NCBI GenBank assembly: GCA_014859895.1
Contig: JACZKS010000010.1
Coordinates: forward strand, 43,489 to 107,488
DNA length: 64,000 nucleotides
Direction: 5' to 3'
DNA from: Rhodospirillales bacterium
GTDB taxonomy: Bacteria; Pseudomonadota; Alphaproteobacteria; Rhodospirillales; Shumkoniaceae
Shown here: piece after piece, positions 1-64,000 of the stretch
How the letters are laid out: each line of letters begins with the position of its first letter
How positions within the stretch are numbered: the first letter of the stretch is position 1
Notes under the pieces: generated by a model
The model's input: the letters and a program-made list of their open reading frames with translations, nothing else
Told to the model about the DNA's origin: nothing
The model's database searches: none
Made by a program: the position numbers and the translations under genes

Positions 1-643
1 CGGCGTACCGGGCCGTCGGGTCGTAGGGCGGATGCGGCCCCGGGAACCCGACCTGCAGGAACAGCGGCTCGGTCTTGGGATAGGTGCTCAACCACCACTG
101 CGCCATGTTGCCGACGAACATGTCGGAATGCAGATGCTCCGGCAGTTCCCATTCGAAGGCGCCGAGGCGCTTCTTGTAGTCGTCACGCAGGCGATAGGTC
201 TCGCGCTGCTGCTTGACCAGCCCGTTGGCGGCCAGCGCCCGATCCCATTCATCCAGGTAGTGCCGACCCTCGAGGTAGCGGTCCTTGTTCTCGACGTTGT
301 AGCGCTGGTGGAACCCGCACGGCGTGTTGTGCGGCCAGGTGTGCATCTTGCCGATGTTGACGTTGTGGTAGCCGGCCTCGCCGAGGTTCTCCAGCCAGGA
401 GTGCCGCCAATCGCAGGCGTTCTTTAGGATCCCCGTGGTGTGCGGATAGTACCCGGTGAAGATCGATGCCCGCGACGGCGCACACGACATTCCCGCCGCA
501 TAGCAGCGCGTGAAGACGCAGCCCTCGCGGGCCAGACGGTCCAGGTTGGGCGTGTCCATGTACGGATAGCCCAGCGCGTTGATGGTATCATAACGCTGTT
601 GGTCGGTGATGATGTAGACGATGTTGGGCCGTTTCTCGGTCAT
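1..643 (-). CDS. Sulfatase (arylsulfatase superfamily), C-terminus beyond window
   Basis: The reverse strand reads from an ATG at 643 without a stop to base 1, so the ORF track misses it; 214 codons are visible. The N-terminus has the metal-binding start of sulfatases (RPNIVYIITDQQRYDT) and, near residue 53, the CAPSR signature whose Cys is normally converted to formylglycine. The family hydrolyses sulfate esters. There is no signal peptide, so a cytoplasmic enzyme is predicted. An AAGGTGG ribosome site precedes the ATG. It is the last visible gene of the minus-strand operon with TctA, aldolase and dehydratase, suggesting a sulfated sugar-acid substrate; this is inference. Choline sulfatase or phosphonate hydrolase relatives cannot be excluded. 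Confidence 0.9.
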   Translation of the reverse strand, partial: MTEKRPNIVYIITDQQRYDTINALGYPYMDTPNLDRLAREGCVFTRCYAAGMSCAPSRASIFTGYYPHTTGILKNACDWRHSWLENLGEAGYHNVNIGKMHTWPHNTPCGFHQRYNVENKDRYLEGRHYLDEWDRALAANGLVKQQRETYRLRDDYKKRLGAFEWELPEHLHSDMFVGNMAQWWLSTYPKTEPLFLQVGFPGPHPPYDPTARYA

Positions 644-693
644 TCGGGAACCACCTTTTTTCGGGGATTGTCTTTGTGCAGTTTCTTCCGGCA

Positions 694-2193
694 TCACCCC
701 AACGGAGCGGACGCGGGCGTCCGACGTGCCCACAGATTCCGGTACAACGGCAGAAACAGGATCAGCAACGTGACGACAAACAACCCTACGGCAAGCGGAT
801 AGTCGAAAAACGCCATGAAATCGTTGTCGGTCAGGATAAGTCCCTGGCGCAGGCTCATCTCTAACTGAGGCCCGAGGACGAGCCCGATGACCACCGGAGC
901 GGCGGGAAACCCGAACACCCGCATGAAATAGCCGATCACCCCGAACGACAGCGTCACCAGCAGGTCGAAGGGATTTCCCCGCACGCCCCAAGTGCCCAGC
1001 AGGCACAACACGACGACCATCGACAGCAACAGGGGCTCGGGCGCCTTGAGGATCCGGGCAAACAGCCTGGCGACGGCGATCCCCTGTGGCAGCAACATGA
1101 GGTTGATGATGATCAGGGCGATGAAGCAGGCGTAGACGGTCACCGCGTTTTCGGCCATGAGGCGTACGCCGGGCGTGATGCCGTGGATGATCATGGTCGA
1201 CATCATCACCGCGGTGATGGCGTCGCCGGGAATGCCCAATGCGAGGGTGGGAACCAACGCGCCGCCGGTGACCGCGTTGTTCGCGGCCTCGGAGGCGATG
1301 ATGCCGTCGGGTTCGCCCTTCCCCATGCCGGCGCGGCGCGGCGACGAGCGCTTGGCTTCGGCATACGAGATGAAGGATGCCGTGGCGGCTCCGGTTCCCG
1401 GCATGATTCCCACGACGGCACCGATGGTGCAGGACTTGACCAGCACGCCCAGCCGCGACCGCCATTCGTGCCACGCCGGCAAGCGCATGCCACAGTCGTG
1501 CACCTTGGGCGCGCCCGTCCGGCCGCACTCGGCGATCCGCGAGAAGACTTCGGCCAGCGCGAAAATGCCGACCACGACCGCGATCAGGTCCAGTCCGGAG
1601 CTGAGCGCGAAGATGCCGAAATCAAAACGGATGTCGCCGGTCACGGGGTCGGAGCCCACGGTGGCGCAAAACAGCCCGATGATGCCTCCCAACAGCCCCT
1701 TGACCAGGCCGTCCGCCGAAACGCTGGCGATGCACGTCAACGCCATGCAGATCAGGGCAAAGGTTTCGATAGGGCCGAACTTGACCGCGATCGCGGCAAG
1801 CTGGGGCGCGGCCAGGATCAGCACCACGCAGGAGAACAGGCCGCCGGCCACCGACGCGACGGTGGCCCAACCCAAGGCCTTGTCGGCATGGCCCTGTTCG
1901 GCCATGGGGAATCCGTCGAAGCAGGTGGCGGCGGACTGAGGCGTACCGGGGGTGTTAATCAGTATGGCGGAGATCGATCCGCCGTAGACCGAACCGCAGT
2001 AGACGCCCATCAGCACCGACAACGCCGGCATTTGGTCCATGGAGAAGGTGAAGGGCAGGCAGATCGTCAATCCCACCACCGACCCCAACCCCGGCAACGC
2101 GCCGACAATGATGCCGATCAGGGTGCCGACGAACATGGCCACGACGTTGCCAAGGTCCATGACCTGCGCCAGACCGGGAAGAAAATTCTCCAA
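694..2193 (-). CDS. tctA: Tripartite tricarboxylate transporter, large permease TctA
   Basis: A 499-residue, very hydrophobic protein with the typical TctA opening (glycine-rich GTLIGIIVGALPGLGSVVG) and the second conserved half (IMPGTGAATASFISYAEAKR, GIPGDAITAVMM). TctA forms the main channel, with about ten to twelve membrane spans, and takes carboxylates from the periplasmic TctC protein. The start is TTG at 2193, preceded by GGAGG at six bases. The stop of tctB lies two bases upstream, so the two are translationally coupled. It belongs to the LacI-controlled cluster; the substrate is probably the sugar acid degraded by the neighbouring dehydratase and aldolase. Confidence 0.93.
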   Translation of the reverse strand: MENFLPGLAQVMDLGNVVAMFVGTLIGIIVGALPGLGSVVGLTICLPFTFSMDQMPALSVLMGVYCGSVYGGSISAILINTPGTPQSAATCFDGFPMAEQGHADKALGWATVASVAGGLFSCVVLILAAPQLAAIAVKFGPIETFALICMALTCIASVSADGLVKGLLGGIIGLFCATVGSDPVTGDIRFDFGIFALSSGLDLIAVVVGIFALAEVFSRIAECGRTGAPKVHDCGMRLPAWHEWRSRLGVLVKSCTIGAVVGIMPGTGAATASFISYAEAKRSSPRRAGMGKGEPDGIIASEAANNAVTGGALVPTLALGIPGDAITAVMMSTMIIHGITPGVRLMAENAVTVYACFIALIIINLMLLPQGIAVARLFARILKAPEPLLLSMVVVLCLLGTWGVRGNPFDLLVTLSFGVIGYFMRVFGFPAAPVVIGLVLGPQLEMSLRQGLILTDNDFMAFFDYPLAVGLFVVTLLILFLPLYRNLWARRTPASAPLG

Positions 2194-2194
2194 C

Positions 2195-2653
2195 TCACAC
2201 CTCCAGGAACCAGGGTGAGACGGGCAGCGGGATCATCAGCACCTTCTGGAACAGGTACCAGGTCGCCAACGGGAACACGATCCCGGTCAAGATCAGGCCA
2301 AGGGGACGGCGATACCCCATCTGCAGGCTTGCCGCGACGCAGAACAGGATGCTTGAAAACAGAAACCCGATCACGTTCATCAAGGCGGCGCCGGCTCCCG
2401 CCGTGGCGACGATGCCCAAAAGGGCCAGCCAACGCTGTGCCGGGACGTTGCGTTCCTTCCCCATCAGCGGCTTGACCACCAGGACCACCGCCAGCGCGAC
2501 CCACAGCCAGAGCAAGATGTGAGGGTAGAACATCGGGGTCACGGCGGCGCCGACACCCATTCCTTCGTAACGGGCGTCATAAGAATGGATAAGGAGCCCC
2601 GCCCCGATCAAGAGCAGGAACCCCGCAAACACCGCGTGGCTTTGCGACCGCAT
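2195..2653 (-). CDS. tctB: Tripartite tricarboxylate transporter, small permease TctB
   Basis: A 152-residue protein with four predicted membrane segments, the usual size and layout of TctB. It is placed between tctC and tctA as in most TTT operons. The sequence itself is weakly conserved in this family, so the call rests on topology and order. TctB is the small integral subunit paired with TctA. Confidence 0.85.
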   Translation of the reverse strand: MRSQSHAVFAGFLLLIGAGLLIHSYDARYEGMGVGAAVTPMFYPHILLWLWVALAVVLVVKPLMGKERNVPAQRWLALLGIVATAGAGAALMNVIGFLFSSILFCVAASLQMGYRRPLGLILTGIVFPLATWYLFQKVLMIPLPVSPWFLEV

Positions 2654-2725
2654 GGGCAGAGACCTTTCCAGGGAAACAGGCCTGCGGAACCGCCCGGCGG
2701 TTTCCGCAGGCCGGACGGACAGGTG

Positions 2726-3673
2726 TTACTTCTTCGTCATGCCGGCGGCTTCAAGGATCTTGGCGTTCTTCGCGAATTCCGCCGCCACGAAATCGGTAAA
2801 GGTCTTGCGCCCCATGTAGACGATATCGTTGTTGACCTTGGCCGAGAAGTCTTTGAAACCCTGCGTTTCAGTCGCCTTCTTGCAGGCGCTTTCCAGTTTG
2901 GTGAGCACCTCTTCGGGCGTGCCCTTGGGAGCGAACAGGCCGCGCCAGACCGAGAACTGGAGATCGTATCCCTTCTCCTTCATGGTCGGCACCGAACCGA
3001 GACCGTCGATGCGCTTATCCGTGAAGGCCGCGAGCGGCTTCATATCGAAGCGGCTGACCACGACGGGCGTATCGGCGAAGAACTGGATGAACCCGCCGAC
3101 CAGCGATTTCATGGCATCTGCCGTGCCCTTGTGGGGGAGGTGCTTCATCTTGAGGTCCATGGACACCGCAGTGGCGGCCATCGCCAGATGCGGGATCGTC
3201 CCGGCGCCCGACGAACCGTAGACGTACTTGTCGGGTGCCGCCGCGACGGTCTTCTTGAAATCCTCGATCGTATTGATCGGCGAGTCCTTGGACGTCATCA
3301 GCACCACGGGATTGGCATTGATCTGGCACACCGGCACGAAGGAGTCGACCGAATAGGGAAGGTCGCGCAGGTTCGGCTGGATCACCGCCGGACCGATGGG
3401 AAGGAAACCCAGCGTGTATCCGTCGGGCTTGGCCCTCGAGGCCTCGGCGGCTCCCACGGTGCCGGCGGCACCATCGACATTCTTCACGACGATGGTGGTT
3501 CCGAGGGTTTCGCCGAAGAAAGACTGGAAGCCGCGGGCGTCACTGTCGGTACCGCCACCGGCACTGAACGGGACGATCATGGTCACGGGGTGATCTGGGT
3601 ACTCGGCCATCGCTTGCGTAGCGACCAGAGCCGTGGCCGCGCCGGCGATACAGGTGATGATAGGTTTGAGCAT
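2726..3673 (-). CDS. tctC: TTT-type extracytoplasmic substrate-binding protein (Bug/TctC)
   Basis: 315 residues. The first 23 form a Sec signal peptide ending AMA, then the mature start EYPDHPVTMIVPFSAGGGTDSDAR, which is the family's hallmark beta-loop that holds the ligand carboxylate. It is a periplasmic receptor delivering substrate to TctB/TctA. A textbook AGGAGG site stands five to six bases before the ATG, implying strong expression, as expected for a binding protein. It lies between the aldolase and tctB. Confidence 0.93.
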   Translation of the reverse strand: MLKPIITCIAGAATALVATQAMAEYPDHPVTMIVPFSAGGGTDSDARGFQSFFGETLGTTIVVKNVDGAAGTVGAAEASRAKPDGYTLGFLPIGPAVIQPNLRDLPYSVDSFVPVCQINANPVVLMTSKDSPINTIEDFKKTVAAAPDKYVYGSSGAGTIPHLAMAATAVSMDLKMKHLPHKGTADAMKSLVGGFIQFFADTPVVVSRFDMKPLAAFTDKRIDGLGSVPTMKEKGYDLQFSVWRGLFAPKGTPEEVLTKLESACKKATETQGFKDFSAKVNNDIVYMGRKTFTDFVAAEFAKNAKILEAAGMTKK

Positions 3674-3725
3674 TTTTTACCTCCTCTGTAGGATCGACTT
3701 TGTTTCTTCTACGGTGACATCGGGA

Positions 3726-4496
3726 TTACGACGTTTCGATTGCCTGTCGGATCCGGTTGAGCGCGCCGCGCGCCTGCCCGATCATGAAGGCCAGATCGCT
3801 TGCGCAGGCGACGAAGCGGAACCCTTTGGCGAAACACTCCGCGACCATCTCGGGCGCACCGAACACCGTCCCGGCGGGCTTGCCCACGGCCTCGCAACGG
3901 CGCACGAAATCGAACACGGCGGCCCGCACGTCCTCATGGCCGGGATTGCCCCTGTGGTCCATCGCTGCGGACAGGTCCCCCGGCCCGATGAAGAGCGCGT
4001 CGATGCCGGGAACGGCGGCAATCTCCTCCAGGTGGGCGAGGGCCTCGGGCGTTTCGATTTGTGCAATGACGGTCACGGTGTCATCGGCGATCTTGGCGTA
4101 GTCGCCGATCGCCGTGTATCGGCTGGCCCGGGTCATCAACGCGTAGCCGCGCTTGCCGTGCGGCGGATAGCGGGTCAAGGACACCACGCGGGCGGCCTCC
4201 TCCGGCGTCTCGACCATGGGCACCATCAGCGTCCGCGCGCCCGCGTCGAGCAGAAATTTGATTTCTGTGGCGTCCTGATCCGGCAGGCGAACGATGGGCA
4301 TCGTGCCGGTCAGTTCCATCGCGCGCAGGCAGGCCGTGGTGTCGGCCAAGGTGTGGGGAGCATGTTCGATGTCCAATGTCAGGAAATCGAACCCGATCCA
4401 CCCCATGGCCTCGGCGGCGTTCGGGCTGGCACACATGGACCATGAGCCGATGAGTTTACGGTCTTGGGCTAAAGCCGATTTGAAAGCGTTGTCCAT
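3726..4496 (-). CDS. HpcH/HpaI-family class II aldolase
   Basis: 256 residues, the full family length. The fold is recognised from FLTLDIEHAPH, LDAGARTLMVPMVETPEEA, the KRG loop and DALFIGPGDLSAAM near the end. The acidic residues in these segments bind the divalent metal, and the Arg in VRLPD holds pyruvate. Members split 2-keto-3-deoxy sugar acids, or 4-hydroxy-2-oxo acids, into pyruvate and an aldehyde. The gene starts 18 bases after the dehydratase stop, so dehydratase plus aldolase give a two-step non-phosphorylating sugar-acid route. Exact chain length and stereochemistry cannot be read from sequence. Confidence 0.9.
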   Translation of the reverse strand: MDNAFKSALAQDRKLIGSWSMCASPNAAEAMGWIGFDFLTLDIEHAPHTLADTTACLRAMELTGTMPIVRLPDQDATEIKFLLDAGARTLMVPMVETPEEAARVVSLTRYPPHGKRGYALMTRASRYTAIGDYAKIADDTVTVIAQIETPEALAHLEEIAAVPGIDALFIGPGDLSAAMDHRGNPGHEDVRAAVFDFVRRCEAVGKPAGTVFGAPEMVAECFAKGFRFVACASDLAFMIGQARGALNRIRQAIETS

Positions 4497-4514
4497 AATT
4501 TTACATGTCTTCCT

Positions 4515-6236
4515 TCAGTAGATGCTCGGATCTTTGACCGTTCCCGGCCTCGCCAGATAATCGAAGTCGCTGCCTTCGCTGGCCTGCATAACATGCTCGG
4601 TGAACATCGCACCGTAGCCGCGTTCATACCGGGGAAGGGGCGGTGTCCAGGCGGATCGGCGGCGTTCCAGTTCGGCGTCGTCCACCAGCAGTTCGAGCCG
4701 CCCCTCCGAAGCGCTGACCCGGATCGGGTCTCCGTCGTGAACGAGGGCGAGGAGGCCGCCGACCGCAGCCTCTGGTGAAACGTGGAGGACGCAGGTGCCG
4801 TCGCGGGTGCCGCTCATCCGGGCATCCGATACCCGGAGCACGTCTCGCACGCCCTTGCGCAGCAATTTCTTGGGAATCTGCATGTCGCCCCATTCCGGCA
4901 ACCCGGCGGCGACAGAGCCGCCCATGCGCAGAACGAAGACGGTGTTCTCGTCCACGTCCAACGACTCATCGTCGATGCGCGCGCTCATATCCTCGTAGCC
5001 GTCGAAGACGACGGCCGGGCCCGTATGTTCCAACAGACGAGGACTCGCCGCGCTGGACTTCACGACGGCACCGTCGGGGGCCAGGTTGCCGCGCAGGACG
5101 GCAATCGTCGGGCGATCACTGAGCGGCTTGTCGAGCGGTCGGATGACTTCGTCGTTGTAAACCTTGCTGCCCTCTATCGCTTCGCCCAGCGTCCGGCCCT
5201 CGACCGTGAGTGCGCCGAGGTCAAGGTGGTCGCGGATTCGCCACAACAACGCCTTCAACCCGCCGGCATAGTAGAAGTCCTCCATCAAATACCGGCCGGA
5301 GGGCATCAGATCCGCAATGACCGGAACCTTGCGCGCGGCCTCGGCCATGTCATCCAGCGTCAGGACAAGTCCCAGGCGTTTTGCCATGCCGATCAGGTGA
5401 ACCGCGGCGTTGGTCGAGCCCCCCAGCGCCATCCATGTGATCAAGCCGTTGCGCATCGATCGATCGGTCACGATGTCGGCGGGTTTCAAATCCTCCCAGA
5501 CCATCTCGACGATCCGTTCGCCGACGTCCGTCGCCATGCGCGGGTGCGCCGAATCGACGGCCGGAATGGAGGACGCGCCGGTCAACGACAGGCCCATGGC
5601 GTCGACGATCGATGTCATGGTCGATGCCGTGCCCATCGTGTTGCAGGTGCCGTTGGCACGAGTCATCGCTTCCTCGACCTCGCCCCAATCCTCCTTGCTG
5701 ATGCGGCCGCCACGCAAGTCATCCCAGAACCGCTTGGTATCGGTGCCGACACCGATGCGCTGGTTGCGCCACATGCCGTTCAGCATGGGCCCGGCGGGAA
5801 AGAAGATGCAGGGTAACCCCATCGAGAATGCGCCCATCAGCAGCGCCGGCGTCGTCTTGTCGCAGCCGCCCATCAGAACCACGCCATCGATGGGATGGCT
5901 GCGGATCAGCTCCTCGGTCTCCATGGCCAGGAAATTCCGGTAGAACATCGTCGAGGGCTTGACCATCACCTCACCCAACGACATCGCCGGAAGCTCGATT
6001 GGAAATCCACCGGCTCGCCAGATCCCGCGGCGAATCTCTTCGGCTCTTTCCCTCAGGTGATAGTGACAGGTGCTCATCTCACTCCAAGTGTTGATGAGCC
6101 CGATCACCGGGCGACCGACGAAGTCGCTTCGTCGAAATCCGATCTGCATCATCCGTTGGCGGTGAGCGAAGGATCGCAGGTGCTCTGTTCCAAACCAGCG
6201 AAAGCTGCGAAGTGTTTCCGGTGCCTTCTTGGGCAT
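4515..6236 (-). CDS. IlvD/Edd-family sugar-acid dehydratase
   Basis: 573 residues. Three conserved cluster-ligating cysteines are seen in STCHYH, GGCDKTTPA and GTCNTMG, in the arrangement of IlvD/Edd Fe-S dehydratases. The family turns 2,3-dihydroxy acids into 2-keto-3-deoxy acids. An aldonate dehydratase (arabinonate or xylonate type) is favoured over branched-chain dihydroxyacid dehydratase because the gene sits with an HpcH aldolase, a solute transporter and a LacI regulator. I chose the ATG at 6236, which has GGGGAG five bases upstream; the track's 6251 start is TTG. It is the first gene of the operon. Confidence 0.9.
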   Translation of the reverse strand: MPKKAPETLRSFRWFGTEHLRSFAHRQRMMQIGFRRSDFVGRPVIGLINTWSEMSTCHYHLRERAEEIRRGIWRAGGFPIELPAMSLGEVMVKPSTMFYRNFLAMETEELIRSHPIDGVVLMGGCDKTTPALLMGAFSMGLPCIFFPAGPMLNGMWRNQRIGVGTDTKRFWDDLRGGRISKEDWGEVEEAMTRANGTCNTMGTASTMTSIVDAMGLSLTGASSIPAVDSAHPRMATDVGERIVEMVWEDLKPADIVTDRSMRNGLITWMALGGSTNAAVHLIGMAKRLGLVLTLDDMAEAARKVPVIADLMPSGRYLMEDFYYAGGLKALLWRIRDHLDLGALTVEGRTLGEAIEGSKVYNDEVIRPLDKPLSDRPTIAVLRGNLAPDGAVVKSSAASPRLLEHTGPAVVFDGYEDMSARIDDESLDVDENTVFVLRMGGSVAAGLPEWGDMQIPKKLLRKGVRDVLRVSDARMSGTRDGTCVLHVSPEAAVGGLLALVHDGDPIRVSASEGRLELLVDDAELERRRSAWTPPLPRYERGYGAMFTEHVMQASEGSDFDYLARPGTVKDPSIY

Positions 6237-6278
6237 GGCGCTCCCCGCCAATTAGGAAAACGTTATTGCTTATTGGCT

Positions 6279-6313
6279 TTGGTATCGATACCAAGCTTCT
6301 GGTATCGATGTCA
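6279..6313. promoter_or_regulatory. Tandem LacI-family operators
   Basis: A perfect 16-base palindrome, TTGGTATCGATACCAA (6279-6294), is followed by a degenerate copy, TGGTATCGATGTCA (6300-6313). Their centres are 20 bases apart, near two helical turns. They lie between the divergent dehydratase operon and the LacI-type gene. The central CG and arm length fit LacI/GalR operators, so the adjacent regulator is the likely ligand. Confidence 0.8.
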
Positions 6314-6376
6314 AACCCTGATTTGGGCTATGGTTGGCAACGCAAGTAATGTCGAAACGACCTAAGAGGTTTGGCT

Positions 6377-7423
6377 GTGCCCGTTTCCGAAGAGTTGTCC
6401 CATTCGGCGCCTCAGAGCCATGAACGCCGTCGTGTCACCATGCAGGACGTGGCGCGCCGTGCCGGCGTGGGAACGATTACGGTGTCGCGAGCCTTAAGCG
6501 ATCCGCAAAAGGTCTCGGCCCCATTGCGAGCCCGGATCGAAGACGCGATCCGGGATCTCGGATATGTTCCCAACCGCATGGCGGGTTGGCTTTCCTCCCG
6601 GCGATCCCGCGTCGTGCCGATCATCGTGCCGGTCATTCAAAACGCCGTGTTTTCCGACGTGGTCGAGGGTCTTAACGATCACCTGCTTGACCAGGGATAC
6701 CAAATCCTTCTGGGGACATCTAATTATGATCCCAGGCGGGAAGAGGCTCTGATCGCGGCGTTCCTTGGGTGGACACCTCAAAGTATTGTCGTCCTCGGCA
6801 CCGAGCACACCGAAGCGGCCCGCCGAATGCTAACCGATACCGAAATGACCGTCATCGAGCTGTTCGAGCTTGTTGACGCCCCCATCGAGATCAACATCGG
6901 CTTTTCCCACCGGCAGGCCGCACGGGACATGGCCCTTCACCTCGTGGAGCGTGGATACCGCACGATCGCCTTCGTCGGCGCGTTCATGCATCGTGATCGC
7001 CGGGCGGAGATCCGTTGCCGAGGGTGCATGGACTGCCTTCGCGAGCATGGTCTGATTGCCGATCGCGTCCTCTCCTACGAAGAACGCTCTACACTGGATA
7101 TCGGCGCGCACGCCATCTGTGCCGTGCTTGAGAAATGGCCGGATACGGACGCGGTCTTTTTCGCCAACGATGTCCTCGCCGGGGGCGCGTTGATGGAGTG
7201 CCAGCGGCGGGGAATTGCCGTTCCCGGACGGGTGGCGATCGCCGGATTTGGCGGGCTACCGATCGGTACCCGTACCACACCCGAGCTGACGACCGTGGTC
7301 TCCCCGCGCTATCAGGTGGGCGAAATGGCGGCGCGCGTCATTCTTGAAACCAAGGACGCGCCGCGAAAGAAGAAGCGGGTGATCGAAGTGCCCTATTCGC
7401 TTCTCATTCGCCAGAGCACCTGA
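6377..7423 (+). CDS. LacI/GalR-family transcriptional regulator
   Basis: 348 residues from a GTG at 6377, which has AAGAGG seven bases upstream; the track start, TTG at 6371, is too close to that site. The N-terminal helix-turn-helix reads VTMQDVARRAGVGTITVSRALSD, followed by the hinge helix (YVPNRMAGWLSS) and a periplasmic-binding-protein-like effector domain to the end. It is divergent from the dehydratase operon with the palindromes between them, so it most likely represses that operon and itself, released by a sugar acid or its keto-deoxy product. Confidence 0.92.
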   Translation: MPVSEELSHSAPQSHERRRVTMQDVARRAGVGTITVSRALSDPQKVSAPLRARIEDAIRDLGYVPNRMAGWLSSRRSRVVPIIVPVIQNAVFSDVVEGLNDHLLDQGYQILLGTSNYDPRREEALIAAFLGWTPQSIVVLGTEHTEAARRMLTDTEMTVIELFELVDAPIEINIGFSHRQAARDMALHLVERGYRTIAFVGAFMHRDRRAEIRCRGCMDCLREHGLIADRVLSYEERSTLDIGAHAICAVLEKWPDTDAVFFANDVLAGGALMECQRRGIAVPGRVAIAGFGGLPIGTRTTPELTTVVSPRYQVGEMAARVILETKDAPRKKKRVIEVPYSLLIRQST

Positions 7424-7735
7424 TGAGACGTTGTGCCAGGTTCGCCCAGGTGGCATTGACACGTTAACTGCGGTGACAGGCGGAAATCGGCTGCGAGGCT
7501 GTGAAAACGCACGCAATCATAACTCCGTTTGTGCCTAATTGGATGTCATTGATTATCCTGGCAAATTCGCGTTGTTGCCGGGGTCACATATCGCGCGAAA
7601 CGTGACCCCTGCTCATTGCGGTTTTTCTGAAGATAATCAACGGGCAGAGTGGCTTTTAGGGCGGGGTCATGGTTGCGCGCGTATTCACACATATCAGCGT
7701 TGGTGCCCGTTCGCGACTTCGTCGATCGCGAAACC
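7424..7735. other. Non-coding gap with IS-end-like palindrome
   Basis: No credible gene is seen in these 312 bases between the LacI gene and the convergent PLP enzyme. The stretch holds the 30-base quasi-palindrome at 7580-7609 and, around it, TGATTATC near 7550 with its inverse GATAATCA near 7632. Nothing else is recognised. Confidence 0.6.
7580..7690. repeat. Solo IS-end-like element, copy 1
   Basis: The first 30 bases form a palindrome with 13 of 15 pairs matched: arms GGGGTCAC/GTGACCCC around TCGCGCGA. About 85 bases on comes GCGTATTCACAC (7679-7690). A diverged copy with the same two landmarks at almost the same spacing occurs at 29262-29369 in the same orientation. The TCGCGCGA core flanked by GGGTCA half-sites resembles the end repeats of IS21-type elements, but no transposase is present here, so it may be a relict end. 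Confidence 0.45.
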
Positions 7736-8821
7736 TTATGCGCGGACCGGACGCCATTGACCGGAATCGAGAAAGGTCAGGACTTGCAGCCTGTAGGGGT
7801 CGATATCGAATCCCTCGGCAGCCAGCCAGGCGTCGTCGTAGTACGTCCCCGCATACCGCTCGCCTCCGTCGCAAAGCAGGGTCACGATGGATCCGGTTCC
7901 GCCACGCCGGATCATCTCTGCCGCAAGCCGACACATGGCGTAAAAATTGGTTCCGGTCGATCCGCCGGGGCGACGTCCCAAATGCTCGGCCAGGACACGC
8001 ATGGCCCCCAGCGACGCCGCGTCCGGAATCTTCAGCATGCGGTCGATCACTTCCGGGATGAAGGAGGGCTCGCATACGGGCCGGCCGATCCCCTCGATTC
8101 GTGACGGCGCCGCCAGGCGAAAATCGCGCCGACATTTTGTGAAACAGTCGTAGAAGACCGAGTTTTCCGGATCGGCAACGCACACTTTCGTATCGACTTT
8201 GCGATACCGGACATAGCGGCCGATGGTGGCCGACGTACCTCCCGTCCCCGCGCTCGTCACAATCCATTTCGGGATTGGAAAGCGCTCGAGGCTCATCTGA
8301 CTAAAGATCGATGCGGCGATATTGTCGTTTCCCCGCCAGCCGGTCACCCGCTCCGCATAGGTGAATTGATCGAGAAAGTGGCCGCCGGTTCTTTCAGCAA
8401 GCCCCCGGGCAACCGGAGCCATTTCCATGATGTCATCGACAAAATGGCACCGGCCACCATGACGTTCGATGGCCGCGATCTTCTGTTTGGACGTTCCTCG
8501 CGGTACCACGGCAACAAACGGCAGCCCGAGAAGCTTGGCGAAGTAAGCCTCGGAGACGGCAGTCGAGCCCGAGGAAGCCTCGACAACCGGCCGGTCGGCG
8601 TTGATCCACCCACTGCAAATTCCATACAGGAAGAGGGACCGCGCCAAACGGTGCTTCAAGCTGCCGGTCGGGTGGGCCGACTCATCCTTGAGATAAAGAT
8701 CGATACCGGGCAGGGCAGGCGTTTCGAGTCGCAGAAGGTGGGTATCCGCGGAACGGTTGAAATCCGCCCGCAGCTTGTCAATCATCTCTCGAGACCATCG
8801 TCGTACGCTTTGCCTGTTCAT
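7736..8821 (-). CDS. PLP-dependent cysteine synthase-family enzyme (Cds1-like)
   Basis: 361 residues of the fold-type II PLP family. The Schiff-base lysine is in TGSLKHRLARSL, and SSGSTAVSEAYFAKLLG is the substrate/phosphate loop. The C-terminal part has GGSTGTNFYAMCRL and CDGGERYAGTYYDDAW, typical of the subgroup containing the mycobacterial L-cysteine desulfhydrase Cds1 rather than true CysK. It probably acts on cysteine or a beta-substituted amino acid and releases H2S, but the substrate is not certain. It stands alone, about 350 bases downstream of cluster 2 on the same strand and convergent with the LacI gene. Confidence 0.85.
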   Translation of the reverse strand: MNRQSVRRWSREMIDKLRADFNRSADTHLLRLETPALPGIDLYLKDESAHPTGSLKHRLARSLFLYGICSGWINADRPVVEASSGSTAVSEAYFAKLLGLPFVAVVPRGTSKQKIAAIERHGGRCHFVDDIMEMAPVARGLAERTGGHFLDQFTYAERVTGWRGNDNIAASIFSQMSLERFPIPKWIVTSAGTGGTSATIGRYVRYRKVDTKVCVADPENSVFYDCFTKCRRDFRLAAPSRIEGIGRPVCEPSFIPEVIDRMLKIPDAASLGAMRVLAEHLGRRPGGSTGTNFYAMCRLAAEMIRRGGTGSIVTLLCDGGERYAGTYYDDAWLAAEGFDIDPYRLQVLTFLDSGQWRPVRA

Positions 8822-9174
8822 CGTCTACCTTTCGAGATCTCCGCTTGGAGCGGAGTCAAAGCGTGACGCCACCTTCGATCTCGTCAGCTGCGCCCAAGCG
8901 AAGTGCTACGAACGGACGGTACTGCACCGGATAAGGCGCCGGAATGAGGTCGGCATAGACGTCAGTCACGGCGAAAAAACCGTCATGTCCCCAGCTGATG
9001 GACTGCCGGCGCCTGTTTTGGTTCTTGGGGGATCACATCAGGCTCCCGCAGCAGACCGAGGATGACGCGGTCGGTTCGCGTGACCGTCTTCATCGCGATC
9101 CGCACCAGCCACCATTCCGCCGGGTGGCTGGTGCGCTTTCTGCGAAGTCGCGCTCCTGTCCGCCGGTCCTTTTC
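8822..9174. other. Intergenic gap, no gene recognised
   Basis: 353 bases between the PLP enzyme and cluster 2. Short ORFs in several frames have no family features. The only clear structure is the hairpin at 9101-9135. The promoter of the PLP gene should lie in the lower half, but I see no convincing -35/-10 pair. Confidence 0.5.
9101..9135 (-). terminator. 13-bp hairpin after cluster 2 operon
   Basis: Perfect arms CGCACCAGCCACC and GGTGGCTGGTGCG with a nine-base loop, starting about 40 bases beyond the stop of the lyase gene on the minus strand. There is no T-tract, so it may be a transcript-end stabiliser or a Rho-assisted terminator rather than a classical one. Confidence 0.5.
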
Positions 9175-10542
9175 TCACGCCGGATCGCTTGCCCCCAGTT
9201 CAAGACTGAGCGCTTTCACCGCATCCACCTGTCGGGCTGCCGTTCCGGTGTAGCATGCGTAGTCGAGCAGCCCTTCCAGCTCGGATGCGCTCATCGTGGC
9301 GGCGATTTTCGGGTGTGACAACACGGCCTCGCGGAAGGTTCGCCCCGTGTCTCCGGCTTCGTTGATCGCCTCGTGCAGCAGATGGTGCGCGGTCTGTTTG
9401 CCCACTTTCGCCCCGAGCTTGAACATTACCGCCTCGGACAAAATGGCCCCGCCAGTCATTTCGAGGTTGCGACGGATGCCGATCTCGTCAACCTCGAGCC
9501 CTTCGAGTACGACGGCCATGTTGAGAAGCGAGCGGTCGAGAAGACAACAGCTTTCCGGAAGGCTGTGCCAATCGAGCCGCCATACCCTGGTATCGCGTTC
9601 GTGCTCAACCATCATCCCCTGAAGCCCGAGCAAAGCATTGTTCATGACGATACGGGTCAGGGTTCCAGTGAATTCCGACCGCACCGCATTGCGTTTGTGC
9701 GGCATGGTACTGGAGCCGACAACCGTCTTCGCCAACGGCTCGTGCACCTCGCCGACTTCCGTCCTCGAGAGCTCGAAAATTTCGTTGGCGATGCGGGCGA
9801 CCGTCCCCGCAACGATCCCCAACGTTGTCTGGAACTCCGCGATGCCGTCGCGGGCGTTCGCCCAACAGGTGGGCGGGCAAAGAAGATCGAACCGATCGGC
9901 AAGCCGGCTGACGATGGTTTCGGCATCCTCGCCAAAGCTTGCTTGGGTACCCACCCCTCCATGCATCATGATAAAAAAAGCCCGTCGCGGCACGTCCTTC
10001 AGCCGCTCCAGGTCGCGACGGATTTCCGCGGCCCAACTCGCGGCCTTCATCCCCAGCGTCATGGGCAGGCCATGTTGGCCGTGCGTACGACCGACGATCG
10101 GAAGATTCGCATACCGTACCGCCAAGTTCAGCGAAGCCGTCTCCAGGCGCTTGAGATTGCCGAACAGAATGCGCCAGGCGTCGCGCATTTCCAGGACCGT
10201 TCCCGTGTCTTGGATGTCCTGCGTGGTCGGGCCGTAGTGAATCCACTCTCCAGCGCCAGCCTTACAGGCCCGCTCCAATTCGTTGAGGAAGGCGACTAGG
10301 GTGTGGCCGGTCCGGCCGAGCTGTTCGCTCATCCGCCCTTCGTCGATGTTGGCGACCTTGGCCTTTTTCCGAATTTCCTCGGCAGCCGCCACCGGGATTA
10401 TGCCGAGAGAAGCTTGGACCTCGGCCAAAGCTGCCTCGATGTCCATCCAGCGTTGCATTCGCGTGCGTTCGTCGAAGACGACGCGCATCTCGGGAGTTCC
10501 CCAACTGTCTTTGTAGAACGCATGATCGATGATGTGAGCCAT
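9175..10542 (-). CDS. Fumarase/aspartase superfamily lyase (PurB/CMLE-like)
   Basis: 455 residues. The superfamily signature GSSTMPHKRN is present with its upstream partners THGQHG and the helix-rich layout of adenylosuccinate lyase and carboxymuconate cycloisomerase. Members eliminate fumarate from N- or O-substituted succinates. The context (PrpD protein, TTT transporter, peptidase-like hydrolase) argues for a catabolic C-N lyase rather than housekeeping PurB. The start ATG at 10542 gives MAHIIDHAFYKDSWGTPEMR, a normal PurB-like opening; the track's 676-residue version reads into the overlapping tctA region in a wrong frame. It is the last gene of the operon, 14 bases after tctA. Confidence 0.88.
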   Translation of the reverse strand: MAHIIDHAFYKDSWGTPEMRVVFDERTRMQRWMDIEAALAEVQASLGIIPVAAAEEIRKKAKVANIDEGRMSEQLGRTGHTLVAFLNELERACKAGAGEWIHYGPTTQDIQDTGTVLEMRDAWRILFGNLKRLETASLNLAVRYANLPIVGRTHGQHGLPMTLGMKAASWAAEIRRDLERLKDVPRRAFFIMMHGGVGTQASFGEDAETIVSRLADRFDLLCPPTCWANARDGIAEFQTTLGIVAGTVARIANEIFELSRTEVGEVHEPLAKTVVGSSTMPHKRNAVRSEFTGTLTRIVMNNALLGLQGMMVEHERDTRVWRLDWHSLPESCCLLDRSLLNMAVVLEGLEVDEIGIRRNLEMTGGAILSEAVMFKLGAKVGKQTAHHLLHEAINEAGDTGRTFREAVLSHPKIAATMSASELEGLLDYACYTGTAARQVDAVKALSLELGASDPA

Positions 10543-10556
10543 GATTCCCGTCGTTA

Positions 10557-12107
10557 TCAATTTGCGGAAGAAGGGGCGTGCTTTGTGATACTCCGACGCC
10601 AGGCCGAGAGAACCGGCCCGACCAGGAAGGCGGCCGATGCCACAAGCAGGGCAAGACTGATGGGGTGGCTCTTCGGATCGAGGAAAATCCACCAACTTCC
10701 GTCGGAGACGGCGAGCGAACTCATCAAGGAATCCTCGATTTTGCGCCCCAGGACGATGCCCAGGATCGCCGGAGCCAAGGGAACATTGAACTTCTTCATT
10801 CCATAGCCGACCGCTCCGGCCATCAACGCGACCCAGATGTTGAACACGTTGTTTCCGTCCGCGTAGGCGCCGGTCAGGCACAGCAGGGCGATGGCCGCCA
10901 CCATGGTCTCCTTCGAAAGCGAGAAGACCATGCGAATCATCGTGTTGATCATCAGATAGGAGAGCGGCCCCATGAGGATGTTGGCGACAAGAAAGCCGGT
11001 GAGGATCATCCACGCGATGTCGAGATGTTCGGTAAACAGTAACGGCCCCGGAACCATGCCCTGAATGGCGAGCGCCGCGATAAACAGCGCCGATACCGAG
11101 TTTCCCGGAATGCCAAGGGAGAGCAACGGAACCATCGAACTGGCCACGACCGCATTGTTGGCGGTCTCGGGGGCGGCAACCCCTTCCGGCGCGCCTTCCC
11201 CCCATCTCGGGTCATCGGGCGCCTGGTGCCGGCGGCGCAGATAGGCGCGCGCGGCTTGGTCGTAGGCCACATAGATGGCCATCAGCGACCCGGCGCCGGG
11301 GGCGATACCAATGGCGCTGCCGATAAATGAGCTGCGAAACCACGTCGGGACAAGACGACGGATGAGGCGTCCGCTCAGTTTTGTCGAACCTATGCCGGGG
11401 ATCACCTCGTGGCCCCCTTCGGACCTCTTGCCGACGAGGATTTCTTCCACCAGTTCGAACAGCGCCGCGACGCCGAACAGGCCGATCAGAAGGGCGACGA
11501 AGGGCACCCCTTCGATCAGGTTCATGTTGTCAAACACGAAGCGGGGCTGGCCGGTTTTCAAGGTGAATCCGATCGTTGCCACCAGCAGGCCGAGCACACC
11601 CGAAACCAGTCCCTTGAGGACATTCCCCGACAACAGACCAACCACGCTGGACAGGCCGAGAACACCAAGCGCGAAATTCTCGACATACCCGAACTTGAGG
11701 GCGAACTTGGCGAGCAACGGAGCAAAGAACAGCAGCACCAGGGCGCTAACGATTCCGCCGACGACCGACGATGTCACCGCGATCGACAACGCCTGTCCGG
11801 CCTGGCCTTTACGGGCCATTGCGTTGCCGTCGATCAGGGTCAGCATCGACGATGCCGTTCCCGGCACCCGCATCATGATGGCGGGAATCGCGCCACCGAT
11901 CGCCGTCGAGCAGTAGACGCCCACCATCAGGGCCAAGGCCATGTCGGCCCGCAAGGAGAATGAAAACGGCAGGAAAACCGCGAAGGCGATGTTGTCGTTG
12001 AGTCCGGGGATGGTGCCGATCACAAGCCCCGCCGTCACTCCCAACAGCAACATCGAAAAAACGAGCGGGTCGCACAGAGTCTTCAAGCCGAGAGCCAGGA
12101 CTTCCAT
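10557..12107 (-). CDS. tctA: TTT large permease TctA (second system)
   Basis: 516 residues, hydrophobic throughout, with the TctA hallmarks VIGTIPGLNDNIAFAVFLPF near the start and GIAPGAGSLMAIYVAYDQA plus GIPGNSVSALFIAAL in the second half. It is the channel subunit for the TctC/TctB of the same operon. The gene follows tctB by 12 bases. The sequence is clearly diverged from the first TctA, consistent with a different carboxylate. Confidence 0.93.
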   Translation of the reverse strand: MEVLALGLKTLCDPLVFSMLLLGVTAGLVIGTIPGLNDNIAFAVFLPFSFSLRADMALALMVGVYCSTAIGGAIPAIMMRVPGTASSMLTLIDGNAMARKGQAGQALSIAVTSSVVGGIVSALVLLFFAPLLAKFALKFGYVENFALGVLGLSSVVGLLSGNVLKGLVSGVLGLLVATIGFTLKTGQPRFVFDNMNLIEGVPFVALLIGLFGVAALFELVEEILVGKRSEGGHEVIPGIGSTKLSGRLIRRLVPTWFRSSFIGSAIGIAPGAGSLMAIYVAYDQAARAYLRRRHQAPDDPRWGEGAPEGVAAPETANNAVVASSMVPLLSLGIPGNSVSALFIAALAIQGMVPGPLLFTEHLDIAWMILTGFLVANILMGPLSYLMINTMIRMVFSLSKETMVAAIALLCLTGAYADGNNVFNIWVALMAGAVGYGMKKFNVPLAPAILGIVLGRKIEDSLMSSLAVSDGSWWIFLDPKSHPISLALLVASAAFLVGPVLSAWRRSITKHAPSSAN

Positions 12108-12119
12108 GGTCGTACTTCC

Positions 12120-12596
12120 CTATTGCCGGATCAGGATCTGGAGGGGTTCAAGAACCGGAAGCGGCGTCGCGAAGATGATCCCGAAAAGGACGAAGACCCC
12201 CACCGTTACCCCCAATCCGTTGACAAGAAGCCGTCTGCGGTCACGGATGCCGGTGATCCACAGCAGCGCTACAACGGCAACGAACGTCGGGCCCACGTAT
12301 CCCAGGCCTTGGTCAAGGGCGGTTACCCACAAGGCGAGGACGAGTGTCATCGCCACGGCCCCCTGAAGAAACACCCGCGCGTCACCCATCGACTTGTCGT
12401 TACGGCCGGCCTTGAAGGCTCGCAATCCGATCGCGGCGCCCAGCACGGCCAGTGCAGCAGACAGGGCAAACGGATAGACCCATGAGAACTCGTCGAAGGA
12501 TGTCGCCTCACGTGCGGCCCACAGGCCAACTACCGTCAGGAATCCGCCCAGCCACGCATCCGGTTTCAGTCTTTGAATGTTGCTGTTCTCCGACAT
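12120..12596 (-). CDS. tctB: TTT small permease TctB (second system)
   Basis: 158 residues from the ATG at 12596, which has AAGGGTGG just upstream; the track's longer start at 12692 overlaps the tctC-tctB spacer and lacks such a site. Four membrane spans with a soluble N-terminus fit TctB. It sits between tctC and tctA as usual. Confidence 0.85.
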   Translation of the reverse strand: MSENSNIQRLKPDAWLGGFLTVVGLWAAREATSFDEFSWVYPFALSAALAVLGAAIGLRAFKAGRNDKSMGDARVFLQGAVAMTLVLALWVTALDQGLGYVGPTFVAVVALLWITGIRDRRRLLVNGLGVTVGVFVLFGIIFATPLPVLEPLQILIRQ

Positions 12597-12696
12597 GCTT
12601 CCACCCTTCGATCGCGAACGTTTCTGGTTAAATAGGCCGACCGCCGAAAACCCCGCGCGGCCATGAACCTCGGACGCGCGGGGTCTCGGCAACGCA

Positions 12697-13656
12697 TCAC
12701 TTCTTCAGGGTCAACCCCTTTTCGTTCATGATGCGGCGGGTCAACACATCCTCTTCTGCAATGGTTTTGGCGAAGCCCTCGGCGTTGCGATAGACGACGG
12801 GGAAGCCGGCCTTATCCATCTTTGCCCGATAGTCCGGTTCTGCCGTGATCTTCTTCAGCAGATCGGACAGGAACGTCACGACCTCTTGTGGCGTCCCCTT
12901 GGGGACGGCCCAGCCACGGAACGTCTGCCACGCCGGCACACCGAGGCCCGATTTTTCCCACGTCGGAACGCTCTCGAAACCGGGCATCGATTCATTCGAC
13001 GCGACGGCAAGAATGCGGGTGCCGCCGCCCACAGCCTGCTGCTTTGCGATTCCAAACGGCCAGAGCGCGCCATCGACATGGCCGCCAAGCATCGCCTGAA
13101 GTTCCTCGCCGAACCCGCGCGAAAAGACGTAGGTAAACTCCACCTTCGCCCCCAGTTCGATAGCTAGGCCCGCCATGTGGTGGGACGTTCCCGCACCGGA
13201 ACTTACGATGTTGAGCTTCCGCTGCTTTGCGGCGGCCATGAAGTCGGTGATGGTCTTGAATGGCGAGGTATCCGGAACCGCAATGACCTCGGGATCGATG
13301 GTATAGAGGCCGACCGCCGTGAAGTCGGTAATTTTGAACGGCGCCCCCTTCAGCAAGGGACTGCTCACGGCCGAATTCGTGATGGCAAGCATGGTATAGC
13401 CGTCAGGCTTCGCGCGGGCGGCAAACGTTTGGCCGACCACACCGCCGCCGCCATCCTTGTTGATGATCTTGATCTCGATGCCGTTCAGGAACTTCTTCGC
13501 CGTTTCGGCGGCCATGCGAGACGTCGTGTCGACCGCACCGCCGGGATTGAAGGGAACGACCAGATCAATATTCCTCGAAGGATAGTCGGCGGCATGAACT
13601 GGCGCCCCGACGACAGCCGCGGCTGCGGCAAGAACCACACACTTGAGCATCTTCAT
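12697..13656 (-). CDS. tctC: TTT substrate-binding protein TctC/Bug (second system)
   Basis: 319 residues from the ATG at 13656 with AGGAG about nine bases upstream; the track start adds 12 residues without a better site. A signal peptide ending VHA is followed by ADYPSRNIDLVVPFNPGGAVDTTSR, the ligand loop of the family. It is the periplasmic receptor of the second TTT system, 81 bases after the amidohydrolase. Confidence 0.92.
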   Translation of the reverse strand: MKMLKCVVLAAAAAVVGAPVHAADYPSRNIDLVVPFNPGGAVDTTSRMAAETAKKFLNGIEIKIINKDGGGGVVGQTFAARAKPDGYTMLAITNSAVSSPLLKGAPFKITDFTAVGLYTIDPEVIAVPDTSPFKTITDFMAAAKQRKLNIVSSGAGTSHHMAGLAIELGAKVEFTYVFSRGFGEELQAMLGGHVDGALWPFGIAKQQAVGGGTRILAVASNESMPGFESVPTWEKSGLGVPAWQTFRGWAVPKGTPQEVVTFLSDLLKKITAEPDYRAKMDKAGFPVVYRNAEGFAKTIAEEDVLTRRIMNEKGLTLKK

Positions 13657-13737
13657 TGCCAAAACTCCTGTGAAAACGGACTGCTCAGGCACCTCTCTTC
13701 AACGCACCACCCTAGGTCACTGCTAGGGCCGAGGGAC

Positions 13738-14937
13738 TTAGGACGAAACACTTCGACGGGCCGCCATCAGCCCTTCCCGGGCCACCGACACCCAGTAGGC
13801 CGCGCCGATAGCCAGCAGACCGTCGTTGAAATCATAGGTCGGGCTGTGCAGGTTGCCGCCGGGACCGGCATCTCCGGCGCCGAGCCAGACGTAACAACCG
13901 GGCTTGACCTGCAGCATGAAGCCGAAATCTTCCGATCCCATGGAAGGTGTCACGTCGGAACGGACGCGATCCGCGCCTACGATCCTCTTGGCCGCTTTCA
14001 GGGCCACCGCCGTTTCGGCTGCGCTGTTGGACGTCACCGGATAGCGCCGCTGGTAGTCGAGGCCGACCGCGATCCCGAAACCCGCCGCCACACCATCGCA
14101 AAGGGCGTGCATCCGAGCCTCGATCAGGTCTTGAACGGCGGACGAAAAGTGCCGAATGCAGCCGCGCAACACGGCATCGGCCGGCAACACGTTGAAGGCA
14201 TCTCCGCTGTGAATCTGGGTGACGCTGACCACGGCCCCCTCCAGAGGATTGACCGAACGCGCCACGATGGTCTGGATTTGCTGCGCCAGGGTGCTGGCGG
14301 CAACGATCACGTCGGTGCCGAGATGCGGCATCGCGGCATGGGCTCCCTGCCCGCGCAACGCGATCTCGAAGACATCGAAGGCGGCCATCTGGGGGCCGAC
14401 GCGCGTCGCAAAAACGCCTTCCTCGAGGCCCGGCCAATTGTGCATCCCGTAGACCGCCGCCACCGGGAAGCGGTCGAATAACCCGTCCCTGATCATGGCG
14501 CCAGCGCCGCCCTCGTTCTCCTCGGCCGGCTGGAAGATGAAGGCGACCGTACCCGGAAGGCCATTGTTGCCGGCGAGATAGCGAGCCGCCGCCAGCAGCA
14601 TGGTTATGTGTCCGTCGTGGCCGCAGGCGTGCATCAGCCCCTCATGCTCTGACCTGTGGGCGAAGGCGTTCTTCTCGTTCGCCGCCAGGGCGTCGATGTC
14701 GGCCCGCAGCCCGATCATAGGTCCCTCGCCGCCCTTGAGCGTCGCCACCACGCCGGTCTTGCCCAGGCCACGCACGACGTCGTATCCGAAGCCCGTCAAC
14801 TTTTCCGCGATGAAATCCGCGGTCCAGACCTCGTTGAAAGCCAGTTCGGGCCGGCGGTGGAGATGGAGGCGCCACTCCACCAATTCTTCGTGGCAGGCGG
14901 CGAAATGGCTTTTAGCTTTATCAACAAGATCGGACAT
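13738..14937 (-). CDS. M20D-family amidohydrolase (hippurate hydrolase-like)
   Basis: 399 residues from ATG 14937, ten bases after AGGAGG; the upstream ATG at 14946 is only one base from that site. The metal-binding motifs are visible: LRADIDALA, HACGHDGHITMLL and FQPAEENEGGAGAMI, then YGMHNWPG. These enzymes remove an acyl group from N-acyl amino acids or hydrolyse related amides in the cytoplasm. In this operon it may cut an amide of the imported compound before or after the lyase step. The precise substrate is unknown. Confidence 0.9.
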   Translation of the reverse strand: MSDLVDKAKSHFAACHEELVEWRLHLHRRPELAFNEVWTADFIAEKLTGFGYDVVRGLGKTGVVATLKGGEGPMIGLRADIDALAANEKNAFAHRSEHEGLMHACGHDGHITMLLAAARYLAGNNGLPGTVAFIFQPAEENEGGAGAMIRDGLFDRFPVAAVYGMHNWPGLEEGVFATRVGPQMAAFDVFEIALRGQGAHAAMPHLGTDVIVAASTLAQQIQTIVARSVNPLEGAVVSVTQIHSGDAFNVLPADAVLRGCIRHFSSAVQDLIEARMHALCDGVAAGFGIAVGLDYQRRYPVTSNSAAETAVALKAAKRIVGADRVRSDVTPSMGSEDFGFMLQVKPGCYVWLGAGDAGPGGNLHSPTYDFNDGLLAIGAAYWVSVAREGLMAARRSVSS

Positions 14938-14973
14938 GTGTGACATTCCTCCTGAAGGGGCGCCGAAAGGGTC

Positions 14974-16410
14974 TCAGCATTGCAAAATGCCGCCCCCGTC
15001 TCCCGAGTTGGCACGGGCGAGAGAAGCGTCCGGCGAGCGAAACATGGAGGCGGGGGGGATGCAGACCCCGCTTCGATCCGGCTTGGCGAAGGAGCGGCAC
15101 CAATCGGCGATGACGCGCAGGCTCCCCGCGGACACGGTCGGAGCGAAAAGCGGTGCACGCGTTAGCAGATCCGACCAATCGAGAGGATCTTCCGGATCGC
15201 CCCGCCGGAACCGGCGGGTTTCAGATATCGTCCGGCCATCCCGCAGGCGCAGGGAAACCGTACAGGTCCGGCGCTTTGGAAAATCGGCGGCGTAGTCCGC
15301 TTCGGCATTCATCCGGATGCGCCCGCCAAACGCCTTCAGTCGCGTCGAGTCCAGGGCCGGTGCGGCCATGTCGGCCGGGTCCAGATGACCGGTCGTCAGG
15401 AGGGTCGCCAAACAAAACCGCGGTGAGAATGAAACCTCGGCCGGTGTCGTCGGCCAGTCGACCGCGGCAACCCGCAAGGCCTGCGGGTAAATGCCGACAT
15501 CTACCGCTTCGATCTCGTCAGCCGCCGGGTGTACGGTATCGAGGAGATATTGCGCCGCATCGAGAGCGGTGAAGATCTGTCCGCAAACCGGCCATGTCTT
15601 GGTGCCGGCTTCCTCAATCTTGAACTTTGCTCCCAACCCCTCGTCAAGGGCCTCGACGGGGCCATCACCATACAGGCTTCGATAGAGTCCGCGCGGCCCT
15701 GTCATCCATGCCGAGGCCCCAGGGAATCCCGCTTGCGCCGCGTAAGCGGCAGCCATGCCGTTGCGAACGGCAAAGGCGGGGTGCAGGACCTTTGCCTCAA
15801 GGGCTCCGTCGTCGGCAAATTGCCACAGACCGGCCGCCTGAGTCGCGGCAAGCCCGAGCGCGTGCCGCAAGGATTTCGCGTCGAGGCCCAGCATAATTCC
15901 ACTTGCCGCCGCCGAAGCCAGCGCACCGGCCGTGGCCGTTGTGTGAAACAGGCCGTAGTGCCCCTGGCCGAGGGCTTCGCCGGTTCGCAGACCGACTTCA
16001 TAGCCGGCGACAACCGCCACCGCCATGGTTCCATATGAAACCGGCCTCCCGGTAGCCAAGGCCATGACGGGCGGGATGACGACGATACCGGGATGCATCA
16101 TCGCCCCGCGATGCCCGTCGTCGACCTCACGCAAATGAGAAATTGCCGCGTTCGCGAAGGCCGCTGCGGCCGGCGCGTCGAGGTCGTGGCATCCAAAAAC
16201 CGGCGCCGTCCTTTTCCCTCCGTGCATGGCGCCAGCGATCGACTGCAGGCGCGACGCCTCGGGGCTCCCTGCGCCGGCCTGGCCCGCGGTGAACCAGTCC
16301 AGGAGGGCGCACGCCAGCCTCTCCCGGCAGGAGGCGGACAACGCCTCAGTCTTGAGACCGGCGACAAAGGCGCAAAGACGGTCTTCCGGCAGATCCCGAG
16401 CCTTGGTCAT
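14974..16410 (-). CDS. MmgE/PrpD-family protein
   Basis: 478 residues from ATG 16410, preceded by GAGGTG; the track start (16536) runs through the promoter. The two-domain MmgE/PrpD pattern is recognisable (HLREVDDGHRGAMMHPGIVVIP, TTATAGALASAAASGIMLGLD, LHPAFAVRNGMAAAYAAQAGF). The family holds 2-methylcitrate dehydratase, cis-aconitate decarboxylase and iminodisuccinate epimerase. No methylcitrate-cycle partner is near, while a fumarate-forming lyase is, so an epimerase or dehydratase of a polycarboxylate is more likely. It is the first gene of the IclR-controlled operon. Confidence 0.88.
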   Translation of the reverse strand: MTKARDLPEDRLCAFVAGLKTEALSASCRERLACALLDWFTAGQAGAGSPEASRLQSIAGAMHGGKRTAPVFGCHDLDAPAAAAFANAAISHLREVDDGHRGAMMHPGIVVIPPVMALATGRPVSYGTMAVAVVAGYEVGLRTGEALGQGHYGLFHTTATAGALASAAASGIMLGLDAKSLRHALGLAATQAAGLWQFADDGALEAKVLHPAFAVRNGMAAAYAAQAGFPGASAWMTGPRGLYRSLYGDGPVEALDEGLGAKFKIEEAGTKTWPVCGQIFTALDAAQYLLDTVHPAADEIEAVDVGIYPQALRVAAVDWPTTPAEVSFSPRFCLATLLTTGHLDPADMAAPALDSTRLKAFGGRIRMNAEADYAADFPKRRTCTVSLRLRDGRTISETRRFRRGDPEDPLDWSDLLTRAPLFAPTVSAGSLRVIADWCRSFAKPDRSGVCIPPASMFRSPDASLARANSGDGGGILQC

Positions 16411-16541
16411 GCCGCACCTCGCGAAAATGTCTTCCAACCAGTCGGAGCGAACCCGCGATACCAGCCCGTCCGGTCGCCGTTCTTCGCGAAAAACCCGCAG
16501 TGTCCCGGACTGCCTGCCACTCTTGCACGCCCTCACGACAA

Positions 16542-16577
16542 ATTTTATTGAATGAAACGTATTTCATTGAATAAAAT
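16542..16577. promoter_or_regulatory. IclR-family operator in divergent promoter
   Basis: A 36-base inverted repeat with 16-base arms: ATTTTATTGAATGAAA on the left and TTTCATTGAATAAAAT on the right, one mismatched pair, four-base centre. It lies 50 bases before the iclR start and about 130 before prpD. The AT-rich block stands out in very GC-rich DNA, so it probably also holds both promoters. Confidence 0.75.
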
Positions 16578-16627
16578 GATAAGCCGTGTTATGGAGGAAT
16601 GTCAAGGAAGATTGGAAAGAGAGAGCC

Positions 16628-17347
16628 ATGAATGGCAGCGCCCGACCGAAGACCGTTCCCAGCGGAGTGCTTGAGCGCGGTTTGGTGATCCTGGAGACGT
16701 TTGCGGAAGATGCACTGCATCTGCGCCTCAAGGATTTCGCCGACCGAACCAATATGGACAAAGCGACGATTCTCCGGATGCTCGAAACCCTGCGGCGGTT
16801 CGGATACGTCCATAAGAACGACGATGGCAGCTATTCACCCGGGCCGGCCCTTCTGCGGCTCGGCGCCCTGTATCGATCTACTTTTGACCTTAATAGTCGT
16901 ATGCAGCCGGTAATTGGCGAGATCATGAAGCAAACGCAGGAAAGCGTGGCCTTCTATGTCCGCAGCGACCAGGACCGCGTCTGTCTGTTCAGACAGAACC
17001 CCCAACAATCGCTCCCGGAATACATCGACATCGGTCGCCGCATTCCCCTATCGGAAGGAGGATCGTCTTCGCACGTCCTGCGTACTTTCACCGAAGGGCT
17101 GACTCCGCGGGCACATGAAGTTCTTGCCCAAGGTTATGTTGTCACCCATGGGGAACGCGAGCCGGGATTCTCGTCGATTTCCGTTCCCGTTTTCGAAGGG
17201 GACGGCTCCTTTCTCGGCGCCCTCATGGTAACCACCCTAACCGCACGCTATACCGACGACTTGGCAACCGCCGTCTTCCGTATCAGTGCGAAAGAGCTTG
17301 CTGGCCGAGGCTTTTCGATGAAACCTCCCTCAGCTTTGTCGACGTAG
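16628..17347 (+). CDS. IclR-family transcriptional regulator
   Basis: 239 residues from ATG 16628, with GAAAGAGAGAG upstream. N-terminal winged helix (VLERGLVILETFAEDALHLRLKDFADRTNMDKATILRMLETLRRFGYV) followed by the GAF-like effector domain ending in ISAKELAGRGFS. It is divergent from the PrpD operon over the inverted repeat, so it should control that operon in response to one of its substrates. Confidence 0.93.
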   Translation: MNGSARPKTVPSGVLERGLVILETFAEDALHLRLKDFADRTNMDKATILRMLETLRRFGYVHKNDDGSYSPGPALLRLGALYRSTFDLNSRMQPVIGEIMKQTQESVAFYVRSDQDRVCLFRQNPQQSLPEYIDIGRRIPLSEGGSSSHVLRTFTEGLTPRAHEVLAQGYVVTHGEREPGFSSISVPVFEGDGSFLGALMVTTLTARYTDDLATAVFRISAKELAGRGFSMKPPSALST

Positions 17348-17682
17348 GCTGCCAGCAGGGTCTCCGCCTCTTGTTACCTTGAGACCGAAGGTCATATTTC
17401 GGCCATCGGCATTAGCCTGGATGTGCCGACGAACAGCGACCCTCCCTAACCGCCGTCACCATGGCCAGATCTGGTTGCACTGTATCGTTCAACTTCCGGA
17501 GCCCTTCACTATCAAAGGTGCGAATGACCAACGGAAACAACGCTGGCTGCGGCGGCCCGCAATCATCTTAATTTGTCGACAATCTGTCCGCACCGGAGTT
17601 ACTGCCGACCCGTTCGGGTAGATTTACGGATGGGGCACCGCGGTTACGGTTAATCGCGGAACCGTTCCGGACCGCGAGATGT
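17348..17682. other. Convergent gap with weak hairpin
   Basis: 335 bases between the convergent iclR and gntR genes. The 80-codon track ORF here has no protein-like character. ACGGTT/AACCGT (17646-17665, eight-base loop) lies 18 bases after the gntR stop and may help end that transcript. I see nothing else. Confidence 0.5.
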
Positions 17683-18417
17683 TTAGTCCCGCCATTCCTG
17701 ATCGGCCGACAGGGTCCTGAAGACGACCAGTTTGGGATTGTTGATCGAACTCAGATATTCGATCGGCTGTTTGTCTTTGGTCTCGACCACCAGCTTCAGG
17801 GCAAGAACCGCCGTGCCGGGCTCGACGTCAAGAAGCCGGGCCTCGATCTCGTTGACGTAGGCGACGGTAATCGTCCGTTCCGCGTTGACGGTCTCGATGC
17901 CATAACGCGATCCCAGCAACGCGTAGAGCGACTGGCCGGAGACCAGATCGTCGGCGGTCAGGCCCGGCACCAATCGCGACACCAGGTGGCTCGTCTCGAT
18001 GCTGAACGGCGTGCCGTCGATGCTCCATACCCGGCGGACAATGATGATCTCGTCGCCCTCGTCTATCTTCAGCCTATCAGCAACCTTGGAGCCGGCAGTG
18101 GCGATCTGGAAGTGGAGCAGCTTGTTGCTCGGCGCTCCGCCCAGGCCGGTAATGACACGGTGCACGCCGACCGAACGGTAGATGTCGACGCGGCGCACCA
18201 TCTTGGGAGCGGCGACACGGGTCCCGCTGGTGCCGTTACCCTCCAGCAGGCCGGCCCGGATCAGGTTGTTCACGGCACGCCGCACGGTCAGGCGGTTGAC
18301 ACCGAGGGCGGCGGCCAGATCGCGCTCCGACGGCAGCCGATCTCCGGGCGCATAGTCAGTGGACTTCAGAAGCTCTTTAATGTGTTCTTCGACTTTCTGG
18401 TAGCGAAGCATCGTCAT
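17683..18417 (-). CDS. GntR-family regulator with UTRA domain
   Basis: 244 residues from ATG 18417, with GAGGA five bases upstream. Residues 1-70 are a GntR winged helix (PGDRLPSERDLAAALGVNRLTVRRAVNNLIRAGLLE). The rest is a UTRA effector domain (IVRRVWSIDGTPFSIETSHL, ALGLEGG-like core, final VVFRTLS). UTRA domains bind sugars, sugar phosphates or amino-acid derivatives. It is divergent from frlD and is the best candidate to bind the repeated elements at 18643 and 24480, as FrlR does in fructoselysine operons. Confidence 0.92.
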   Translation of the reverse strand: MTMLRYQKVEEHIKELLKSTDYAPGDRLPSERDLAAALGVNRLTVRRAVNNLIRAGLLEGNGTSGTRVAAPKMVRRVDIYRSVGVHRVITGLGGAPSNKLLHFQIATAGSKVADRLKIDEGDEIIIVRRVWSIDGTPFSIETSHLVSRLVPGLTADDLVSGQSLYALLGSRYGIETVNAERTITVAYVNEIEARLLDVEPGTAVLALKLVVETKDKQPIEYLSSINNPKLVVFRTLSADQEWRD

Positions 18418-18475
18418 GCCATTCCTCGACCGGGTTTCACCGTCCGGCAAACGGGCCTACGACCGGCGCCCCCAT

Positions 18476-18492
18476 TTCCTGCGAAGCAGGAA
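18476..18492. promoter_or_regulatory. Inverted repeat before gntR
   Basis: TTCCTGC-GAA-GCAGGAA, perfect seven-base arms, 59 bases upstream of the gntR start. It could be an autoregulatory operator or a transcript hairpin. It does not match the elements before frlD and dctP. Confidence 0.3.
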
Positions 18493-18642
18493 TAGACCAC
18501 CTGCCAAGCCCCTCCACTACGATCGCAGCCAGATTCACGCTTGTGAGCGGATGGAGCGGCGATGTCAACCAGCGTTCGCGGGACTCACGGGATGCGCCGC
18601 GCCGGCGATGGCAGAAACCAGACCAGATGCGAAAATATTATC

Positions 18643-18679
18643 CCAATACCTTGAATTGGGCTATTATCTGGTCTAGTCT
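18643..18679 (+). promoter_or_regulatory. frlD promoter with GntR-type operator
   Basis: -35 TTGAAT (18651-18656), 17-base spacer, -10 TAGTCT (18674-18679). The -35 sits inside an inverted repeat CCAAT-N7-ATTGG (18643-18659). The block from CCAAT to the -10 recurs almost unchanged before dctP at 24480-24516, which makes both the promoter and the operator call credible. Confidence 0.75.
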
Positions 18680-18712
18680 GTGACAAAATAAGGATCGTGA
18701 GGGATAGTCGTC

Positions 18713-18754
18713 ATGGCCGCAGGTTCGAAACCGACGAGGATGGCAAAGCCGTGA
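18713..18754 (+). CDS. Possible 13-codon leader peptide before frlD
   Basis: ATG at 18713, preceded by GAGGGA, encodes MAAGSKPTRMAKP and stops at TGA 18752-18754, which overlaps the GTG start of frlD as GTGA. It lies in the predicted 5' leader. Translational coupling to frlD is plausible; the peptide has no run of one amino acid that would indicate attenuation. Confidence 0.35.
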   Translation: MAAGSKPTRMAKP

Positions 18755-19611
18755 CGAATTCTCCCATGCGCCTGCTCGGACTCGGCGACAACACCGTCGA
18801 CATCTACGTGGACCGGAACATCATGTTTCCCGGCGGCAACGCGGTGAACGTGGCGGTGCTCGCCAAGCGCCTGGGGGGTGCTGCTGGCTATCTGGGCTGC
18901 CTCGGCAACGACGCCTTCGGCAGCCTGTTGCACGATGCCCTATCGGCCGAAGGGGTGGACCTTTCCCGCTGCCGTCGCATCGATGGCGAGAACGCCCATG
19001 TGCTGGTCCGGCACCGCGACGGCGACCGGGAGTTCGTGAAATCGACTCCGGGCGTACGGGCACGCTACGAACTGGATACCGGCGACTTCGCCTACATCAA
19101 GGGCTTCGACGTCGTGCACTCCAGCTATTGCAGCGACAACGACGCGATGATCCCGGCCATCGCGGCGGCGGCGATCCGGCTATCTTACGATTTTTCCAAC
19201 CGCTGGACCGACGACAAAAGGAGCCGGCTGGCGCCCCATGTGGACATTGCCTTTCTGTCCCATGCGGACCACTCGGATGCGGAAAGCGTCGAGGCGCTGC
19301 TCCAATGGTCGTCGGCGGGGCCGCGGGTGGTGGTGATGACCCGCGGCGGCGACGGGGCGCTCGCCTATGTGGACGGCACGCTCTACCGCCAGGAGGTTCT
19401 GCCGGCCACCGTCGTCGATACCCTCGGTGCGGGGGATGCCTTCATCGCCGGTTTTCTCACACGCTATCTGGCCGACGGCGCCATCCAACCGGCCTTGCAC
19501 AATGGCGCCCGCGCGGCCGCTGCCGCCTGCGGCTGGCTGGGCGGCTTCGGCCACGGAATCGCGATCACCGGGCTTTCGCCCGAAGAGATGTCTCTGAGCA
19601 TTCGCTCATAA
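18751..19611 (+). CDS. frlD: PfkB-family sugar kinase, FrlD-like
   Basis: 286 residues from GTG 18751, with GAGGA ten bases upstream; ATG 18766 (MRLLGLGDNTVDIYVD) is an alternative and matches the usual FrlD beginning. The PfkB motifs are present: PGGNAVNVAVLAKRLGG near the start and VVDTLGAGDAFIAGFL with the catalytic Asp near the end. The GDNTVDIY opening is typical of fructoselysine 6-kinase. The predicted reaction is ATP-dependent phosphorylation of a fructosyl-amine at C6 in the cytoplasm, feeding the next gene. Confidence 0.85.
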   Translation: MTNSPMRLLGLGDNTVDIYVDRNIMFPGGNAVNVAVLAKRLGGAAGYLGCLGNDAFGSLLHDALSAEGVDLSRCRRIDGENAHVLVRHRDGDREFVKSTPGVRARYELDTGDFAYIKGFDVVHSSYCSDNDAMIPAIAAAAIRLSYDFSNRWTDDKRSRLAPHVDIAFLSHADHSDAESVEALLQWSSAGPRVVVMTRGGDGALAYVDGTLYRQEVLPATVVDTLGAGDAFIAGFLTRYLADGAIQPALHNGARAAAAACGWLGGFGHGIAITGLSPEEMSLSIRS

Positions 19612-19635
19612 ACCAGAAAAAACGAATGGTGAACT

Positions 19636-20616
19636 ATGAACAACGCATTTGAACGGAATATCCAGGCCGCACTGGCGGCCGTCGCCAAGCGCGAAAAGCT
19701 GGCCAACGTCTTCTTCGTCGCGTGCGGCGGCTCGTTCGCGCAGATGCACGCGCCGAAGTACGTCCTGGATCGCGAGTCCGCCTCGCTGGTCGCCGAGACG
19801 TACAATTCGGCCGAATTCGTCGCCCGCGACCTGCCCAGGCTAGGATCCTCCAGCGTGGTCATCTTGTGCTCCAGTTCGGGCAACACGCCGGAAACCGTGG
19901 CGGCGGCCAAGTTCGCGCGCGAACATGGCGCCTACACCATCGGCCTGACCACCAAGTCCGAATCCGATCTCGCCAAGGCCGTCGACAGTGTCGTTCTCTA
20001 TGTCTCGAAACCGGCGGAAGCCAACGCGGACGGCGTCGGCCCCGCCCTGCTCAGCCTGGCGTTCGGGCTTCTGCGCGACCGCGAGGGCAACCGCAAGCAC
20101 GAAGCCCTCACCAGGAGCCTGTCGGCCCTGCCCGGCCTAGTGGCCCGCGCCCAGGCGGCCCATGACGCGGACGCCCTGCGCTGGGCCAAGGCCGTGAGGC
20201 GCGAGCCGGTCATCTATACCCTGGCCAGCGGCCCCAACTACGGCGTCACCTATTCGTTCGCCATCTGCATCCTCCAGGAAATGCAGTGGATACACACTCA
20301 GGCCATCCACGCCGGTGAATACTTCCACGGTCCCTTCGAGATCATCGACGACACGGTCCCCTTCATCCTGGTACTGGGAACCGGCGCGTGCCGGAAGATG
20401 GACCAGCGGGCGCTCGATTTCACCCGCAAGTTCACGGACAAGATTCTGACCATCGACATCGAGGCGCTCGATCTCGCCGGCATCGAGACCGATGTCATCG
20501 ACTATATGCAGCCGCTGATCCTCCAGCCGCTGTTGCGCACCTACGCGATCCGTCTTTCGGAATCGCGCGGCCACCCGCTGACGGTGCGCCGCTACATGTG
20601 GGCCATGGAGTACTGA
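19636..20616 (+). CDS. frlB: SIS-domain deglycase, FrlB-like
   Basis: 326 residues with two sugar-isomerase (SIS) domains. The first has FFVACGGSFAQMHAPKYVL and SSSGNTPETVAAA phosphate-binding loops; the second has ASGPNYGVTYSFAICILQEMQWIHTQAIHAGEYFHGPFEII, the region carrying the catalytic Glu and His of FrlB/FraB. It is predicted to split a 6-phosphofructosyl-amine into glucose 6-phosphate and the free amine. It follows frlD by 24 bases, the same kinase-deglycase order as in frl operons. The exact amine is unknown. Confidence 0.88.
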   Translation: MNNAFERNIQAALAAVAKREKLANVFFVACGGSFAQMHAPKYVLDRESASLVAETYNSAEFVARDLPRLGSSSVVILCSSSGNTPETVAAAKFAREHGAYTIGLTTKSESDLAKAVDSVVLYVSKPAEANADGVGPALLSLAFGLLRDREGNRKHEALTRSLSALPGLVARAQAAHDADALRWAKAVRREPVIYTLASGPNYGVTYSFAICILQEMQWIHTQAIHAGEYFHGPFEIIDDTVPFILVLGTGACRKMDQRALDFTRKFTDKILTIDIEALDLAGIETDVIDYMQPLILQPLLRTYAIRLSESRGHPLTVRRYMWAMEY

Positions 20617-20653
20617 GGAAATCGGCGAGGCGATGCGGTGAGGGAATAATCCA

Positions 20654-22720
20654 ATGAGCTGGATGATCGGCGTTGACGTGGGCGGCACGTTCACGGACTT
20701 TTTCGCCTTTGACGGCGGGTCCGGGCAAATCCGCTATTGGAAGCGCCCCTCCACTCCGTCCAATCCCACCGACGCGGTGATCGCCGGGCTTCGCGAGCTC
20801 AGCGCCGCCCACGGTGTACCGCTGGACGACGTGGAGCGCCTGTGCCACGGCAGCACGGTGGCGACCAATACGCTGATCCAGCGGCGCGGCGCGGCGGTGT
20901 CGATGGTGACCACCAAGGGCTTCCGCGACATCCTCGAAATCGGCCGCCAGGTCCGTCCCGCCATCTACGACTTCCAGCTCGATCAGCCCGAGGCCCTGGT
21001 GCCTCGCCGGCACCGCTTCGAACTCGGCGAGCGCACCATGGCGGACGGTTCGGTCCGCACGCCCGTGGATTCTGAGGGCCTGGGCCACGTCATCGAGGCG
21101 CTCCGCGCGTCGGGGACCGAGGCGGTGGCCGTGTGCTTCCTGTTTTCCTACCTGCGCCCCGATCACGAGCGCGAGGTGGGCGACGCGCTGCGCCGGGCGC
21201 TACCCGGGATGGCGATCTCGCTGTCGTCGGAGGTCCAGCCGGAGTTCCGCGAGTTCGAGCGGTTTGCCACCACGGTGATCAATGCCTATCTCCAGCCGCG
21301 GCTCGACGTCTACCTGTCGTCCCTGGTGGATACGGTGAAGCAGACCGTTCCCGGGGCACGGGTCGGCATCAACCAGTCGAGCGGCGGCCTGATGTCGCTC
21401 GATGTGGCCCGCGCCTTTCCGGTCCGCATGGCGTTGTCGGGACCGGCGGCGGGCGTGGTGGGGGCGATCCAGATCGCCAGCGAGGCCGAGCGGCCGAACA
21501 TCATCACCCTCGATATCGGCGGCACCAGCGCCGACGTGGCCCTGATCCAGGACTACAAGACCGAATTGACTCACGGCCGCGACGTCGACGGCTTCCCCAT
21601 CATGCTGCCGATGATCGACATCACCACGGTCGGCGCGGGGGGCGGCTCCATCGCCTGGTTCGACGCCGACGGCCTGTTCAAGGTCGGCCCCCAGAGTGCC
21701 GGCGCGGAACCGGGACCGGCGTGCTATTGCCGGGGCGGCACGCTGCCGACCGTGTCGGACGCCAACCTCGTGCTCGGCCGCCTCAGCGAATCCCTGCTGA
21801 ACGGCGAGATGCGGCTGGATGTCGAACGCGCCCGATCGGCCATCGCCACGGTCGCCGATCCCATGGGCAAGACGGTCGAGGAGGCCGCTCTCGGCCTGCT
21901 GGAGGTCATGGTCGTCAATATGGTGCGCGCCATCCGCACGCTATCGGTGGAACGGGGCCACGATCCGCGCGACTTCACGCTCATGCCGTTCGGCGGCGCC
22001 GGCGGCCTGCATGCCCGCGACGTAGCGGTAGCCCTTGGCATGAGGGAAATCCTCATTCCCCTGGCGCCGGGCATCGTCTGCGCCCAGGGCCTAGCGGACG
22101 CCGACCTCCAAGAGAACTTCGTCCTCAGCAGCGTGTTCCCGTGTACGCCCGAGAGGATGGAGAACCTACGCGAGCGGCTCTCGGCCCTGGAGCGACAGGC
22201 GGCGGCCTGGTTCGAGGCCGAAAAGACAAATCCGGCCCGCCGGCAAATCGACTTCTCACTCGACACCCGCTTCAAGGGCCAGAACTTCGAGCTCACCGTC
22301 GACGTCGGCACCGGCACCGGAAACGGTGACATCGACATCGCTTCGCTGCCGGTGATCCTCGAGCGCTTCTTCGCCGCCCACGAGCGGGCCTATGGCTTCG
22401 CCAACCACGATGCCCCGGTCGAGATCGTCAACTGCCGGGCCACGGCGCGGGCCTCGCTGGGCGCGCCACGGCCCGCCAAGCGGGCGATCACCACGACCCG
22501 CGCACCCAGGGCGGCGCACACCCGCCCGGTCCGCTTCTCCGCCACCAGCGCGATGATGACCCCGGTTTTCAGCCGCGACGCCCTGCAACCCGGAGACGCC
22601 ATCACCGGACCGGCCATCATCGACCAAATGGACTCCACGACCGTCATCTTCCCCGACGACGTCGCCCGCATCGATGCCTATGGAAACATCCTCGTCACGG
22701 TGACTCAGAGCCATGCCTAA
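20654..22720 (+). CDS. hyuA: Hydantoinase/5-oxoprolinase subunit A
   Basis: 688 residues, the standard HyuA length. N-terminal actin-like ATPase start (MIGVDVGGTFTDFFAFDGG, HGSTVATNTLIQRRGA), the central LDIGGTSADVALI phosphate loop and the GGAGGLHA motif are clear. It uses ATP to activate the lactam or imide carbonyl, with subunit B completing hydrolysis. Substrates of the family are N-methylhydantoin, hydantoins, 5-oxoproline and acetone (carboxylases). It lies 37 bases after frlB and overlaps hyuB by eight bases. Confidence 0.93.
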   Translation: MSWMIGVDVGGTFTDFFAFDGGSGQIRYWKRPSTPSNPTDAVIAGLRELSAAHGVPLDDVERLCHGSTVATNTLIQRRGAAVSMVTTKGFRDILEIGRQVRPAIYDFQLDQPEALVPRRHRFELGERTMADGSVRTPVDSEGLGHVIEALRASGTEAVAVCFLFSYLRPDHEREVGDALRRALPGMAISLSSEVQPEFREFERFATTVINAYLQPRLDVYLSSLVDTVKQTVPGARVGINQSSGGLMSLDVARAFPVRMALSGPAAGVVGAIQIASEAERPNIITLDIGGTSADVALIQDYKTELTHGRDVDGFPIMLPMIDITTVGAGGGSIAWFDADGLFKVGPQSAGAEPGPACYCRGGTLPTVSDANLVLGRLSESLLNGEMRLDVERARSAIATVADPMGKTVEEAALGLLEVMVVNMVRAIRTLSVERGHDPRDFTLMPFGGAGGLHARDVAVALGMREILIPLAPGIVCAQGLADADLQENFVLSSVFPCTPERMENLRERLSALERQAAAWFEAEKTNPARRQIDFSLDTRFKGQNFELTVDVGTGTGNGDIDIASLPVILERFFAAHERAYGFANHDAPVEIVNCRATARASLGAPRPAKRAITTTRAPRAAHTRPVRFSATSAMMTPVFSRDALQPGDAITGPAIIDQMDSTTVIFPDDVARIDAYGNILVTVTQSHA

Positions 22721-24416
22721 GCCTATCGCCCACGACCCGATCACCCTCGAAATCCTGTCCAACGCATTGCGCTCGGTGGCCGACGAAACTTTCGTCGCGT
22801 TGCAGAAGAGCGCCTATTCCACCAACATCAAGGAGCGGTGCGACCACTCCACGGCGCTGTTCGACGCCAAGGCGCGCCTGATCATGCAGGCCAAGCGTTC
22901 GCTGCCTGTCCACGTGGGCGCCATCTCCGGCACCATCTCGAAGCTGGTGGAAAAGTACCAGGGCGACATCCACGAGGGCGACGTGTTCGTCGGCAACGAC
23001 CCTTACGCGGCGTCCGGCGGCCACCTGCCCGACGTCTGCATCATCGCGCCCGTGTTCCACAGCGGGCGGTTGGTGGGATTCAGTGGTTGTACCGCCCACC
23101 ATGCCGACATCGGCGGATCCAACGTGGGCGGGGCCAGCGGCGGGCTGACCGAGATCTTCCAGGAGGGCTTCCGCATCCCCATGGTCCGGCTGTTCAGCAA
23201 GGGGACGCTGAATCGCGACATCTTCGAGATCATGCTGCTCAACGTGCGCGGCGCCGACGAGCGGCGGGGCGACTACTACGCCCAGTTCGCGGCGGTGTCG
23301 CTCGGCGTCAAGCGACTGAAGGAAATCTGCGACCGCTACGGCGCCGATTTCGTCGAGGCAGCGTTCGAGGAACTCATCACCCGCACCCGCGAGCGCATGG
23401 AGCGGGCGCTGGAAATGATCCCGGCCGGGGAATACACCTTCCGCGACATTCTCGACGATGACGGGGTGGCCAACCACGACCTGCCGGTGGTGGTGACGAT
23501 CCGCAAGACCGACGGCCGCCTGATCGTCGATTTCACCGGCACGGCGCCGCAAACCCCGGGCAACGTCAACTCCCCCTGGGTCGATACCGTGTCGATGGTG
23601 ATCTATACCTTCAAGGGATTGTTCGATCCCGACATTCCCAACAACCACGGTCTGCTCAGCGCGATCGAGGTCGAGGCACCGCAAGGCTCGCTCGTGCGCC
23701 CCAACTACCCGGCTGCGGTGACCAACCGCTCCTACACCAGCCAGCGGATTGTCGACGTCATCCTCGGCGCGCTGGCCGACGCCCTGCCGGAACGCGTCGT
23801 GGCCGCGTCCAACGGTTCAAACACCGGCATCTACCTCTACGGCACCGATCCGCGGACCGGCAACCCCTTCTACTTCTTCGAGACCATGGGCGGGGGCTTC
23901 GGCGGTCGGGCCACCAAGGACGGCAAGGACGCGGTCCAGGTTCACGTCACCAACACCGCCAACACGCCGATCGAGGCCATCGAACGGGAATTCCCCCTGC
24001 TGGTCGAGGAATACGCCATCGTCGAGGATTCCGGCGGCGCCGGGCGCTTCCGCGGCGGCTGCGGGCTGCGTCGCGTCATCCGCCCCCTGACGACGGACTG
24101 CACCTTCGGCGGCACCGCCGAGCGGTTCACCCACAGGCCCTGGGGGTTATTCGGCGGCAAGGAGGGCGAGACAGGCTTCTTCGGTATCCGCAGTGTGGAC
24201 GGCGCGCTGAAGGTACTGCCGACCAAGGTTCCCCGGGTCAAGGTGACGCCCGACGACCTCGTGGTGATGCAGACCGCCGGGGCCGGCGGCTACGGCGAAG
24301 CGTCGCAACGGACGGCCGAAGCGGTGAGGGCGGACCTGAAGGACGGGAAATTTTCCGAGGACTACATCAGCCGGCACTACGGGACGATCGATCCGGCGCC
24401 GGGAAAAGGACGATGA
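22713..24416 (+). CDS. hyuB: Hydantoinase/5-oxoprolinase subunit B
   Basis: 567 residues, full length for HyuB. Family landmarks are DPITLEILSNALRSVADE at the start, DPYAASGGHLPDVCIIAPVF with probable metal ligands, and the late GGGFGGRATKDG and AGGYG segments. It works as a complex with HyuA in the cytoplasm. The short overlap with hyuA points to fixed stoichiometry. It ends the first half of the cluster, with a second copy of the promoter element following. Confidence 0.93.
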   Translation: MPKPIAHDPITLEILSNALRSVADETFVALQKSAYSTNIKERCDHSTALFDAKARLIMQAKRSLPVHVGAISGTISKLVEKYQGDIHEGDVFVGNDPYAASGGHLPDVCIIAPVFHSGRLVGFSGCTAHHADIGGSNVGGASGGLTEIFQEGFRIPMVRLFSKGTLNRDIFEIMLLNVRGADERRGDYYAQFAAVSLGVKRLKEICDRYGADFVEAAFEELITRTRERMERALEMIPAGEYTFRDILDDDGVANHDLPVVVTIRKTDGRLIVDFTGTAPQTPGNVNSPWVDTVSMVIYTFKGLFDPDIPNNHGLLSAIEVEAPQGSLVRPNYPAAVTNRSYTSQRIVDVILGALADALPERVVAASNGSNTGIYLYGTDPRTGNPFYFFETMGGGFGGRATKDGKDAVQVHVTNTANTPIEAIEREFPLLVEEYAIVEDSGGAGRFRGGCGLRRVIRPLTTDCTFGGTAERFTHRPWGLFGGKEGETGFFGIRSVDGALKVLPTKVPRVKVTPDDLVVMQTAGAGGYGEASQRTAEAVRADLKDGKFSEDYISRHYGTIDPAPGKGR

Positions 24417-24479
24417 AGGACCGGGCCGACCGATTTGGCTCACGCCGAAAGCCGTCCCCGCGGAACATGGATGATTAAT

Positions 24480-24516
24480 CCAATATTTTGAATTGGGCTA
24501 ATAATTGGGATAGTAT
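24480..24516 (+). promoter_or_regulatory. dctP promoter with GntR-type operator (second copy)
   Basis: -35 TTGAAT (24488-24493), 17-base spacer, -10 TAGTAT (24511-24516), with CCAAT-N7-ATTGG over the -35. It aligns without gaps to 18643-18679 and differs at only a few positions, while the flanking sequence is unrelated. This marks a separate transcription start for the transporter under the same regulator. Confidence 0.75.
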
Positions 24517-24563
24517 TGTGAGCTTCGAGGCCGTTTGGGTGAACGTTCAGCAGGAGAATTAAC

Positions 24564-25577
24564 ATGCGCATCACGCGAAGGAATGTCCTGCGGCTGTCGG
24601 CCGGAATGGTGGCCGCATCCGCAGTGTCGGCCTGGCCAAAGATCTCTTACGCCACCCCCCAAAAGTGGGGCCTGGCGGACGAATACGATCCGAATTCCTT
24701 GACCGGGATGGACTGCCGGCACTTCATCGACGAGGTGAAGAAGCGGGTCGGCGACGAACTGGAGATCACCTATCACGGTGGCGGAACGCTTGGCTACAAG
24801 TCGGTGGACCAGTTCAGCGCGGTCGAGGACGGGCTCGTAGAAAGCGCGATCACGCTCACGTCGCAATTGAGCGGCATCGATCCGTTCTTCGACCTCACCT
24901 CCCTGCCCTTCCTGGTGCCGACGCTAGGGGACATGCGGAAGGTGTGGAAGATCGCCAAACCGGAAATCACCAAGATCTTCGCCGCCCACAACATGGTGGT
25001 GCTGTGGGCCATGCCCAACGCGCCAAGCGGCATTCATGCCAAGATGCCGATCGACGGGGTCGAGGCGCTCAAGGGGCTGCGCATCCGCACCTACGATGCC
25101 ATCGGCACCAAGACCTTCAAGACCGCCGGCGCCTCGCCGCTGCAGATCGCCTGGGCCGACTTGGTGCCGCAGCTTTCGACCGGCGGCGTGGATGCGGTGT
25201 TGACCTCGGCCGATGGCGGCATGCGCCTCAGCGTCTGGGATTACGTGAACAACTTCACGGCCATGAACTACGTCATGGCGTTGTTCATGATGCACGTGAA
25301 CAAGGACGCCTGGGACAAACTGTCGCCGAAGGCCCGCAAGGCCATCGAGGAAGCCTCGGAACTGGCGGACGACTACGCATGGAAGACCACGGCCGAGTCG
25401 GTCGAGAAGGGCTACCAAGCCATGGAGGCCCACGGCATGAAGATCACCCGCGAGCCGCCGGCGGAGGCGTTCAAGGTGCTTTCCGAGGCCGCCAAGCCCG
25501 TCAAGGAGGAGTGGGTGAAGAAGGTCGGCGATCGCGGCAAGAAGGTCCTCGACGAAATCGCCAAGATCTCGGGCTGA
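24564..25577 (+). CDS. dctP: TRAP transporter substrate-binding protein DctP
   Basis: 337 residues. The N-terminus, MRITRRNVLRLSAGMVAASAVSAWPKISYA, has a twin-arginine motif before the hydrophobic stretch, so Tat export of a folded protein is likely. DctP features follow: LEITYHGGGTLGYKSVDQFSAVEDG, LPFLVP, LKGLRIRTYDAIGTKTFKTAGASP with the carboxylate-binding Arg, and WADLVPQLSTGGVDAVLTS. It binds an organic acid in the periplasm and hands it to DctQM. The ligand is probably the compound degraded by Frl and Hyu proteins. Confidence 0.92.
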   Translation: MRITRRNVLRLSAGMVAASAVSAWPKISYATPQKWGLADEYDPNSLTGMDCRHFIDEVKKRVGDELEITYHGGGTLGYKSVDQFSAVEDGLVESAITLTSQLSGIDPFFDLTSLPFLVPTLGDMRKVWKIAKPEITKIFAAHNMVVLWAMPNAPSGIHAKMPIDGVEALKGLRIRTYDAIGTKTFKTAGASPLQIAWADLVPQLSTGGVDAVLTSADGGMRLSVWDYVNNFTAMNYVMALFMMHVNKDAWDKLSPKARKAIEEASELADDYAWKTTAESVEKGYQAMEAHGMKITREPPAEAFKVLSEAAKPVKEEWVKKVGDRGKKVLDEIAKISG

Positions 25578-25695
25578 CGGCCCGCGAGGGCGTATCGCAG
25601 CTGCGGGCCTCACCCTTTGAAGGCTCGGGGTGAGGCCCGGTCCCGGCGGTTGGTCGGGGCGAACGATGCGGAGTCTGGCGGGGAGGAAAACGGGC

Positions 25696-26250
25696 ATGGC
25701 AGAGGTCGAGGGTCAGGACCGGCCGCAGGCACCACCACGCTGGATCGGTCTGATTGCCGCGGTTTCATCGCGGCTCAACACCCTTGCCGCCGTTATCGCC
25801 GGCATCTTGCTGGTCCTGATGGCCAGCCTCATCATCGTCGAAATCTGTTTGCGGTTCTTTTCGCTGTCCACCTACATGACCGACGTGCTGGTGGGATACG
25901 GGGTTGCCGCCATCACCTTCCTCGCCATGGCCTGGGCCCTGGAGAAGGGGACCATGATCCGGGTAAGCGTGGTCACCCAGCGGCTGCCGGCACCCATCCG
26001 CCCGTGGGTGGAAGGATTCTCACTGGCCTGCGCGATCGGGGCGTTCGGATTTCTGCTGCATTTTCAGTGGCACATCCTGTCGCGCGACTTCGTCCGCGGG
26101 ACCACGACCCAGCATATGATGCCCATTCCCCTGTGGATTCCCGACGCCATCTTTTTCGTTGGGCTGTCGCTTTTGTTGCTTCAATTTCTGGTCCGCCTGC
26201 TTCTCCTGCTGACCACCCGATACGAATCCGACGCCACGCTGGTGCTTTAA
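25696..26250 (+). CDS. dctQ: TRAP transporter small permease DctQ
   Basis: 184 residues from ATG 25696, about ten bases after GGAGG. Four membrane spans with the central LVGYGVAAITFLAMAWALEKGTMIRVSVV segment typical of DctQ. It pairs with DctM in the inner membrane. The track's longer start (25630) adds a 22-residue polar tail without a ribosome site. Confidence 0.88.
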   Translation: MAEVEGQDRPQAPPRWIGLIAAVSSRLNTLAAVIAGILLVLMASLIIVEICLRFFSLSTYMTDVLVGYGVAAITFLAMAWALEKGTMIRVSVVTQRLPAPIRPWVEGFSLACAIGAFGFLLHFQWHILSRDFVRGTTTQHMMPIPLWIPDAIFFVGLSLLLLQFLVRLLLLLTTRYESDATLVL

Positions 26251-26304
26251 GAGAACCGCCCACGCCCGGCGGCCGACCGGGCTTGCGGAATGGAAGGATT
26301 GCCG

Positions 26305-27618
26305 ATGGATACGTTGACGTCCGGCCTGATCGTTCTCGCACTTACCACCGCGTTTCTCGGCGCCGGGATGTGGATATTCGTCGGGTTGCTGATGGCGGCA
26401 CTGGGCGCGTTGTCGATCACCCTGGGTTACCCGCCGACGCGGATCGGCATGATCGCCACCAGGGTGATCGCCTCCAAGGCCATCTCCTGGGAACTGGCGG
26501 CCATTCCGATGTTCATCTGGATGGGCGATATCATTTTCCGCACCGACATCGCGCAACGGCTGTTCCTCGGGCTGGCACCGCTGGTCAAGCGGATTCCCGG
26601 CCGGCTCCTGCACACCAACGTGCTTGGCTGCGCGCTGTTCGCCGCCATCAGCGGCTCGAGTACCGCCACCTGCGCCACGGTGGGCAAGATCACCATCCCC
26701 GCACTCATGCAGCGCGGCTACGATGTGAATCTGGCCTCGGGATCGCTGGCCGGCGCCGGCACCTTCGGCCTGCTCATTCCGCCGTCGATCGCCATGATCA
26801 TCTACGGCGTGATCGGCGAGGTCTCGATCGCCCAGTTGTTCGCCGCCGGCATCGTGCCGGGGCTGATGATCGCCAGCCTCTATTCCGGCTACATCGGCCT
26901 TCGATCCCTGCGAACCCCGATGATCGCACCGCGCGACGATACGCCGATCAGCGGACACGAGATCCTGAAAAGCATCGGCAACCTGATGCCGATCATCATC
27001 CTCATGGTGATCGTACTGGGCTCCATCTATTCCGGTCTGGCGACGCCGTCGGAGGCCGCGGCTGTAGGCGTGCTGACAGCCATCATCATCACCGTCGTGA
27101 CGAGACAGTTCTCCTGGGCGCTGATGCGGGATTCGCTGGGCGCCACCATCCGCATCTCGGCCATGCTGTGTATCCTCATCGCCTCGTCCTCCTTCCTTTC
27201 CGCGGCGATCGCCTACATCAACCTCCCCACCGCGATTTCCGAAACCATCGCGGCATGGAAGCTGTCGCCTTATTTGTTGCTGTTCATGCTGACCCTCATC
27301 TACATCGTGCTCGGCATGTTCATCGACGGATCCTCGATGACGGTGATGACCGTGCCGATCGTGCTGCCGCTGGTGGTACACGCCGGCTTCGATCCGGTGT
27401 GGTACGGCATCTATCTGATCATCATGATCGAGATGAGTGCCATCACTCCGCCCGTGGGCCTCAACCTCTACATCCTGCAAGGGCTCACGGGACGTACCTT
27501 CGAGAATACAGTGCGCGCGACCGTGCCCTTCTTCTTTCTGCTTTGCATCGGAACGGTCATTCTGGCGATCTTTCCGGAAATCGCCCTGTGGCTTCCGAGG
27601 CTTTTGTTTAGCCACTGA
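26305..27618 (+). CDS. dctM: TRAP transporter large permease DctM
   Basis: 437 residues from ATG 26305 with AAGGA eight bases upstream. About twelve membrane spans; the DctM landmarks LAGAGTFGLLIPPSIAMIIYGVIGE, GLATPSEAAAVGVL and ITPPVGLNLYILQGL are all present. It is the sodium-coupled channel subunit and completes a DctPQM set. Confidence 0.93.
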   Translation: MDTLTSGLIVLALTTAFLGAGMWIFVGLLMAALGALSITLGYPPTRIGMIATRVIASKAISWELAAIPMFIWMGDIIFRTDIAQRLFLGLAPLVKRIPGRLLHTNVLGCALFAAISGSSTATCATVGKITIPALMQRGYDVNLASGSLAGAGTFGLLIPPSIAMIIYGVIGEVSIAQLFAAGIVPGLMIASLYSGYIGLRSLRTPMIAPRDDTPISGHEILKSIGNLMPIIILMVIVLGSIYSGLATPSEAAAVGVLTAIIITVVTRQFSWALMRDSLGATIRISAMLCILIASSSFLSAAIAYINLPTAISETIAAWKLSPYLLLFMLTLIYIVLGMFIDGSSMTVMTVPIVLPLVVHAGFDPVWYGIYLIIMIEMSAITPPVGLNLYILQGLTGRTFENTVRATVPFFFLLCIGTVILAIFPEIALWLPRLLFSH

Positions 27619-27656
27619 TGCGTTCCGCAAGGCCGTTTGATCCCGGAGGCGTTTGA

Positions 27657-28997
27657 ATGGGTGAAAATCCTCTCGATCCTGTGATCGGTGACGAAACCCT
27701 GCCGCGAAAGGTCGACGTGGTCGTGATCGGCGGCGGCATCGTCGGCACGTCCACAGCCTTGTCCCTGGCCGAGGGCGGCCTCAAGGTCCTGCTGTGCGAG
27801 AAGGGGCGGATCGGCGCCGAGCAGTCCAGCCGCAACTGGGGCTGGGTCCGCCAGATGGGCCGCGACCCCGCCGAGCTTCCGCTCGCCATCGAAAGCCTGC
27901 GGTTGTGGGAAGGGATGAATGCGAGAGTGGGCGCCGAAACCGGCTTCCGCCGCACCGGGATCACCTATCTGATCGATTCCGCCCGCGTCATGGCCGAGTA
28001 CGAGGATTGGCTGATCCACGCGCGCCAATTTGGCCTGCCATCCCGTTTCCTGGGCCGTGACGAACTGGCCGCCCATCTGCCGGGCCTGGCCCGTTCGTTC
28101 AAGGGGGCGCTCTATACCGAGAGCGACGGTCGGGGAGAGCCCGCCATGGCCGCCCCCGCCATCGCCGAGGCGGCGCGGCGGGCGGGGGTCGGCATCGCGA
28201 CCGGCTGCGCGGTACGCGGCATCGAACGTCAGGCCGGCCGAGTGTGCGGCGTAGTGACGGAACGGGGCGCCGTCGGCTGCGACGCGGCCGTTCTGGCCGG
28301 CGGGGCGTGGTCGCGCCTGTTTGCCGGCAACCTCGGCATCGACTTCCCGCAGCTTAAGGTCCTCGGTACGGTCGCCCGGATCAGCGCCGTCGAGGGCGTT
28401 CCGCAGATGCCAGTCGGGGGCGGCGACTTCTCGTTCTGCAGACGGCTGGACGGCAGTTTCTCGGTAGCTCGGCGAAATGCCACCATCGCGCCCGTCGTGC
28501 CGGACAGCTTCCGCCTGTTCGTCGACTACCTGCCGAGCCTTGTCAAAACCTGGCGCGAGTTCAGATTGCGCATCGGCCGCCGATTCGTCGAGGAATGGCA
28601 AATTCCGCGGCACTGGCGGCTCGACGAGATCTCTCCCTTCGAACGCGTACGGGTGCTCGATCCCGCCCCCGTCCCGTCGCTTAATCGTGAGGGCCTGGAC
28701 AATCTTCGCCGGGCGTTCCCGGCCTTCGCCGGGGCGCGGATCACCCAAAACTGGGCGGGCCTGATCGACGTGACACCCGACGCAACGCCGGTGATCGGGC
28801 CGGTCGACGCCATTCCTGGCTTCTTCCTGGCGAGCGGCCTTTCCGGCCACGGCTTCGGTATCGGGCCGGGAGCGGGAAAGCTGATGGCCGAACTGGTCAT
28901 GGGCCGGACGCCCTGCGTCGATCCTCATCTCTTCCGCCTGGACCGCTTCAAACGGGCGACGTCCATTGGGAAAACGGGCACGAATTGCCGGCCTTAG
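27657..28997 (+). CDS. DAO-family FAD-dependent oxidoreductase
   Basis: 446 residues with a GGAGG site nine bases before the ATG. The Rossmann FAD motif is VVVIGGGIVGTSTALSLAEGGLKVLLCEKG, followed by SSRNWGWVRQMGRDP, common in amine and D-amino-acid oxidases of this group, and the C-terminal GLSGHGFGIGPGAGKLMAEL cap. It likely oxidises a C-N bond of an amino acid or fructosyl-amine. As the last gene of the cluster it could act on the freed amine or give a second, oxidative route for the glycated substrate. No signal peptide. Confidence 0.87.
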   Translation: MGENPLDPVIGDETLPRKVDVVVIGGGIVGTSTALSLAEGGLKVLLCEKGRIGAEQSSRNWGWVRQMGRDPAELPLAIESLRLWEGMNARVGAETGFRRTGITYLIDSARVMAEYEDWLIHARQFGLPSRFLGRDELAAHLPGLARSFKGALYTESDGRGEPAMAAPAIAEAARRAGVGIATGCAVRGIERQAGRVCGVVTERGAVGCDAAVLAGGAWSRLFAGNLGIDFPQLKVLGTVARISAVEGVPQMPVGGGDFSFCRRLDGSFSVARRNATIAPVVPDSFRLFVDYLPSLVKTWREFRLRIGRRFVEEWQIPRHWRLDEISPFERVRVLDPAPVPSLNREGLDNLRRAFPAFAGARITQNWAGLIDVTPDATPVIGPVDAIPGFFLASGLSGHGFGIGPGAGKLMAELVMGRTPCVDPHLFRLDRFKRATSIGKTGTNCRP

Positions 28998-29019
28998 GTT
29001 TTCTCCGTAAATGGCACAT

Positions 29020-29178
29020 TCACGACATGCGCGCCGTGTTGTCTGCCCAGACGTAACCGATCGTCGTCAAAGACTTGCCCTGGGGGCACAGATAGCGATT
29101 GCGCTCTGGATCGAAGCGGAAGTCGACCCTGGACGGGGCCCCGTCCTTCCGCTCCGACTTGCCGATGACGGGGATGTG
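29020..29178 (-). pseudogene. IS1182-family transposase fragment
   Basis: Reading the reverse strand from about 29175, IPVIGKSERKDGAPSRVDFRFDPERNRYLCPQGKSLTTIGYVWADN matches the internal region of IS1182/IS5-type transposases with the characteristic CPxGK motif. It has no start and soon runs into a stop, so only a relic remains. It begins a stretch of decayed mobile DNA after cluster 3. Confidence 0.7.
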
Positions 29179-29179
29179 C

Positions 29180-29369
29180 TGTGAATACGCTTTCAACGCC
29201 AACCCCCACCGCCAATGTCGCCCAACGCATTGACTTGGAATGAAAAACATGGAATCCGCTGAGGTCATTTTTCGCGCGAAACTTGCTCCCTGCCAAAATG
29301 ACGATTCACGCAATTATTCAATGGCGTGCGGCAAGCTGAGGCGGATCGGTGTTGGATGCGTATTCACAC
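29180..29369. repeat. Inverted IS-end motifs and element copy 2
   Basis: TGTGAATACGC at 29180-29190 is the reverse complement of GCGTATTCACA at 29358-29368. Between them, 29262-29292 holds a degenerate copy of the 7580 palindrome (TTCGCGCGAAAC core with GGTCA and CTCCC flanks). The distance from palindrome centre to GCGTATTCACAC is about 94 bases, against about 95 in copy 1, so the two are homologous. They probably represent relict insertion-sequence ends. Confidence 0.45.
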
Positions 29370-29815
29370 TTAGGAGTTCGGCCGCCGCCGGCTTTCGATC
29401 CCGCTCACGACGGCGAAATCTCACGTTTGACAGGCACCGTGTCGGGATTCCAAATGGCCTCCGAACGGCTGGCCTCGGAATTGACTAACCCTCCGGATTG
29501 CCCGGTGCGGCCCGACGCCGAGGGGCCGTTCGTCCCTGGTGATCGAGCCCTCCGCCGATGGTCTCTCAGTGCTGGGCATGGTCAGCGAGCGGCGAATCGT
29601 CTCGATCGCGATTCGGCATGCCTTGCCCGTGAGCGCGAAGACTTGAGCCTCCTGGGTGCCAAGCTAATCGGCAGAAGTGTCGAACTGCAGGACCAGGGGT
29701 GCCGGACGCCCGCACGATCGGCGCCGGCGAGGATGGTACAGCAACCGGGAAATCCGCGCCGATCCAGGGCTGCATCTTTCGAGACGGCAGGATCCTGTTA
29801 GACGACACTGGGTTT
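29370..29815 (+). other. Decayed coding-like stretch before prophage
   Basis: No intact gene. Protein-like runs occur in shifting frames, for example SVLGMVSERRIVSIAIRHALPVSA around 29560-29640 and then, in another frame, IGAGEDGTATGKSAPIQGCIFRDGRILLDDTGF up to about 29817. This looks like a frame-shifted gene cut by the prophage end. I do not recognise the family. Confidence 0.35.
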
Positions 29816-29980
29816 TGTATGGGGCGGGGGGCGGAATATAGTGGGACTGGCGGGGACATAACGAAACGGAATCGGCGGTAGACGGCGGCCATCGCGGGGG
29901 CTGGCCAAAAAAACGGCTCCAGCGCGAGTTATTCGCAGACGTCAGAAAGTCGGCCCCAAGGGGACCGAAAAACGTCATTC

Positions 29981-29997
29981 GGTTTTGAACCAAAACC
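29981..29997 (-). terminator. Hairpin after repressor gene
   Basis: GGTTTTG-AAC-CAAAACC, perfect seven-base arms, 15 bases past the repressor stop on the minus strand, with GTTTTT a few bases further on. Probably ends the repressor transcript near the prophage end; it could also belong to the transposase-binding end region. Confidence 0.45.
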
Positions 29998-30011
29998 CAG
30001 TGACGCCTCAC

Positions 30012-30677
30012 TCAGATCAGGCGGCCAATCCATCGGACGCGGCCGGCGACCCGGAGCTGCGGCGCGTCGTCCGAAGCGATGGTCTGTTCGCGATAGGTGG
30101 CGTTGTCGCTCTTGATCGTGAGACCGCCGTCGAAGAAGCGCTGGACGCGCTTGACCACCAGCTCGTCGCCGATACCCAGGACGTAGATCGCGTCGTCCAT
30201 GATGCGGTCCACGCCGCGGTCGATCAACAGGAGGTCGCCGGCGCGGATGGCGGGTTCCATGGAATCGCCGACAGCGCTGATGAGCGCCAAGTGGGCCGGC
30301 TCGGCGCGCAGCACGCGACGCACGAAATCCTCCCGGAACGCCATGTAATCAACAACGTGCTCGTTGCCGTTGAGCGTCCCATGGCCGGCCGAAGCCTCGA
30401 CATTATAGCGTGGCACCATAACAAAGCCTTCGGCTAGGGGTACGGGCAGAGCAGGATCTCCGCCTCCTACCCGCATCGGTCCCTCGCCAGTTGCCAGCCA
30501 GTGGACCGAGACCCCGGCGGCCCGAGCGATAAAAACAAGATTGTCTACTGTGGGGCGCGCGCCGCCGACAATGCTCCTGAGCGTGCTATCGCTCATCCCC
30601 GCCCGACTAGCGAAAGATCGCGCACTAACGCCCCCGATCACCTGTTTGATTCGCGCTGCCAGATGGTCAGCTTCCAT
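30012..30677 (-). CDS. c: Phage repressor, XRE helix-turn-helix plus S24 peptidase domain
   Basis: 221 residues. The N-terminal HTH is FASRAGMSDSTLRSIVGGARPTVDNLVFIARAAGVSVHWLATGEG. The C-terminal S24/LexA-like domain has the catalytic Ser in SAVGDSMEPAIRAGDLLLIDRG and the Lys in ELVVKRVQRF, so RecA-stimulated self-cleavage is expected. It is the lysogeny repressor, divergent from ner. This is a lambda-CI/LexA type rather than the Mu c type, so the phage should be SOS-inducible. Confidence 0.92.
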   Translation of the reverse strand: MEADHLAARIKQVIGGVSARSFASRAGMSDSTLRSIVGGARPTVDNLVFIARAAGVSVHWLATGEGPMRVGGGDPALPVPLAEGFVMVPRYNVEASAGHGTLNGNEHVVDYMAFREDFVRRVLRAEPAHLALISAVGDSMEPAIRAGDLLLIDRGVDRIMDDAIYVLGIGDELVVKRVQRFFDGGLTIKSDNATYREQTIASDDAPQLRVAGRVRWIGRLI

Positions 30678-30684
30678 GGCGCCG

Positions 30685-30708
30685 AACCCTGACCTTGGCG
30701 TCAGGGTT
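30685..30708. promoter_or_regulatory. Inverted repeat at repressor start
   Basis: AACCCTGAC-CTTGGC-GTCAGGGTT, perfect nine-base arms, beginning eight bases upstream of the repressor ATG. It is a likely operator for autoregulation, or a hairpin covering the ribosome site. The half-site CCTGAC recurs in the palindromes at 43933 and 51416. Confidence 0.55.
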
Positions 30709-30810
30709 TCCTCCCCGTGGTCAGACTTCTTCTAACCCATTGATCCAAAACAAACTCCCTACAATGAGCGACAAAACGCACACTTTCCGAAGTCTTGCGC
30801 GATACGTCGC

Positions 30811-30839
30811 TTGTCATGCGAGCGAAATTTCGCTATGTT
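30811..30839 (+). promoter_or_regulatory. Early promoter with embedded palindrome
   Basis: TTGTCA (30811-30816), 17-base spacer, TATGTT (30834-30839), pointing to ner. The spacer contains AGCGAAATTTCGCT (30821-30834), a perfect 14-base palindrome that would place a repressor or Ner directly on the polymerase site. Confidence 0.6.
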
Positions 30840-30871
30840 TATCCCGTTCGTGAATTTTGACACCCGACAAA

Positions 30872-30892
30872 AGCCGATCCCCCAGATCGGCT
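30872..30892. promoter_or_regulatory. Inverted repeat before ner
   Basis: AGCCGATC-CCCCA-GATCGGCT, perfect eight-base arms in the leader 18 bases before the ner ATG. It may be a Ner or repressor operator or a leader hairpin. Confidence 0.45.
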
Positions 30893-30909
30893 GACACAAG
30901 GGTACAAGG

Positions 30910-31209
30910 ATGAGCCCCAGGACGGCTGACAAGAACCCTATCGAGATCCGGTACCTGCTCAACCAGGCCGGCCTCACCTTCGCCGAAGTCGACCGCGACC
31001 ACGGCCTCAAGACCGGGACCGCCAGGGCAACCGCCCGTTATCCCCATCGCGCCGGCGAGCATGCCATCGCGAAGGCCCTGGGAGTTCCGCCCACCGAACT
31101 GTGGCCGTCGCGCTACCGCACGGACGGCCAGCGGCTCAAGCCTCAACCCGCGGCGAATTATTGCATGCCGCCCAAATTCCCGAAACGTCAAAAAGGACGC
31201 CTGGCATGA
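30910..31209 (+). CDS. ner: Ner-like DNA-binding protein
   Basis: 99 residues, Ner/Nlp type: NPIEIRYLLNQAGLTFAEVDRDHGLKTGTARATARYPHRAGEHAIAKALGVPPTELWPSRY has the Ner helix-turn-helix and the PxELWPSRY end. In Mu, Ner shuts down early and repressor transcription. It is the first gene of the early operon, 18 bases after the inverted repeat. Confidence 0.92.
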   Translation: MSPRTADKNPIEIRYLLNQAGLTFAEVDRDHGLKTGTARATARYPHRAGEHAIAKALGVPPTELWPSRYRTDGQRLKPQPAANYCMPPKFPKRQKGRLA

Positions 31210-31433
31210 ACAGGGAGAACATCGTCACCCGCTCGCTGGCCCGGCTCCTGCGGCCCATCGTCGTCGAAGCTATTCGCCAGGATGTCGGTCGTCGTCCCTC
31301 GGTGGTGGGCTCCAGCGTCGCAACAGCTCTCGCACTTCATCTGAAATCTCTTCGGGAGTTGCAATCTGCAGCCACTCTTGAAAGGCGCTTTGAAGCTCGG
31401 GTCCGGCGTCAAGCCTTTGGAGGGCGTCGATGA
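31206..31433 (+). pseudogene. Early ORF truncated by antisense gene
   Basis: The ATG overlaps the ner stop (ATGA) and has AAGGA eight bases upstream, so translation should start. The first 20 codons (MNRENIVTRSLARLLRPIVV) have phage-like GC-rich third positions; from about 31270 the codon pattern collapses because the sequence becomes the antisense of the minus-strand gene. Probably the stump of a former early gene. Confidence 0.4.
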
Positions 31434-31689
31434 CCAACATCTGCGCCGGATCGATTCCTTCTAGGATCAGCGGCTTGATCTGCGCCAGATCGACCAGCAT
31501 CCCTTCCGCCACCAGGCTTCGCCCCTGCGAAAACAGATCGACGGCCTTGGCTTCAATCAGCCTCGATATCTCGTCGCCGTCCAGGACTCTCCGCCTTATC
31601 AGCATCGCCAGGGTCAGCAAAGAAACCCATCGCGTAACCTCGCATCGGACCTTCGTCACGGCGAGGTCCTGCGCATCCTTCTCGTCCAT
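31270..31689 (-). CDS. Antisense helical protein of unknown function
   Basis: 139 residues from ATG 31689 (GGGGGA seven bases upstream; ATG 31701 also possible). The protein has regular amphipathic helices, such as SRLIEAKAVDLFSQGRSLVAEGMLVDLAQIKPLILEGIDPAQMLVIDALQRLD, and a proline/acid-rich tail. No family recognised. It is transcribed against the early operon just after ner, as lysogeny-expressed cargo genes often are. Confidence 0.55.
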   Translation of the reverse strand: MDEKDAQDLAVTKVRCEVTRWVSLLTLAMLIRRRVLDGDEISRLIEAKAVDLFSQGRSLVAEGMLVDLAQIKPLILEGIDPAQMLVIDALQRLDAGPELQSAFQEWLQIATPEEISDEVRELLRRWSPPPRDDDRHPGE

Positions 31690-31851
31690 TTCATCCCCCA
31701 TCGGTTGCGTGACGGCTCCGATGATAGGGGAAGCGGGGCGGGCCGTCAGCACCCCACCCGAGGCGGCCCGCCCCGCCGCCTTTCGTTTCCGTTCCCTCCA
31801 ACTTGGCGGCGCGTCCCCCAGGACGCCAGCCACCTTTTTTGGAGCCCACTC

Positions 31852-32667
31852 ATGAAGCTGCTGGGTACCCAGATGGTGCCGATCGCCGCCATCGACTTAA
31901 GCAAGCGCCTGCGGCCGGTCAGCCCGGAGCACGTCGAGGTGCTGGCGGCCTCCATGGCGGACGATGGCCAGAAGCAGCCGATCATCGTCGCCGAGCATCA
32001 GGGGACCCCGCTACTGGCCGCCGGCCTTCATCGGACGCTGGCGGCCCAGTCGCTCGGCTGGACCGAGATCCGCGCCGAGGTCTGGCAGACCGAGACCGAC
32101 CGGCCGGACCTGGAGATCCGGATGGCCGAGGTCGACGAGAACCTGGCACGCTACGAGTTGAACCCGCTGGATCGCGCCGTTTTCCTGGCCGAGCGCAAGA
32201 AGATCTACCAGGAACTTCACCCCGAGACGAAGCGCGGCGGAAACCGCCGGGGCGATCAAAGGCTAAACTTTAGCCTTTGGTCCTTCTCCAAGGAGACGGC
32301 CAAGCGGACCGGCTTTTCCAACGCCACCATCAAGCGGGCGACGGCGATCGCCGAGAACCTCGACCCCGACGTCCGGGCGCGCCTCGCGGGGACGAAGGTG
32401 GCGGCCAAGGAAGGCGAGATCCACCGCCTGTCTAAGTACGACGCCAAGACGCAGCGTCGCATCGTCGAAATGATGCTCGACGCCGCCGCTCCCGAGAAGA
32501 CCGTCGAGGCGGCGGCCCGGCGCATCCGCGGCGACGCGGAGCCCGATCCCGTGATCGCCGCCTACGGCTCTCTGCTCCGGCTGTGGAACACCGCGCCCTC
32601 GGAGGCGCGCGAGCAGTTCGTCCAGTTCCTGAAGGGCACCGGAACGGTCACCGGAACGGTGAGGTAG
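31852..32667 (+). CDS. ParB/Spo0J-like nuclease-domain protein
   Basis: 271 residues from ATG 31852 (GGAG seven bases upstream). The N-terminal ParB-like domain has VPIAAIDLSKRLRPVSPEHVEVLAASMADDGQKQPIIV and LLAAGLHRTLAAQSLGWTEIRAEVW; a KorB/ParB-type helix-turn-helix follows (KETAKRTGFSNATIKRATAIAENL). Mu-like phages of alphaproteobacteria often carry such a gene before the transposase. Its role there is not settled; DNA binding is certain from the motifs. Confidence 0.85.
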   Translation: MKLLGTQMVPIAAIDLSKRLRPVSPEHVEVLAASMADDGQKQPIIVAEHQGTPLLAAGLHRTLAAQSLGWTEIRAEVWQTETDRPDLEIRMAEVDENLARYELNPLDRAVFLAERKKIYQELHPETKRGGNRRGDQRLNFSLWSFSKETAKRTGFSNATIKRATAIAENLDPDVRARLAGTKVAAKEGEIHRLSKYDAKTQRRIVEMMLDAAAPEKTVEAAARRIRGDAEPDPVIAAYGSLLRLWNTAPSEAREQFVQFLKGTGTVTGTVR

Positions 32668-32669
32668 CC

Positions 32670-33110
32670 ATGGCCACCGATCGCCGCACGCTGAACCTGT
32701 TCGACTGGCAGCCGCCCGTGGTGGCCCATAAGGCCGAGAAGGTCCGCGCCGCGAGCTTCCGGGCCAAGCTGGCGAAGGCGGTCTCGACGACGCTGAAGGA
32801 GTGCGGGCGCACCCGCGCCAACGTGGCCTCCGAGATGTCCGCGATGCTGGATGCCGAGATCAGCGAGCACGTGCTGAATGCCGCGGCCAGCGAGAGCAGA
32901 GAAGATCACCTATTGAACCCCGAGCGGCTGTGGGCCTTGTGCACGGTGACCGGCGACTTCCGGCCGGTCGCCGTCCTGCTCGACCGCTCCGACAACGTAT
33001 TGATCGACAAGCGCTGGCTGGGCGCCGTCCGCGAAGCCATCGCGACGGCCGAAAAAGAGCGGCTGGACGTGGTCATTAAGGCCGCGCGCCGCGAATGGAG
33101 GGGTGCATGA
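32670..33110 (+). CDS. Conserved Mu-like phage protein before transposase
   Basis: 146 residues, start three bases after the ParB stop, end overlapping muA by four bases. It has a predicted helical N-terminus with FRAKLAKAVSTTLKECGRTRANVASEMSAMLD, resembling an HTH, and DHLLNPERLWALCTVTGDFRPV in the middle. Proteins of this kind precede the transposase in many Mu-like prophages and probably bind DNA; the function is not known. Confidence 0.7.
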   Translation: MATDRRTLNLFDWQPPVVAHKAEKVRAASFRAKLAKAVSTTLKECGRTRANVASEMSAMLDAEISEHVLNAAASESREDHLLNPERLWALCTVTGDFRPVAVLLDRSDNVLIDKRWLGAVREAIATAEKERLDVVIKAARREWRGA

Positions 33111-35317
33111 AGGCGTGGATGACGGCGGCGAAGATCGCCGCCCTCAAGCTTCCTGGCGTACCGGAATCGGAGAGTGGCGTAATCCGCCGGGCAAAGCGGG
33201 ACGGATGGCCGTCGAAACCGAATACCGAACAGGGCGGCGGCCTTGTCTATGATACCTCCATCCTACCACTGTCGGCGCGCCTCGCCCTGGCGGCGATGGA
33301 GGCCAAGGAATCGGCGGCGCAGATCCAAGTGGGTAATCTGCCCACTCAGGCGGGCGGTGCCGCCGATGACGAGGTCCCGACCACCGAAGTGGCCGTGCTG
33401 AGGCGCGACGCGCGCTTGGTCATCACCGGACTTTTCCGTGACTTTCTGGCGCGCTCGCGCCTGGCACCTACCCTGGCCCGCCAGATCTTCTGCGAACTTT
33501 ACAACCTTGCCGGGGAGACTACGGTCGATGCCGACGGCAACCACGTGGCCCGCGAGGGCGCCTATCTGGTCGCTGTGCCGGCGTGGGTGCGCAAGGCCAA
33601 GGCGCGGATATCGCCGAACAGTATCCGCAACTGGCAGATCCTGGCCGAGGAAGGCCGGGTCGGCCGCCTCGCCGGCGCCTACAAGGGGCGCCCCAAGGGG
33701 GGCACACTGGGCCAGGCCAACGGCGGCGAGGTCGCCACTTTCATCGGCGCGCTGCTCGTGCACGCGCCACACCTCAAGGCCGAGGCCATCCGCGACCAGG
33801 TGCGCGAGCGTTTCGGCGACCAGGTCGACGTCGTGGTCGAATCGACCGGCGAGGTGCGCGCCGTCGAGATGCCGCCGATCCGCACCTTCCAGCGCTTCGT
33901 GGCCGCCTGGAAGGATGAAAACGCCGCTCTGCTCAAGCGCGAGACGGACCCCGACGGCTTCAAGAACACCATGCGGATCTCGGGCCGCGGCATGAACGCC
34001 TGGGTGACCAGCCCGAACATGCTATGGGAGATCGACGCCAGCCCCGCCGACGCGCTGCTCACCGACGGCCGCCATTCGGTCTATGTGGTGGTCGACATCT
34101 ACACCCGGCGGATGATCGTCCTGGTCACCAAGACGCCGCGTACCGAGGCGGTGCTCGCCCTCATCCGCAAGGCCATCCTGGCCTGGGGCGTGCCCGAGAT
34201 CATCCGCACCGACAACGGCTCGGATTTCAGCTCGCGCTGGGCGGTGTCGGCGATCGCCGGCCTGGGCATCAAGATCGACGTCTGCGACCCCTACTCGCCC
34301 TGGCAGAAGGGCACGGTCGAGCGTCACATCGGCACGCTGCAGCATTCCTTCATGGAGTTGCTTCCCGGCTACGTCGGGCACAGCGTGGCTGACCGCAAAA
34401 AGATCGAGGCGCGCAAGGAGTTCTCGAAGCGCCTCGGCCAGTCTGACGCCAAGGCGTTCGAGGTCCAGCTCACCGCCGCCGAGCTGCAAGCCCTGGTCGA
34501 CGAATGGTGCGACCTGAAATACGCCAACCGCGCCCACGCCGGTCTTAAGGGAAAAACCCCCTTCGAGATGGCCACGGCCTGGACAGGCCCGGTCCGGCGC
34601 ATCGAGAACGAACGCGCGCTGGACCTCTTCCTGGCGCCGATCGCTGGGAAGGACGGCTTCAAGCAGGTCACCAAGTTCGGCATCAAATACGACCAGGCCG
34701 ACTTCCGCCATTTCGCCCTCGTGCCCGGCACCCGCGTCTTCTGCCGCCACGATCCGGCCGACATGGGCCGGCTCGTGGTCTACGAGGAGGACAAGGTCAC
34801 CTTCCTTTGCGTGGCGGAGTGCGCCGAGCGCCTGGGCAAGGACCCCGGTGAGGCGGTGCGCGAACTGCGCGTCGCCCAGAAGGCCCGCCTGGATGCCGAG
34901 GTCGCGCCGCTCAGGCGCGAGATCGCCCGCATGAAGCCGCGCGACATGATCGACCGCACACTGGAGGTGGCCCGCCGCGATCACGGCACTGTCATCGCGC
35001 TCCCGAAGCGCAGCGAAACCCACACCAGCCCCGGCCTGGACGGCGCCGCCGAGGCGGCCCGCGTCATGGACGGCCGGGCGCCCGAGCGCACCCGCGAGCC
35101 GGAATCCCGGCCGGAGGCGCGCATCGCCCACTTCGAGATCCCGAAGACGGAGATCCAGTTGAAGCGGGAACGCTACGCGCGCGCCCAGGCTATCGAGACC
35201 GCGACGGATGAGGGGCGGCCGGTGTCTGCTGAGGACGCCGTGTGGCTCGCCCGCTACGTGCGCACCCCGGAATACCAGGGATTTGCCATGACCTACGGCG
35301 CCTCCGCCGAGGCCTGA
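33107..35317 (+). CDS. A: Mu-type transposase A
   Basis: 736 residues, near the length of MuA. N-terminal Mu-type winged helix (MTAAKIAALKLPGVPESESGVIRRAKRDGW), a longer DNA-binding region, then the DDE catalytic core: Asp in MLWEIDASPADAL (about residue 309), Asp in IRTDNGSDFSSRW (about 369) and Glu in KGTVERHIGTLQ (about 405). A C-terminal domain for MuB contact follows. It carries out replicative transposition of the phage. I chose ATG 33107, with GGAGGGG just upstream, over 33095. Confidence 0.96.
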   Translation: MKAWMTAAKIAALKLPGVPESESGVIRRAKRDGWPSKPNTEQGGGLVYDTSILPLSARLALAAMEAKESAAQIQVGNLPTQAGGAADDEVPTTEVAVLRRDARLVITGLFRDFLARSRLAPTLARQIFCELYNLAGETTVDADGNHVAREGAYLVAVPAWVRKAKARISPNSIRNWQILAEEGRVGRLAGAYKGRPKGGTLGQANGGEVATFIGALLVHAPHLKAEAIRDQVRERFGDQVDVVVESTGEVRAVEMPPIRTFQRFVAAWKDENAALLKRETDPDGFKNTMRISGRGMNAWVTSPNMLWEIDASPADALLTDGRHSVYVVVDIYTRRMIVLVTKTPRTEAVLALIRKAILAWGVPEIIRTDNGSDFSSRWAVSAIAGLGIKIDVCDPYSPWQKGTVERHIGTLQHSFMELLPGYVGHSVADRKKIEARKEFSKRLGQSDAKAFEVQLTAAELQALVDEWCDLKYANRAHAGLKGKTPFEMATAWTGPVRRIENERALDLFLAPIAGKDGFKQVTKFGIKYDQADFRHFALVPGTRVFCRHDPADMGRLVVYEEDKVTFLCVAECAERLGKDPGEAVRELRVAQKARLDAEVAPLRREIARMKPRDMIDRTLEVARRDHGTVIALPKRSETHTSPGLDGAAEAARVMDGRAPERTREPESRPEARIAHFEIPKTEIQLKRERYARAQAIETATDEGRPVSAEDAVWLARYVRTPEYQGFAMTYGASAEA

Positions 35318-35327
35318 CAAAACGAAA

Positions 35328-35347
35328 CCCGCCGCGGGGGCGGCGGG
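35328..35347 (+). terminator. GC hairpin between A and B
   Basis: CCCGCCGC-GGGG-GCGGCGGG directly after the transposase stop, without a T-tract. It may attenuate or stabilise the early transcript and so set the ratio of A to B. Confidence 0.4.
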
Positions 35348-35376
35348 CGAAGTCAACTCCAACGTGAGGGACAATC

Positions 35377-36120
35377 ATGCAGAAAAGCGTGCCTACCGTC
35401 AACACCACGGCGATGCTGGCCAACGTCGCCCTGTTCTCAGAACTCGTGTCGCGCGTGCTCAACCGCAAGCCGCACCTGCCCGGCATCGGCGTCTTCCACG
35501 GCTTCTCGGGCTACGGCAAGACGTGCGCCGCCACCTTCGCGGCGCACAAGACGCGGGCCTTTTACCTGGAGGTCGGCGAGTCCTGGACCAAGGCGAAGTT
35601 CTGCCGGCACTTGCTGATCGAGCTGGGCGTCGAGCCCAAGGGCACCATCGCCGACATGGTGGACAGGGCGATCGAGGCCCTGGCCATGACGGCGGGGCGG
35701 CCGCTGATCGTCGATGAGTTCGATCACGTGGTGAAGCGCGGCTACCTGGAAACCGTGCGCGAGCTGCACGACAAGAGCGGGACGCCGGTGGTCATCATCG
35801 GCGAGGAGCTGCTTCCCTCCAAGATCGCCCAGGTCTCGGAACGGTTCCACGGCCGGGTGCTCGATTGGGTTCCCGCCCAGCCGGCCGACGTCGAGGACGC
35901 CGACGCCCTGGCAGCGCTCTATCACCCTCACCTCACCGTCGAGCGCGACCTGCTTTCCCACATCGTTACGAAGAGTGGCGGCCGCCCGCGGCGCATTTGC
36001 GTGAACCTCGAAAAGGTCCAGGCCTTCGCCGACGTCGAGGGGCTGGACGCGGTCGGCGTCAAGGCGTGGGGCGACCGACCGCTGTTCACCGGCGCGGCGC
36101 CGGCGCGGAGGGCCGCGTGA
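35377..36120 (+). CDS. B: Mu-type transposition ATPase B
   Basis: 247 residues of the MuB/TniB AAA+ group. Walker A is GVFHGFSGYGKTCAA, Walker B is RPLIVDEFDHV, and the C-terminal arm has SGGRPRRICVNLEKVQAFA. It binds target DNA with ATP and delivers it to the transposase. It overlaps the next gene by one base (TGATG). Confidence 0.94.
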   Translation: MQKSVPTVNTTAMLANVALFSELVSRVLNRKPHLPGIGVFHGFSGYGKTCAATFAAHKTRAFYLEVGESWTKAKFCRHLLIELGVEPKGTIADMVDRAIEALAMTAGRPLIVDEFDHVVKRGYLETVRELHDKSGTPVVIIGEELLPSKIAQVSERFHGRVLDWVPAQPADVEDADALAALYHPHLTVERDLLSHIVTKSGGRPRRICVNLEKVQAFADVEGLDAVGVKAWGDRPLFTGAAPARRAA

Positions 36121-36716
36121 TGGGCCGCCACCCCGTCAACGAGGCGGTGCTGAACGTGCCGCTGCGCGGCCACCAGCACTTCTGGTCGACGATGCGCGAG
36201 CTGCGCCGGTTCACCGTCTCCGACATCGACGGCGCAGGCAACGCGCGGCGCGACACGGTGCGCGACTACATCAAGCGGCTGCTCCGCGCCGGCATCCTCA
36301 AGCGCGTCGGCACGAAGCCGGTCCCGGGTACGGACGCCGATGTCTACGAGATCGCCAACGATCCCGGCCCCGAGGCGCCGGTGGTGCGCCGCGACGGCGC
36401 GCCGGCACCGCGGTCCGGCCTCGGCAACGAGCAGATGTGGCGGGCCATGAAGATGCTGGGCAGGTTCACCTACCGGGATCTCGCCATCCACGCCTCGACC
36501 GACGAGGTCGTGGTCAAGCCGGCCACCGCCAAGACGTACGTCAGGCATCTTCTCCGCACCGGCTACTTGGCGGTGGTCATTCCCGCCTTGCCCGGCGAGC
36601 GGCCGGCGGTCTTGCGCCTGTGCCGCAACTCGGGACCGCTGGCTCCGATGATCCAGCGCACGGATTGGGTATGGGACCCGAACCTGCGCCGGGTCATGGG
36701 ACAGGAGACGCGCTGA
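36120..36716 (+). CDS. Duplicated winged-helix phage protein
   Basis: 198 residues made of two similar halves: QHFWSTMRELRRFTVSDIDG...TVRDYIKRLLRAGILKRVG and EQMWRAMKMLGRFTYRDLAIH...TAKTYVRHLLRTGYLAVV. Each looks like a winged helix, so the gene arose by internal duplication. Start and stop overlap both neighbours. Likely a DNA-binding early protein; no named family. Confidence 0.7.
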   Translation: MGRHPVNEAVLNVPLRGHQHFWSTMRELRRFTVSDIDGAGNARRDTVRDYIKRLLRAGILKRVGTKPVPGTDADVYEIANDPGPEAPVVRRDGAPAPRSGLGNEQMWRAMKMLGRFTYRDLAIHASTDEVVVKPATAKTYVRHLLRTGYLAVVIPALPGERPAVLRLCRNSGPLAPMIQRTDWVWDPNLRRVMGQETR

Positions 36717-37099
36717 TGGCCCAGGTCCGCGTTCCCGCCGTCGATACCGTGCGTGCCGCATGGGGTCCCGAAGCCCCGGATTGGGTGGTCGCCTTGGCCG
36801 AATACTGCGACGCCCGGCAATCGCAAAGGGCGGCCGGCGACCTCATCGGCTACTCGCCCGCCACCGTCAACCAGCTCTTCCACGCGAAGTACCCGTCGGA
36901 CACCGCGAAGATCGAGGACAAGGTGCGCGGCGCCCTGCTGGGCGAGACCGTCTCCTGCCCGGTCCTCGGCCCGCTGGCCAAGGACCGCTGCCGCGACGCC
37001 CAAGCGGCGCCCTTCGCCGCCACCAACTCGACCCGGGTCAGGCTGTATCGCGCCTGCCGGGACGGCTGCCCCAACAGCCAGACAGGGAGGGGATCATGA
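36716..37099 (+). CDS. Early phage protein with HTH-like N-terminus
   Basis: 127 residues. ALAEYCDARQSQRAAGDLIGYSPATVNQLFHAKYPSDTAKIEDKVRGALLGE resembles a small XRE/Cro-type DNA-binding fold, followed by CPVLGPLAKDRCRDAQ and a Cys-containing tail. Overlaps both neighbours by one to four bases. Probably a phage regulator or DNA-processing accessory; the function is not known. Confidence 0.6.
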   Translation: MAQVRVPAVDTVRAAWGPEAPDWVVALAEYCDARQSQRAAGDLIGYSPATVNQLFHAKYPSDTAKIEDKVRGALLGETVSCPVLGPLAKDRCRDAQAAPFAATNSTRVRLYRACRDGCPNSQTGRGS

Positions 37100-37329
37100 T
37101 CTCCGACACCATCCGCAACCGCACGCTCCAGCTCATGGAGCTGCGCCGCGCCGGCAAGCTCACCGGGCCGCTCGTCGACCTGGCCCTGGCCGGCTACCTC
37201 GCCGACGCCGACGCCGTCGCCCGGATCGAGGCGGCGCCGGTGCCGGAGGCCCGCCGGGCCTGCGGCGGCGCCGGCGTGCTGGACTTCGTGGGTTCGCGCC
37301 TGCGCCGGATGACGGGAGGCGCGGCATGA
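37096..37329 (+). CDS. Small early phage protein
   Basis: 77 residues, helical (NRTLQLMELRRAGKLTGPLVDLALAGYLADADAVARIEAA). ATGA overlaps at both ends place it firmly in the early operon. No family recognised. Confidence 0.6.
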   Translation: MISDTIRNRTLQLMELRRAGKLTGPLVDLALAGYLADADAVARIEAAPVPEARRACGGAGVLDFVGSRLRRMTGGAA

Positions 37330-37634
37330 GCTTCGCCCCCACCATCTCCATGATCCAGGAGCGCGTCGCCGCCCTCTTCGGCGTGCCGCGCGCCGACCTG
37401 ATCGGCAAGACCCACTCGCACGCGGTGACGCGGCCGCGTCACGTGGCGATGGCCCTGGCGCGCGAGTTGACGGAGCGTTCGTTCCCCGAGATCGGCCGCG
37501 CCTTCCGGCGCGACCACACTTCCGTCATGTACGCCGTGCGGGTGGTGCCGGAGCGCATCCGGCGGGACCCCGCCCTGCGCGCCAAGGTCGAGCGCCTGCG
37601 CGCCGATCTCGGCCAGGCCGAAGGCGCCCGCTGA
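37326..37634 (+). CDS. Free-standing DnaA domain IV protein
   Basis: 102 residues that match the C-terminal DNA-binding domain of DnaA: the DnaA signature is plain in VTRPRHVAMALARELTERSFPEIGRAFRRDHTSVMYAVRVV. The AAA+ part is missing. It should bind DnaA-box-like sites without ATPase function, and could capture or block the host initiator or act as a phage regulator. Coupled by ATGA overlaps on both sides. Confidence 0.85.
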   Translation: MSFAPTISMIQERVAALFGVPRADLIGKTHSHAVTRPRHVAMALARELTERSFPEIGRAFRRDHTSVMYAVRVVPERIRRDPALRAKVERLRADLGQAEGAR

Positions 37635-37918
37635 TGCGCATCCCCCACCCCAAGCGCCTGGCCTGCCCGATCGCGCCCCACGCCCATCCGCTGGTCCGGC
37701 GGTTCTTCGAGATCGCCGAGGAACAGCAGGTGGCCCTAACCGATGTTTCCGAGCGTGGAGGCCTCGGGCTGGCGACCTTGGTCAAGTGGAAGTACCGCCA
37801 CTCCCCGACGATCGTGACGTTCGAGGCGGCCCTCAACGTGGTCGGCTACGAGCTGCGCGTCGTGCCGCGGCGGGACCCCGCCCACCGCCCGGGCCGCGGC
37901 CAAAAGGAGACGATGTGA
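37634..37918 (+). CDS. XRE/Cro-like small protein
   Basis: 94 residues. LVRRFFEIAEEQQVALTDVSERGGLGLATLVKWKYRHSPTIVTFEAALNVVGYELRVVPR has the spacing of a Cro/C1 helix-turn-helix. Likely a second phage regulator. Overlaps its neighbours by one base. Confidence 0.65.
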   Translation: MRIPHPKRLACPIAPHAHPLVRRFFEIAEEQQVALTDVSERGGLGLATLVKWKYRHSPTIVTFEAALNVVGYELRVVPRRDPAHRPGRGQKETM

Positions 37919-38034
37919 TGCGCCGCCACCGTGTCATCCGATTCCGCAACCGCGTCCGCCACGCCATCGACATGGCGATCGCCGCCCTGTTCGCGGCGTG
38001 GCAGGCCCTCAACCCCCGTTCAAACCGGGGTTAA
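37918..38034 (+). CDS. Tiny phage peptide, 38 residues
   Basis: ATG overlaps the previous stop (GTGATG) and follows AAGGAGACGATG. The product is a basic head (MRRHRVIRFRNRVRHA) then a short hydrophobic helix (IDMAIAALFAAWQAL), so a membrane-associated peptide is possible. Its end lies in an inverted repeat (AACCCC/GGGGTT, 38011-38032). Too short for the ORF track. Confidence 0.45.
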   Translation: MRRHRVIRFRNRVRHAIDMAIAALFAAWQALNPRSNRG

Positions 38035-38055
38035 CCCCAACTTCAAGGAGCAATC

Positions 38056-38670
38056 ATGAACACCGTTCACGAAGGCTACATGCAGGATGCGAAGGGCCGC
38101 CTGGTCCCCGAGCACCTGGTCAAGGAAATCGACAAGCTTCAAGACCAGCTCGTCAAAAAGTGCCTGGGCTACGCCGACGAGTTGTCGGCACAGATTGCCC
38201 GCTTCAAGGGCCACACCTTCGACGACGTCGCCGCCTTCATGGACCTGCTCGGCGAGAAGTACGGCCAGAGCAAGGGCGGCCGGAAGGGCAACGTCACCTT
38301 CACCAGCTTCGACGGCTGCGCCAAGGTCCAGGTGGCGGTCCAGGATCACATCGACTTCGGCCCCGAGTTGCAGGTGGCGAAGGGGCGCATCGACGAGTGC
38401 ATCGAGGAGTGGGCGGCCGACAGCCGCGACGAGATCCGCGCCCTGGTCAACCACGCCTTCGAGGTTGACAAGCCCGGCCAAGTCAACCGCGAGGCGCTGT
38501 TCGCCCTGCGCAAGATCGACATTGACGACGAGCGCTGGCGCAGTGCGATGGCCGCCATCACCGATTCCATCCGCGTGACAGGCTCCAAGACCTATGTCCG
38601 CTTTTACCGCCGCGCGACCCCCGAGGACCGCTGGCAGGCGGTCACCATCGACCTGGCGGCCGTGTCATGA
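38056..38670 (+). CDS. DUF3164-family phage protein
   Basis: 204 residues; AAGGAG precedes the ATG. The N-terminus (MQDAKGRLVPEHLVKEIDKLQDQLV), the central GNVTFTSFDGCAKVQVAVQDHIDFGPELQVAKGRIDECI and the end segment (VTGSKTYVRFYRR) are the DUF3164 pattern seen in early regions of Mu-like phages beside gam. It probably has a DNA-metabolism role; unproven. Confidence 0.85.
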   Translation: MNTVHEGYMQDAKGRLVPEHLVKEIDKLQDQLVKKCLGYADELSAQIARFKGHTFDDVAAFMDLLGEKYGQSKGGRKGNVTFTSFDGCAKVQVAVQDHIDFGPELQVAKGRIDECIEEWAADSRDEIRALVNHAFEVDKPGQVNREALFALRKIDIDDERWRSAMAAITDSIRVTGSKTYVRFYRRATPEDRWQAVTIDLAAVS

Positions 38671-39092
38671 GCGCGCCCACTCTCATCCGCGAATGCCGGA
38701 TCTGCGGCTGCACCGATGATCACGCCTGCGTCGGCGCCGACGGCAACCCCTGCCACTGGGTCGACGACGACCTGTGCAGCGCCTGCGACCAACTGCTGGC
38801 CGACCCCGTGATCCGGGCTCTGGCCGAGGCCCTGGTCACCCAAAAAATCGAGGCGACGGTTGCCGAGCGCGTCCGCCAGGACGGGCGGCACGGCGGACCG
38901 GATCACGACGACACGCATTCCCAGCAGGACTGGCACGACATCCTTTATCGGCTTCTCGACGAGGCGGAGACGGCCGGCCGGGCCGGCGACGATCCCGAGT
39001 ACGGCCGCGTCATGATCCAGGTGGCGGCCTCGGCCGTCGCCGCCGTCCAGTCCCACGACCGCAAGCTGGTGAAGGCCGAGGGAGGCGTGTGA
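38667..39092 (+). CDS. Zinc-ribbon early phage protein
   Basis: 141 residues. N-terminal CRICGCTDDHAC followed by CHWVDDDLCSAC gives a likely zinc site, a motif common in short phage early proteins. The rest is acidic and helical. Overlaps both neighbours by about four bases. Confidence 0.7.
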   Translation: MSAPTLIRECRICGCTDDHACVGADGNPCHWVDDDLCSACDQLLADPVIRALAEALVTQKIEATVAERVRQDGRHGGPDHDDTHSQQDWHDILYRLLDEAETAGRAGDDPEYGRVMIQVAASAVAAVQSHDRKLVKAEGGV

Positions 39093-39487
39093 TGCCCCGC
39101 GAGCGCCTCCCGGACCGCCGCGAGTCCGTGAACGTCGACTTCACCGTCGGCGACCAGGTTTACACGGCGACCGTCGGGCGCGACCCCGAGGGCGCCATCC
39201 GCGAGGTGTTCCTGGGCGGCGCCAAGGAAGGATCGCACATGGCGATGGTGCTCGACGACGCGGCCGTCGTCATCTCCGTCGCCCTGCAGTACGGCGTGCC
39301 GGTGTCCGAGATGGCCAAGAGCGTGGCGCACGTGCGGCTGCGGCCGCCGACGCCCGAGGAACTGGACGCCGGTGCGCCGGTCCCTTCGGTGCCGGCCACC
39401 GTGATCGGCGCGGCGCTTGAACTCATCGAACGGCTCCAGGCCGACGTCGACCACGACCACGAGACGATGGAGGCCGTCGATGCCTGA
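39092..39487 (+). CDS. TSCPD-domain protein
   Basis: 131 residues. VDFTVGDQVYTATVGRDPEGAIREVFLGGAKEGSHMAMVLDDAAVVISVALQYGVPVSEMAKSV resembles the TSCPD domain found at the end of B12-dependent ribonucleotide reductases and as a separate small protein in phages. Possibly linked to nucleotide supply, but no reductase is nearby. Confidence 0.65.
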   Translation: MPRERLPDRRESVNVDFTVGDQVYTATVGRDPEGAIREVFLGGAKEGSHMAMVLDDAAVVISVALQYGVPVSEMAKSVAHVRLRPPTPEELDAGAPVPSVPATVIGAALELIERLQADVDHDHETMEAVDA

Positions 39488-39869
39488 TCCCAAGCGGCTA
39501 ACCGATCCGAAGGCGCGGGAGACCGCCCGCCGCATCCGCGACAGCCATTGGGCGCTCATGGAACGCATGCGGGATCGGACGATCTGGGTGTGCCCGTGGA
39601 ACAAGTACCGGATGGAGGAAGGCCCGGACGAGGTCCGGTTCGACTTGATATCGGGCTGTGAATGGTTCGACTGGGTCGGCCGCCACCAGGACTGGTTCCA
39701 TGTTGGGGAATGGTCGGAAGGGCGCCGTGCCCTCCCGATGACGCTCACCGATTCCGGACGGGAAGCCGTCAACAATCGCTCTGCCTACGACATGGAGGAT
39801 GTCCACGGGGGCCTGGTCGAGCCTGGCTACGTAGTGACGCCGTCGCCCCCGGCCGCACCTGGAGAATAG
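39480..39869 (+). CDS. Early phage protein, unknown
   Basis: 129 residues, aromatic-rich centre (WVCPWNKYRMEEGPDEVRFDLISGCEWFDWVGRHQDWFHVGEW). Overlaps the previous gene by eight bases. Not recognised. Confidence 0.6.
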   Translation: MPDPKRLTDPKARETARRIRDSHWALMERMRDRTIWVCPWNKYRMEEGPDEVRFDLISGCEWFDWVGRHQDWFHVGEWSEGRRALPMTLTDSGREAVNNRSAYDMEDVHGGLVEPGYVVTPSPPAAPGE

Positions 39870-39871
39870 CC

Positions 39872-40147
39872 ATGACCAACGAGCTGCTCTCGTCACTGCT
39901 GATCGTCGATTGCGAAGTGCGCCGCCGGACCCACCGCGCCCGGCCCGACGACGCCAAGGCGCGCCAACTGAAAGACGCCATGCGGACGGTCTCGCGGGCC
40001 GCCCTGGCCAGCGCGACAGCGAACGGGGCGCCGCTCGACCCCGACCTCATCATCCAGGGCTACATCGCCGCCGAGGGCAACTGGCAGGCCCTGGTGGCGG
40101 CGGTCAGCCGCCATGGCCTCGACGCCCAGGCCCGGAGGATTTCGTGA
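39872..40147 (+). CDS. Small early phage protein, unknown
   Basis: 91 residues with a good GGAG site. Helical (LLSSLLIVDCEVRRRTHRARPDDAKARQLKDAMRTVSRAAL). Its stop overlaps the GTG of the next gene. Not recognised. Confidence 0.6.
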   Translation: MTNELLSSLLIVDCEVRRRTHRARPDDAKARQLKDAMRTVSRAALASATANGAPLDPDLIIQGYIAAEGNWQALVAAVSRHGLDAQARRIS

Positions 40148-40536
40148 GCGCGCCAAAACTGACATCCGAGACGAAGGAGCGAGCCTTCGCTCTGCGCGAA
40201 AAGGGGTGGTCCTACAAACGCATCGGCGACGCGTTGGGAGTCTCCCAGGGGTGCATCTCGTGGCATTGCCTGGCCAACGGAATCGAGCCCGCCAACAAGA
40301 CCCTGAAATCCCACGACTTCATCGTCGGCCCGGCCGTTATGGCACGGGGCAATCACTTGGTGCGGCGGTTTTCCAAGGAGGAAGACGCCACCATCGTCGC
40401 CATGGACATGCAAGGCGCGAGCATCTCCTTGATCGCCCGCCGCGTCGGCCGGAGATGGAACTCGGTCCGCGGGCGGTTGATGACCCTCGCACGTCGCGAC
40501 GAGCGGCGCGAATTTGGCAAGCGGGGGGAGCTATGA
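40144..40536 (+). CDS. Double HTH protein, GTG start
   Basis: 130 residues from a GTG overlapping the previous stop (GTGA); the track reports only a longer, wrong start. Two helix-turn-helix units: KERAFALREKGWSYKRIGDALGVSQGCISWHCLANG and FSKEEDATIVAMDMQGASISLIARRVGRRWNSVRGRLMTL, the latter like a Myb/SANT fold. Probably a transcription factor or DNA-end binding protein. Confidence 0.7.
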   Translation: MSAPKLTSETKERAFALREKGWSYKRIGDALGVSQGCISWHCLANGIEPANKTLKSHDFIVGPAVMARGNHLVRRFSKEEDATIVAMDMQGASISLIARRVGRRWNSVRGRLMTLARRDERREFGKRGEL

Positions 40537-41153
40537 CCCAGGCCAGCCTCTTCCCCCAGTTCGAGGGCATTTCGCCGGCGTCGTCCTTCAAGTCGCTCGA
40601 AGAACAGGCCGAGGCGGCGGAGTGCTGGGAAACCGATCCGTGGGCGGCCCGCGCCATCCTGGAAGTCGAGATCCTGACGCGCGACGTGCTCGACCCCTGC
40701 TGCGGCACGGGCATCTTGAGCGAGGCGGCCCGGGCGGCCGGATACGACGTACTGGCGTGCGATCTCTACGACTGGGGTTATGCCGGCGCGGATAACGTCG
40801 GTGTCGATTTCCTGCAATGGAAGACGAGGTTGGAGGGCGGCACCGTCCTCATGAACCCGCCGTTCTCGCTCGCCTGCCAGTTCGTCGACCATGCCCGCGA
40901 ACTGGGCGCCCGCAAGATCGTCTGCTTCCAGCGCCAGCCGTGGCGAGAGTCGGACACCCGGCGCGCCTGGTGGGAGGCCAACCCGCCGGCCCGGGTCTGG
41001 GTTTGCGGCAACCGCGCGACCTGCTGGCTGTTCACGGTGCCGCCCGAAGAGCGCGGCAGCGGCACGCCCAAGGCCCACGCCTGGTACGTCTGGGAACGCG
41101 GCCACCGCGGCGCCGAGCTGATGGGAGCGATCTGGAAGGACGGGAACGCATGA
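40533..41153 (+). CDS. DNA methyltransferase-like protein
   Basis: 206 residues. The SAM motif is VLDPCCGTGILSEAARAAGYDVLACDLYDWGY and the catalytic NPPF is in VLMNPPFSLACQFVDHA, as in adenine-N6 methyltransferases. C-terminal WVCGNRATCWLFTVPPEERGSGTPKAHAWYVWERGH is typical of phage versions. It could protect phage DNA from host restriction. ATGA overlaps on both sides. Confidence 0.8.
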   Translation: MTQASLFPQFEGISPASSFKSLEEQAEAAECWETDPWAARAILEVEILTRDVLDPCCGTGILSEAARAAGYDVLACDLYDWGYAGADNVGVDFLQWKTRLEGGTVLMNPPFSLACQFVDHARELGARKIVCFQRQPWRESDTRRAWWEANPPARVWVCGNRATCWLFTVPPEERGSGTPKAHAWYVWERGHRGAELMGAIWKDGNA

Positions 41154-41560
41154 GTGACGTCCTGGACACGCTCGACCGCGACGAGCTGCTGCAGCTCGTG
41201 CGCGATCTTGTGGTCGGCTGGCGGCTACCCCCCAGCGAGCGCGACGTGGTGCTTGCGCGGTGGCAGGTCGCGTCCCGGCGCGCCGTCGCAGCGCAGAAAA
41301 GGGTCGCCGCGACATGGGAGGTGGTCCGGCCGCTGGCCGAGGCATTCGACGTCGGGTGGCGCGCCTGGCAGGGGGCGGTCGCGGCCGGAAACCTGCCCGC
41401 CGCGGACAGGGCCATGAGGCGGTTCTCGCGGGCGTCCGACGCCTACCGAGCGGCCGATGCGAATCGAAAGAAGCTGGACGCCAGAGCTGAGCGCTTCCGC
41501 CGCCGCGCCGATCGACTGTGGGAGACCTTGAACGCGATGCCACGAGGAGAACCATCATGA
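41150..41560 (+). CDS. Early phage coiled-coil protein
   Basis: 136 residues, strongly basic and helical (RRAVAAQKRVAATWEVVRPLAEAF and RASDAYRAADANRKKLDARAERFRRRADRLWETL), likely coiled coil. Located between the methyltransferase and gemA with four-base overlaps. Not recognised. Confidence 0.6.
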   Translation: MSDVLDTLDRDELLQLVRDLVVGWRLPPSERDVVLARWQVASRRAVAAQKRVAATWEVVRPLAEAFDVGWRAWQGAVAAGNLPAADRAMRRFSRASDAYRAADANRKKLDARAERFRRRADRLWETLNAMPRGEPS

Positions 41561-42198
41561 CCGCCCTCCGCAAGACCGTCCCTTCCGAGGCCGCCCGCAA
41601 GCGCCTGATCGGCGCCGTCCACTTCGCCGCCAAAAAGCGCGGCATTGATGGGGATGATTACCGCGACATGCTGAAGGCGGTGACCGGCAAGGAGAGCTGC
41701 TCCGCCCTCACGCTGCCCGAGATGGGCAAAGTGTTGGATCATCTGAACGGCGCCGCCCGCTCCCGGTCGGCGTCCGAGGTTCCGCAGGCCGGCAAGATCC
41801 GCGCCCTGTGGATCTCGGGCTATTGGCTGGGCGTGGTGAACGATCGCTCTGACGCCTCGCTGCGCGCCTTCGTCAAGCGTCAGACCGGGATCGAGTCCGA
41901 ACGCTGGCTGCGCGACCCTGCCGAGGCCCGCAAGGTGATCGAGGCGCTCAAGTCCTGGCTCACGCGGGTGGCCGGAGTCGACTGGGGCCGCCCGTCCGAC
42001 AACCCCCGGACCCGGGTCATCGCCGCCCAGGCGCGTCGCCTCGCCGATCACGGCGTGCGCGTCAACCTGGAGATGCGCGGCTTCGCCGTCACCGGCGCCG
42101 CCGGCCTGGTCTGGTACGAGGACAGGCAGCTCGACGCCCTCATCGTCGACCTGGGCCGTGAGCTGCGCGGGCATTTGGGAATGGAGGTCGGGGCATGA
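41557..42198 (+). CDS. gemA: GemA-like protein (Mu gp16)
   Basis: 213 residues. RKRLIGAVHFAAKKRGIDGDDYRDMLKAVTGKESCSALTLPEMGKVLDHLNG is the GemA N-terminus, followed by KIRALWISGYWLGVVNDRSDASLRAFVKRQTGIESERWL. In Mu it alters host gene expression and supercoiling. Its place near the end of the early region before Mor is as in Mu. Confidence 0.9.
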   Translation: MTALRKTVPSEAARKRLIGAVHFAAKKRGIDGDDYRDMLKAVTGKESCSALTLPEMGKVLDHLNGAARSRSASEVPQAGKIRALWISGYWLGVVNDRSDASLRAFVKRQTGIESERWLRDPAEARKVIEALKSWLTRVAGVDWGRPSDNPRTRVIAAQARRLADHGVRVNLEMRGFAVTGAAGLVWYEDRQLDALIVDLGRELRGHLGMEVGA

Positions 42199-42473
42199 AA
42201 ACCGTGTTGTTCATTGCGATGATGGGGTGGGGGCCGAACTATCCGGACGTGCCGGCTACCGCCTATGTCCTCACCTACGACATGAAAACCGAGACGGCGT
42301 GCGCGCAAGCCCTGGAGGATGAGAAGCGGTTTATCGTTGATGTCCCGGACGGCACGGACGTTCACGGCAAGATTGGCAACCTGCCCGGTTACTGGCATGT
42401 CCAGCGCGCGTGGTGCGACGACCCCAACTCGCCGTGGCCGATGTTTGACCAACGCGGCCGGCGCATTCAGTGA
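42195..42473 (+). CDS. Small phage protein, unknown
   Basis: 92 residues starting MKTVLFIAMMGWGPNYPDVPATAYVLTYDMKTETACAQALEDEKRF. Overlaps gemA by four bases. A weakly hydrophobic N-terminus; two to three cysteines. Not recognised. Confidence 0.55.
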   Translation: MKTVLFIAMMGWGPNYPDVPATAYVLTYDMKTETACAQALEDEKRFIVDVPDGTDVHGKIGNLPGYWHVQRAWCDDPNSPWPMFDQRGRRIQ

Positions 42474-42757
42474 CCGGGATCGAGCGAGTCATGAAGCGCC
42501 GCACCCCCAAGCGCCACGGCCACGTCGGTTCATGGCCGACCACCGAGATTATGGCCGCCGATCACGAGCTGGCGCAGTTCGACCAGGTGCTGACGACGGC
42601 CGGCTATATCCGCGCCGACCGCACGCCGGTCTACCGCTCCAAGGATGGGCGTTACACGTTGCGCATCGTCTGGCGGCGGAGGATCGACGGCTGCTCCGAG
42701 GTGTGGACCAAGACGCTCCGCGTCCAGTTCGTCGAGATCCGCGAGGAGGCGGCGTGA
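42470..42757 (+). CDS. Small basic phage protein
   Basis: 95 residues from GTG 42470 (overlap with the previous stop); ATG 42491 (MKRRTPKRHGHVG) is an alternative. Contains VYRSKDGRYTLRIVWRRRIDGCSEVWTKTLRVQF, a beta-rich segment. Not recognised. Confidence 0.55.
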   Translation: MTGIERVMKRRTPKRHGHVGSWPTTEIMAADHELAQFDQVLTTAGYIRADRTPVYRSKDGRYTLRIVWRRRIDGCSEVWTKTLRVQFVEIREEAA

Positions 42758-43080
42758 GCATCCTCGACCACATCCCGCCGCTGCCGACCGTGATCCTCGC
42801 CAGCGCGGAAGAGATCGTCTGCCCGTGGTGCCGTCGCGCGGGCGAGCACAGGCATCCCGTCGACGAGTCGGGCTGCGAGCTGGTCGACCTGTTCGAGTGC
42901 GCGTGCGGCCGGCTCTTCCAGGTCGACGCCGACGGCGACGACCTATTGGCGTGGGGGGTGCGCTCCGGCACCGACCACCGCTTCATGGAGGCCATGGGCA
43001 TCGACGAGGCCGCGGTTCACCATCACCACTACCCGACGGTCGAGTCCAAGCTGGAATCCGCCAATGCCGATCCGCTCTGA
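42754..43080 (+). CDS. Zinc-ribbon phage protein
   Basis: 108 residues from GTG 42754 overlapping the previous stop. CPWCRRAGEH and FECACGRLFQV give a likely four-cysteine zinc ribbon. Its 3' end overlaps the HNH gene by 17 bases. Confidence 0.6.
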   Translation: MSILDHIPPLPTVILASAEEIVCPWCRRAGEHRHPVDESGCELVDLFECACGRLFQVDADGDDLLAWGVRSGTDHRFMEAMGIDEAAVHHHHYPTVESKLESANADPL

Positions 43081-43507
43081 GAACAGGGACCGCTACCCAC
43101 CGGACTGGCCGGAAGTTTCCGCCGCCATCCGCAAGCGCGCTGGCAACGTCTGCGAGGGCTGCGGGGTGGCCAACGGGGCGCTGGGCGGTCGCGACGGAAG
43201 TGGCCGGTGGTGGAAGGCCAGGCCCAAGGGCGAGTCCATGGCACGGCTGGATTGGCCGGAGCCGGGCGAGCACTGGTGGTGCGATCTCGACGGCCGCGAG
43301 CCGCTCCTGTTGCGCATCGTGCGCATCGTTCTGACCGTCGCCCATCTCGACCACACGCCGGAGAATTGCGACCCCGCCAACCTGCGCTGCTGGTGCCAGC
43401 GCTGCCACAACCTCTACGACGCCGCCACGCGCCGGGCCGGCATCCAGGACCGCGAACGAAAACGCGCGGCGCTCGGAGACCTGTTTGCGGGGGGCGCCGG
43501 TGGCTGA
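43064..43507 (+). CDS. HNH endonuclease-like protein
   Basis: 147 residues. Zinc pair CEGC near residue 30 and the HNH core VAHLDHTPENCDPANLRCWCQRCHNLYDA. Such genes are common in phages, either for DNA processing or as homing-type nucleases. Here it lies just before mor. Confidence 0.82.
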   Translation: MPIRSENRDRYPPDWPEVSAAIRKRAGNVCEGCGVANGALGGRDGSGRWWKARPKGESMARLDWPEPGEHWWCDLDGREPLLLRIVRIVLTVAHLDHTPENCDPANLRCWCQRCHNLYDAATRRAGIQDRERKRAALGDLFAGGAGG

Positions 43508-43883
43508 CCGCCCCTACCTTCCCGGCATTCTGGCCCAGGTCGCCGACGAGATCGGCGAGGCCAAGGCTCTGGAGTTCGCCCACAAGCTGGGCGGCACGGA
43601 AATTCACCTCAAGGCCACTTTCACCGAGGACGACAAGCTGGTCCGCGCCATGGGCATGGAGACGGCTAGGCGAATCGTCAACGCCCTCGGCCCTGGTCCC
43701 CTACTGGTGCCGATGGCGGCCGGCATGCGCCGGGCCAGGCGCAACGCCCGCATCGCCGAACTGCGCGCCCGGGGCGAGACGATCGCCACGCTGGCACTCG
43801 GCGCCGGCGTCCACGAACGGACCGTCTATCGTGTCCAGCGCCGCGCCCGCCGGCGGCTCCCTCTTCTTGATCGGGACGATTGA
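43500..43883 (+). CDS. mor: Mor-like middle/late transcription activator
   Basis: 127 residues from GTG 43500, overlapping the HNH stop. The Mor/C pattern is visible: FAHKLGGTEIHLK (dimerisation strand) and ARIAELRARGETIATLALGAGVHERTVYRVQRRARR (helix-turn-helix). As in Mu it is the last gene before the late block. No separate C gene is seen, so it may drive late transcription itself. Confidence 0.82.
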   Translation: MADRPYLPGILAQVADEIGEAKALEFAHKLGGTEIHLKATFTEDDKLVRAMGMETARRIVNALGPGPLLVPMAAGMRRARRNARIAELRARGETIATLALGAGVHERTVYRVQRRARRRLPLLDRDD

Positions 43884-43932
43884 CACGCGCCCCCGCTAGC
43901 GGTTTTCTATAGGCCCCGTCCCGCCCGGCATG

Positions 43933-43957
43933 ACCTGACAGATGTCAGGTTTTTTTG
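43933..43957 (+). terminator. Rho-independent terminator ending early/middle operon
   Basis: ACCTGAC-AGAT-GTCAGGT followed by seven Ts, 50 bases after the mor stop. It cleanly separates the early and late gene blocks. The same ACCTGACAGATGTCAGG sequence occurs on the minus strand at 51416-51432 without the T-tract, so it may also be a protein site. Confidence 0.85.
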
Positions 43958-43962
43958 TGCCC

Positions 43963-43985
43963 GGCGCCGATTGAATATCGGCGCC
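43963..43985 (+). promoter_or_regulatory. Inverted repeat abutting lysis gene start
   Basis: GGCGCCGAT-TGAAT-ATCGGCGCC ends at the base before the ATG at 43986. It occupies the place of the ribosome site, so it is either an activator operator for late transcription or a hairpin controlling lysis-gene translation. Confidence 0.55.
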
Positions 43986-44438
43986 ATGTACAAGCTTCTC
44001 GCCCACCTCCCGAAGAACCGCTGGCAGCCCGGCGTCGCCCGGCTGTTTGCCCCGGATGGCAAACCGCTCCTTGAAATGCCCTGCTACGGCAAGGCCGACA
44101 ACGCCAGGGCCATGGAGGCGCATAACCCCGACCGCAATCCGACCCGGCCGTGGGGCGACACGCCGGCCGGCGTCTACGCGCCCGCCCGTGTCACCCGGTT
44201 CGATCCGCCGCACAGTACGCTCGGCCGCTACGCCATCCTCCTCGAAGGGGTTTCCGGCCAGGCGCTGGAGGCCAAGGCCAACGGCCGCACCGACCTGGCG
44301 GTCCACGCCAATCGCGGCGACGCCAAGTTGATGGCCACCTACGGCTGCCTGCGCCTCTACGACCGCGACATGGAGGCGGTCGCCATGGCGGTGGGCAATG
44401 ACCTGGTCACCGTCAAGATCCATGAGCAGGAGAGCTGA
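43986..44438 (+). CDS. L,D-transpeptidase-like cell-wall protein, putative lysis enzyme
   Basis: 150 residues from ATG 43986. GRTDLAVHANRGDAKLMATYGCLRLYDRDMEAV has the His and Cys of YkuD-type catalytic sites (H...GCLR), after a beta-rich region (GDTPAGVYAPARVTRF, GRYAILLEG). There is no signal peptide, so the holin genes that follow would release it. A lysin of unusual chemistry is suggested; it may instead be an inactive relative. No clear Shine-Dalgarno site. Confidence 0.65.
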   Translation: MYKLLAHLPKNRWQPGVARLFAPDGKPLLEMPCYGKADNARAMEAHNPDRNPTRPWGDTPAGVYAPARVTRFDPPHSTLGRYAILLEGVSGQALEAKANGRTDLAVHANRGDAKLMATYGCLRLYDRDMEAVAMAVGNDLVTVKIHEQES

Positions 44439-44439
44439 C

Positions 44440-44724
44440 ATGCAAGCACTGACCGTCGTCGCCGAGTGGCTGCGCGGGCATTGGGCGGCCCTGGCCGCCA
44501 TCGTCTTCGCCCTCGCCGTCATCACCACCATCGCCTTCCTGCCCGCCGACATCCGCAAGGGCGCTCTGGTCACCCTCGCCATGATCCTCGTCGGCCTCGC
44601 CGCCCTCCTGGTCTGGCTGGCCGAGCCATGGGCGGTCCCCATGGATGCCACCGCCATGAGGGCGGCCGGCGTGTCCGGCTCGGCGGGTCTCCTGTTCCTC
44701 GCCTGGGCCTGGATGATCTGGTAG
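44440..44724 (+). CDS. Small membrane protein of lysis cassette
   Basis: 94 residues with three membrane segments (AALAAIVFALAVITTIAFL, ALVTLAMILVGLAALLVWL, GSAGLLFLAWAWMIW). It lies between the putative lysin and the 3TM holin, so it is probably a holin or antiholin partner. Confidence 0.65.
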   Translation: MQALTVVAEWLRGHWAALAAIVFALAVITTIAFLPADIRKGALVTLAMILVGLAALLVWLAEPWAVPMDATAMRAAGVSGSAGLLFLAWAWMIW

Positions 44725-44733
44725 GAGGCGGCC

Positions 44734-45159
44734 GTGGCATTCGGAATCGACGACGCCGTAACGGCGGTTTCCACCACCGTCGGCAAGATCATCGACAAGA
44801 TCTTCCCCGACCCCGAAGCGGCGGCCAAGGCCAAGGCCCTTCTGATGTCGAGCGAGGCGCAGGCCGAAATCGCCAAGACGCAGACGGACCTGTCGGCCAT
44901 CATGGCCGAGGCGCAAAGCGCCGATCCGTGGACCAGCCGGGCGCGGCCGTCCTTCCTCTACATCGTCTACACCTTCATCCTGGCCGCGATCCCGATGGGC
45001 GTGCTCTATGCCTTCCGGCCGGAGATCGCATCGGATGTCGCCGATGGCGTGAAGTCGTGGCTCAACGCCTTCCCCGACCAGCTCTACTGGCTCTTCGGGG
45101 CCGGCTACCTCGGCTACACCGGCGCGCGATCCTTCGACAAATGGCGGGGGACCAAATAG
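44734..45159 (+). CDS. 3TM-type holin
   Basis: 141 residues from GTG 44734 with AGGAGG upstream. The soluble N-terminus (IDDAVTAVSTTVGKIIDKIFPDPEAAAKAKALLMSSEAQAEIAKTQ) and the membrane part (WTSRARPSFLYIVYTFILAAIPMGVLYAF, then LYWLFGAGYLGYTGARSFDKWRG) are those of the holin family also found in gene transfer agents. Confidence 0.85.
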   Translation: MAFGIDDAVTAVSTTVGKIIDKIFPDPEAAAKAKALLMSSEAQAEIAKTQTDLSAIMAEAQSADPWTSRARPSFLYIVYTFILAAIPMGVLYAFRPEIASDVADGVKSWLNAFPDQLYWLFGAGYLGYTGARSFDKWRGTK

Positions 45160-45161
45160 CG

Positions 45162-45308
45162 ATGGTTGACCAGGTCGACCGCGCCCAGGAGCTGGAGCAG
45201 ATCCAGCGCGACGAGGTCCCTCACCGCGTTCTCGACCGGCCGCGGCCCGCCCCGGCCGCAACCCAACCCAGCCAATCCCCCGACCAAACGGAGAGAGCCG
45301 ACTCATGA
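45162..45308 (+). CDS. Truncated TraR/DksA-like protein
   Basis: 48 residues, MVDQVDRAQELEQIQRDEVPHRVLDRPRP, matching the helical N-terminus of phage TraR/DksA proteins, but the C4 zinc finger is missing and the tail is a Pro/Gln linker. Absent from the ORF track because of its size. It overlaps the next start by four bases, which may be why it is kept. Confidence 0.5.
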   Translation: MVDQVDRAQELEQIQRDEVPHRVLDRPRPAPAATQPSQSPDQTERADS

Positions 45309-45667
45309 ACTGGGAAGCCGCCAAATTCCTGCTTGAACTGGTCGCGCTCGCGGGCGCGTTCCTGGCCTGGTTCTACGCCTGGCAGGCTCAGCGCGCGAAG
45401 GCCAGCCGCGAGGACGTCGACAAGCTGCGCGACGATCACGGTACCCGGCTGACCGCGCACGGCGAGCGCATCACGAAGCTGGAGGGCCGCGTCGACGCGC
45501 TGCCCGACGACAGCGACATCGAACGGCTCCATGCGCGCGTGTCGAACGTGAAGGACGCCGTCGGCGAGGTCGGAAAGACGGTCTCCGCCCTCGCCGAATC
45601 CGTGTCCGGACTGAAGCGATCCGTGGATCGGCTGAACGACTTCCACATGAAGGGACGCACGGAATGA
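45305..45667 (+). CDS. DUF2730-type protein (Mu gp25-like)
   Basis: 120 residues: one N-terminal membrane helix (AAKFLLELVALAGAFLAWFYAW) and then a long coiled coil. This is the layout of Mu gp25, a small protein before gp26-gp28. Possibly a spanin-like or membrane-anchored lysis component. Confidence 0.75.
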   Translation: MNWEAAKFLLELVALAGAFLAWFYAWQAQRAKASREDVDKLRDDHGTRLTAHGERITKLEGRVDALPDDSDIERLHARVSNVKDAVGEVGKTVSALAESVSGLKRSVDRLNDFHMKGRTE

Positions 45668-45984
45668 CCAAGAGCTTCGCTGCTTCGGTCCGCGAGGACG
45701 TCCGCCTCGCCATCCTCCAGATCCTCGCCCGCGACCTCGGCCAGTCGTGCAATCACGTGATCATGCGCGACGCCATCGAGGCGGCGATGGCCCACAGCCT
45801 GACCGAAGACGAGATCCGGGAGCATTTCGCCTGGCTCGAAAACCAGGGCCTGATCAGGACCGAGGCGATCGGCCGCTATGTCGTCGCCACGCTGCACCGC
45901 AAGGGGCGGCTGGTCGTTCAGGGCCGGGAGCGGGTCGAGGGCGTCCGCCTGCCCGACGTCGACGAACGCGCCGACTACCTTTGA
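45664..45984 (+). CDS. Mu gp26-like protein
   Basis: 106 residues with a winged-helix pattern (AILQILARDLGQSCNHVIMRDAIEAAMAHSLTEDEIREHFAWLENQGLIRTEAIGRYVVATL). Placed between gp25 and gp27 homologues as in Mu. Possibly a DNA-binding packaging accessory. Confidence 0.75.
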   Translation: MTKSFAASVREDVRLAILQILARDLGQSCNHVIMRDAIEAAMAHSLTEDEIREHFAWLENQGLIRTEAIGRYVVATLHRKGRLVVQGRERVEGVRLPDVDERADYL

Positions 45985-45997
45985 AGAGGGTATTTAA

Positions 45998-46564
45998 ATG
46001 CCCCGTAAATCCACAGTGACCGCCCTCCTGCCGCCGGCCGACCTGCGCGACCTCAACGAGATGATCGGCTCCGGCCGCTATACGCTGGACGGCCTGGTCG
46101 AATGGCTGGCCGAGCGCGGCTTCACCCTCTCGCGCTCCGCCCTGCACCGCCACGGCATCGACGTGCGCAAGGTGGCCGAGAAGCTCCAGCAGTCCCGCGA
46201 GGTGACCCAGGCCCTGGTCGCCGAGCTGGGCGACGCCGCCGCCCAGGGCAAACAGGGCCGCCTGCTGGTCGAGATGGCGCGCTCGATCGTCTTCGACCTG
46301 CTGATGAAACTTCAGACGGCCGAAGGCGACGCGCCGGCGCTGACGCCGATGGATGTCGCCATGCTCGGCAAGGGCTTGGCCGAGCTGGGCCGGGCGCTAC
46401 GGTATGACCAGGATTTCGAAACCAAGATCCGCGAGCAGGTCGAGAAGGAAACCAAGAAGGCCGTCGCCGCCGAGGTCGAGACCGTGGCCAAGGAGAAGGG
46501 CCTGTCGGCCGACACCGTGAAGGCCATCAAATCCAGAATCCTCGGCGTCAAGGTTCCGTCATGA
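45998..46564 (+). CDS. DUF3486 protein, putative small terminase (Mu gp27)
   Basis: 188 residues. N-terminal helix-turn-helix region (LVEWLAERGFTLSRSALHRHGIDVRKVAEKLQQSREVTQALVAEL) and helical C-terminus with a charged EKETKKAVAAEVETVAKEKG segment. Overlaps the large terminase by four bases. It probably recognises the packaging site at the phage left end. Confidence 0.85.
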   Translation: MPRKSTVTALLPPADLRDLNEMIGSGRYTLDGLVEWLAERGFTLSRSALHRHGIDVRKVAEKLQQSREVTQALVAELGDAAAQGKQGRLLVEMARSIVFDLLMKLQTAEGDAPALTPMDVAMLGKGLAELGRALRYDQDFETKIREQVEKETKKAVAAEVETVAKEKGLSADTVKAIKSRILGVKVPS

Positions 46565-48186
46565 CGCCCGACCTCGCCCAGACGATGCCGGACGTCCTGC
46601 GCCGGTTGGGCGGGGAATTGCCCGACGTGCTGCTTTCCTACCAGGCGCGGCTGCTGGCCACCACCGCCTTGAGCCAAGTGACGGTGTGCGAGAAGAGCCG
46701 GCGGGTCGGCGTCACCTGGGGGATCGCCGCCGACGCCGTGCTGACCGCCGGCGCCGCCCGCTCGGCTTCCGGCATGGACGTCCTTTACATCGGCTACAAC
46801 ATGGACATGGCGCGCGAGTTCGTCGACGCCTGCGCCATGTGGGCCAAGGCCTTCCTGCCGGCCGTCTCCGAGGTCGACGAGTTCCTGTTCAAGGATACCG
46901 ACGACAAGGGAGGCGACCGCGACATCCAGGCCTACCGCATCACCTTCGCCTCGGGCTTCGAGATCGTCGCGCTCTCCTCCAAGCCGCGCAGCCTGCGCGG
47001 CCGCCAGGGCTATCTGATCTTCGACGAGGCCGCCTTCCACGACGACCTGCCCGGCATGCTGAAAGCCGGCATGGCCTTCCTGATGTGGGGCGGCAAGATC
47101 CTCGTCATCTCGACCCACGACGGCGAGGCCAACCCGTTCGCCACGCTGGTCAACGACAGCCGGGCCGGCCGCAAGCCCTATGCCGTGGTGCGCATCACGT
47201 TCGACGACGCCATCGCCGACGGTCTCTACGAGCGGGTCGCCCTCATGGCCGCGGCCCGGGGCATTCCGGTCAAGCCGAAGGACGAATGGGTCGCCGACAT
47301 CCGGGCCTTCTACGGCGACGACGCCGCCGAGGAGCTGGACGTCGTCCCCGCCCAGGGCACCGGCACGGCGATCGCCGGCGCGCTGATCGAGGCGCGGATG
47401 CGCAATGACATCCTCGTGTTGCGCTGGGCACCACCGGACAACTTCGCCGAATGGCCCCAACACGTGCGCGAGGCAGAGGCCCGTGATTGGTGCGAGGAGA
47501 ACCTGGCGCCGCTGTTCAAGGCGCTTGACCCGAAGCTCCAGCATTTCTTCGGCGAGGACTTCGGCCGCATCCGGGATCTGACGGTCATTTGGCCGATCGC
47601 GCTGACACAGAACGTCACGCGTCGGGCACCCTTCGTCGTCGAATTGGCCAGTGTGCCGTTCGAGCAGCAGAAACAGGTCCTGTTCTACATCGTCGATCGG
47701 CTGCCCCGCTTCTGCGCCGGCGCCATGGACGCCACCGGCAACGGCGCCTACCTGGCCGAAGTGGCGGCCCAGCGTTACGGCTTTGGCCGAATCTTCCAGG
47801 TCAAGCTGTCGATTGAGTGGTATCGCGAGAACATGCCGCAATTCGTCGCCGCCTTCGTTGACGCCGGCGTCGAGATCCCCAAGGACGCCGACATCCTCAA
47901 CGACCATCGGGCCCTGAAGAAGATCAACGGCGTCGTCCAGGTGCCGGAGATCCGCGCCCAAGACCTGAAGGACAAGAACCGCAAGCGGCACGGCGACTCG
48001 GCCATCGCCCACGCGCTGGCGTATTTCGCATCGGTCAGCGACGTCCACGAGTACGGCTACACGCCGGTGACAACCGCGGCTTCGGCGGCGGAGGGGCGGG
48101 CCATGTGGCAGCCCCACGACGATGACGATGACCGGGGCGACTTCGATGTGCGTTCCGGCCTGGGCGGCAGGCGAGGAGGATGGTGA
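46561..48186 (+). CDS. Large terminase subunit (Mu gp28)
   Basis: 541 residues. Walker A-like CEKSRRVGVTWGIAADAV, Walker B YLIFDEAAFH and the coupling motif ILVISTHDGEANPF are in the ATPase half. The nuclease half has ARFCAGAMDATGNGAYLAE with an acidic residue and RKRHGDSAIAHALAYFA. It packages DNA headfuls with flanking host DNA in Mu-like phages. Stop overlaps the portal ATG. Confidence 0.92.
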   Translation: MTPDLAQTMPDVLRRLGGELPDVLLSYQARLLATTALSQVTVCEKSRRVGVTWGIAADAVLTAGAARSASGMDVLYIGYNMDMAREFVDACAMWAKAFLPAVSEVDEFLFKDTDDKGGDRDIQAYRITFASGFEIVALSSKPRSLRGRQGYLIFDEAAFHDDLPGMLKAGMAFLMWGGKILVISTHDGEANPFATLVNDSRAGRKPYAVVRITFDDAIADGLYERVALMAAARGIPVKPKDEWVADIRAFYGDDAAEELDVVPAQGTGTAIAGALIEARMRNDILVLRWAPPDNFAEWPQHVREAEARDWCEENLAPLFKALDPKLQHFFGEDFGRIRDLTVIWPIALTQNVTRRAPFVVELASVPFEQQKQVLFYIVDRLPRFCAGAMDATGNGAYLAEVAAQRYGFGRIFQVKLSIEWYRENMPQFVAAFVDAGVEIPKDADILNDHRALKKINGVVQVPEIRAQDLKDKNRKRHGDSAIAHALAYFASVSDVHEYGYTPVTTAASAAEGRAMWQPHDDDDDRGDFDVRSGLGGRRGGW

Positions 48187-49721
48187 TGGCGAGGTTACTG
48201 GATCAGTTCGGCAATCCGATCGACCCGACGGTTCTGAAGCGCGAGCAGGCGGCGCCGACGGTCAGCGGCGTGCGCTCCATCCTTTCCGGCCACCCGTCCT
48301 GGGGCCTGACGCCGGAGCGCCTGGCGCGGCTCCTGCGCCAGGCCGAGGAGGGCGACCCGACGGCCTACCTGGAGCTGGCCGAGGAGATGGAGGAGAAGGA
48401 TCTTCACTACCGCGGTGTGCTCGGCACCCGCAAGCGCCAGGTCGCGCAGCTGGAGATCACCGTCGAGGCGGCCACCGACGAGAAGGCCGACGTCGAGAAT
48501 GCCGATATGGTGCGCGAGCTGTTGAACCGCGACGAGCTGCAGGACGATCTGATCGACGTGCTCGACGCGATCGGCAAGGGCTACTCGGCGACCGAGATCA
48601 TCTGGGATCTTTCGGCAAAGCAGTGGTGGCCGGCCCAGTTCAAGTGGCGCGATCCGCGCTGGTTCCGCTTCGATCCCATCGACGGCGAGACGCTGCGCCT
48701 GGTCGGCGAGTCCGGTCAGCTCGAACCGCTGGCTCCCTACAAGTTCATCGTGCACAAGCCGCGCCTCAAGTCGGGCCTGCCGATCCGGGGCGGGATGGCC
48801 CGCGCCGTGGCCTGGGCCTACTGCTTCAAGACCTTCGGCATCAAGGACTGGGTGGTCTTCGCCGAGATCTTCGGCATGCCGCTGCGCCTCGGCAAGTACC
48901 ACCCCGGCGCCTCCGAGGAGGACAAGCGGGCGCTGATGCGGGCGGTCGCCGACATCAGTCGGGATGCCGCCGCCATCGTTCCCGAGAGCATGACGATCGA
49001 GTTCCCCGAGGCGGGCGGCAAGACGGGTTCGGTCGACATGTTCGAGCGGATGTGCGACTTCTTCGACCGCCAGACCAGTAAGGGGGTGCTCGGCCAGACC
49101 GCCACCACCGACGCCATCAAGGGCGGCTATGCGGTCGGCAGGACCCACGACGAGGTGCGCGGCGACATCGAGCAGGCGGACGCCCGCCAGCTCGCCGCGA
49201 CCATCAACCGCGACGTGGTGCGGCCGTTCATCGACCTCAACAAGGGGCCGCAAAAGGCGTATCCGAAAGTCGTCATCGGGCGCGCCAAACAGACGGACAT
49301 TACGCAAATGTCCGACTCCCTGGCCAAGCTGGTTCCCCTCGGGCTCAAGGTCGAGCAGTCGGTGGTGCGCGACCGCATCGGCTTCCCGGACCCCGAGGAA
49401 GGCGCCGAACTGCTGACCCCGCCGGCCGCGCAGCCGCCCGCCCCGAGCCTGACCCGGGCGCTGGCGCGGGCCAAGGCGGCGTCCCGTCCGGCGCGCGACG
49501 AGACGGACGACCTGGTCGACCAGGTTGAGACGTTGGCCGCGCCGATCCTCGCCGACATGGTCGAGCAGATCCGGCGCGTCGTCGACGAAGCAGCGACGCT
49601 GGAAGAGGCGCAGGCGCGCCTGGCCACCGTCTTTCCCGGCAGCGCCACCGATGAGCTGGCCGAGATCCTGGCCCGCGCAATGATGGCCTCCGACCTACAG
49701 GGAGCCGCCGACGTTGGCTGA
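48186..49721 (+). CDS. Portal protein, DUF935 (Mu gp29)
   Basis: 511 residues from ATG 48186, six bases after GGAGG; the track's 48180 ATG would sit on that site. DUF935 features: DLHYRGVLGTRKRQVAQLEITVEAA, WRDPRWFRFDP, MARAVAWAYCFKTFGIKDWVVFAEIFGMPLRLGKY, TSKGVLGQTATTD. It forms the portal ring between head and tail. Confidence 0.92.
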   Translation: MARLLDQFGNPIDPTVLKREQAAPTVSGVRSILSGHPSWGLTPERLARLLRQAEEGDPTAYLELAEEMEEKDLHYRGVLGTRKRQVAQLEITVEAATDEKADVENADMVRELLNRDELQDDLIDVLDAIGKGYSATEIIWDLSAKQWWPAQFKWRDPRWFRFDPIDGETLRLVGESGQLEPLAPYKFIVHKPRLKSGLPIRGGMARAVAWAYCFKTFGIKDWVVFAEIFGMPLRLGKYHPGASEEDKRALMRAVADISRDAAAIVPESMTIEFPEAGGKTGSVDMFERMCDFFDRQTSKGVLGQTATTDAIKGGYAVGRTHDEVRGDIEQADARQLAATINRDVVRPFIDLNKGPQKAYPKVVIGRAKQTDITQMSDSLAKLVPLGLKVEQSVVRDRIGFPDPEEGAELLTPPAAQPPAPSLTRALARAKAASRPARDETDDLVDQVETLAAPILADMVEQIRRVVDEAATLEEAQARLATVFPGSATDELAEILARAMMASDLQGAADVG

Positions 49722-50949
49722 CGGAGTCCCCTTCCAGGAGGCCATCGACTTCCTGGGCCAGAAAGTCAACCTGCCGAGCCGCGCCTGGACGGACCTGAAG
49801 GAAGGAGCGCACGCCCGCTCCTTCGTCGTCGCCGGCGCCATGAAGGACAAGCTGGTCTCGGACTTCCACGGCGCGCTGACGAAGGCGCTGAAGGACGGCA
49901 CTACCAAGGCCGATTTCCAGAAGGCCTTCGGCGACATCGCGGCACGCCACGGCTGGGACTTCAATGGCGGCCGCGCCTGGCGGGCGCGGGTCATCTACGA
50001 CACCAACATGCGTACTGCCCGCGCCGCCGGGCGTTGGGCCCAGATCGATCGCCGGGCGGCCGTCGAAAAGCGGCGCGGCCGGACGCTCTATCTGCGCTAC
50101 GTCGCCGTCCTCGATTCCAAGACCCGGCCGGAGCATCGCGCCTGGCACGGAACGATCCTGCCGGCCGACCACCCGTTCTGGCGCACGCACACGCCGCCCA
50201 ACGGCTGGTATTGCCGCTGCACCATCCAGGTGCTGACCGAGCGCGACCTCGCCCGCTACGGCTACACGCCGACGCCTGAGAAGGACATCCCGCCGATCGC
50301 CATGGAGGATCGCCCGGTGAATACGCCGGATGGATCGGAGAACTGGCCGACACCTGCCGGCATCGACACCGGGTTTGGCACCAACGTCGGGCAGAGCTGG
50401 CTTTCGGGCGCCGTGCCGCCGCCCTTGCAGACGCCATTGCCGCCCCCGCCGGCGGCGCTGCCGGCGATCAAGCTGCCGCCGATGTCTGCGCCGGCCAAGG
50501 TGGACCCCAAGCGCATCCTGCCGGCCGGGCTGAAAGACGAGGCCTACGTCAAGGCATTCCTCGGCGAGTTCGGCGGCGGCCTCGGCAAGCCGGCCGCCTT
50601 CCGCGACGCCGCCGGCCATGCCATCGCCGTCGGCGAGGAGCTGTTCAAGGACGTCCGGGGACGCTGGAAGGTGACGAAGCTGGGCCGCGAGCGCGACTCG
50701 CTTCTGCTGGCCGACGCCCTCAAGACGCCGGACGAGATCTGGGTCGACTGGTTCTTCGTGCCGCAGCTCGGGCGCCACGTGCTGCGGCGGCGCTATCTCA
50801 AGCGCCTGGCGCTACCCGGAAAGGCAGGAGGGCTGGCGGTATTCGAATGGACGTCGGAGGGGTGGAGCGGCGTCACGGACTTCACCCCGTCCGCCGCCTC
50901 CTATCTCGAACGCCAGAGGCGGGGAGCCCTCCTCTATAGGAAAAATTGA
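49714..50949 (+). CDS. gpF-like minor head protein fused to a PBECR-type nuclease domain
   Basis: 411 residues from a TTG overlapping the portal stop by eight bases. Residues 1-190 are the Mu gpF head-morphogenesis domain, with RVIYDTNMRTARAAGRWAQI, HGTILPADHPFW and NGWYCRCTIQ. A Pro-rich linker (PPPLQTPLPPPPAALPAIKLPP) follows. From about residue 275, YVKAFLGEFGG...ALKTPDEIWVDWFF...VFEWTSEGWSGVTDF resembles the phage-associated barnase/EndoU/colicin/RelE-like nuclease domains often found at the end of gpF proteins. It may be injected with DNA. Confidence 0.85.
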   Translation: MADGVPFQEAIDFLGQKVNLPSRAWTDLKEGAHARSFVVAGAMKDKLVSDFHGALTKALKDGTTKADFQKAFGDIAARHGWDFNGGRAWRARVIYDTNMRTARAAGRWAQIDRRAAVEKRRGRTLYLRYVAVLDSKTRPEHRAWHGTILPADHPFWRTHTPPNGWYCRCTIQVLTERDLARYGYTPTPEKDIPPIAMEDRPVNTPDGSENWPTPAGIDTGFGTNVGQSWLSGAVPPPLQTPLPPPPAALPAIKLPPMSAPAKVDPKRILPAGLKDEAYVKAFLGEFGGGLGKPAAFRDAAGHAIAVGEELFKDVRGRWKVTKLGRERDSLLLADALKTPDEIWVDWFFVPQLGRHVLRRRYLKRLALPGKAGGLAVFEWTSEGWSGVTDFTPSAASYLERQRRGALLYRKN

Positions 50950-50978
50950 AACGGGACCGGCCCGCCCGATCCCGTTTC
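50948..50978 (+). terminator. Hairpin overlapping gpF stop
   Basis: GAAACGGGA and TCCCGTTTC, perfect nine-base arms with a 13-base loop, starting inside the gpF stop codon. No T-tract. It may mark a transcript boundary before the antisense gene at 51171. The rest of the gap to 51170 holds only a short palindrome, CCCCGTTTAACGGGG, near 51146. Confidence 0.45.
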
Positions 50979-51170
50979 CGTCACCCGTCTATGATGGCGG
51001 CGGGCGCCGCGACCGCGGTGACGATGTGAGGGTATTGTATCAGGTCCGCCCCCGGTTTTCCAGGCGGCGGCTTTTCCGGGCCTGGCGTGCGCGACGGCCT
51101 CGGGGGGCGCCCACCCTAGCCAAAAATGCTTTCATCCGTTTAAAACCCCGTTTAACGGGGACGACAGGGG

Positions 51171-51401
51171 CTATTCATCGGCTCCCGACTGACGGCCGCG
51201 TATCACCTGAAAGACTCCATACGCAGCCAAGCCGGCGGTCCACCCGCCAAGTCCAATGAACAGGCCGGCTCGCAATGCCGATCCCAGGGTCTGGCCAAAG
51301 AGATCACCCATCCAGGAAAGCCGGGGAAGAGCATCGAAGGCGTCGAGCGCCAACATGAGCAAGATGCCGAGACCAACGAAGGGCATCCGATCCCAGGCCA
51401 T
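51171..51401 (-). CDS. Antisense small membrane protein
   Basis: 76 residues from ATG 51401 (GGGAGG four bases upstream; TTG 51413 is the track's start). Two membrane helices (MPFVGLGILLMLALDAFDAL and LRAGLFIGLGGWTAGLAAYGVFQVI) and a polar tail. It faces against the late genes. Likely expressed from its own promoter around the palindrome at 51416, perhaps in the lysogen, for example as a superinfection-exclusion protein; that role is only a guess. Confidence 0.65.
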   Translation of the reverse strand: MAWDRMPFVGLGILLMLALDAFDALPRLSWMGDLFGQTLGSALRAGLFIGLGGWTAGLAAYGVFQVIRGRQSGADE

Positions 51402-51415
51402 CTTGCCTCCCAAAC

Positions 51416-51431
51416 CCTGACATCTGTCAGG
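51416..51431. promoter_or_regulatory. CCTGACA-TC-TGTCAGG palindrome
   Basis: Perfect palindrome 15 bases upstream of the antisense gene start and about 80 before the protease gene. On the minus strand it reads ACCTGACAGATGTCAGG, identical for 17 bases to the stem at 43933. It has no T-tract here, so an operator role is more likely than termination. Confidence 0.55.
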
Positions 51432-51511
51432 TTCCGCGCGCTCCCTTGATCCATCTACCTTCGCCGATGACGGGCCGGACGGTCAAGGTCCGGCGTGCAA
51501 TGGCGAGGCTC

Positions 51512-52561
51512 ATGGCTTTTCAAACCATCAAGGCGACCTGCTCGATCGTGCTTCCGGCCGACCCGCCGGAATGGGTGCATCTCATGCCCCTCGGCTCGAT
51601 CGAGGCGCGCGACGGCCGCAAGTGGACGCTGAAGGACCCGCAGGCGGTGGTCGCCGCCTCGGCCGCCCGCGGGCTCGATGCCGTCGTCGATTACGAGCAT
51701 CAGACGGATCTGGCCGAGAAGAACGGCCAGCCGGCGCCCGCCGCCGGCTGGATCAAGGAGTTTCAGGTCCGCGCCGACGGCATCTGGGGTCGGGTCGATT
51801 GGACCACCCTGGGCGCCGACCGCATCCGGGCCAAGGAGTACCGCTACCTCTCGCCCACCTTCCTCGCCGACAAGAAGACCGGCGAGGTGAAGGCGATCCT
51901 GCGCGCCGCCCTGACCAACAACCCCGCACTCGATCTTGTCGCTCTTGCCACCGAAAGGGATGACTGCATGGAAGAGCTTCTGAAGGCTCTGGCGGCCGCG
52001 CTCGGCCTGCCGGAGAACACCACCCAGGAGACCGCCCTCGCCAAGGTCGGTGACCTGGTGAAGTCGGCGAAGACCGCCGAAGAGACGGTCGCCGCCATCC
52101 GGACTTCGCTCAAGGTCGATGCCACGGCGGACGCCACGGCGATCGCCAAAGCCATCGATACGGCGGTCGCCAAGGCCAAGGAGGAGGCGGCCAAGTCGGA
52201 CGTCGACCCGAAGGCCTTCGTGCCGCGCGCCGAGTTCGATCGCGTCGCGACGCAGCTGACCAAAATGCAGACGGATCTCTCCGCCGACAAAGCGACGGAG
52301 GCCGTCGAGGCGGCCATGCGTGAGGGCAAGATCGCCCCCGCGTCCAAGGATTGGGCCATGGCCTACGCCAAGAAGGACGCGGAAGGGTTCGCCGATTACG
52401 TCAAAGGCGCACCCGTCGTCGTCACGCCGGGTGGCGGCGGCAATCCGACCCCACCCAAGGCCGGCTCCCCGCTGACCGAAGACGAACTGGCGACCTGCCG
52501 CCAGCTCGGCCTTACCGAAGAGGCCTTCAAGAAAACCCGTGACGCGGAGGTGACCCGATGA
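51512..52561 (+). CDS. Mu-type prohead protease/scaffold (gpI)
   Basis: 349 residues from ATG 51512; earlier ATGs at 51467 and 51500 are possible. ADPPEWVHLMPLGSIEARDGRKWTLKDPQAVVAASAARGLDAVVDYEHQTDLAEKNGQPAPAAGWIKEFQVRADGIWGRVDWT is the protease part of Mu gpI. The long helical acidic C-terminus acts as scaffold (Z-like). It processes the prohead. Overlaps the next gene by four bases. Confidence 0.88.
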   Translation: MAFQTIKATCSIVLPADPPEWVHLMPLGSIEARDGRKWTLKDPQAVVAASAARGLDAVVDYEHQTDLAEKNGQPAPAAGWIKEFQVRADGIWGRVDWTTLGADRIRAKEYRYLSPTFLADKKTGEVKAILRAALTNNPALDLVALATERDDCMEELLKALAAALGLPENTTQETALAKVGDLVKSAKTAEETVAAIRTSLKVDATADATAIAKAIDTAVAKAKEEAAKSDVDPKAFVPRAEFDRVATQLTKMQTDLSADKATEAVEAAMREGKIAPASKDWAMAYAKKDAEGFADYVKGAPVVVTPGGGGNPTPPKAGSPLTEDELATCRQLGLTEEAFKKTRDAEVTR

Positions 52562-52965
52562 CCGTGCTCGCCCAAGACCGCAACACGCCTCGCCGCACCG
52601 GCGACGTGTTCTCCTTCCCGGTCGCCGCCGCGACGAAGATCTACGCCGGCGCCCTGGCGGTGCTGAACGCCGGCGTCGCCGAAGGCGGCTCGACCGCTGT
52701 TGGCCTGGTCGCCGTCGGCCGCGCCGAAGAGCAGGTCGACAATTCGGCCGGCGCCGCCGGCGAGCTCAAGGTTCGGGTCGCCAAGGGCACCTTCCGCTTC
52801 GCCAACTCGGCTGCCGCCGACGAGATCACGCTGAGCGAAGTCGGCGCCTCGGCCTACATCGTCGACGATCAGACGGTCGCCAAGACAGACGGCACCGGAA
52901 CCCGGAGCGTCGCCGGCACCATCGTGGACGTCGACGATCTCGGCGTCTGGGTCAAGTTCGACTAG
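52558..52965 (+). CDS. Putative head decoration protein
   Basis: 135 residues, beta-rich, small and Ala/Gly/Val-rich (TGDVFSFPVAAATKIYAGALAVLNAGVAEGGSTAVGLVAVGRAEEQVDNSAGAAGELKVRVAKGTFRFANS). Position between protease and major capsid and the repeated short strands fit DUF2190-like capsid decoration or cement proteins. Confidence 0.7.
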   Translation: MTVLAQDRNTPRRTGDVFSFPVAAATKIYAGALAVLNAGVAEGGSTAVGLVAVGRAEEQVDNSAGAAGELKVRVAKGTFRFANSAAADEITLSEVGASAYIVDDQTVAKTDGTGTRSVAGTIVDVDDLGVWVKFD

Positions 52966-52977
52966 GAGCAAAGCCTC

Positions 52978-54015
52978 ATGATCAAGACCATCCTCTCCGT
53001 CGCCGTCCTCGCCCTGATCGTCGGGGTCGGCCTGTTGGCGGGCCCGGCGCCCGACGCCTCGGCCCATGGCCTGCACGCCCTCGCCCAGGAGGGCGCCATC
53101 CCGGCGATCGGCCTGGGCGGCCTGGTCATCAACTCGGCCACCCTCAGAAGCCTTTACGTCGGCTTCAAGACCAGCTTCCAGAACGGCCTCGGCATGGCGA
53201 CCTCGCAGTGGCAGAGGATCGCCACTCTGGTGCCGTCGACCACCAAGGAGGAGAAATACGGCTGGCTTGGGAAGATCCCCGGCGTGCGCGAGTGGATCGG
53301 CGATCGCGTGATCCAGAACCTGATGGCCCACGGCTACGCCATCCTCAACAAGGACTGGGAACTGACGGTCGCGGTTTCGAAGCCGGACATCGAGGACGAC
53401 AACCTCGGGATCTACACCCCGATGTTCGCCGAGATGGGCCGCTCGGTCGCCGCCCATCCCGACCAGATGGTCTTCGGCCTGTTGAAGACCGGCTTCGCCA
53501 CGCCCTGCTATGACGGCCAGTACTTCTTCGACACGGACCACCTGGTGCTCGACGAGGCCGGCGATCCGCAGAGCGTCGCCAATACCGATGGCGGCGCCGG
53601 CACACCGTGGTTCCTGATCGACGACAGCCGGGCGCTGAAGCCGATCATCTTCCAGGAGCGGAAGAAGTTCCAGTTCGTCGCCCTCGACAAGGAGGACGAT
53701 CCGAACGTGTTCTTCAAGAAGGAGTTCGTCTATGGCTCCGATGGCCGCGACAATGTCGGCTTCGGCTTCTGGCAGTTTGCCTGGGGCTCCAAGCAGACGC
53801 TGGACGCCACCCACTATGCCGCCGCCCGGGCCGCGCTGACGGGCATGAAGGGCGACTATGGCCGGCCGCTCGGCCTGATGCCGCGGCTCCTCGTGGTGGG
53901 TCCCGCATTGGAGGAGGCCGGCCGCAAGCTCCTCAACAGTGAGAACGGCGCCAACGGCGAGACCAACCCGTGGAAGGGCACCGCCGAGCTGCTTGTCGTG
54001 CCGTGGCTGGCGTGA
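52978..54015 (+). CDS. Major capsid protein (Mu gpT) with signal-like leader
   Basis: 345 residues. From about residue 48, VINSATLRSLYVGFKTSFQNGLG...WQRIATLVPSTTKEEKYGWLGKIPGVREWIGDRVIQNL is the usual gpT beginning, and the rest follows gpT to the end (GTAELLVVPWLA). Ahead of it is MIKTILSVAVLALIVGVGLLAGPAPDASAHGLHALAQEGA, which looks like a Sec signal peptide. The ATG has AGGAG nine bases upstream, and no start codon exists near the normal gpT N-terminus, so the leader is really encoded. Confidence 0.88.
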   Translation: MIKTILSVAVLALIVGVGLLAGPAPDASAHGLHALAQEGAIPAIGLGGLVINSATLRSLYVGFKTSFQNGLGMATSQWQRIATLVPSTTKEEKYGWLGKIPGVREWIGDRVIQNLMAHGYAILNKDWELTVAVSKPDIEDDNLGIYTPMFAEMGRSVAAHPDQMVFGLLKTGFATPCYDGQYFFDTDHLVLDEAGDPQSVANTDGGAGTPWFLIDDSRALKPIIFQERKKFQFVALDKEDDPNVFFKKEFVYGSDGRDNVGFGFWQFAWGSKQTLDATHYAAARAALTGMKGDYGRPLGLMPRLLVVGPALEEAGRKLLNSENGANGETNPWKGTAELLVVPWLA

Positions 54016-54029
54016 GGGAGGACTGAACC

Positions 54030-54254
54030 ATGAAGATGATCCGCATCATTGCCAAGCCCGCCGCCGGCTTCCGCCGCGCCGGCATGTACCACCCGGCCAA
54101 GGCCGTCGACCACCCGGCCGACGACATCACGGCCAAGCAACTCAAGGCCCTCAAGGAAGAGCCCCAGCTCGTCGTCCAGGAGGTCGAGGTTCCCGACAAG
54201 CCGGCCGCCAAAAGCGACGACGGCAAGCCGACCAAGACCAACAAGAATCCCTGA
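54030..54254 (+). CDS. Small phage head protein, HI1506-like
   Basis: 74 residues. IRIIAKPAAGFRRAGMYHPAKAVDHPADDITAKQLKALKEEPQLVVQEVE is the pattern of the short FluMu-like protein that follows gpT in Mu-like prophages; the tail is Lys-rich. Function unknown. Confidence 0.7.
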   Translation: MKMIRIIAKPAAGFRRAGMYHPAKAVDHPADDITAKQLKALKEEPQLVVQEVEVPDKPAAKSDDGKPTKTNKNP

Positions 54255-54280
54255 GGCCGCCCAGCGGCCGACTCGCCGAA

Positions 54281-54316
54281 GCCCCCGGGCGGAGCCCGCC
54301 CGCTCCGCCCGGGGGC
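54281..54316 (+). terminator. Strong GC hairpin after capsid block
   Basis: GCCCCCGGGCGGAGC-CCGCCC-GCTCCGCCCGGGGGC, perfect 15-base arms. No T-tract. It may reduce read-through from the highly expressed capsid genes into the tail genes or protect the capsid mRNA. Confidence 0.6.
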
Positions 54317-54332
54317 ATGATTTGAGGAACCC

Positions 54333-54758
54333 ATGCCCTACGCCACCCAACAGGACCTGATCGACCGCTACGGCGAGGATGAGCTGATCGCCCTCACCGA
54401 CCGCGCGAACCCGCCGGCCGGGGCGATCGATGCCGCCGTGGTGGCCAGGGCGCTCGCCGATGCCGACAGCCTGATCGATGGCTATGTCGGCAGCCGCTAT
54501 GCGCTGCCGCTGGCCGAGGTGCCGCCGCTGCTGACGCAGATCGCCTGCGCCGTGGCCCGCTATCGCCTGGCGAAGGACGGCCCCACCGAAAACCTCACCA
54601 AGGATCACGACACGGCCCTGCGTACGCTGCGCGACATCGCGGACGGCCGCCTGGCGCTGCCGGTCGGCGAGACCGAGACGCCGGCGCCGGCGTCGGTCGG
54701 CGTCGCCATCGCCGGCCCGGGCCGGGTGTTCTCCGCCGACACGCTGAAGGATTTCTGA
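54333..54758 (+). CDS. DUF1320 protein (Mu gp36)
   Basis: 141 residues. MPYATQQDLIDRYGEDELIALTDR...ALADADSLIDGYVGSRYALPLAEVPPLLTQIACAVARYRL is the DUF1320 pattern of the head-tail connector group. Confidence 0.88.
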   Translation: MPYATQQDLIDRYGEDELIALTDRANPPAGAIDAAVVARALADADSLIDGYVGSRYALPLAEVPPLLTQIACAVARYRLAKDGPTENLTKDHDTALRTLRDIADGRLALPVGETETPAPASVGVAIAGPGRVFSADTLKDF

Positions 54759-54759
54759 G

Positions 54760-55203
54760 ATGGCCGGCGTTTCCATCCAGGTCGGCCTCGACACCAAGGA
54801 TCTGGAGGAAGCGTTCGCGCGCCTGGAGACGGCCATGGATGACATGACCGAACCGATGGACGCCATCGGCGCCGGGCTCGACTCCTCCATGCTCAGCCGC
54901 TTCGAGCACGAAACCGGCCCCGACGGCGTTCGCTGGACGCCCAGCCAGCGGGCGCTGCTGACCGGCGGCCAGACCCTCACCCATCGCGGCCACCTGCGCG
55001 CCTCGGGCACGCACATCGCCTCGCGCCATTCGGTGATGCAGGGCAGCAACCTGGTCTACGCCCGCCCCCAGCACGCCGGCGGCAAGGTTGGACGCGGGCG
55101 CAAGGTCACGCTCCCGGCGCGGCCCTTCGTCGGCGTCGACGGCGATGACCGGACAATGATCCACGACACCATCCAGGACTTCCTTGAGGAGGCCGCGCGA
55201 TGA
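54760..55203 (+). CDS. Virion morphogenesis protein (Mu gpG type)
   Basis: 147 residues with LETAMDDMTEPMDAIGAGLDSSMLSRFEHETGPDGVRWTPSQRALLTGGQTLTHRGHLRASGTHIAS and ARPFVGVDGDDRTMI, the signature of tail completion/virion morphogenesis proteins. Starts two bases after gp36 and overlaps the next gene. Confidence 0.88.
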   Translation: MAGVSIQVGLDTKDLEEAFARLETAMDDMTEPMDAIGAGLDSSMLSRFEHETGPDGVRWTPSQRALLTGGQTLTHRGHLRASGTHIASRHSVMQGSNLVYARPQHAGGKVGRGRKVTLPARPFVGVDGDDRTMIHDTIQDFLEEAAR

Positions 55204-55730
55204 GCCTCATGGATCTTCAGGACGCGGCGGTCGCCGCCATCGAGGCACGCTTCCCGAAGCTCAAAAGCTGCGAGCGGCACCCCGGCCGCTTCGACCTCGA
55301 CGAACTGGGGCGGTTTCTCACCGTGGCGCCGGCTGTGCGTGTCGCCCTGCTGTCGATCGGTGGGGCGGCCGGCACCGAAGAAGGCCTGGCCCAAGGTGAC
55401 GCCAGGCTTGCCGCGTTCATCGTCACCCGCGACGCTGGCAACGTGGACAAGGACAAAGCAGCGCAGGCCATCGTCGACGGCCTGATCCCCCTGGTCACGG
55501 GCTTCGGCCAGGAGGTGCGTGGCGAGAACCTGTATTCCACTCCGGCCGGCAAGCAGGGCGTCGCCCTGTGGGCGGTCACCTGGGTCCAGCGGGCCGAAAT
55601 GGGCACGCTGGTCGCCGAGGACGGCGAGATGCCCGAGCACCTCTACGCCTCGATGTCGCCGAAGATCGGCGCGGCGCACGAAGCCGACTATCGCGACGTC
55701 TCGACCGGGGAGGCCCCCGATGGCGCTTAA
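55200..55730 (+). CDS. DUF1834 protein (Mu gp37)
   Basis: 176 residues; beta-rich with GRFLTVAPAVRVALLSIGG and ARLAAFIVTRDAGNVDKDKAAQAIVDGLIPLVTG. In Mu it follows gpG and gp36 at the head-tail interface. It is the last Mu-ordered gene before the P2-ordered tail and overlaps it by eleven bases. Confidence 0.82.
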   Translation: MSLMDLQDAAVAAIEARFPKLKSCERHPGRFDLDELGRFLTVAPAVRVALLSIGGAAGTEEGLAQGDARLAAFIVTRDAGNVDKDKAAQAIVDGLIPLVTGFGQEVRGENLYSTPAGKQGVALWAVTWVQRAEMGTLVAEDGEMPEHLYASMSPKIGAAHEADYRDVSTGEAPDGA

Positions 55731-56316
55731 CCGTGACATGGAGATGGCCGAGTTGGACCGCCGCCTCGCCAACGTGGTGCGCATCGGCACCGTCGCCGAG
55801 GCCGACTATCCGGCCGCCCGGGTGCGTGTGGCGATCGGCGACAACCTCACCGGCGGGCTGCCGTGGCTGACCGCGCGGGCCGGCGGCGACCGCGCCTGGT
55901 GGGCGCCCGAGGTGGGCGAACAGGTGATGGTGTTCTCGCCCGGCGGCGACCTCGCCCAAGGCGTGGTGCTGCCCGCCCTCTTCTCCAACGCGGCGCCGGC
56001 GCCAGCCGACAGTCCCGACATCCGCCGCGAGGTCTACGCCGACGGCCTGGTCATCGAGCACGACCGCGCGAAGAAGCTGACCCGCCTCAACGCGCTCGAC
56101 TCCGAAGGCACGCTGGTGCTGGAGGCCAAGAACATCGTCATCCGCACCGGCGACGGCGGGTACTACCAGCTGGACCATCACGGCATGGCCAGCCGCATCA
56201 CCCACGTGGGCGGCGCCGCCTTCGAGACCGATTCCTGGCAGGCCGGCGCGGTGGTGACTGCCAACGCCGACCAGGACTACAGCCCGCCCGAAGTCCAAAC
56301 CCCCGAGGAGAGCTGA
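55720..56316 (+). CDS. V: Baseplate assembly protein V (spike)
   Basis: 198 residues from ATG 55720. RRLANVVRIGTVAEADYPAARVRVAIGDNLTGGLPWLTARAGGDRAWWAPEVGEQVMVFSPGGDLAQGVVLPALFS is the oligosaccharide-binding fold of gpV; a beta-helix-like C-terminal part follows. It forms the membrane-piercing spike of the contractile tail. Confidence 0.9.
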   Translation: MALNRDMEMAELDRRLANVVRIGTVAEADYPAARVRVAIGDNLTGGLPWLTARAGGDRAWWAPEVGEQVMVFSPGGDLAQGVVLPALFSNAAPAPADSPDIRREVYADGLVIEHDRAKKLTRLNALDSEGTLVLEAKNIVIRTGDGGYYQLDHHGMASRITHVGGAAFETDSWQAGAVVTANADQDYSPPEVQTPEES

Positions 56317-56319
56317 AAG

Positions 56320-56496
56320 ATGCCGAAGAAAACCTACACCATCGAAAAGACCACGCCGCGCCTGGGCAAGGCCGGCGATACCGTCACGATGACGGAGCGC
56401 GGAGCCAAGTACTGGCTGCTTTCCGGCGTGATCTCCGACCCCGCCAAGGCGGCGTCCGAAACCAAGCCGCCGAAGGCCAAGGGCAAGAAGGGCTGA
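56320..56496 (+). CDS. Small Lys-rich tail protein
   Basis: 58 residues, below the ORF track limit. ATG 56320 three bases after V. MPKKTYTIEKTTPRLGKAGDTVTMTERGAKYWLLSGVISDPAK then a Lys-rich end. It resembles short cement-like proteins beside baseplate genes; no named family. Confidence 0.65.
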   Translation: MPKKTYTIEKTTPRLGKAGDTVTMTERGAKYWLLSGVISDPAKAASETKPPKAKGKKG

Positions 56497-56499
56497 GCC

Positions 56500-56844
56500 A
56501 TGGCCGGCACGCTGGGCATGAGCCGATCGACGGGCCAGGGGATGGATGGGCTGGAGCACCTGTTCCAGTCGATCCGCGACATCCTGACCACGCCGATCGG
56601 CACGCGGCCCATGCGGCGCGAGTACGGCTCGGACCTGTTTTCCCTGATCGACCGGCCGGCCGAGCCCGGGCTCTTCATCGAGATCTACGCCGCGATCGCC
56701 GCGGCGCTGGCCAAGTGGGAGCCGCGCTTCAAGCTCACCTACGTCAAGGCGACGCGGGCCGAGGCCGGGCTGCTGGAGATCGACCTGCGCGGCCTTTACC
56801 TGGTCGACGGCCGCGAGATCACGCTGGAAGGAGTGGTGGCATGA
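56500..56844 (+). CDS. W: Baseplate wedge protein W (gp25-like)
   Basis: 114 residues. GLEHLFQSIRDILTTPIGTRPMRREYGSDLFSLIDRP is the GPW/gp25 family core. Its ATGA end was presumably the junction with gene J, which now lies 930 bases on, after the inserted DUF4145 unit. Confidence 0.9.
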   Translation: MAGTLGMSRSTGQGMDGLEHLFQSIRDILTTPIGTRPMRREYGSDLFSLIDRPAEPGLFIEIYAAIAAALAKWEPRFKLTYVKATRAEAGLLEIDLRGLYLVDGREITLEGVVA

Positions 56845-56849
56845 AGACG

Positions 56850-57548
56850 TCAGTCGCCCTTCCGCCTTTCGGCAATCCTCTTCGGAAGCACGAAAGTGAC
56901 GTCGAGAAACAGCTTCATGAACTCGAAGAGTTCGGCGGCTTGCTCGATAGTTCCTTCAATCTCATGGACAGCGGCGTTGCCGTCCAGCCTCAGGCGATGC
57001 GCCCACTCGGCGAGTGGCTTGGTCAGCAACGTCTTTCCAAGCAGATCGTCGATCCGATCGCGAAGGTTTCGCCCCTCGCCGCCAAGCTCCTTGCAGGCGA
57101 CTTCGAGCACGGAACGACATCCCGCAAGCGCCAGTTCCGGGCTCTCCTTTCGCCGAACCATGCCTTCGATCGTGGGAATGAGGGCCCGCGCCTTCTTGGG
57201 AAAAGCCGGATCATCGGCGCCCGCCGGAGACTTCGGAAAGGTGTCGATCACCGCGTATTTTCCATCGACGAAGCCGGCCGCGACCCGGATGGACTCCTTG
57301 GCCGCGCTCTGCATCTTGATGAAATCCGACGCAGCGACCTCGAAGACAATGAGAACGGGGCAATCGCATATCGGGCAGCCACCACTTCCGTAGCAGCGAA
57401 CCGGCGGTCGGTTCGACGTCATCTCCGTTTCGGTTCGAATGTGAGGGAAGACCGGCACCCCGGTCTTGAAGCGATATTCGAAGAGATTCGAGACCGCGAG
57501 ATCCACGCGGTTTCCGCAGTGAGGGCAGTCGATGCGCGGCTGAAACAT
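56850..57548 (-). CDS. Antisense DUF4145-family protein
   Basis: 232 residues from ATG 57548. N-terminal zinc ribbon CPHC...CPICDC, linker DPAFPKKARALIPTIEGMVRRKESPELALAGCRSVLEVACKELG and the hallmark helix WAHRLRLDGNAAVHE, followed by ELFEFMKLFLDVTFVLPKRI. This is DUF4145, which occurs alone and within restriction-type nucleases and is often found near defence genes. It lies antisense between W and J. The track's 596-residue version reads through J in the wrong frame. Codon third positions are less GC-rich than in the flanking tail genes, which suggests recent acquisition. Confidence 0.87.
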   Translation of the reverse strand: MFQPRIDCPHCGNRVDLAVSNLFEYRFKTGVPVFPHIRTETEMTSNRPPVRCYGSGGCPICDCPVLIVFEVAASDFIKMQSAAKESIRVAAGFVDGKYAVIDTFPKSPAGADDPAFPKKARALIPTIEGMVRRKESPELALAGCRSVLEVACKELGGEGRNLRDRIDDLLGKTLLTKPLAEWAHRLRLDGNAAVHEIEGTIEQAAELFEFMKLFLDVTFVLPKRIAERRKGD

Positions 57549-57576
57549 GGTGAGGCTTCCCGGCGGAGAGTGGCCC

Positions 57577-57777
57577 ATGGATGAGACGACTATCAATCGG
57601 GCATGCACCTCAAGGCTGTCAACCGTCTTGGAAAACACCACACCTGAGACGTCCGTTGATTCCTTCATGGCGGCCATCGCCCCGATCCGGCAGGAGTTTG
57701 GCGACGATATCCTGATTCTCTGTCTTGCCGTTGAACTTGCGGTGGCGGATTTCCGAAATCGGGGGGCACGCGGATGA
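57577..57777 (+). CDS. Small ORF divergent from DUF4145 gene
   Basis: 66 residues from ATG 57577 (GGAGAG eight bases upstream). MDETTINRACTSRLSTVLENTTPETSVDSFMAAIAPIRQEFGDDILILCLAVELAVADFRNRGARG is helical and acidic. It shares a 28-base divergent start region with the DUF4145 gene, and its stop overlaps the J start as ATGA. Possibly a partner or control protein of the DUF4145 product. No family recognised. Confidence 0.6.
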   Translation: MDETTINRACTSRLSTVLENTTPETSVDSFMAAIAPIRQEFGDDILILCLAVELAVADFRNRGARG

Positions 57778-58751
57778 GCCGGTTCGCCGCCGTCGACCTG
57801 TCCAGCTTGCCGAAGCCCGAGGTGGTCGAAACCCTGGAGTTCGAGGCGATCCTCGCCGCGCTCAAGGCCGACTTCATCGGCCGCGATCCCGACTATTCGG
57901 CGACCACCCTGGAATCCGATCCGGTGGTGAAGGTGCTGGAAGTGGCGGCCTACCGCGAAGTGATCCTCCGCCAGCGGGTCAACGACGCGGCGCGCCAGCG
58001 GATGCTCCCCTATGCCACCGGCGCCAACCTGGAAGTGTTGGGCGCCGACCAGGGCGTCTACCGCCTGATCCTGGACCCCGGCGACCCCGACGCCGTGCCG
58101 CCGGTCGATCCGACCTACGAGACGGACGACGACCTGCGCCGGCGCATCCAGCTGGCGCCCGAGGCCCTGACCACCGCAGGCTGCGAGGGTAGCTATGTGT
58201 TCAATGGCCTGACCGCCGGCGAAACCCCCGTGTCCATCGATGTCGCCTCGCCCGACGAAACCACCGTGACGCTGACCTACACCTTCGACGCCGGCGGCCT
58301 GTCGGCCAAGATCAAGGATGCCACCGCCATCCGGCCCGAGGCCGGCAGCGTCCTGGTGACCGTGCTGGGCCGCGAGGGCGACGGCACGGTCGACGCCCCC
58401 ACATGCGCCATCGTCGAGGCCAACCTGTCGGCCGCCAGCGTGCGGCCCTTGTGCGACGAGGTCACCGTGCAATCGGCGACCATCGTCGGATACACGGTTA
58501 CGGCGCTGCTTACGGTCTACGATGGGCTCGACCGCGACGCCGTCCAGGCGGCCGCCGATGCCTCCATGCGGGCGATTGCCGAGAAGCGCCACGCCCTGGG
58601 CGAGGACGTCACGCAATCGGTGATCGATGCCGCGCTGCATGTGGCCGGCGTCAAGAAGGTGATGCTGACCGACTGGGCCGATGTAGCGTGCGACGATACC
58701 GAGGCGCCGTACATGATCGGCCTGGCGCTGACGACGGAGCTGGCGGCATGA
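57774..58751 (+). CDS. J: Baseplate protein J
   Basis: 325 residues with the gpJ pattern: VVETLEFEAILAALKADF, ATTLESDPVVKVLEVAAYREVILRQRVNDAARQRMLPYATGANLEVLGADQGVYR, and RRRIQLAPEALTTAGCEGSYVFNGL. Wedge of the baseplate. ATGA overlaps with both the small ORF and gene I. Confidence 0.92.
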   Translation: MSRFAAVDLSSLPKPEVVETLEFEAILAALKADFIGRDPDYSATTLESDPVVKVLEVAAYREVILRQRVNDAARQRMLPYATGANLEVLGADQGVYRLILDPGDPDAVPPVDPTYETDDDLRRRIQLAPEALTTAGCEGSYVFNGLTAGETPVSIDVASPDETTVTLTYTFDAGGLSAKIKDATAIRPEAGSVLVTVLGREGDGTVDAPTCAIVEANLSAASVRPLCDEVTVQSATIVGYTVTALLTVYDGLDRDAVQAAADASMRAIAEKRHALGEDVTQSVIDAALHVAGVKKVMLTDWADVACDDTEAPYMIGLALTTELAA

Positions 58752-59314
58752 CCAAGAGCCTGCTTCCCCCGAACGCGACCGCCCTGGAGCTGGCCCTGGA
58801 GGGAGTGGCGGCCGACAGGGTCGAGGCCATCCCGGTTCCGATCCCGACGGTAAACGATGCCGCCCAGTGCCCCGCTCCCGTGCTGCCGTTCCTCGCCTGG
58901 GGCCGATCCGTCGACGTCTACGACGCGAGCTGGTCCGACGCCACGAAGCGCACCGTCGTCGGCCAGGCCATGGCCCTGCATCGCATCAAGGGCACCCTGC
59001 AATCCGTCGTCGCCGCGATCGCGGCCTGGGGGATCGAGGCCACAGTGATCGAACGCGCCGGCGCCCGCCGCTACGACGGCGCCCAGGCCCATGACGGCCG
59101 CTGCCTGTACGGTCCGGCCAACGGCTGGGCGATGTACCGGGTGATCCTCAATCGGGCTATCCGCAACGACCAGGTGGCCGGCCTGCGCCGGCTGCTGGAA
59201 ATGACGGCGCCGAAGCGCTGCGAGCTGCTGAGCCTCGAATATCAGGAGGCCGCCAACCTCTACGACGGGCGCTCGACCTACGACGGCGCCTATAACCATG
59301 GAGTGGCTGTCTAA
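58748..59314 (+). CDS. I: Tail protein I
   Basis: 188 residues: LLPPNATALELALEGVAADRVEAIPVPIPTVNDAAQCPAPVLPFLAWGRSVDVYDASWSDATKRTVVGQAMALHRIKGTLQSVV is the P2 gpI/Mu gp48 family. Baseplate component joined to the fibre base. Confidence 0.9.
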   Translation: MTKSLLPPNATALELALEGVAADRVEAIPVPIPTVNDAAQCPAPVLPFLAWGRSVDVYDASWSDATKRTVVGQAMALHRIKGTLQSVVAAIAAWGIEATVIERAGARRYDGAQAHDGRCLYGPANGWAMYRVILNRAIRNDQVAGLRRLLEMTAPKRCELLSLEYQEAANLYDGRSTYDGAYNHGVAV

Positions 59315-59940
59315 TGGCCGACAACCTGACCATCAACGAAACGGCGACCTGGCCGGCGACCGTCAAGCTCATCGACACCGACGAGCCGGTGATCGGCGGC
59401 CTCGACGGTGTCTCCAACAAGCAGGCGATCACGCTGGCCAACCGCAGCCAATGGCTCAAGGCGCAGATCGACACGGTCATCGAGACGGCCTTGCTCGATC
59501 CGGACCCCCTTGACCTCTGGCAGCTCACTGAAGCTATCGCCACCCTCATCGCCGCCGCTCTGGCCGCCAGCCGCCCCGGCTTCGACGTTCCGTTCCTGGC
59601 GGGCTGGGCAAGCAATTTCACCGGCGAGGACCTGGTGGAGGGGCAAGTTGTCGCTCGCGTGATGGTCCTGCGCGACACCGTTCTCCAGGACTTCCTTGTC
59701 GATCTGGGGGTCGCCGGCACCGGCGCGGCCGTGATCTGGGACGTCACGGTCGGCGGCGTCACCGCCTTCATCACGAAACCGCAGTTCGCCGACGGCTCGA
59801 CCGTCTTCGTCCCCGGCGTGTTCGACCCGGCGATGGTCGACGTCCCGGCCGGCAGCATCGTCGAGATCCTGGTTTTCCAGGTCGGCACGGTGATCCGGGG
59901 CCAGAAGGCGACCGGCGGCCTCAAGGGCAGGGAGGCCTGA
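59314..59940 (+). CDS. Tail fibre/collar-like protein
   Basis: 208 residues. It starts MADNLTINETATWPATVKLIDTDEPVIGGLDGVSNKQAITLANRSQWLKAQIDTVI, a common N-terminus of phage fibre proteins that dock on the baseplate, followed by a beta-rich part. Probably the fibre base (H-like) with the distal part encoded by the next gene. Confidence 0.7.
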   Translation: MADNLTINETATWPATVKLIDTDEPVIGGLDGVSNKQAITLANRSQWLKAQIDTVIETALLDPDPLDLWQLTEAIATLIAAALAASRPGFDVPFLAGWASNFTGEDLVEGQVVARVMVLRDTVLQDFLVDLGVAGTGAAVIWDVTVGGVTAFITKPQFADGSTVFVPGVFDPAMVDVPAGSIVEILVFQVGTVIRGQKATGGLKGREA

Positions 59941-59942
59941 TC

Positions 59943-60812
59943 ATGCTCTATGCCGGGCATCGACAGGTTGCGCCATACGGCCAGCCACTGCTTCCATTGT
60001 GGACCATCCTGGATGCGGCAGGGATACAGGACGAAGCGACAATTTGCCTCGACGCTGGAGACCCCCTGTCGTGGCCGGGGAGCGGCCCTAAATGGCTGGA
60101 CCGCAGTCCGGGCGGCTATGACTGGTATCTTGGAGAGTCCGCCGAAGCCGACGCCGACCCCGTCTTTACGGGCGGCGTCGGGGACCTGAGAAGCACGACA
60201 TTCTGGGCTCTCGACGGCGCGAGCTGGTTTAAATACGACAGCGCCAACGAAGCTTTCATGAATGCCTGGCACGCGAACGGGGCGGCCTACACCTTCATGT
60301 TCCTGGTGTATCTGGCGGATGGGGCGGCCGACGGTGGGCTGATCGGCGCCACGACGATTCCGGGCGCGATGGCGGCTAACGTGGCGGTCGTCATGTCAAC
60401 CGGCAAGCTTGTGGCAATCGCCGAGGATGCATCTGCATCGAAGGGCGGTTTTTATACGAACAGCCTCGTGACCTCCGTCGATGCGCTTCCCGCGGGTTGG
60501 CACATGTTGGCGGTATCGGTCGATGAAGCCGTCGGCCCAGGCGGCGGTTTCTTGTATTGCGACGGCGCCTTTCTGCCGACCGCTGAGGCGGGCGGCGCGG
60601 ATACGTTCAATGCCACCTATGCCGTCCCAGGAACCGGGTCCGCCGCCACGACCTATCGGCTGGGCCGGTGGGGCACGTATGGGGATCTCACGGCCGTCAA
60701 GCCCATCAGTAGCGGCAGCCGTATCATGGGTTTCGCCTCGTTGAACAAGGCGGCGTCCAAGGCCGAACTGGACGCCGTGTGGGAACTTTCTCGCAAGCGG
60801 CTTGGTATCTAG
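59943..60812 (+). CDS. Tail fibre protein with LamG/concanavalin-like fold
   Basis: 289 residues. TICLDAGDPLSWPGSGPKWLDRSPGGYDWYLGES, then AYTFMFLVYLADG, WHMLAVSVDE and GGGFLYCDGAFL give a LamG-type lectin layout. Probably the receptor-binding part of the tail. GC is lower in third positions than in adjacent genes, as usual for exchanged host-range genes. Confidence 0.7.
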   Translation: MLYAGHRQVAPYGQPLLPLWTILDAAGIQDEATICLDAGDPLSWPGSGPKWLDRSPGGYDWYLGESAEADADPVFTGGVGDLRSTTFWALDGASWFKYDSANEAFMNAWHANGAAYTFMFLVYLADGAADGGLIGATTIPGAMAANVAVVMSTGKLVAIAEDASASKGGFYTNSLVTSVDALPAGWHMLAVSVDEAVGPGGGFLYCDGAFLPTAEAGGADTFNATYAVPGTGSAATTYRLGRWGTYGDLTAVKPISSGSRIMGFASLNKAASKAELDAVWELSRKRLGI

Positions 60813-60823
60813 GGGAGAACATC

Positions 60824-61450
60824 ATGGAACGCTACATCACCATCGTCGACGGCCAGCCGGTCGGTCAGCCCTACGCCAAACCCAGCCGCATCGTCCTGCC
60901 CTCCGGCGCCGTCGTCGGCTGCGCCCACTGGCCGGCCGGGGAGTTCCTCGCCCACGGCAAGGCCCTCGTCGTCGGTGCCGCCGACCCGGAGACGGAAGTG
61001 GAGACTGGCTACACCTTCGACGCCGGGACCGGCACGGCGGCGCCGATCGTCGAGCCGAGGCCTCTGGCGCCCATGCGGGCCGAGGCCGTCGCCCAAATCG
61101 ACCGCGACGCCGAGGCGGCCCGGCTCGCCTTCATCACCGGCGGGTCCGGCCAGGCTCTCGTCTACAAGCGAAAGGCCGAACAGGCCCACGACTGCCTAGC
61201 CAACCACGACGCCCAAAATCCGCCCCCCACCGACAAGTATCCGGCGCTGGAGGCCGAGGTCGGGATCACCGGCGCCGACGTGCTGGGGGTCGCCACCGTG
61301 GTGACCGGCCTGGAAGCGGCGTGGGGAGACATCGCCGACGCCATCGAGGCCATCCGCCTCGGCGCCAAGCGCGACGTCGAGGCGGCGACCACGCCGACGG
61401 AAATCCGCGACGTCGTCTCCGCCATCGCCTGGCCGCAACCCAACACCTGA
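60824..61450 (+). CDS. Tail fibre assembly/DUF4376-like protein
   Basis: 208 residues from ATG 60824 after GGGGAG. MRAEAVAQIDRDAEAARLAFITGGSGQALVYKRKAEQAHDCLANHD... is the helical segment found in tail proteins after fibre genes; N-terminal VDGQPVGQPYAKPSRIVLPSGAVVGC is beta-rich. Likely a fibre chaperone or accessory. Confidence 0.65.
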   Translation: MERYITIVDGQPVGQPYAKPSRIVLPSGAVVGCAHWPAGEFLAHGKALVVGAADPETEVETGYTFDAGTGTAAPIVEPRPLAPMRAEAVAQIDRDAEAARLAFITGGSGQALVYKRKAEQAHDCLANHDAQNPPPTDKYPALEAEVGITGADVLGVATVVTGLEAAWGDIADAIEAIRLGAKRDVEAATTPTEIRDVVSAIAWPQPNT

Positions 61451-61465
61451 CAGGAGAGAGCAGAC

Positions 61466-62896
61466 ATGCCCGAGCAGTTCCTTCATGGAATCGAAGTTGT
61501 TGAAGTTGATGACGGCATCCGCCCGATCCAGACCGTCAAGTCGTCCGTCATCGGCCTCATCGGCACCGCGCCCGATGCCGACGCGACGACGTTCCCCTTG
61601 AACACCCCGGTCCTGCTGGCCGGCCAGCAGCGCCTGGCCGCCAAGCTGGACACCACCGGCGCCGGCGAGGGCACACTGAAGGATGCCTGCGATGACATCT
61701 TCGACCAGACCGGCGCCATGGTGGTGGTGGTCCGCGTCGAGGAAGGCGCCGACGATGCCGAGACGCTGTCCAACGTCATCGGCGACGGGGCGCTGTTCAC
61801 TGGCGTCCATGCCCTGCTGTCCGCCCAGTCGGCCGTGAAAGTGACGCCGCGCCTTTTGATCGCGCCCGGCTTCACCGGCGTGCGGCCGACCGGCGTCAAG
61901 ACCATCGCCGTCGATACCGGCGGCACCGGCTATGCCCAGGACACGACCACGGTCACCATCGCCGGCGACGGCGAGGGGGCGGAGGCCACGGCGACCGTCG
62001 CTGCCGGCGTCGTCACCGCCATCACGGTGACGAAGGGCGGCTTCGGCTACACCGCGGCGCCGGTCGTAACCATCGCCGGGGCGGGGGCCGCCGCCGGCGC
62101 CACGGCGACGGCCACCATCGCATCGGTCGCCAACCCCGTGGTCGCCGAACTGCAAGGCATCGCCAACCGCATGCGGTCCATGATCTTCGCCGACGGGCCG
62201 AATACCACCGACGCGGCCGCCATCACCTATCGCGAGGACTGGGGGTCGGACCGCATCTACGTGATCGACCCGCACGTCATGGTCTGGGACACGGTGGCGA
62301 ACGCCGCCGTGGCACGGCCGGCCAGCGCCCGGGCGGCCGGGCTTCAGGCTCGCCTCGACAACGAGAAGGGCTTCTGGTGGTCGCCGTCCAACCAGGTGCT
62401 GACCGGCATCGTCGGCATCGCCAGGCCGATCGATTTCAACATGTCAGACCCGAACTGCATTGCCAACTATCTGAACGAAAACGAGGTGGCCACCATCATC
62501 CAGGCCGACGGTTACCGGCTGTGGGGCAACCGCACCACCAGCGCCGATCCGCTGTGGGCCTTCCTGTCGGTGCGGCGCACCGCCGACATGATCTACGAGA
62601 GCATTGAACAGGCGTTCCTGTGGGCCATGGACAGGCCCTTCTCGGCCCAGCTGCTGCGCGACATCGAGGGCAGCGTCAACGCCTACCTGCGCCACCTGAC
62701 GGTGGTGGGCGCCATCCTGGGCGGCACCGCATGGCTCGATGCCGAACTCAATACCGCCGACCAGCTCCAGGCCGGAAAGCTCTTCGTCGACTTCGACATC
62801 GAGCCGGCGGCGCCGCTGGAGCACCTGACGTTCCGGGCCCACCGCAACGCCGGCTACTACGAGGAGCTGGTCAACCAGGTGGCGGCGGCCGCCTAA
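61466..62896 (+). CDS. FI: Contractile tail sheath FI (P2 type) with inserted domain
   Basis: 476 residues. The start HGIEVVEVDDGIRPIQTVKSSVIGLIGTAPDADATTFPLNTPVLL and the end GRDIEGSVNAYLRHLTVVGAILGGTAWLDAELNTADQLQAGKLFVDFDIEPAAPLEHLTFRAHRNAGYYEELV-type segment follow P2 FI. P2 FI is about 396 residues; the excess is a block at about residues 148-218 made of two repeats (DTGGTGYAQDTTTVTIAGDGEGAEATATVAAG and KGGFGYTAAPVVTIAGAGAAAGATATATIA). The block is probably exposed on the tail surface. Confidence 0.92.
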   Translation: MPEQFLHGIEVVEVDDGIRPIQTVKSSVIGLIGTAPDADATTFPLNTPVLLAGQQRLAAKLDTTGAGEGTLKDACDDIFDQTGAMVVVVRVEEGADDAETLSNVIGDGALFTGVHALLSAQSAVKVTPRLLIAPGFTGVRPTGVKTIAVDTGGTGYAQDTTTVTIAGDGEGAEATATVAAGVVTAITVTKGGFGYTAAPVVTIAGAGAAAGATATATIASVANPVVAELQGIANRMRSMIFADGPNTTDAAAITYREDWGSDRIYVIDPHVMVWDTVANAAVARPASARAAGLQARLDNEKGFWWSPSNQVLTGIVGIARPIDFNMSDPNCIANYLNENEVATIIQADGYRLWGNRTTSADPLWAFLSVRRTADMIYESIEQAFLWAMDRPFSAQLLRDIEGSVNAYLRHLTVVGAILGGTAWLDAELNTADQLQAGKLFVDFDIEPAAPLEHLTFRAHRNAGYYEELVNQVAAAA

Positions 62897-62911
62897 CCCG
62901 AGGAGACAGAC

Positions 62912-63400
62912 ATGCTTCCCAAGACGCTCAAGAATTTCACGGTGTTCGTCGACGGCGTCGGCTATGCCGGCCGGATCGAGGAGGGCGCCCCGCCCAAGAC
63001 GACGCTGGATACCCAGGAGTTCGCCGGCGGCGGCATGGCCGGCACCGTCGACATCCCCATGGGCACCGTCGCCAAGATGGAGTTCGAGTTCACCCTGGCC
63101 GAGATGAACCCCGACGTCATCGGCAAGCTCGGCCAGGCGGATGTCCCGATCACCTTCCGCGGCGCCCAGGGGACCGAGAACGAGGCCGTCATCATCGAAA
63201 CCCGGTCGCTGATCCGCGAGCCCGACCTCGGGACCTGGAAGCGGGGCGACAAGAACACCCTCAAAATCGCCGCCACGGCCAGCTACTACAAGCTCTCCAT
63301 CGCCGGCAGCGATGTCATCGAAGTCGACGTCGAGGCCATGAAGTTCGTGGTGCGCGGCGTCGACCAGCTGGCCGCCGTGCGCACCGCCCTGGGGCTGTAG
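62912..63400 (+). CDS. FII: Tail tube protein FII (P2 type)
   Basis: 162 residues. LPKTLKNFTVFVDGVGYAGRIEEGAPPKTTLDTQEFAGGGMAGTVDIPMG...YKLSIAGSDVIEVDVEAMKFVVRGVDQLAAVRTALGL is the P2 FII pattern. Sixteen bases after the sheath gene with GAGGAG. Forms the inner tube. Confidence 0.92.
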   Translation: MLPKTLKNFTVFVDGVGYAGRIEEGAPPKTTLDTQEFAGGGMAGTVDIPMGTVAKMEFEFTLAEMNPDVIGKLGQADVPITFRGAQGTENEAVIIETRSLIREPDLGTWKRGDKNTLKIAATASYYKLSIAGSDVIEVDVEAMKFVVRGVDQLAAVRTALGL

Positions 63401-63409
63401 GAGGCGGGC

Positions 63410-63724
63410 ATGGAAAAGGACAAGGATGCTCTTCAATACCCCGTGACCGTGAACGGCCAGGAGTACAAGAAGCTGACCATGCGCCGCCCCAAGGTGAAGG
63501 ACGACTTGGCCGCCCAGGCGCAGGCCAAGAGCGAAGGGGAGCGGGAGGCCTTCCTATTTGCCATCCTGTGCGGTGTCCCCCCGGAGGTGATCCGCGAGGT
63601 CGACCAGGCGGCCGACTATGCCCGCCTGCAAGCGGACTATCAGGGTTTTTTCACCTCGACCCCGACGACCTCCGAATCGCCGGGGCATTCGTCGCCCGCG
63701 TCCTTCACCAGCCGTGGCCGGTGA
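63410..63724 (+). CDS. E: Tail assembly chaperone E (unshifted product)
   Basis: 104 residues. EKDKDALQYPVTVNGQEYKKLTMRRPKVKDDL is the gpE start. After the slip site the zero frame runs on for about 24 codons of low-complexity Ser/Pro/Thr sequence, so the short product is E. See the frameshift entry for the extended form. Confidence 0.88.
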   Translation: MEKDKDALQYPVTVNGQEYKKLTMRRPKVKDDLAAQAQAKSEGEREAFLFAILCGVPPEVIREVDQAADYARLQADYQGFFTSTPTTSESPGHSSPASFTSRGR

Positions 63725-63807
63725 TCGAGGAGATGACCCATGAGCAGTTGCGCGACCGCGTTGAGGACGCGGCGCGCCTCATCAAGGAACTGAGGATCAA
63801 GCCGTGA
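63410..63807 (+). CDS. E': E-E' fusion by -1 frameshift
   Basis: A -1 shift at the slip site moves translation into the frame reading FFHLDPDDLRIAGAFVARVLHQPWPVIEEMTHEQLRDRVEDAARLIKELRIKP, ending at TGA 63805. The resulting protein of about 132 residues equals the E+E' chaperone of P2-like phages that loads the tape measure. Confidence 0.8.
63646..63652 (+). promoter_or_regulatory. Ribosomal slippery heptamer TTTTTTC
   Basis: In the E frame the codons are GGT TTT TTC, giving T TTT TTC, a canonical X XXY YYZ site. The open -1 frame downstream encodes the E' part. Confidence 0.8.
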
Positions 63808-64000
63808 GCGTCGGGAATGATCTCAACGTCGGCGTCGTCGTTACCGCCAAGGTCGGAAACGCCGTCCGCGAGGTCGGCAAGGCGGCCAAGGGCGTGCGCA
63901 AGGATACCGCCGACGTCGCCCAGAGCCAGCGCAGCCTGGCGCGGGCGAGCGACGACGCCGGGCGGTCGACCGGTCGCCTCGGCACCGCCCTGGCCGGGGC
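63804..64000 (+). CDS. T: Tail tape measure protein T, start only
   Basis: GTG 63804 overlaps the E' stop (GTGA). MSVGNDLNVGVVVTAKVGNAVREVGKAAKGVRKDTADVAQSQRSLARASDDAGRSTGRLGTALAG is the helical, Ala-rich start typical of tape measure proteins. About 65 codons are visible; the gene continues beyond the window. Confidence 0.85.
   Translation, partial: MSVGNDLNVGVVVTAKVGNAVREVGKAAKGVRKDTADVAQSQRSLARASDDAGRSTGRLGTALAG

Follow-up and report, generated by a model that had tools for sequence, protein, structure and literature searches.

In the 64,000-nucleotide stretch of a Rhodospirillales bacterium that was analyzed (hereafter, the window), the baseplate gene J of a prophage starts 933 bp beyond the position expected if it overlapped the preceding gene, W. 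What fills this interval, and what might it do for the phage that carries it? The carrier is a Mu-like transposable phage, with a transposase gene (33095-35317), a gene for a transposition protein (35377-36120), and terminase, portal, head and sheath genes. Between W and J sits a two-gene cargo (a moron) of roughly 930 bp, placed between two baseplate genes that would otherwise overlap. It consists of a minus-strand gene, which we call D, and a small plus-strand gene, S (Table 1). The window ends, at 64000, with the end of contig C182, and the right end of the prophage falls outside the window.

Table 1. Features of the W/J junction and its insert, in window coordinates
Feature	Position	Strand	Description	Evidence
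W	56500..56844	+	Baseplate wedge gp25-like, 114 aa; upstream flank	PF04965 (GPW_gp25), E 6.5e-14; phrog_43, E 3.7e-39
ATGA	56841..56844	+	Presumed ancestral overlap of W stop and J start, now before the insert	Same overlap in 18/28 other junctions
D	56850..57548	-	232 aa, zinc ribbon and HEPN/DUF4145; proposed anti-phage effector	PF13643, phrog_1305, PADLOC, AlphaFold, dN/dS
CATG	57546..57549	both	Overlapped starts of D (minus) and S (upstream start, plus)	Same in L003, Pben1, L050, L053, L052, L054 and E. coli prophage pairs
S	57547..57777	+	Small partner ORF; 76 aa when started in the shared CATG, 66 aa when started at the inner ATG (57577)	Predicted three-helix; stop overlaps J start
ATGA	57774..57777	+	Overlap of S stop and J start	Read in the sequence; likewise in L052, S stop and GemA start
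J	57774..58751	+	Baseplate J-like, 325 aa; downstream flank	PF04865 (Baseplate_J), E 8.1e-14; phrog_6, E 3.9e-51
Antisense frame over D	56841..57584	+	Opens at the ATGA of W, stops just past the inner ATG of S	dN/dS 1.2

Most of what an earlier, sequence-only reading had described at this site was borne out: a W gene ending in ATGA (its 3' end reads GC-ATGA) with J some 930 bases further on, a minus-strand DUF4145 gene, and a small ORF whose stop overlaps the start of J as ATGA. Codon use also departs from that of the tail genes, as that reading had said, with a GC3 of 0.73 for D and 0.64 for S, compared with 0.86 to 0.94 for the phage genes; overall GC content is 0.598 in the insert and 0.676 in the late region. 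The small divergent ORF had been given as 66 residues. Its presence and strand stand, but its length is more probably 76 residues, because an upstream ATG forms, with the start of D, the CATG overlap that also marks the other pairs described later. The proposal that coupling to J is restored by the overlap of the S stop and the J start fits the sequence, which reads ATGAGCC both here and where the S gene of another Mu-like phage, L052, overlaps GemA. We recognized no consensus promoter or terminator within the insert, and no convincing direct repeat flanking it, beyond ATGA, that would point to a mechanism of insertion.

To compare occupied and empty junctions, J homologues were gathered from alphaproteobacterial genomes of the same order and class. 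Among 28 other distinct W/J junctions, no comparable insert was seen. In 18 of them, W and J overlap by exactly the four bases ATGA, and in most others the two genes lie within a few bases of each other; the widest gap is about 115 bp, and one junction lacks a clear J start. The claim that the cargo lies exactly at the W/J junction is thus upheld by 28 junctions without it and by one phage in IMG/VR, IMGVR_UViG_3300037424_003001, which carries this insert in the identical place and is the sole other copy found. With all 28 other junctions unoccupied, the idea that W/J is a general hotspot for cargo is unsupported.

The second copy (L003) permits an assessment of selection. Amino acid identity between the two phages is 99% for W, 97% for D, 91% for S and 89% for J. 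The dS values of D and S are nearly equal (0.136 and 0.129) and lie between those of W (0.043) and J (0.41); we therefore conclude that D and S travelled together and that their flanks are mosaic. Differences in D fall mostly at third codon positions (22, compared with 8 at first and 1 at second positions). With dN/dS values of 0.14 (D) and 0.33 (S), both genes are under purifying selection between the two copies. For the S genes of Paracoccus phage Pben1 and the IMG/VR locus L050, the corresponding ratio is 0.17. The sequence-only reading had held that absence from all other phages, together with decay in the frame, would count against a functional unit; a second copy exists, and its frames and those of the window are intact. 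A functionless, decaying passenger, for which the rarity of the insert (two copies at this junction) could be cited, is accordingly very improbable, because in both phages the frames of D and S are intact and the two genes are under purifying selection. Over a wider stretch (window 53600-60200, compared with locus L007 of the IMG/VR phage), the alignment is a mosaic, with high identity at 56500-58000 and 53600-54200, about 83% to 87% elsewhere, and a sharp fall past 59500.

An open frame also runs antisense to D. We rejected it as a protein gene, because its dN/dS is 1.2 and a frame in this position stays open by chance in 28% to 66% of simulations (0.28-0.66). At most, it might provide a path for ribosomes.

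D meets the DUF4145 family profile (PF13643) with an E value of 4.1e-16 and 59.3 bits, well above the Pfam gathering score of 23.1, and matches phrog_1305 over its full length (E 3.7e-23), a family that PHROG labels "DNA binding protein." Its N-terminal zinc ribbon has four invariant cysteines (C8, C11, C58 and C61), and R187, N191 and H195 are conserved in the C-terminal DUF4145 domain. The AlphaFold model is confident for the C-terminal half only (pLDDT about 80-95 over residues 121-230). In Foldseek, this half matched HEPN toxins (5yep and 6m6w) and other HEPN proteins first (probability 1.00, best E 7.9e-3), and 2hsb aligned with a TMt of 0.72 and an rmsd of 1.8. D is therefore predicted to adopt the all-helical HEPN fold. 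The canonical Rx4-6H motif of active HEPN RNases, at the end of helix 3, is absent from D, which has R187-x7-H195, with G190 at the position of the arginine in Rx4H; the same R-x7-H spacing is found in the DUF4145 chain 9y9c_OA. A genome-wide scan for close relatives of D returned none, and a scan with its conserved core returned one, in Gemmobacter; of 399 genomes sampled from the phylum, 57 encode proteins similar to D. A second, distinct DUF4145 gene lies elsewhere in the same genome (contig C152, about 2067-2642).

For S, profile searches gave no family match and structure searches no match, and the predicted structure has three helices (pLDDT 82.8). Sequence similarity to the S proteins of other phages is not significant (shuffle p 0.016-0.56; hhalign probability 0.4%; likewise by BLAST), and so the S proteins may be non-homologous. 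That a small second gene belongs to the unit, as the sequence-only reading had suggested, is nevertheless upheld by its co-inheritance with D, by purifying selection, and by partner ORFs similarly placed in other phages.

These partners define a layout that recurs in unrelated phages. In every paired case, D is opposed to a phage operon, S lies within that operon, and the two start codons overlap in CATG; across these pairs, the operon-strand ORF encodes 62-81 aa. The arrangement appears in a Paracoccus/Gemmobacter group of siphophages (Pben1, L050 and Gemmobacter L053), where the S proteins are 43-68% identical to each other. It appears also in L052, adjoining GemA; in lambdoid prophages of E. 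coli, for which RefSeq annotates a 2-nt overlap; and in L054, a likely prophage, where the neighbors are one CII-like and one helix-turn-helix gene. Overlapping-start ORFs arise by chance in 20 of 210 controls, and the partners recur above this rate. Because the layout was first noticed in these data and then sought in further ones, this chance figure serves as a guide only and not as a formal test. Relatives of D that run against a phage operon are found in Pben1, Klebsiella phage 2b, the E. coli lambdoids, L052, L053 and L054. No S partner is present beside the phage DUF4145 genes of Klebsiella 2b, Cartapus, Meyran and Mimir87, the last two of which lie on the sense strand, and the layout is rare in the wider chromosomal family of D.

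The occurrence of the two genes is asymmetric. Among 48 E. coli genomes, D and S are found together in 36; another 11 have S but no D, one combines S with a truncated D, and none carries D without S. In L050 (3674-5294), the D homologue is split by a transposase gene (ORFs at 3913-4694), and S is intact. Such an asymmetry would be expected of a harmful D with S as its antidote. Alternatives are clonality and, in E. coli, an S that predates D: the E. coli S also occurs without D, with a longer N-terminus of its own, and D may have landed next to an S that was already resident there. At the E. coli loci L068 and L069, an S-type gene without D has a different N-terminus and another gene upstream.

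An anti-phage role for D is plausible, given the HEPN fold, a similarity to the defense protein PD-T7-4, the positions of its phage-borne relatives, and the published biology of HEPN and DUF4145 proteins. The shared start codons, the longer S that they imply, and the recurring layout suggest further that S counteracts D during the lytic cycle of the phage itself. We tentatively favor, at a level somewhat short of probable, a model in which the lysogen expresses D as a HEPN-type anti-phage gene and the late operon supplies S as a self-exemption protein. Under this model, D would have its own promoter, be produced in the lysogen and act against infecting phages, probably on RNA and putatively as an RNase. 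S, as part of the late operon, would be made only during lytic growth of this phage and would bind or otherwise block D, sparing the phage harm from its own defense. D may be silenced further by late transcription that runs antisense through its gene.

The paired self-exemption is inferred from the layout and from a precedent in mechanism, the Tab/anti-Tab pair of the Mu-like phage JBD26 (PMC10884400). There, tab occupies the minus strand and has a promoter of its own, and anti-tab belongs to the plus-strand late operon and overlaps a neighbor; Tab is an 83-aa protein with no known domain that blocks tail assembly, and the pair is located between the small and large terminase genes. D and S share the overall plan of a phage-borne pair between two late genes, with a minus-strand gene and a small plus-strand gene that overlaps its operon neighbor (here, S with J). 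They differ in lying between W and J rather than between terminase genes, in the nature of D (a 232-aa zinc-ribbon HEPN protein), and in the side of the overlap, which involves the upstream gene for anti-tab and the downstream gene for S. What defines Tab/anti-Tab functionally is that the counter-protein binds the defense protein and is needed for growth of the phage itself, and we liken D/S to it only as a pair that may work in a similar way.

Other known systems resemble D more than they resemble the pair. The PADLOC model for PD-T7-4 (PDLC04109; Vassallo et al. 2022, PMC9519451) matches D at E 3.1e-8 over residues 134-227, but this covers only positions 94-190 of the model's 211, and PADLOC likewise calls PD-T7-4 for most relatives of D over the DUF4145 half only. 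We therefore rejected filing D as PD-T7-4. The description of PD-T7-4, in the portion available, also lacks the divergent small partner that D has. In the available portion of their survey, Anantharaman et al. (2013, PMC3710099) place DUF4145 in the HEPN superfamily and already list zinc-ribbon fusions and members from dsDNA viruses, features that D shares; D departs from that account in its R-x7-H spacing and in its head-to-head, overlapping-start partner, which that portion does not mention. HEPN-MNT pairs (SO_3166-SO_3165, MntA-HepT) provide the nearest solved folds to the C-terminal domain of D, but S is no MNT nucleotidyltransferase and the D and S genes are divergent. BxaP, which protects against T4, likewise has a DUF4145 domain (PMC10799925); unlike D, it has a HEAT-like C-terminal half and is BREX-associated rather than phage cargo.

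The similarity to PD-T7-4 could also be taken to mean that D works alone as an anti-phage gene, of the PD-T7-4 or zinc-ribbon DUF4145 sort, and that S is an unrelated small ORF that serves mainly to take translation across the insert into J. D alone matches PD-T7-4, single-gene DUF4145 loci exist in phages, the S of the window has no significant similarity to other S proteins, and its stop does overlap the J start. However, purifying selection on S (at the ratios given previously, both here and in Pben1/L050), its confidently predicted fold, and the recurrence of overlapping-start partners beyond the control rate argue otherwise, and we regard this explanation as rather unlikely. If D and S are indeed a pair, they might instead be a toxin-antitoxin or addiction-like system that stabilizes the prophage, with a HEPN toxin, S as antitoxin, and defense secondary, if any. 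The HEPN-MNT toxins that are structurally nearest to D fit this idea, as do E. coli genomes with S only and none with D only. Yet divergent genes with opposed transcription are unlike the usual antitoxin-toxin operon, and an antitoxin is needed in the lysogen, where S, as part of a late operon, would have little expression; we consider such a system improbable. Slightly more improbable still is a lysogenic-conversion or regulatory role for D, for example in binding RNA or DNA, with no part in anti-phage activity. The phrog_1305 label, the presence of similar proteins across sampled genomes of the phylum, and the noncanonical motif spacing are consistent with it, but the PD-T7-4 similarity, the moron positions in phages, and the occurrence of DUF4145 in restriction and Abi contexts (PMC3710099) are not what it would lead us to expect.

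A broader form of the self-exemption model can be stated, and we hold it with more doubt than the model for this locus. In this form, a mobile two-gene module, which encodes a zinc-ribbon effector of the HEPN/DUF4145 kind and a small, helical protein for self-exemption, would insert flush in gene junctions and keep its two starts in one CATG, so that the carrier operon makes the antidote and the defense is on in the lysogen and off in the lytic cycle. If true, the Tab/anti-Tab design of a lysogen-expressed defense with a lytic antidote would extend to a HEPN family that is common across many genomes, and more pairs could be sought by a simple rule, namely, a small phage-operon ORF that shares CATG with an opposed DUF4145 gene.

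Such genes are easily missed, and several are unannotated or misannotated in phage records. In Pben1 (MK291441.1, 6001-6801), the D homologue is not drawn as a single gene, and four short hypothetical CDS are drawn over it, three of them on the opposite strand; an identical stretch in IMG/VR 2773857629 is read in the same way. Klebsiella phage 2b (KY271395.1, about 5749-6381) has an unannotated DUF4145 gene, antisense, between the spanin and terminase genes. In the P2-like Cartapus (OV696611.1, 162-860), a DUF4145 gene lies between cos and portal, near the cos/portal defense hotspot of P2 that PMC9519451 describes.
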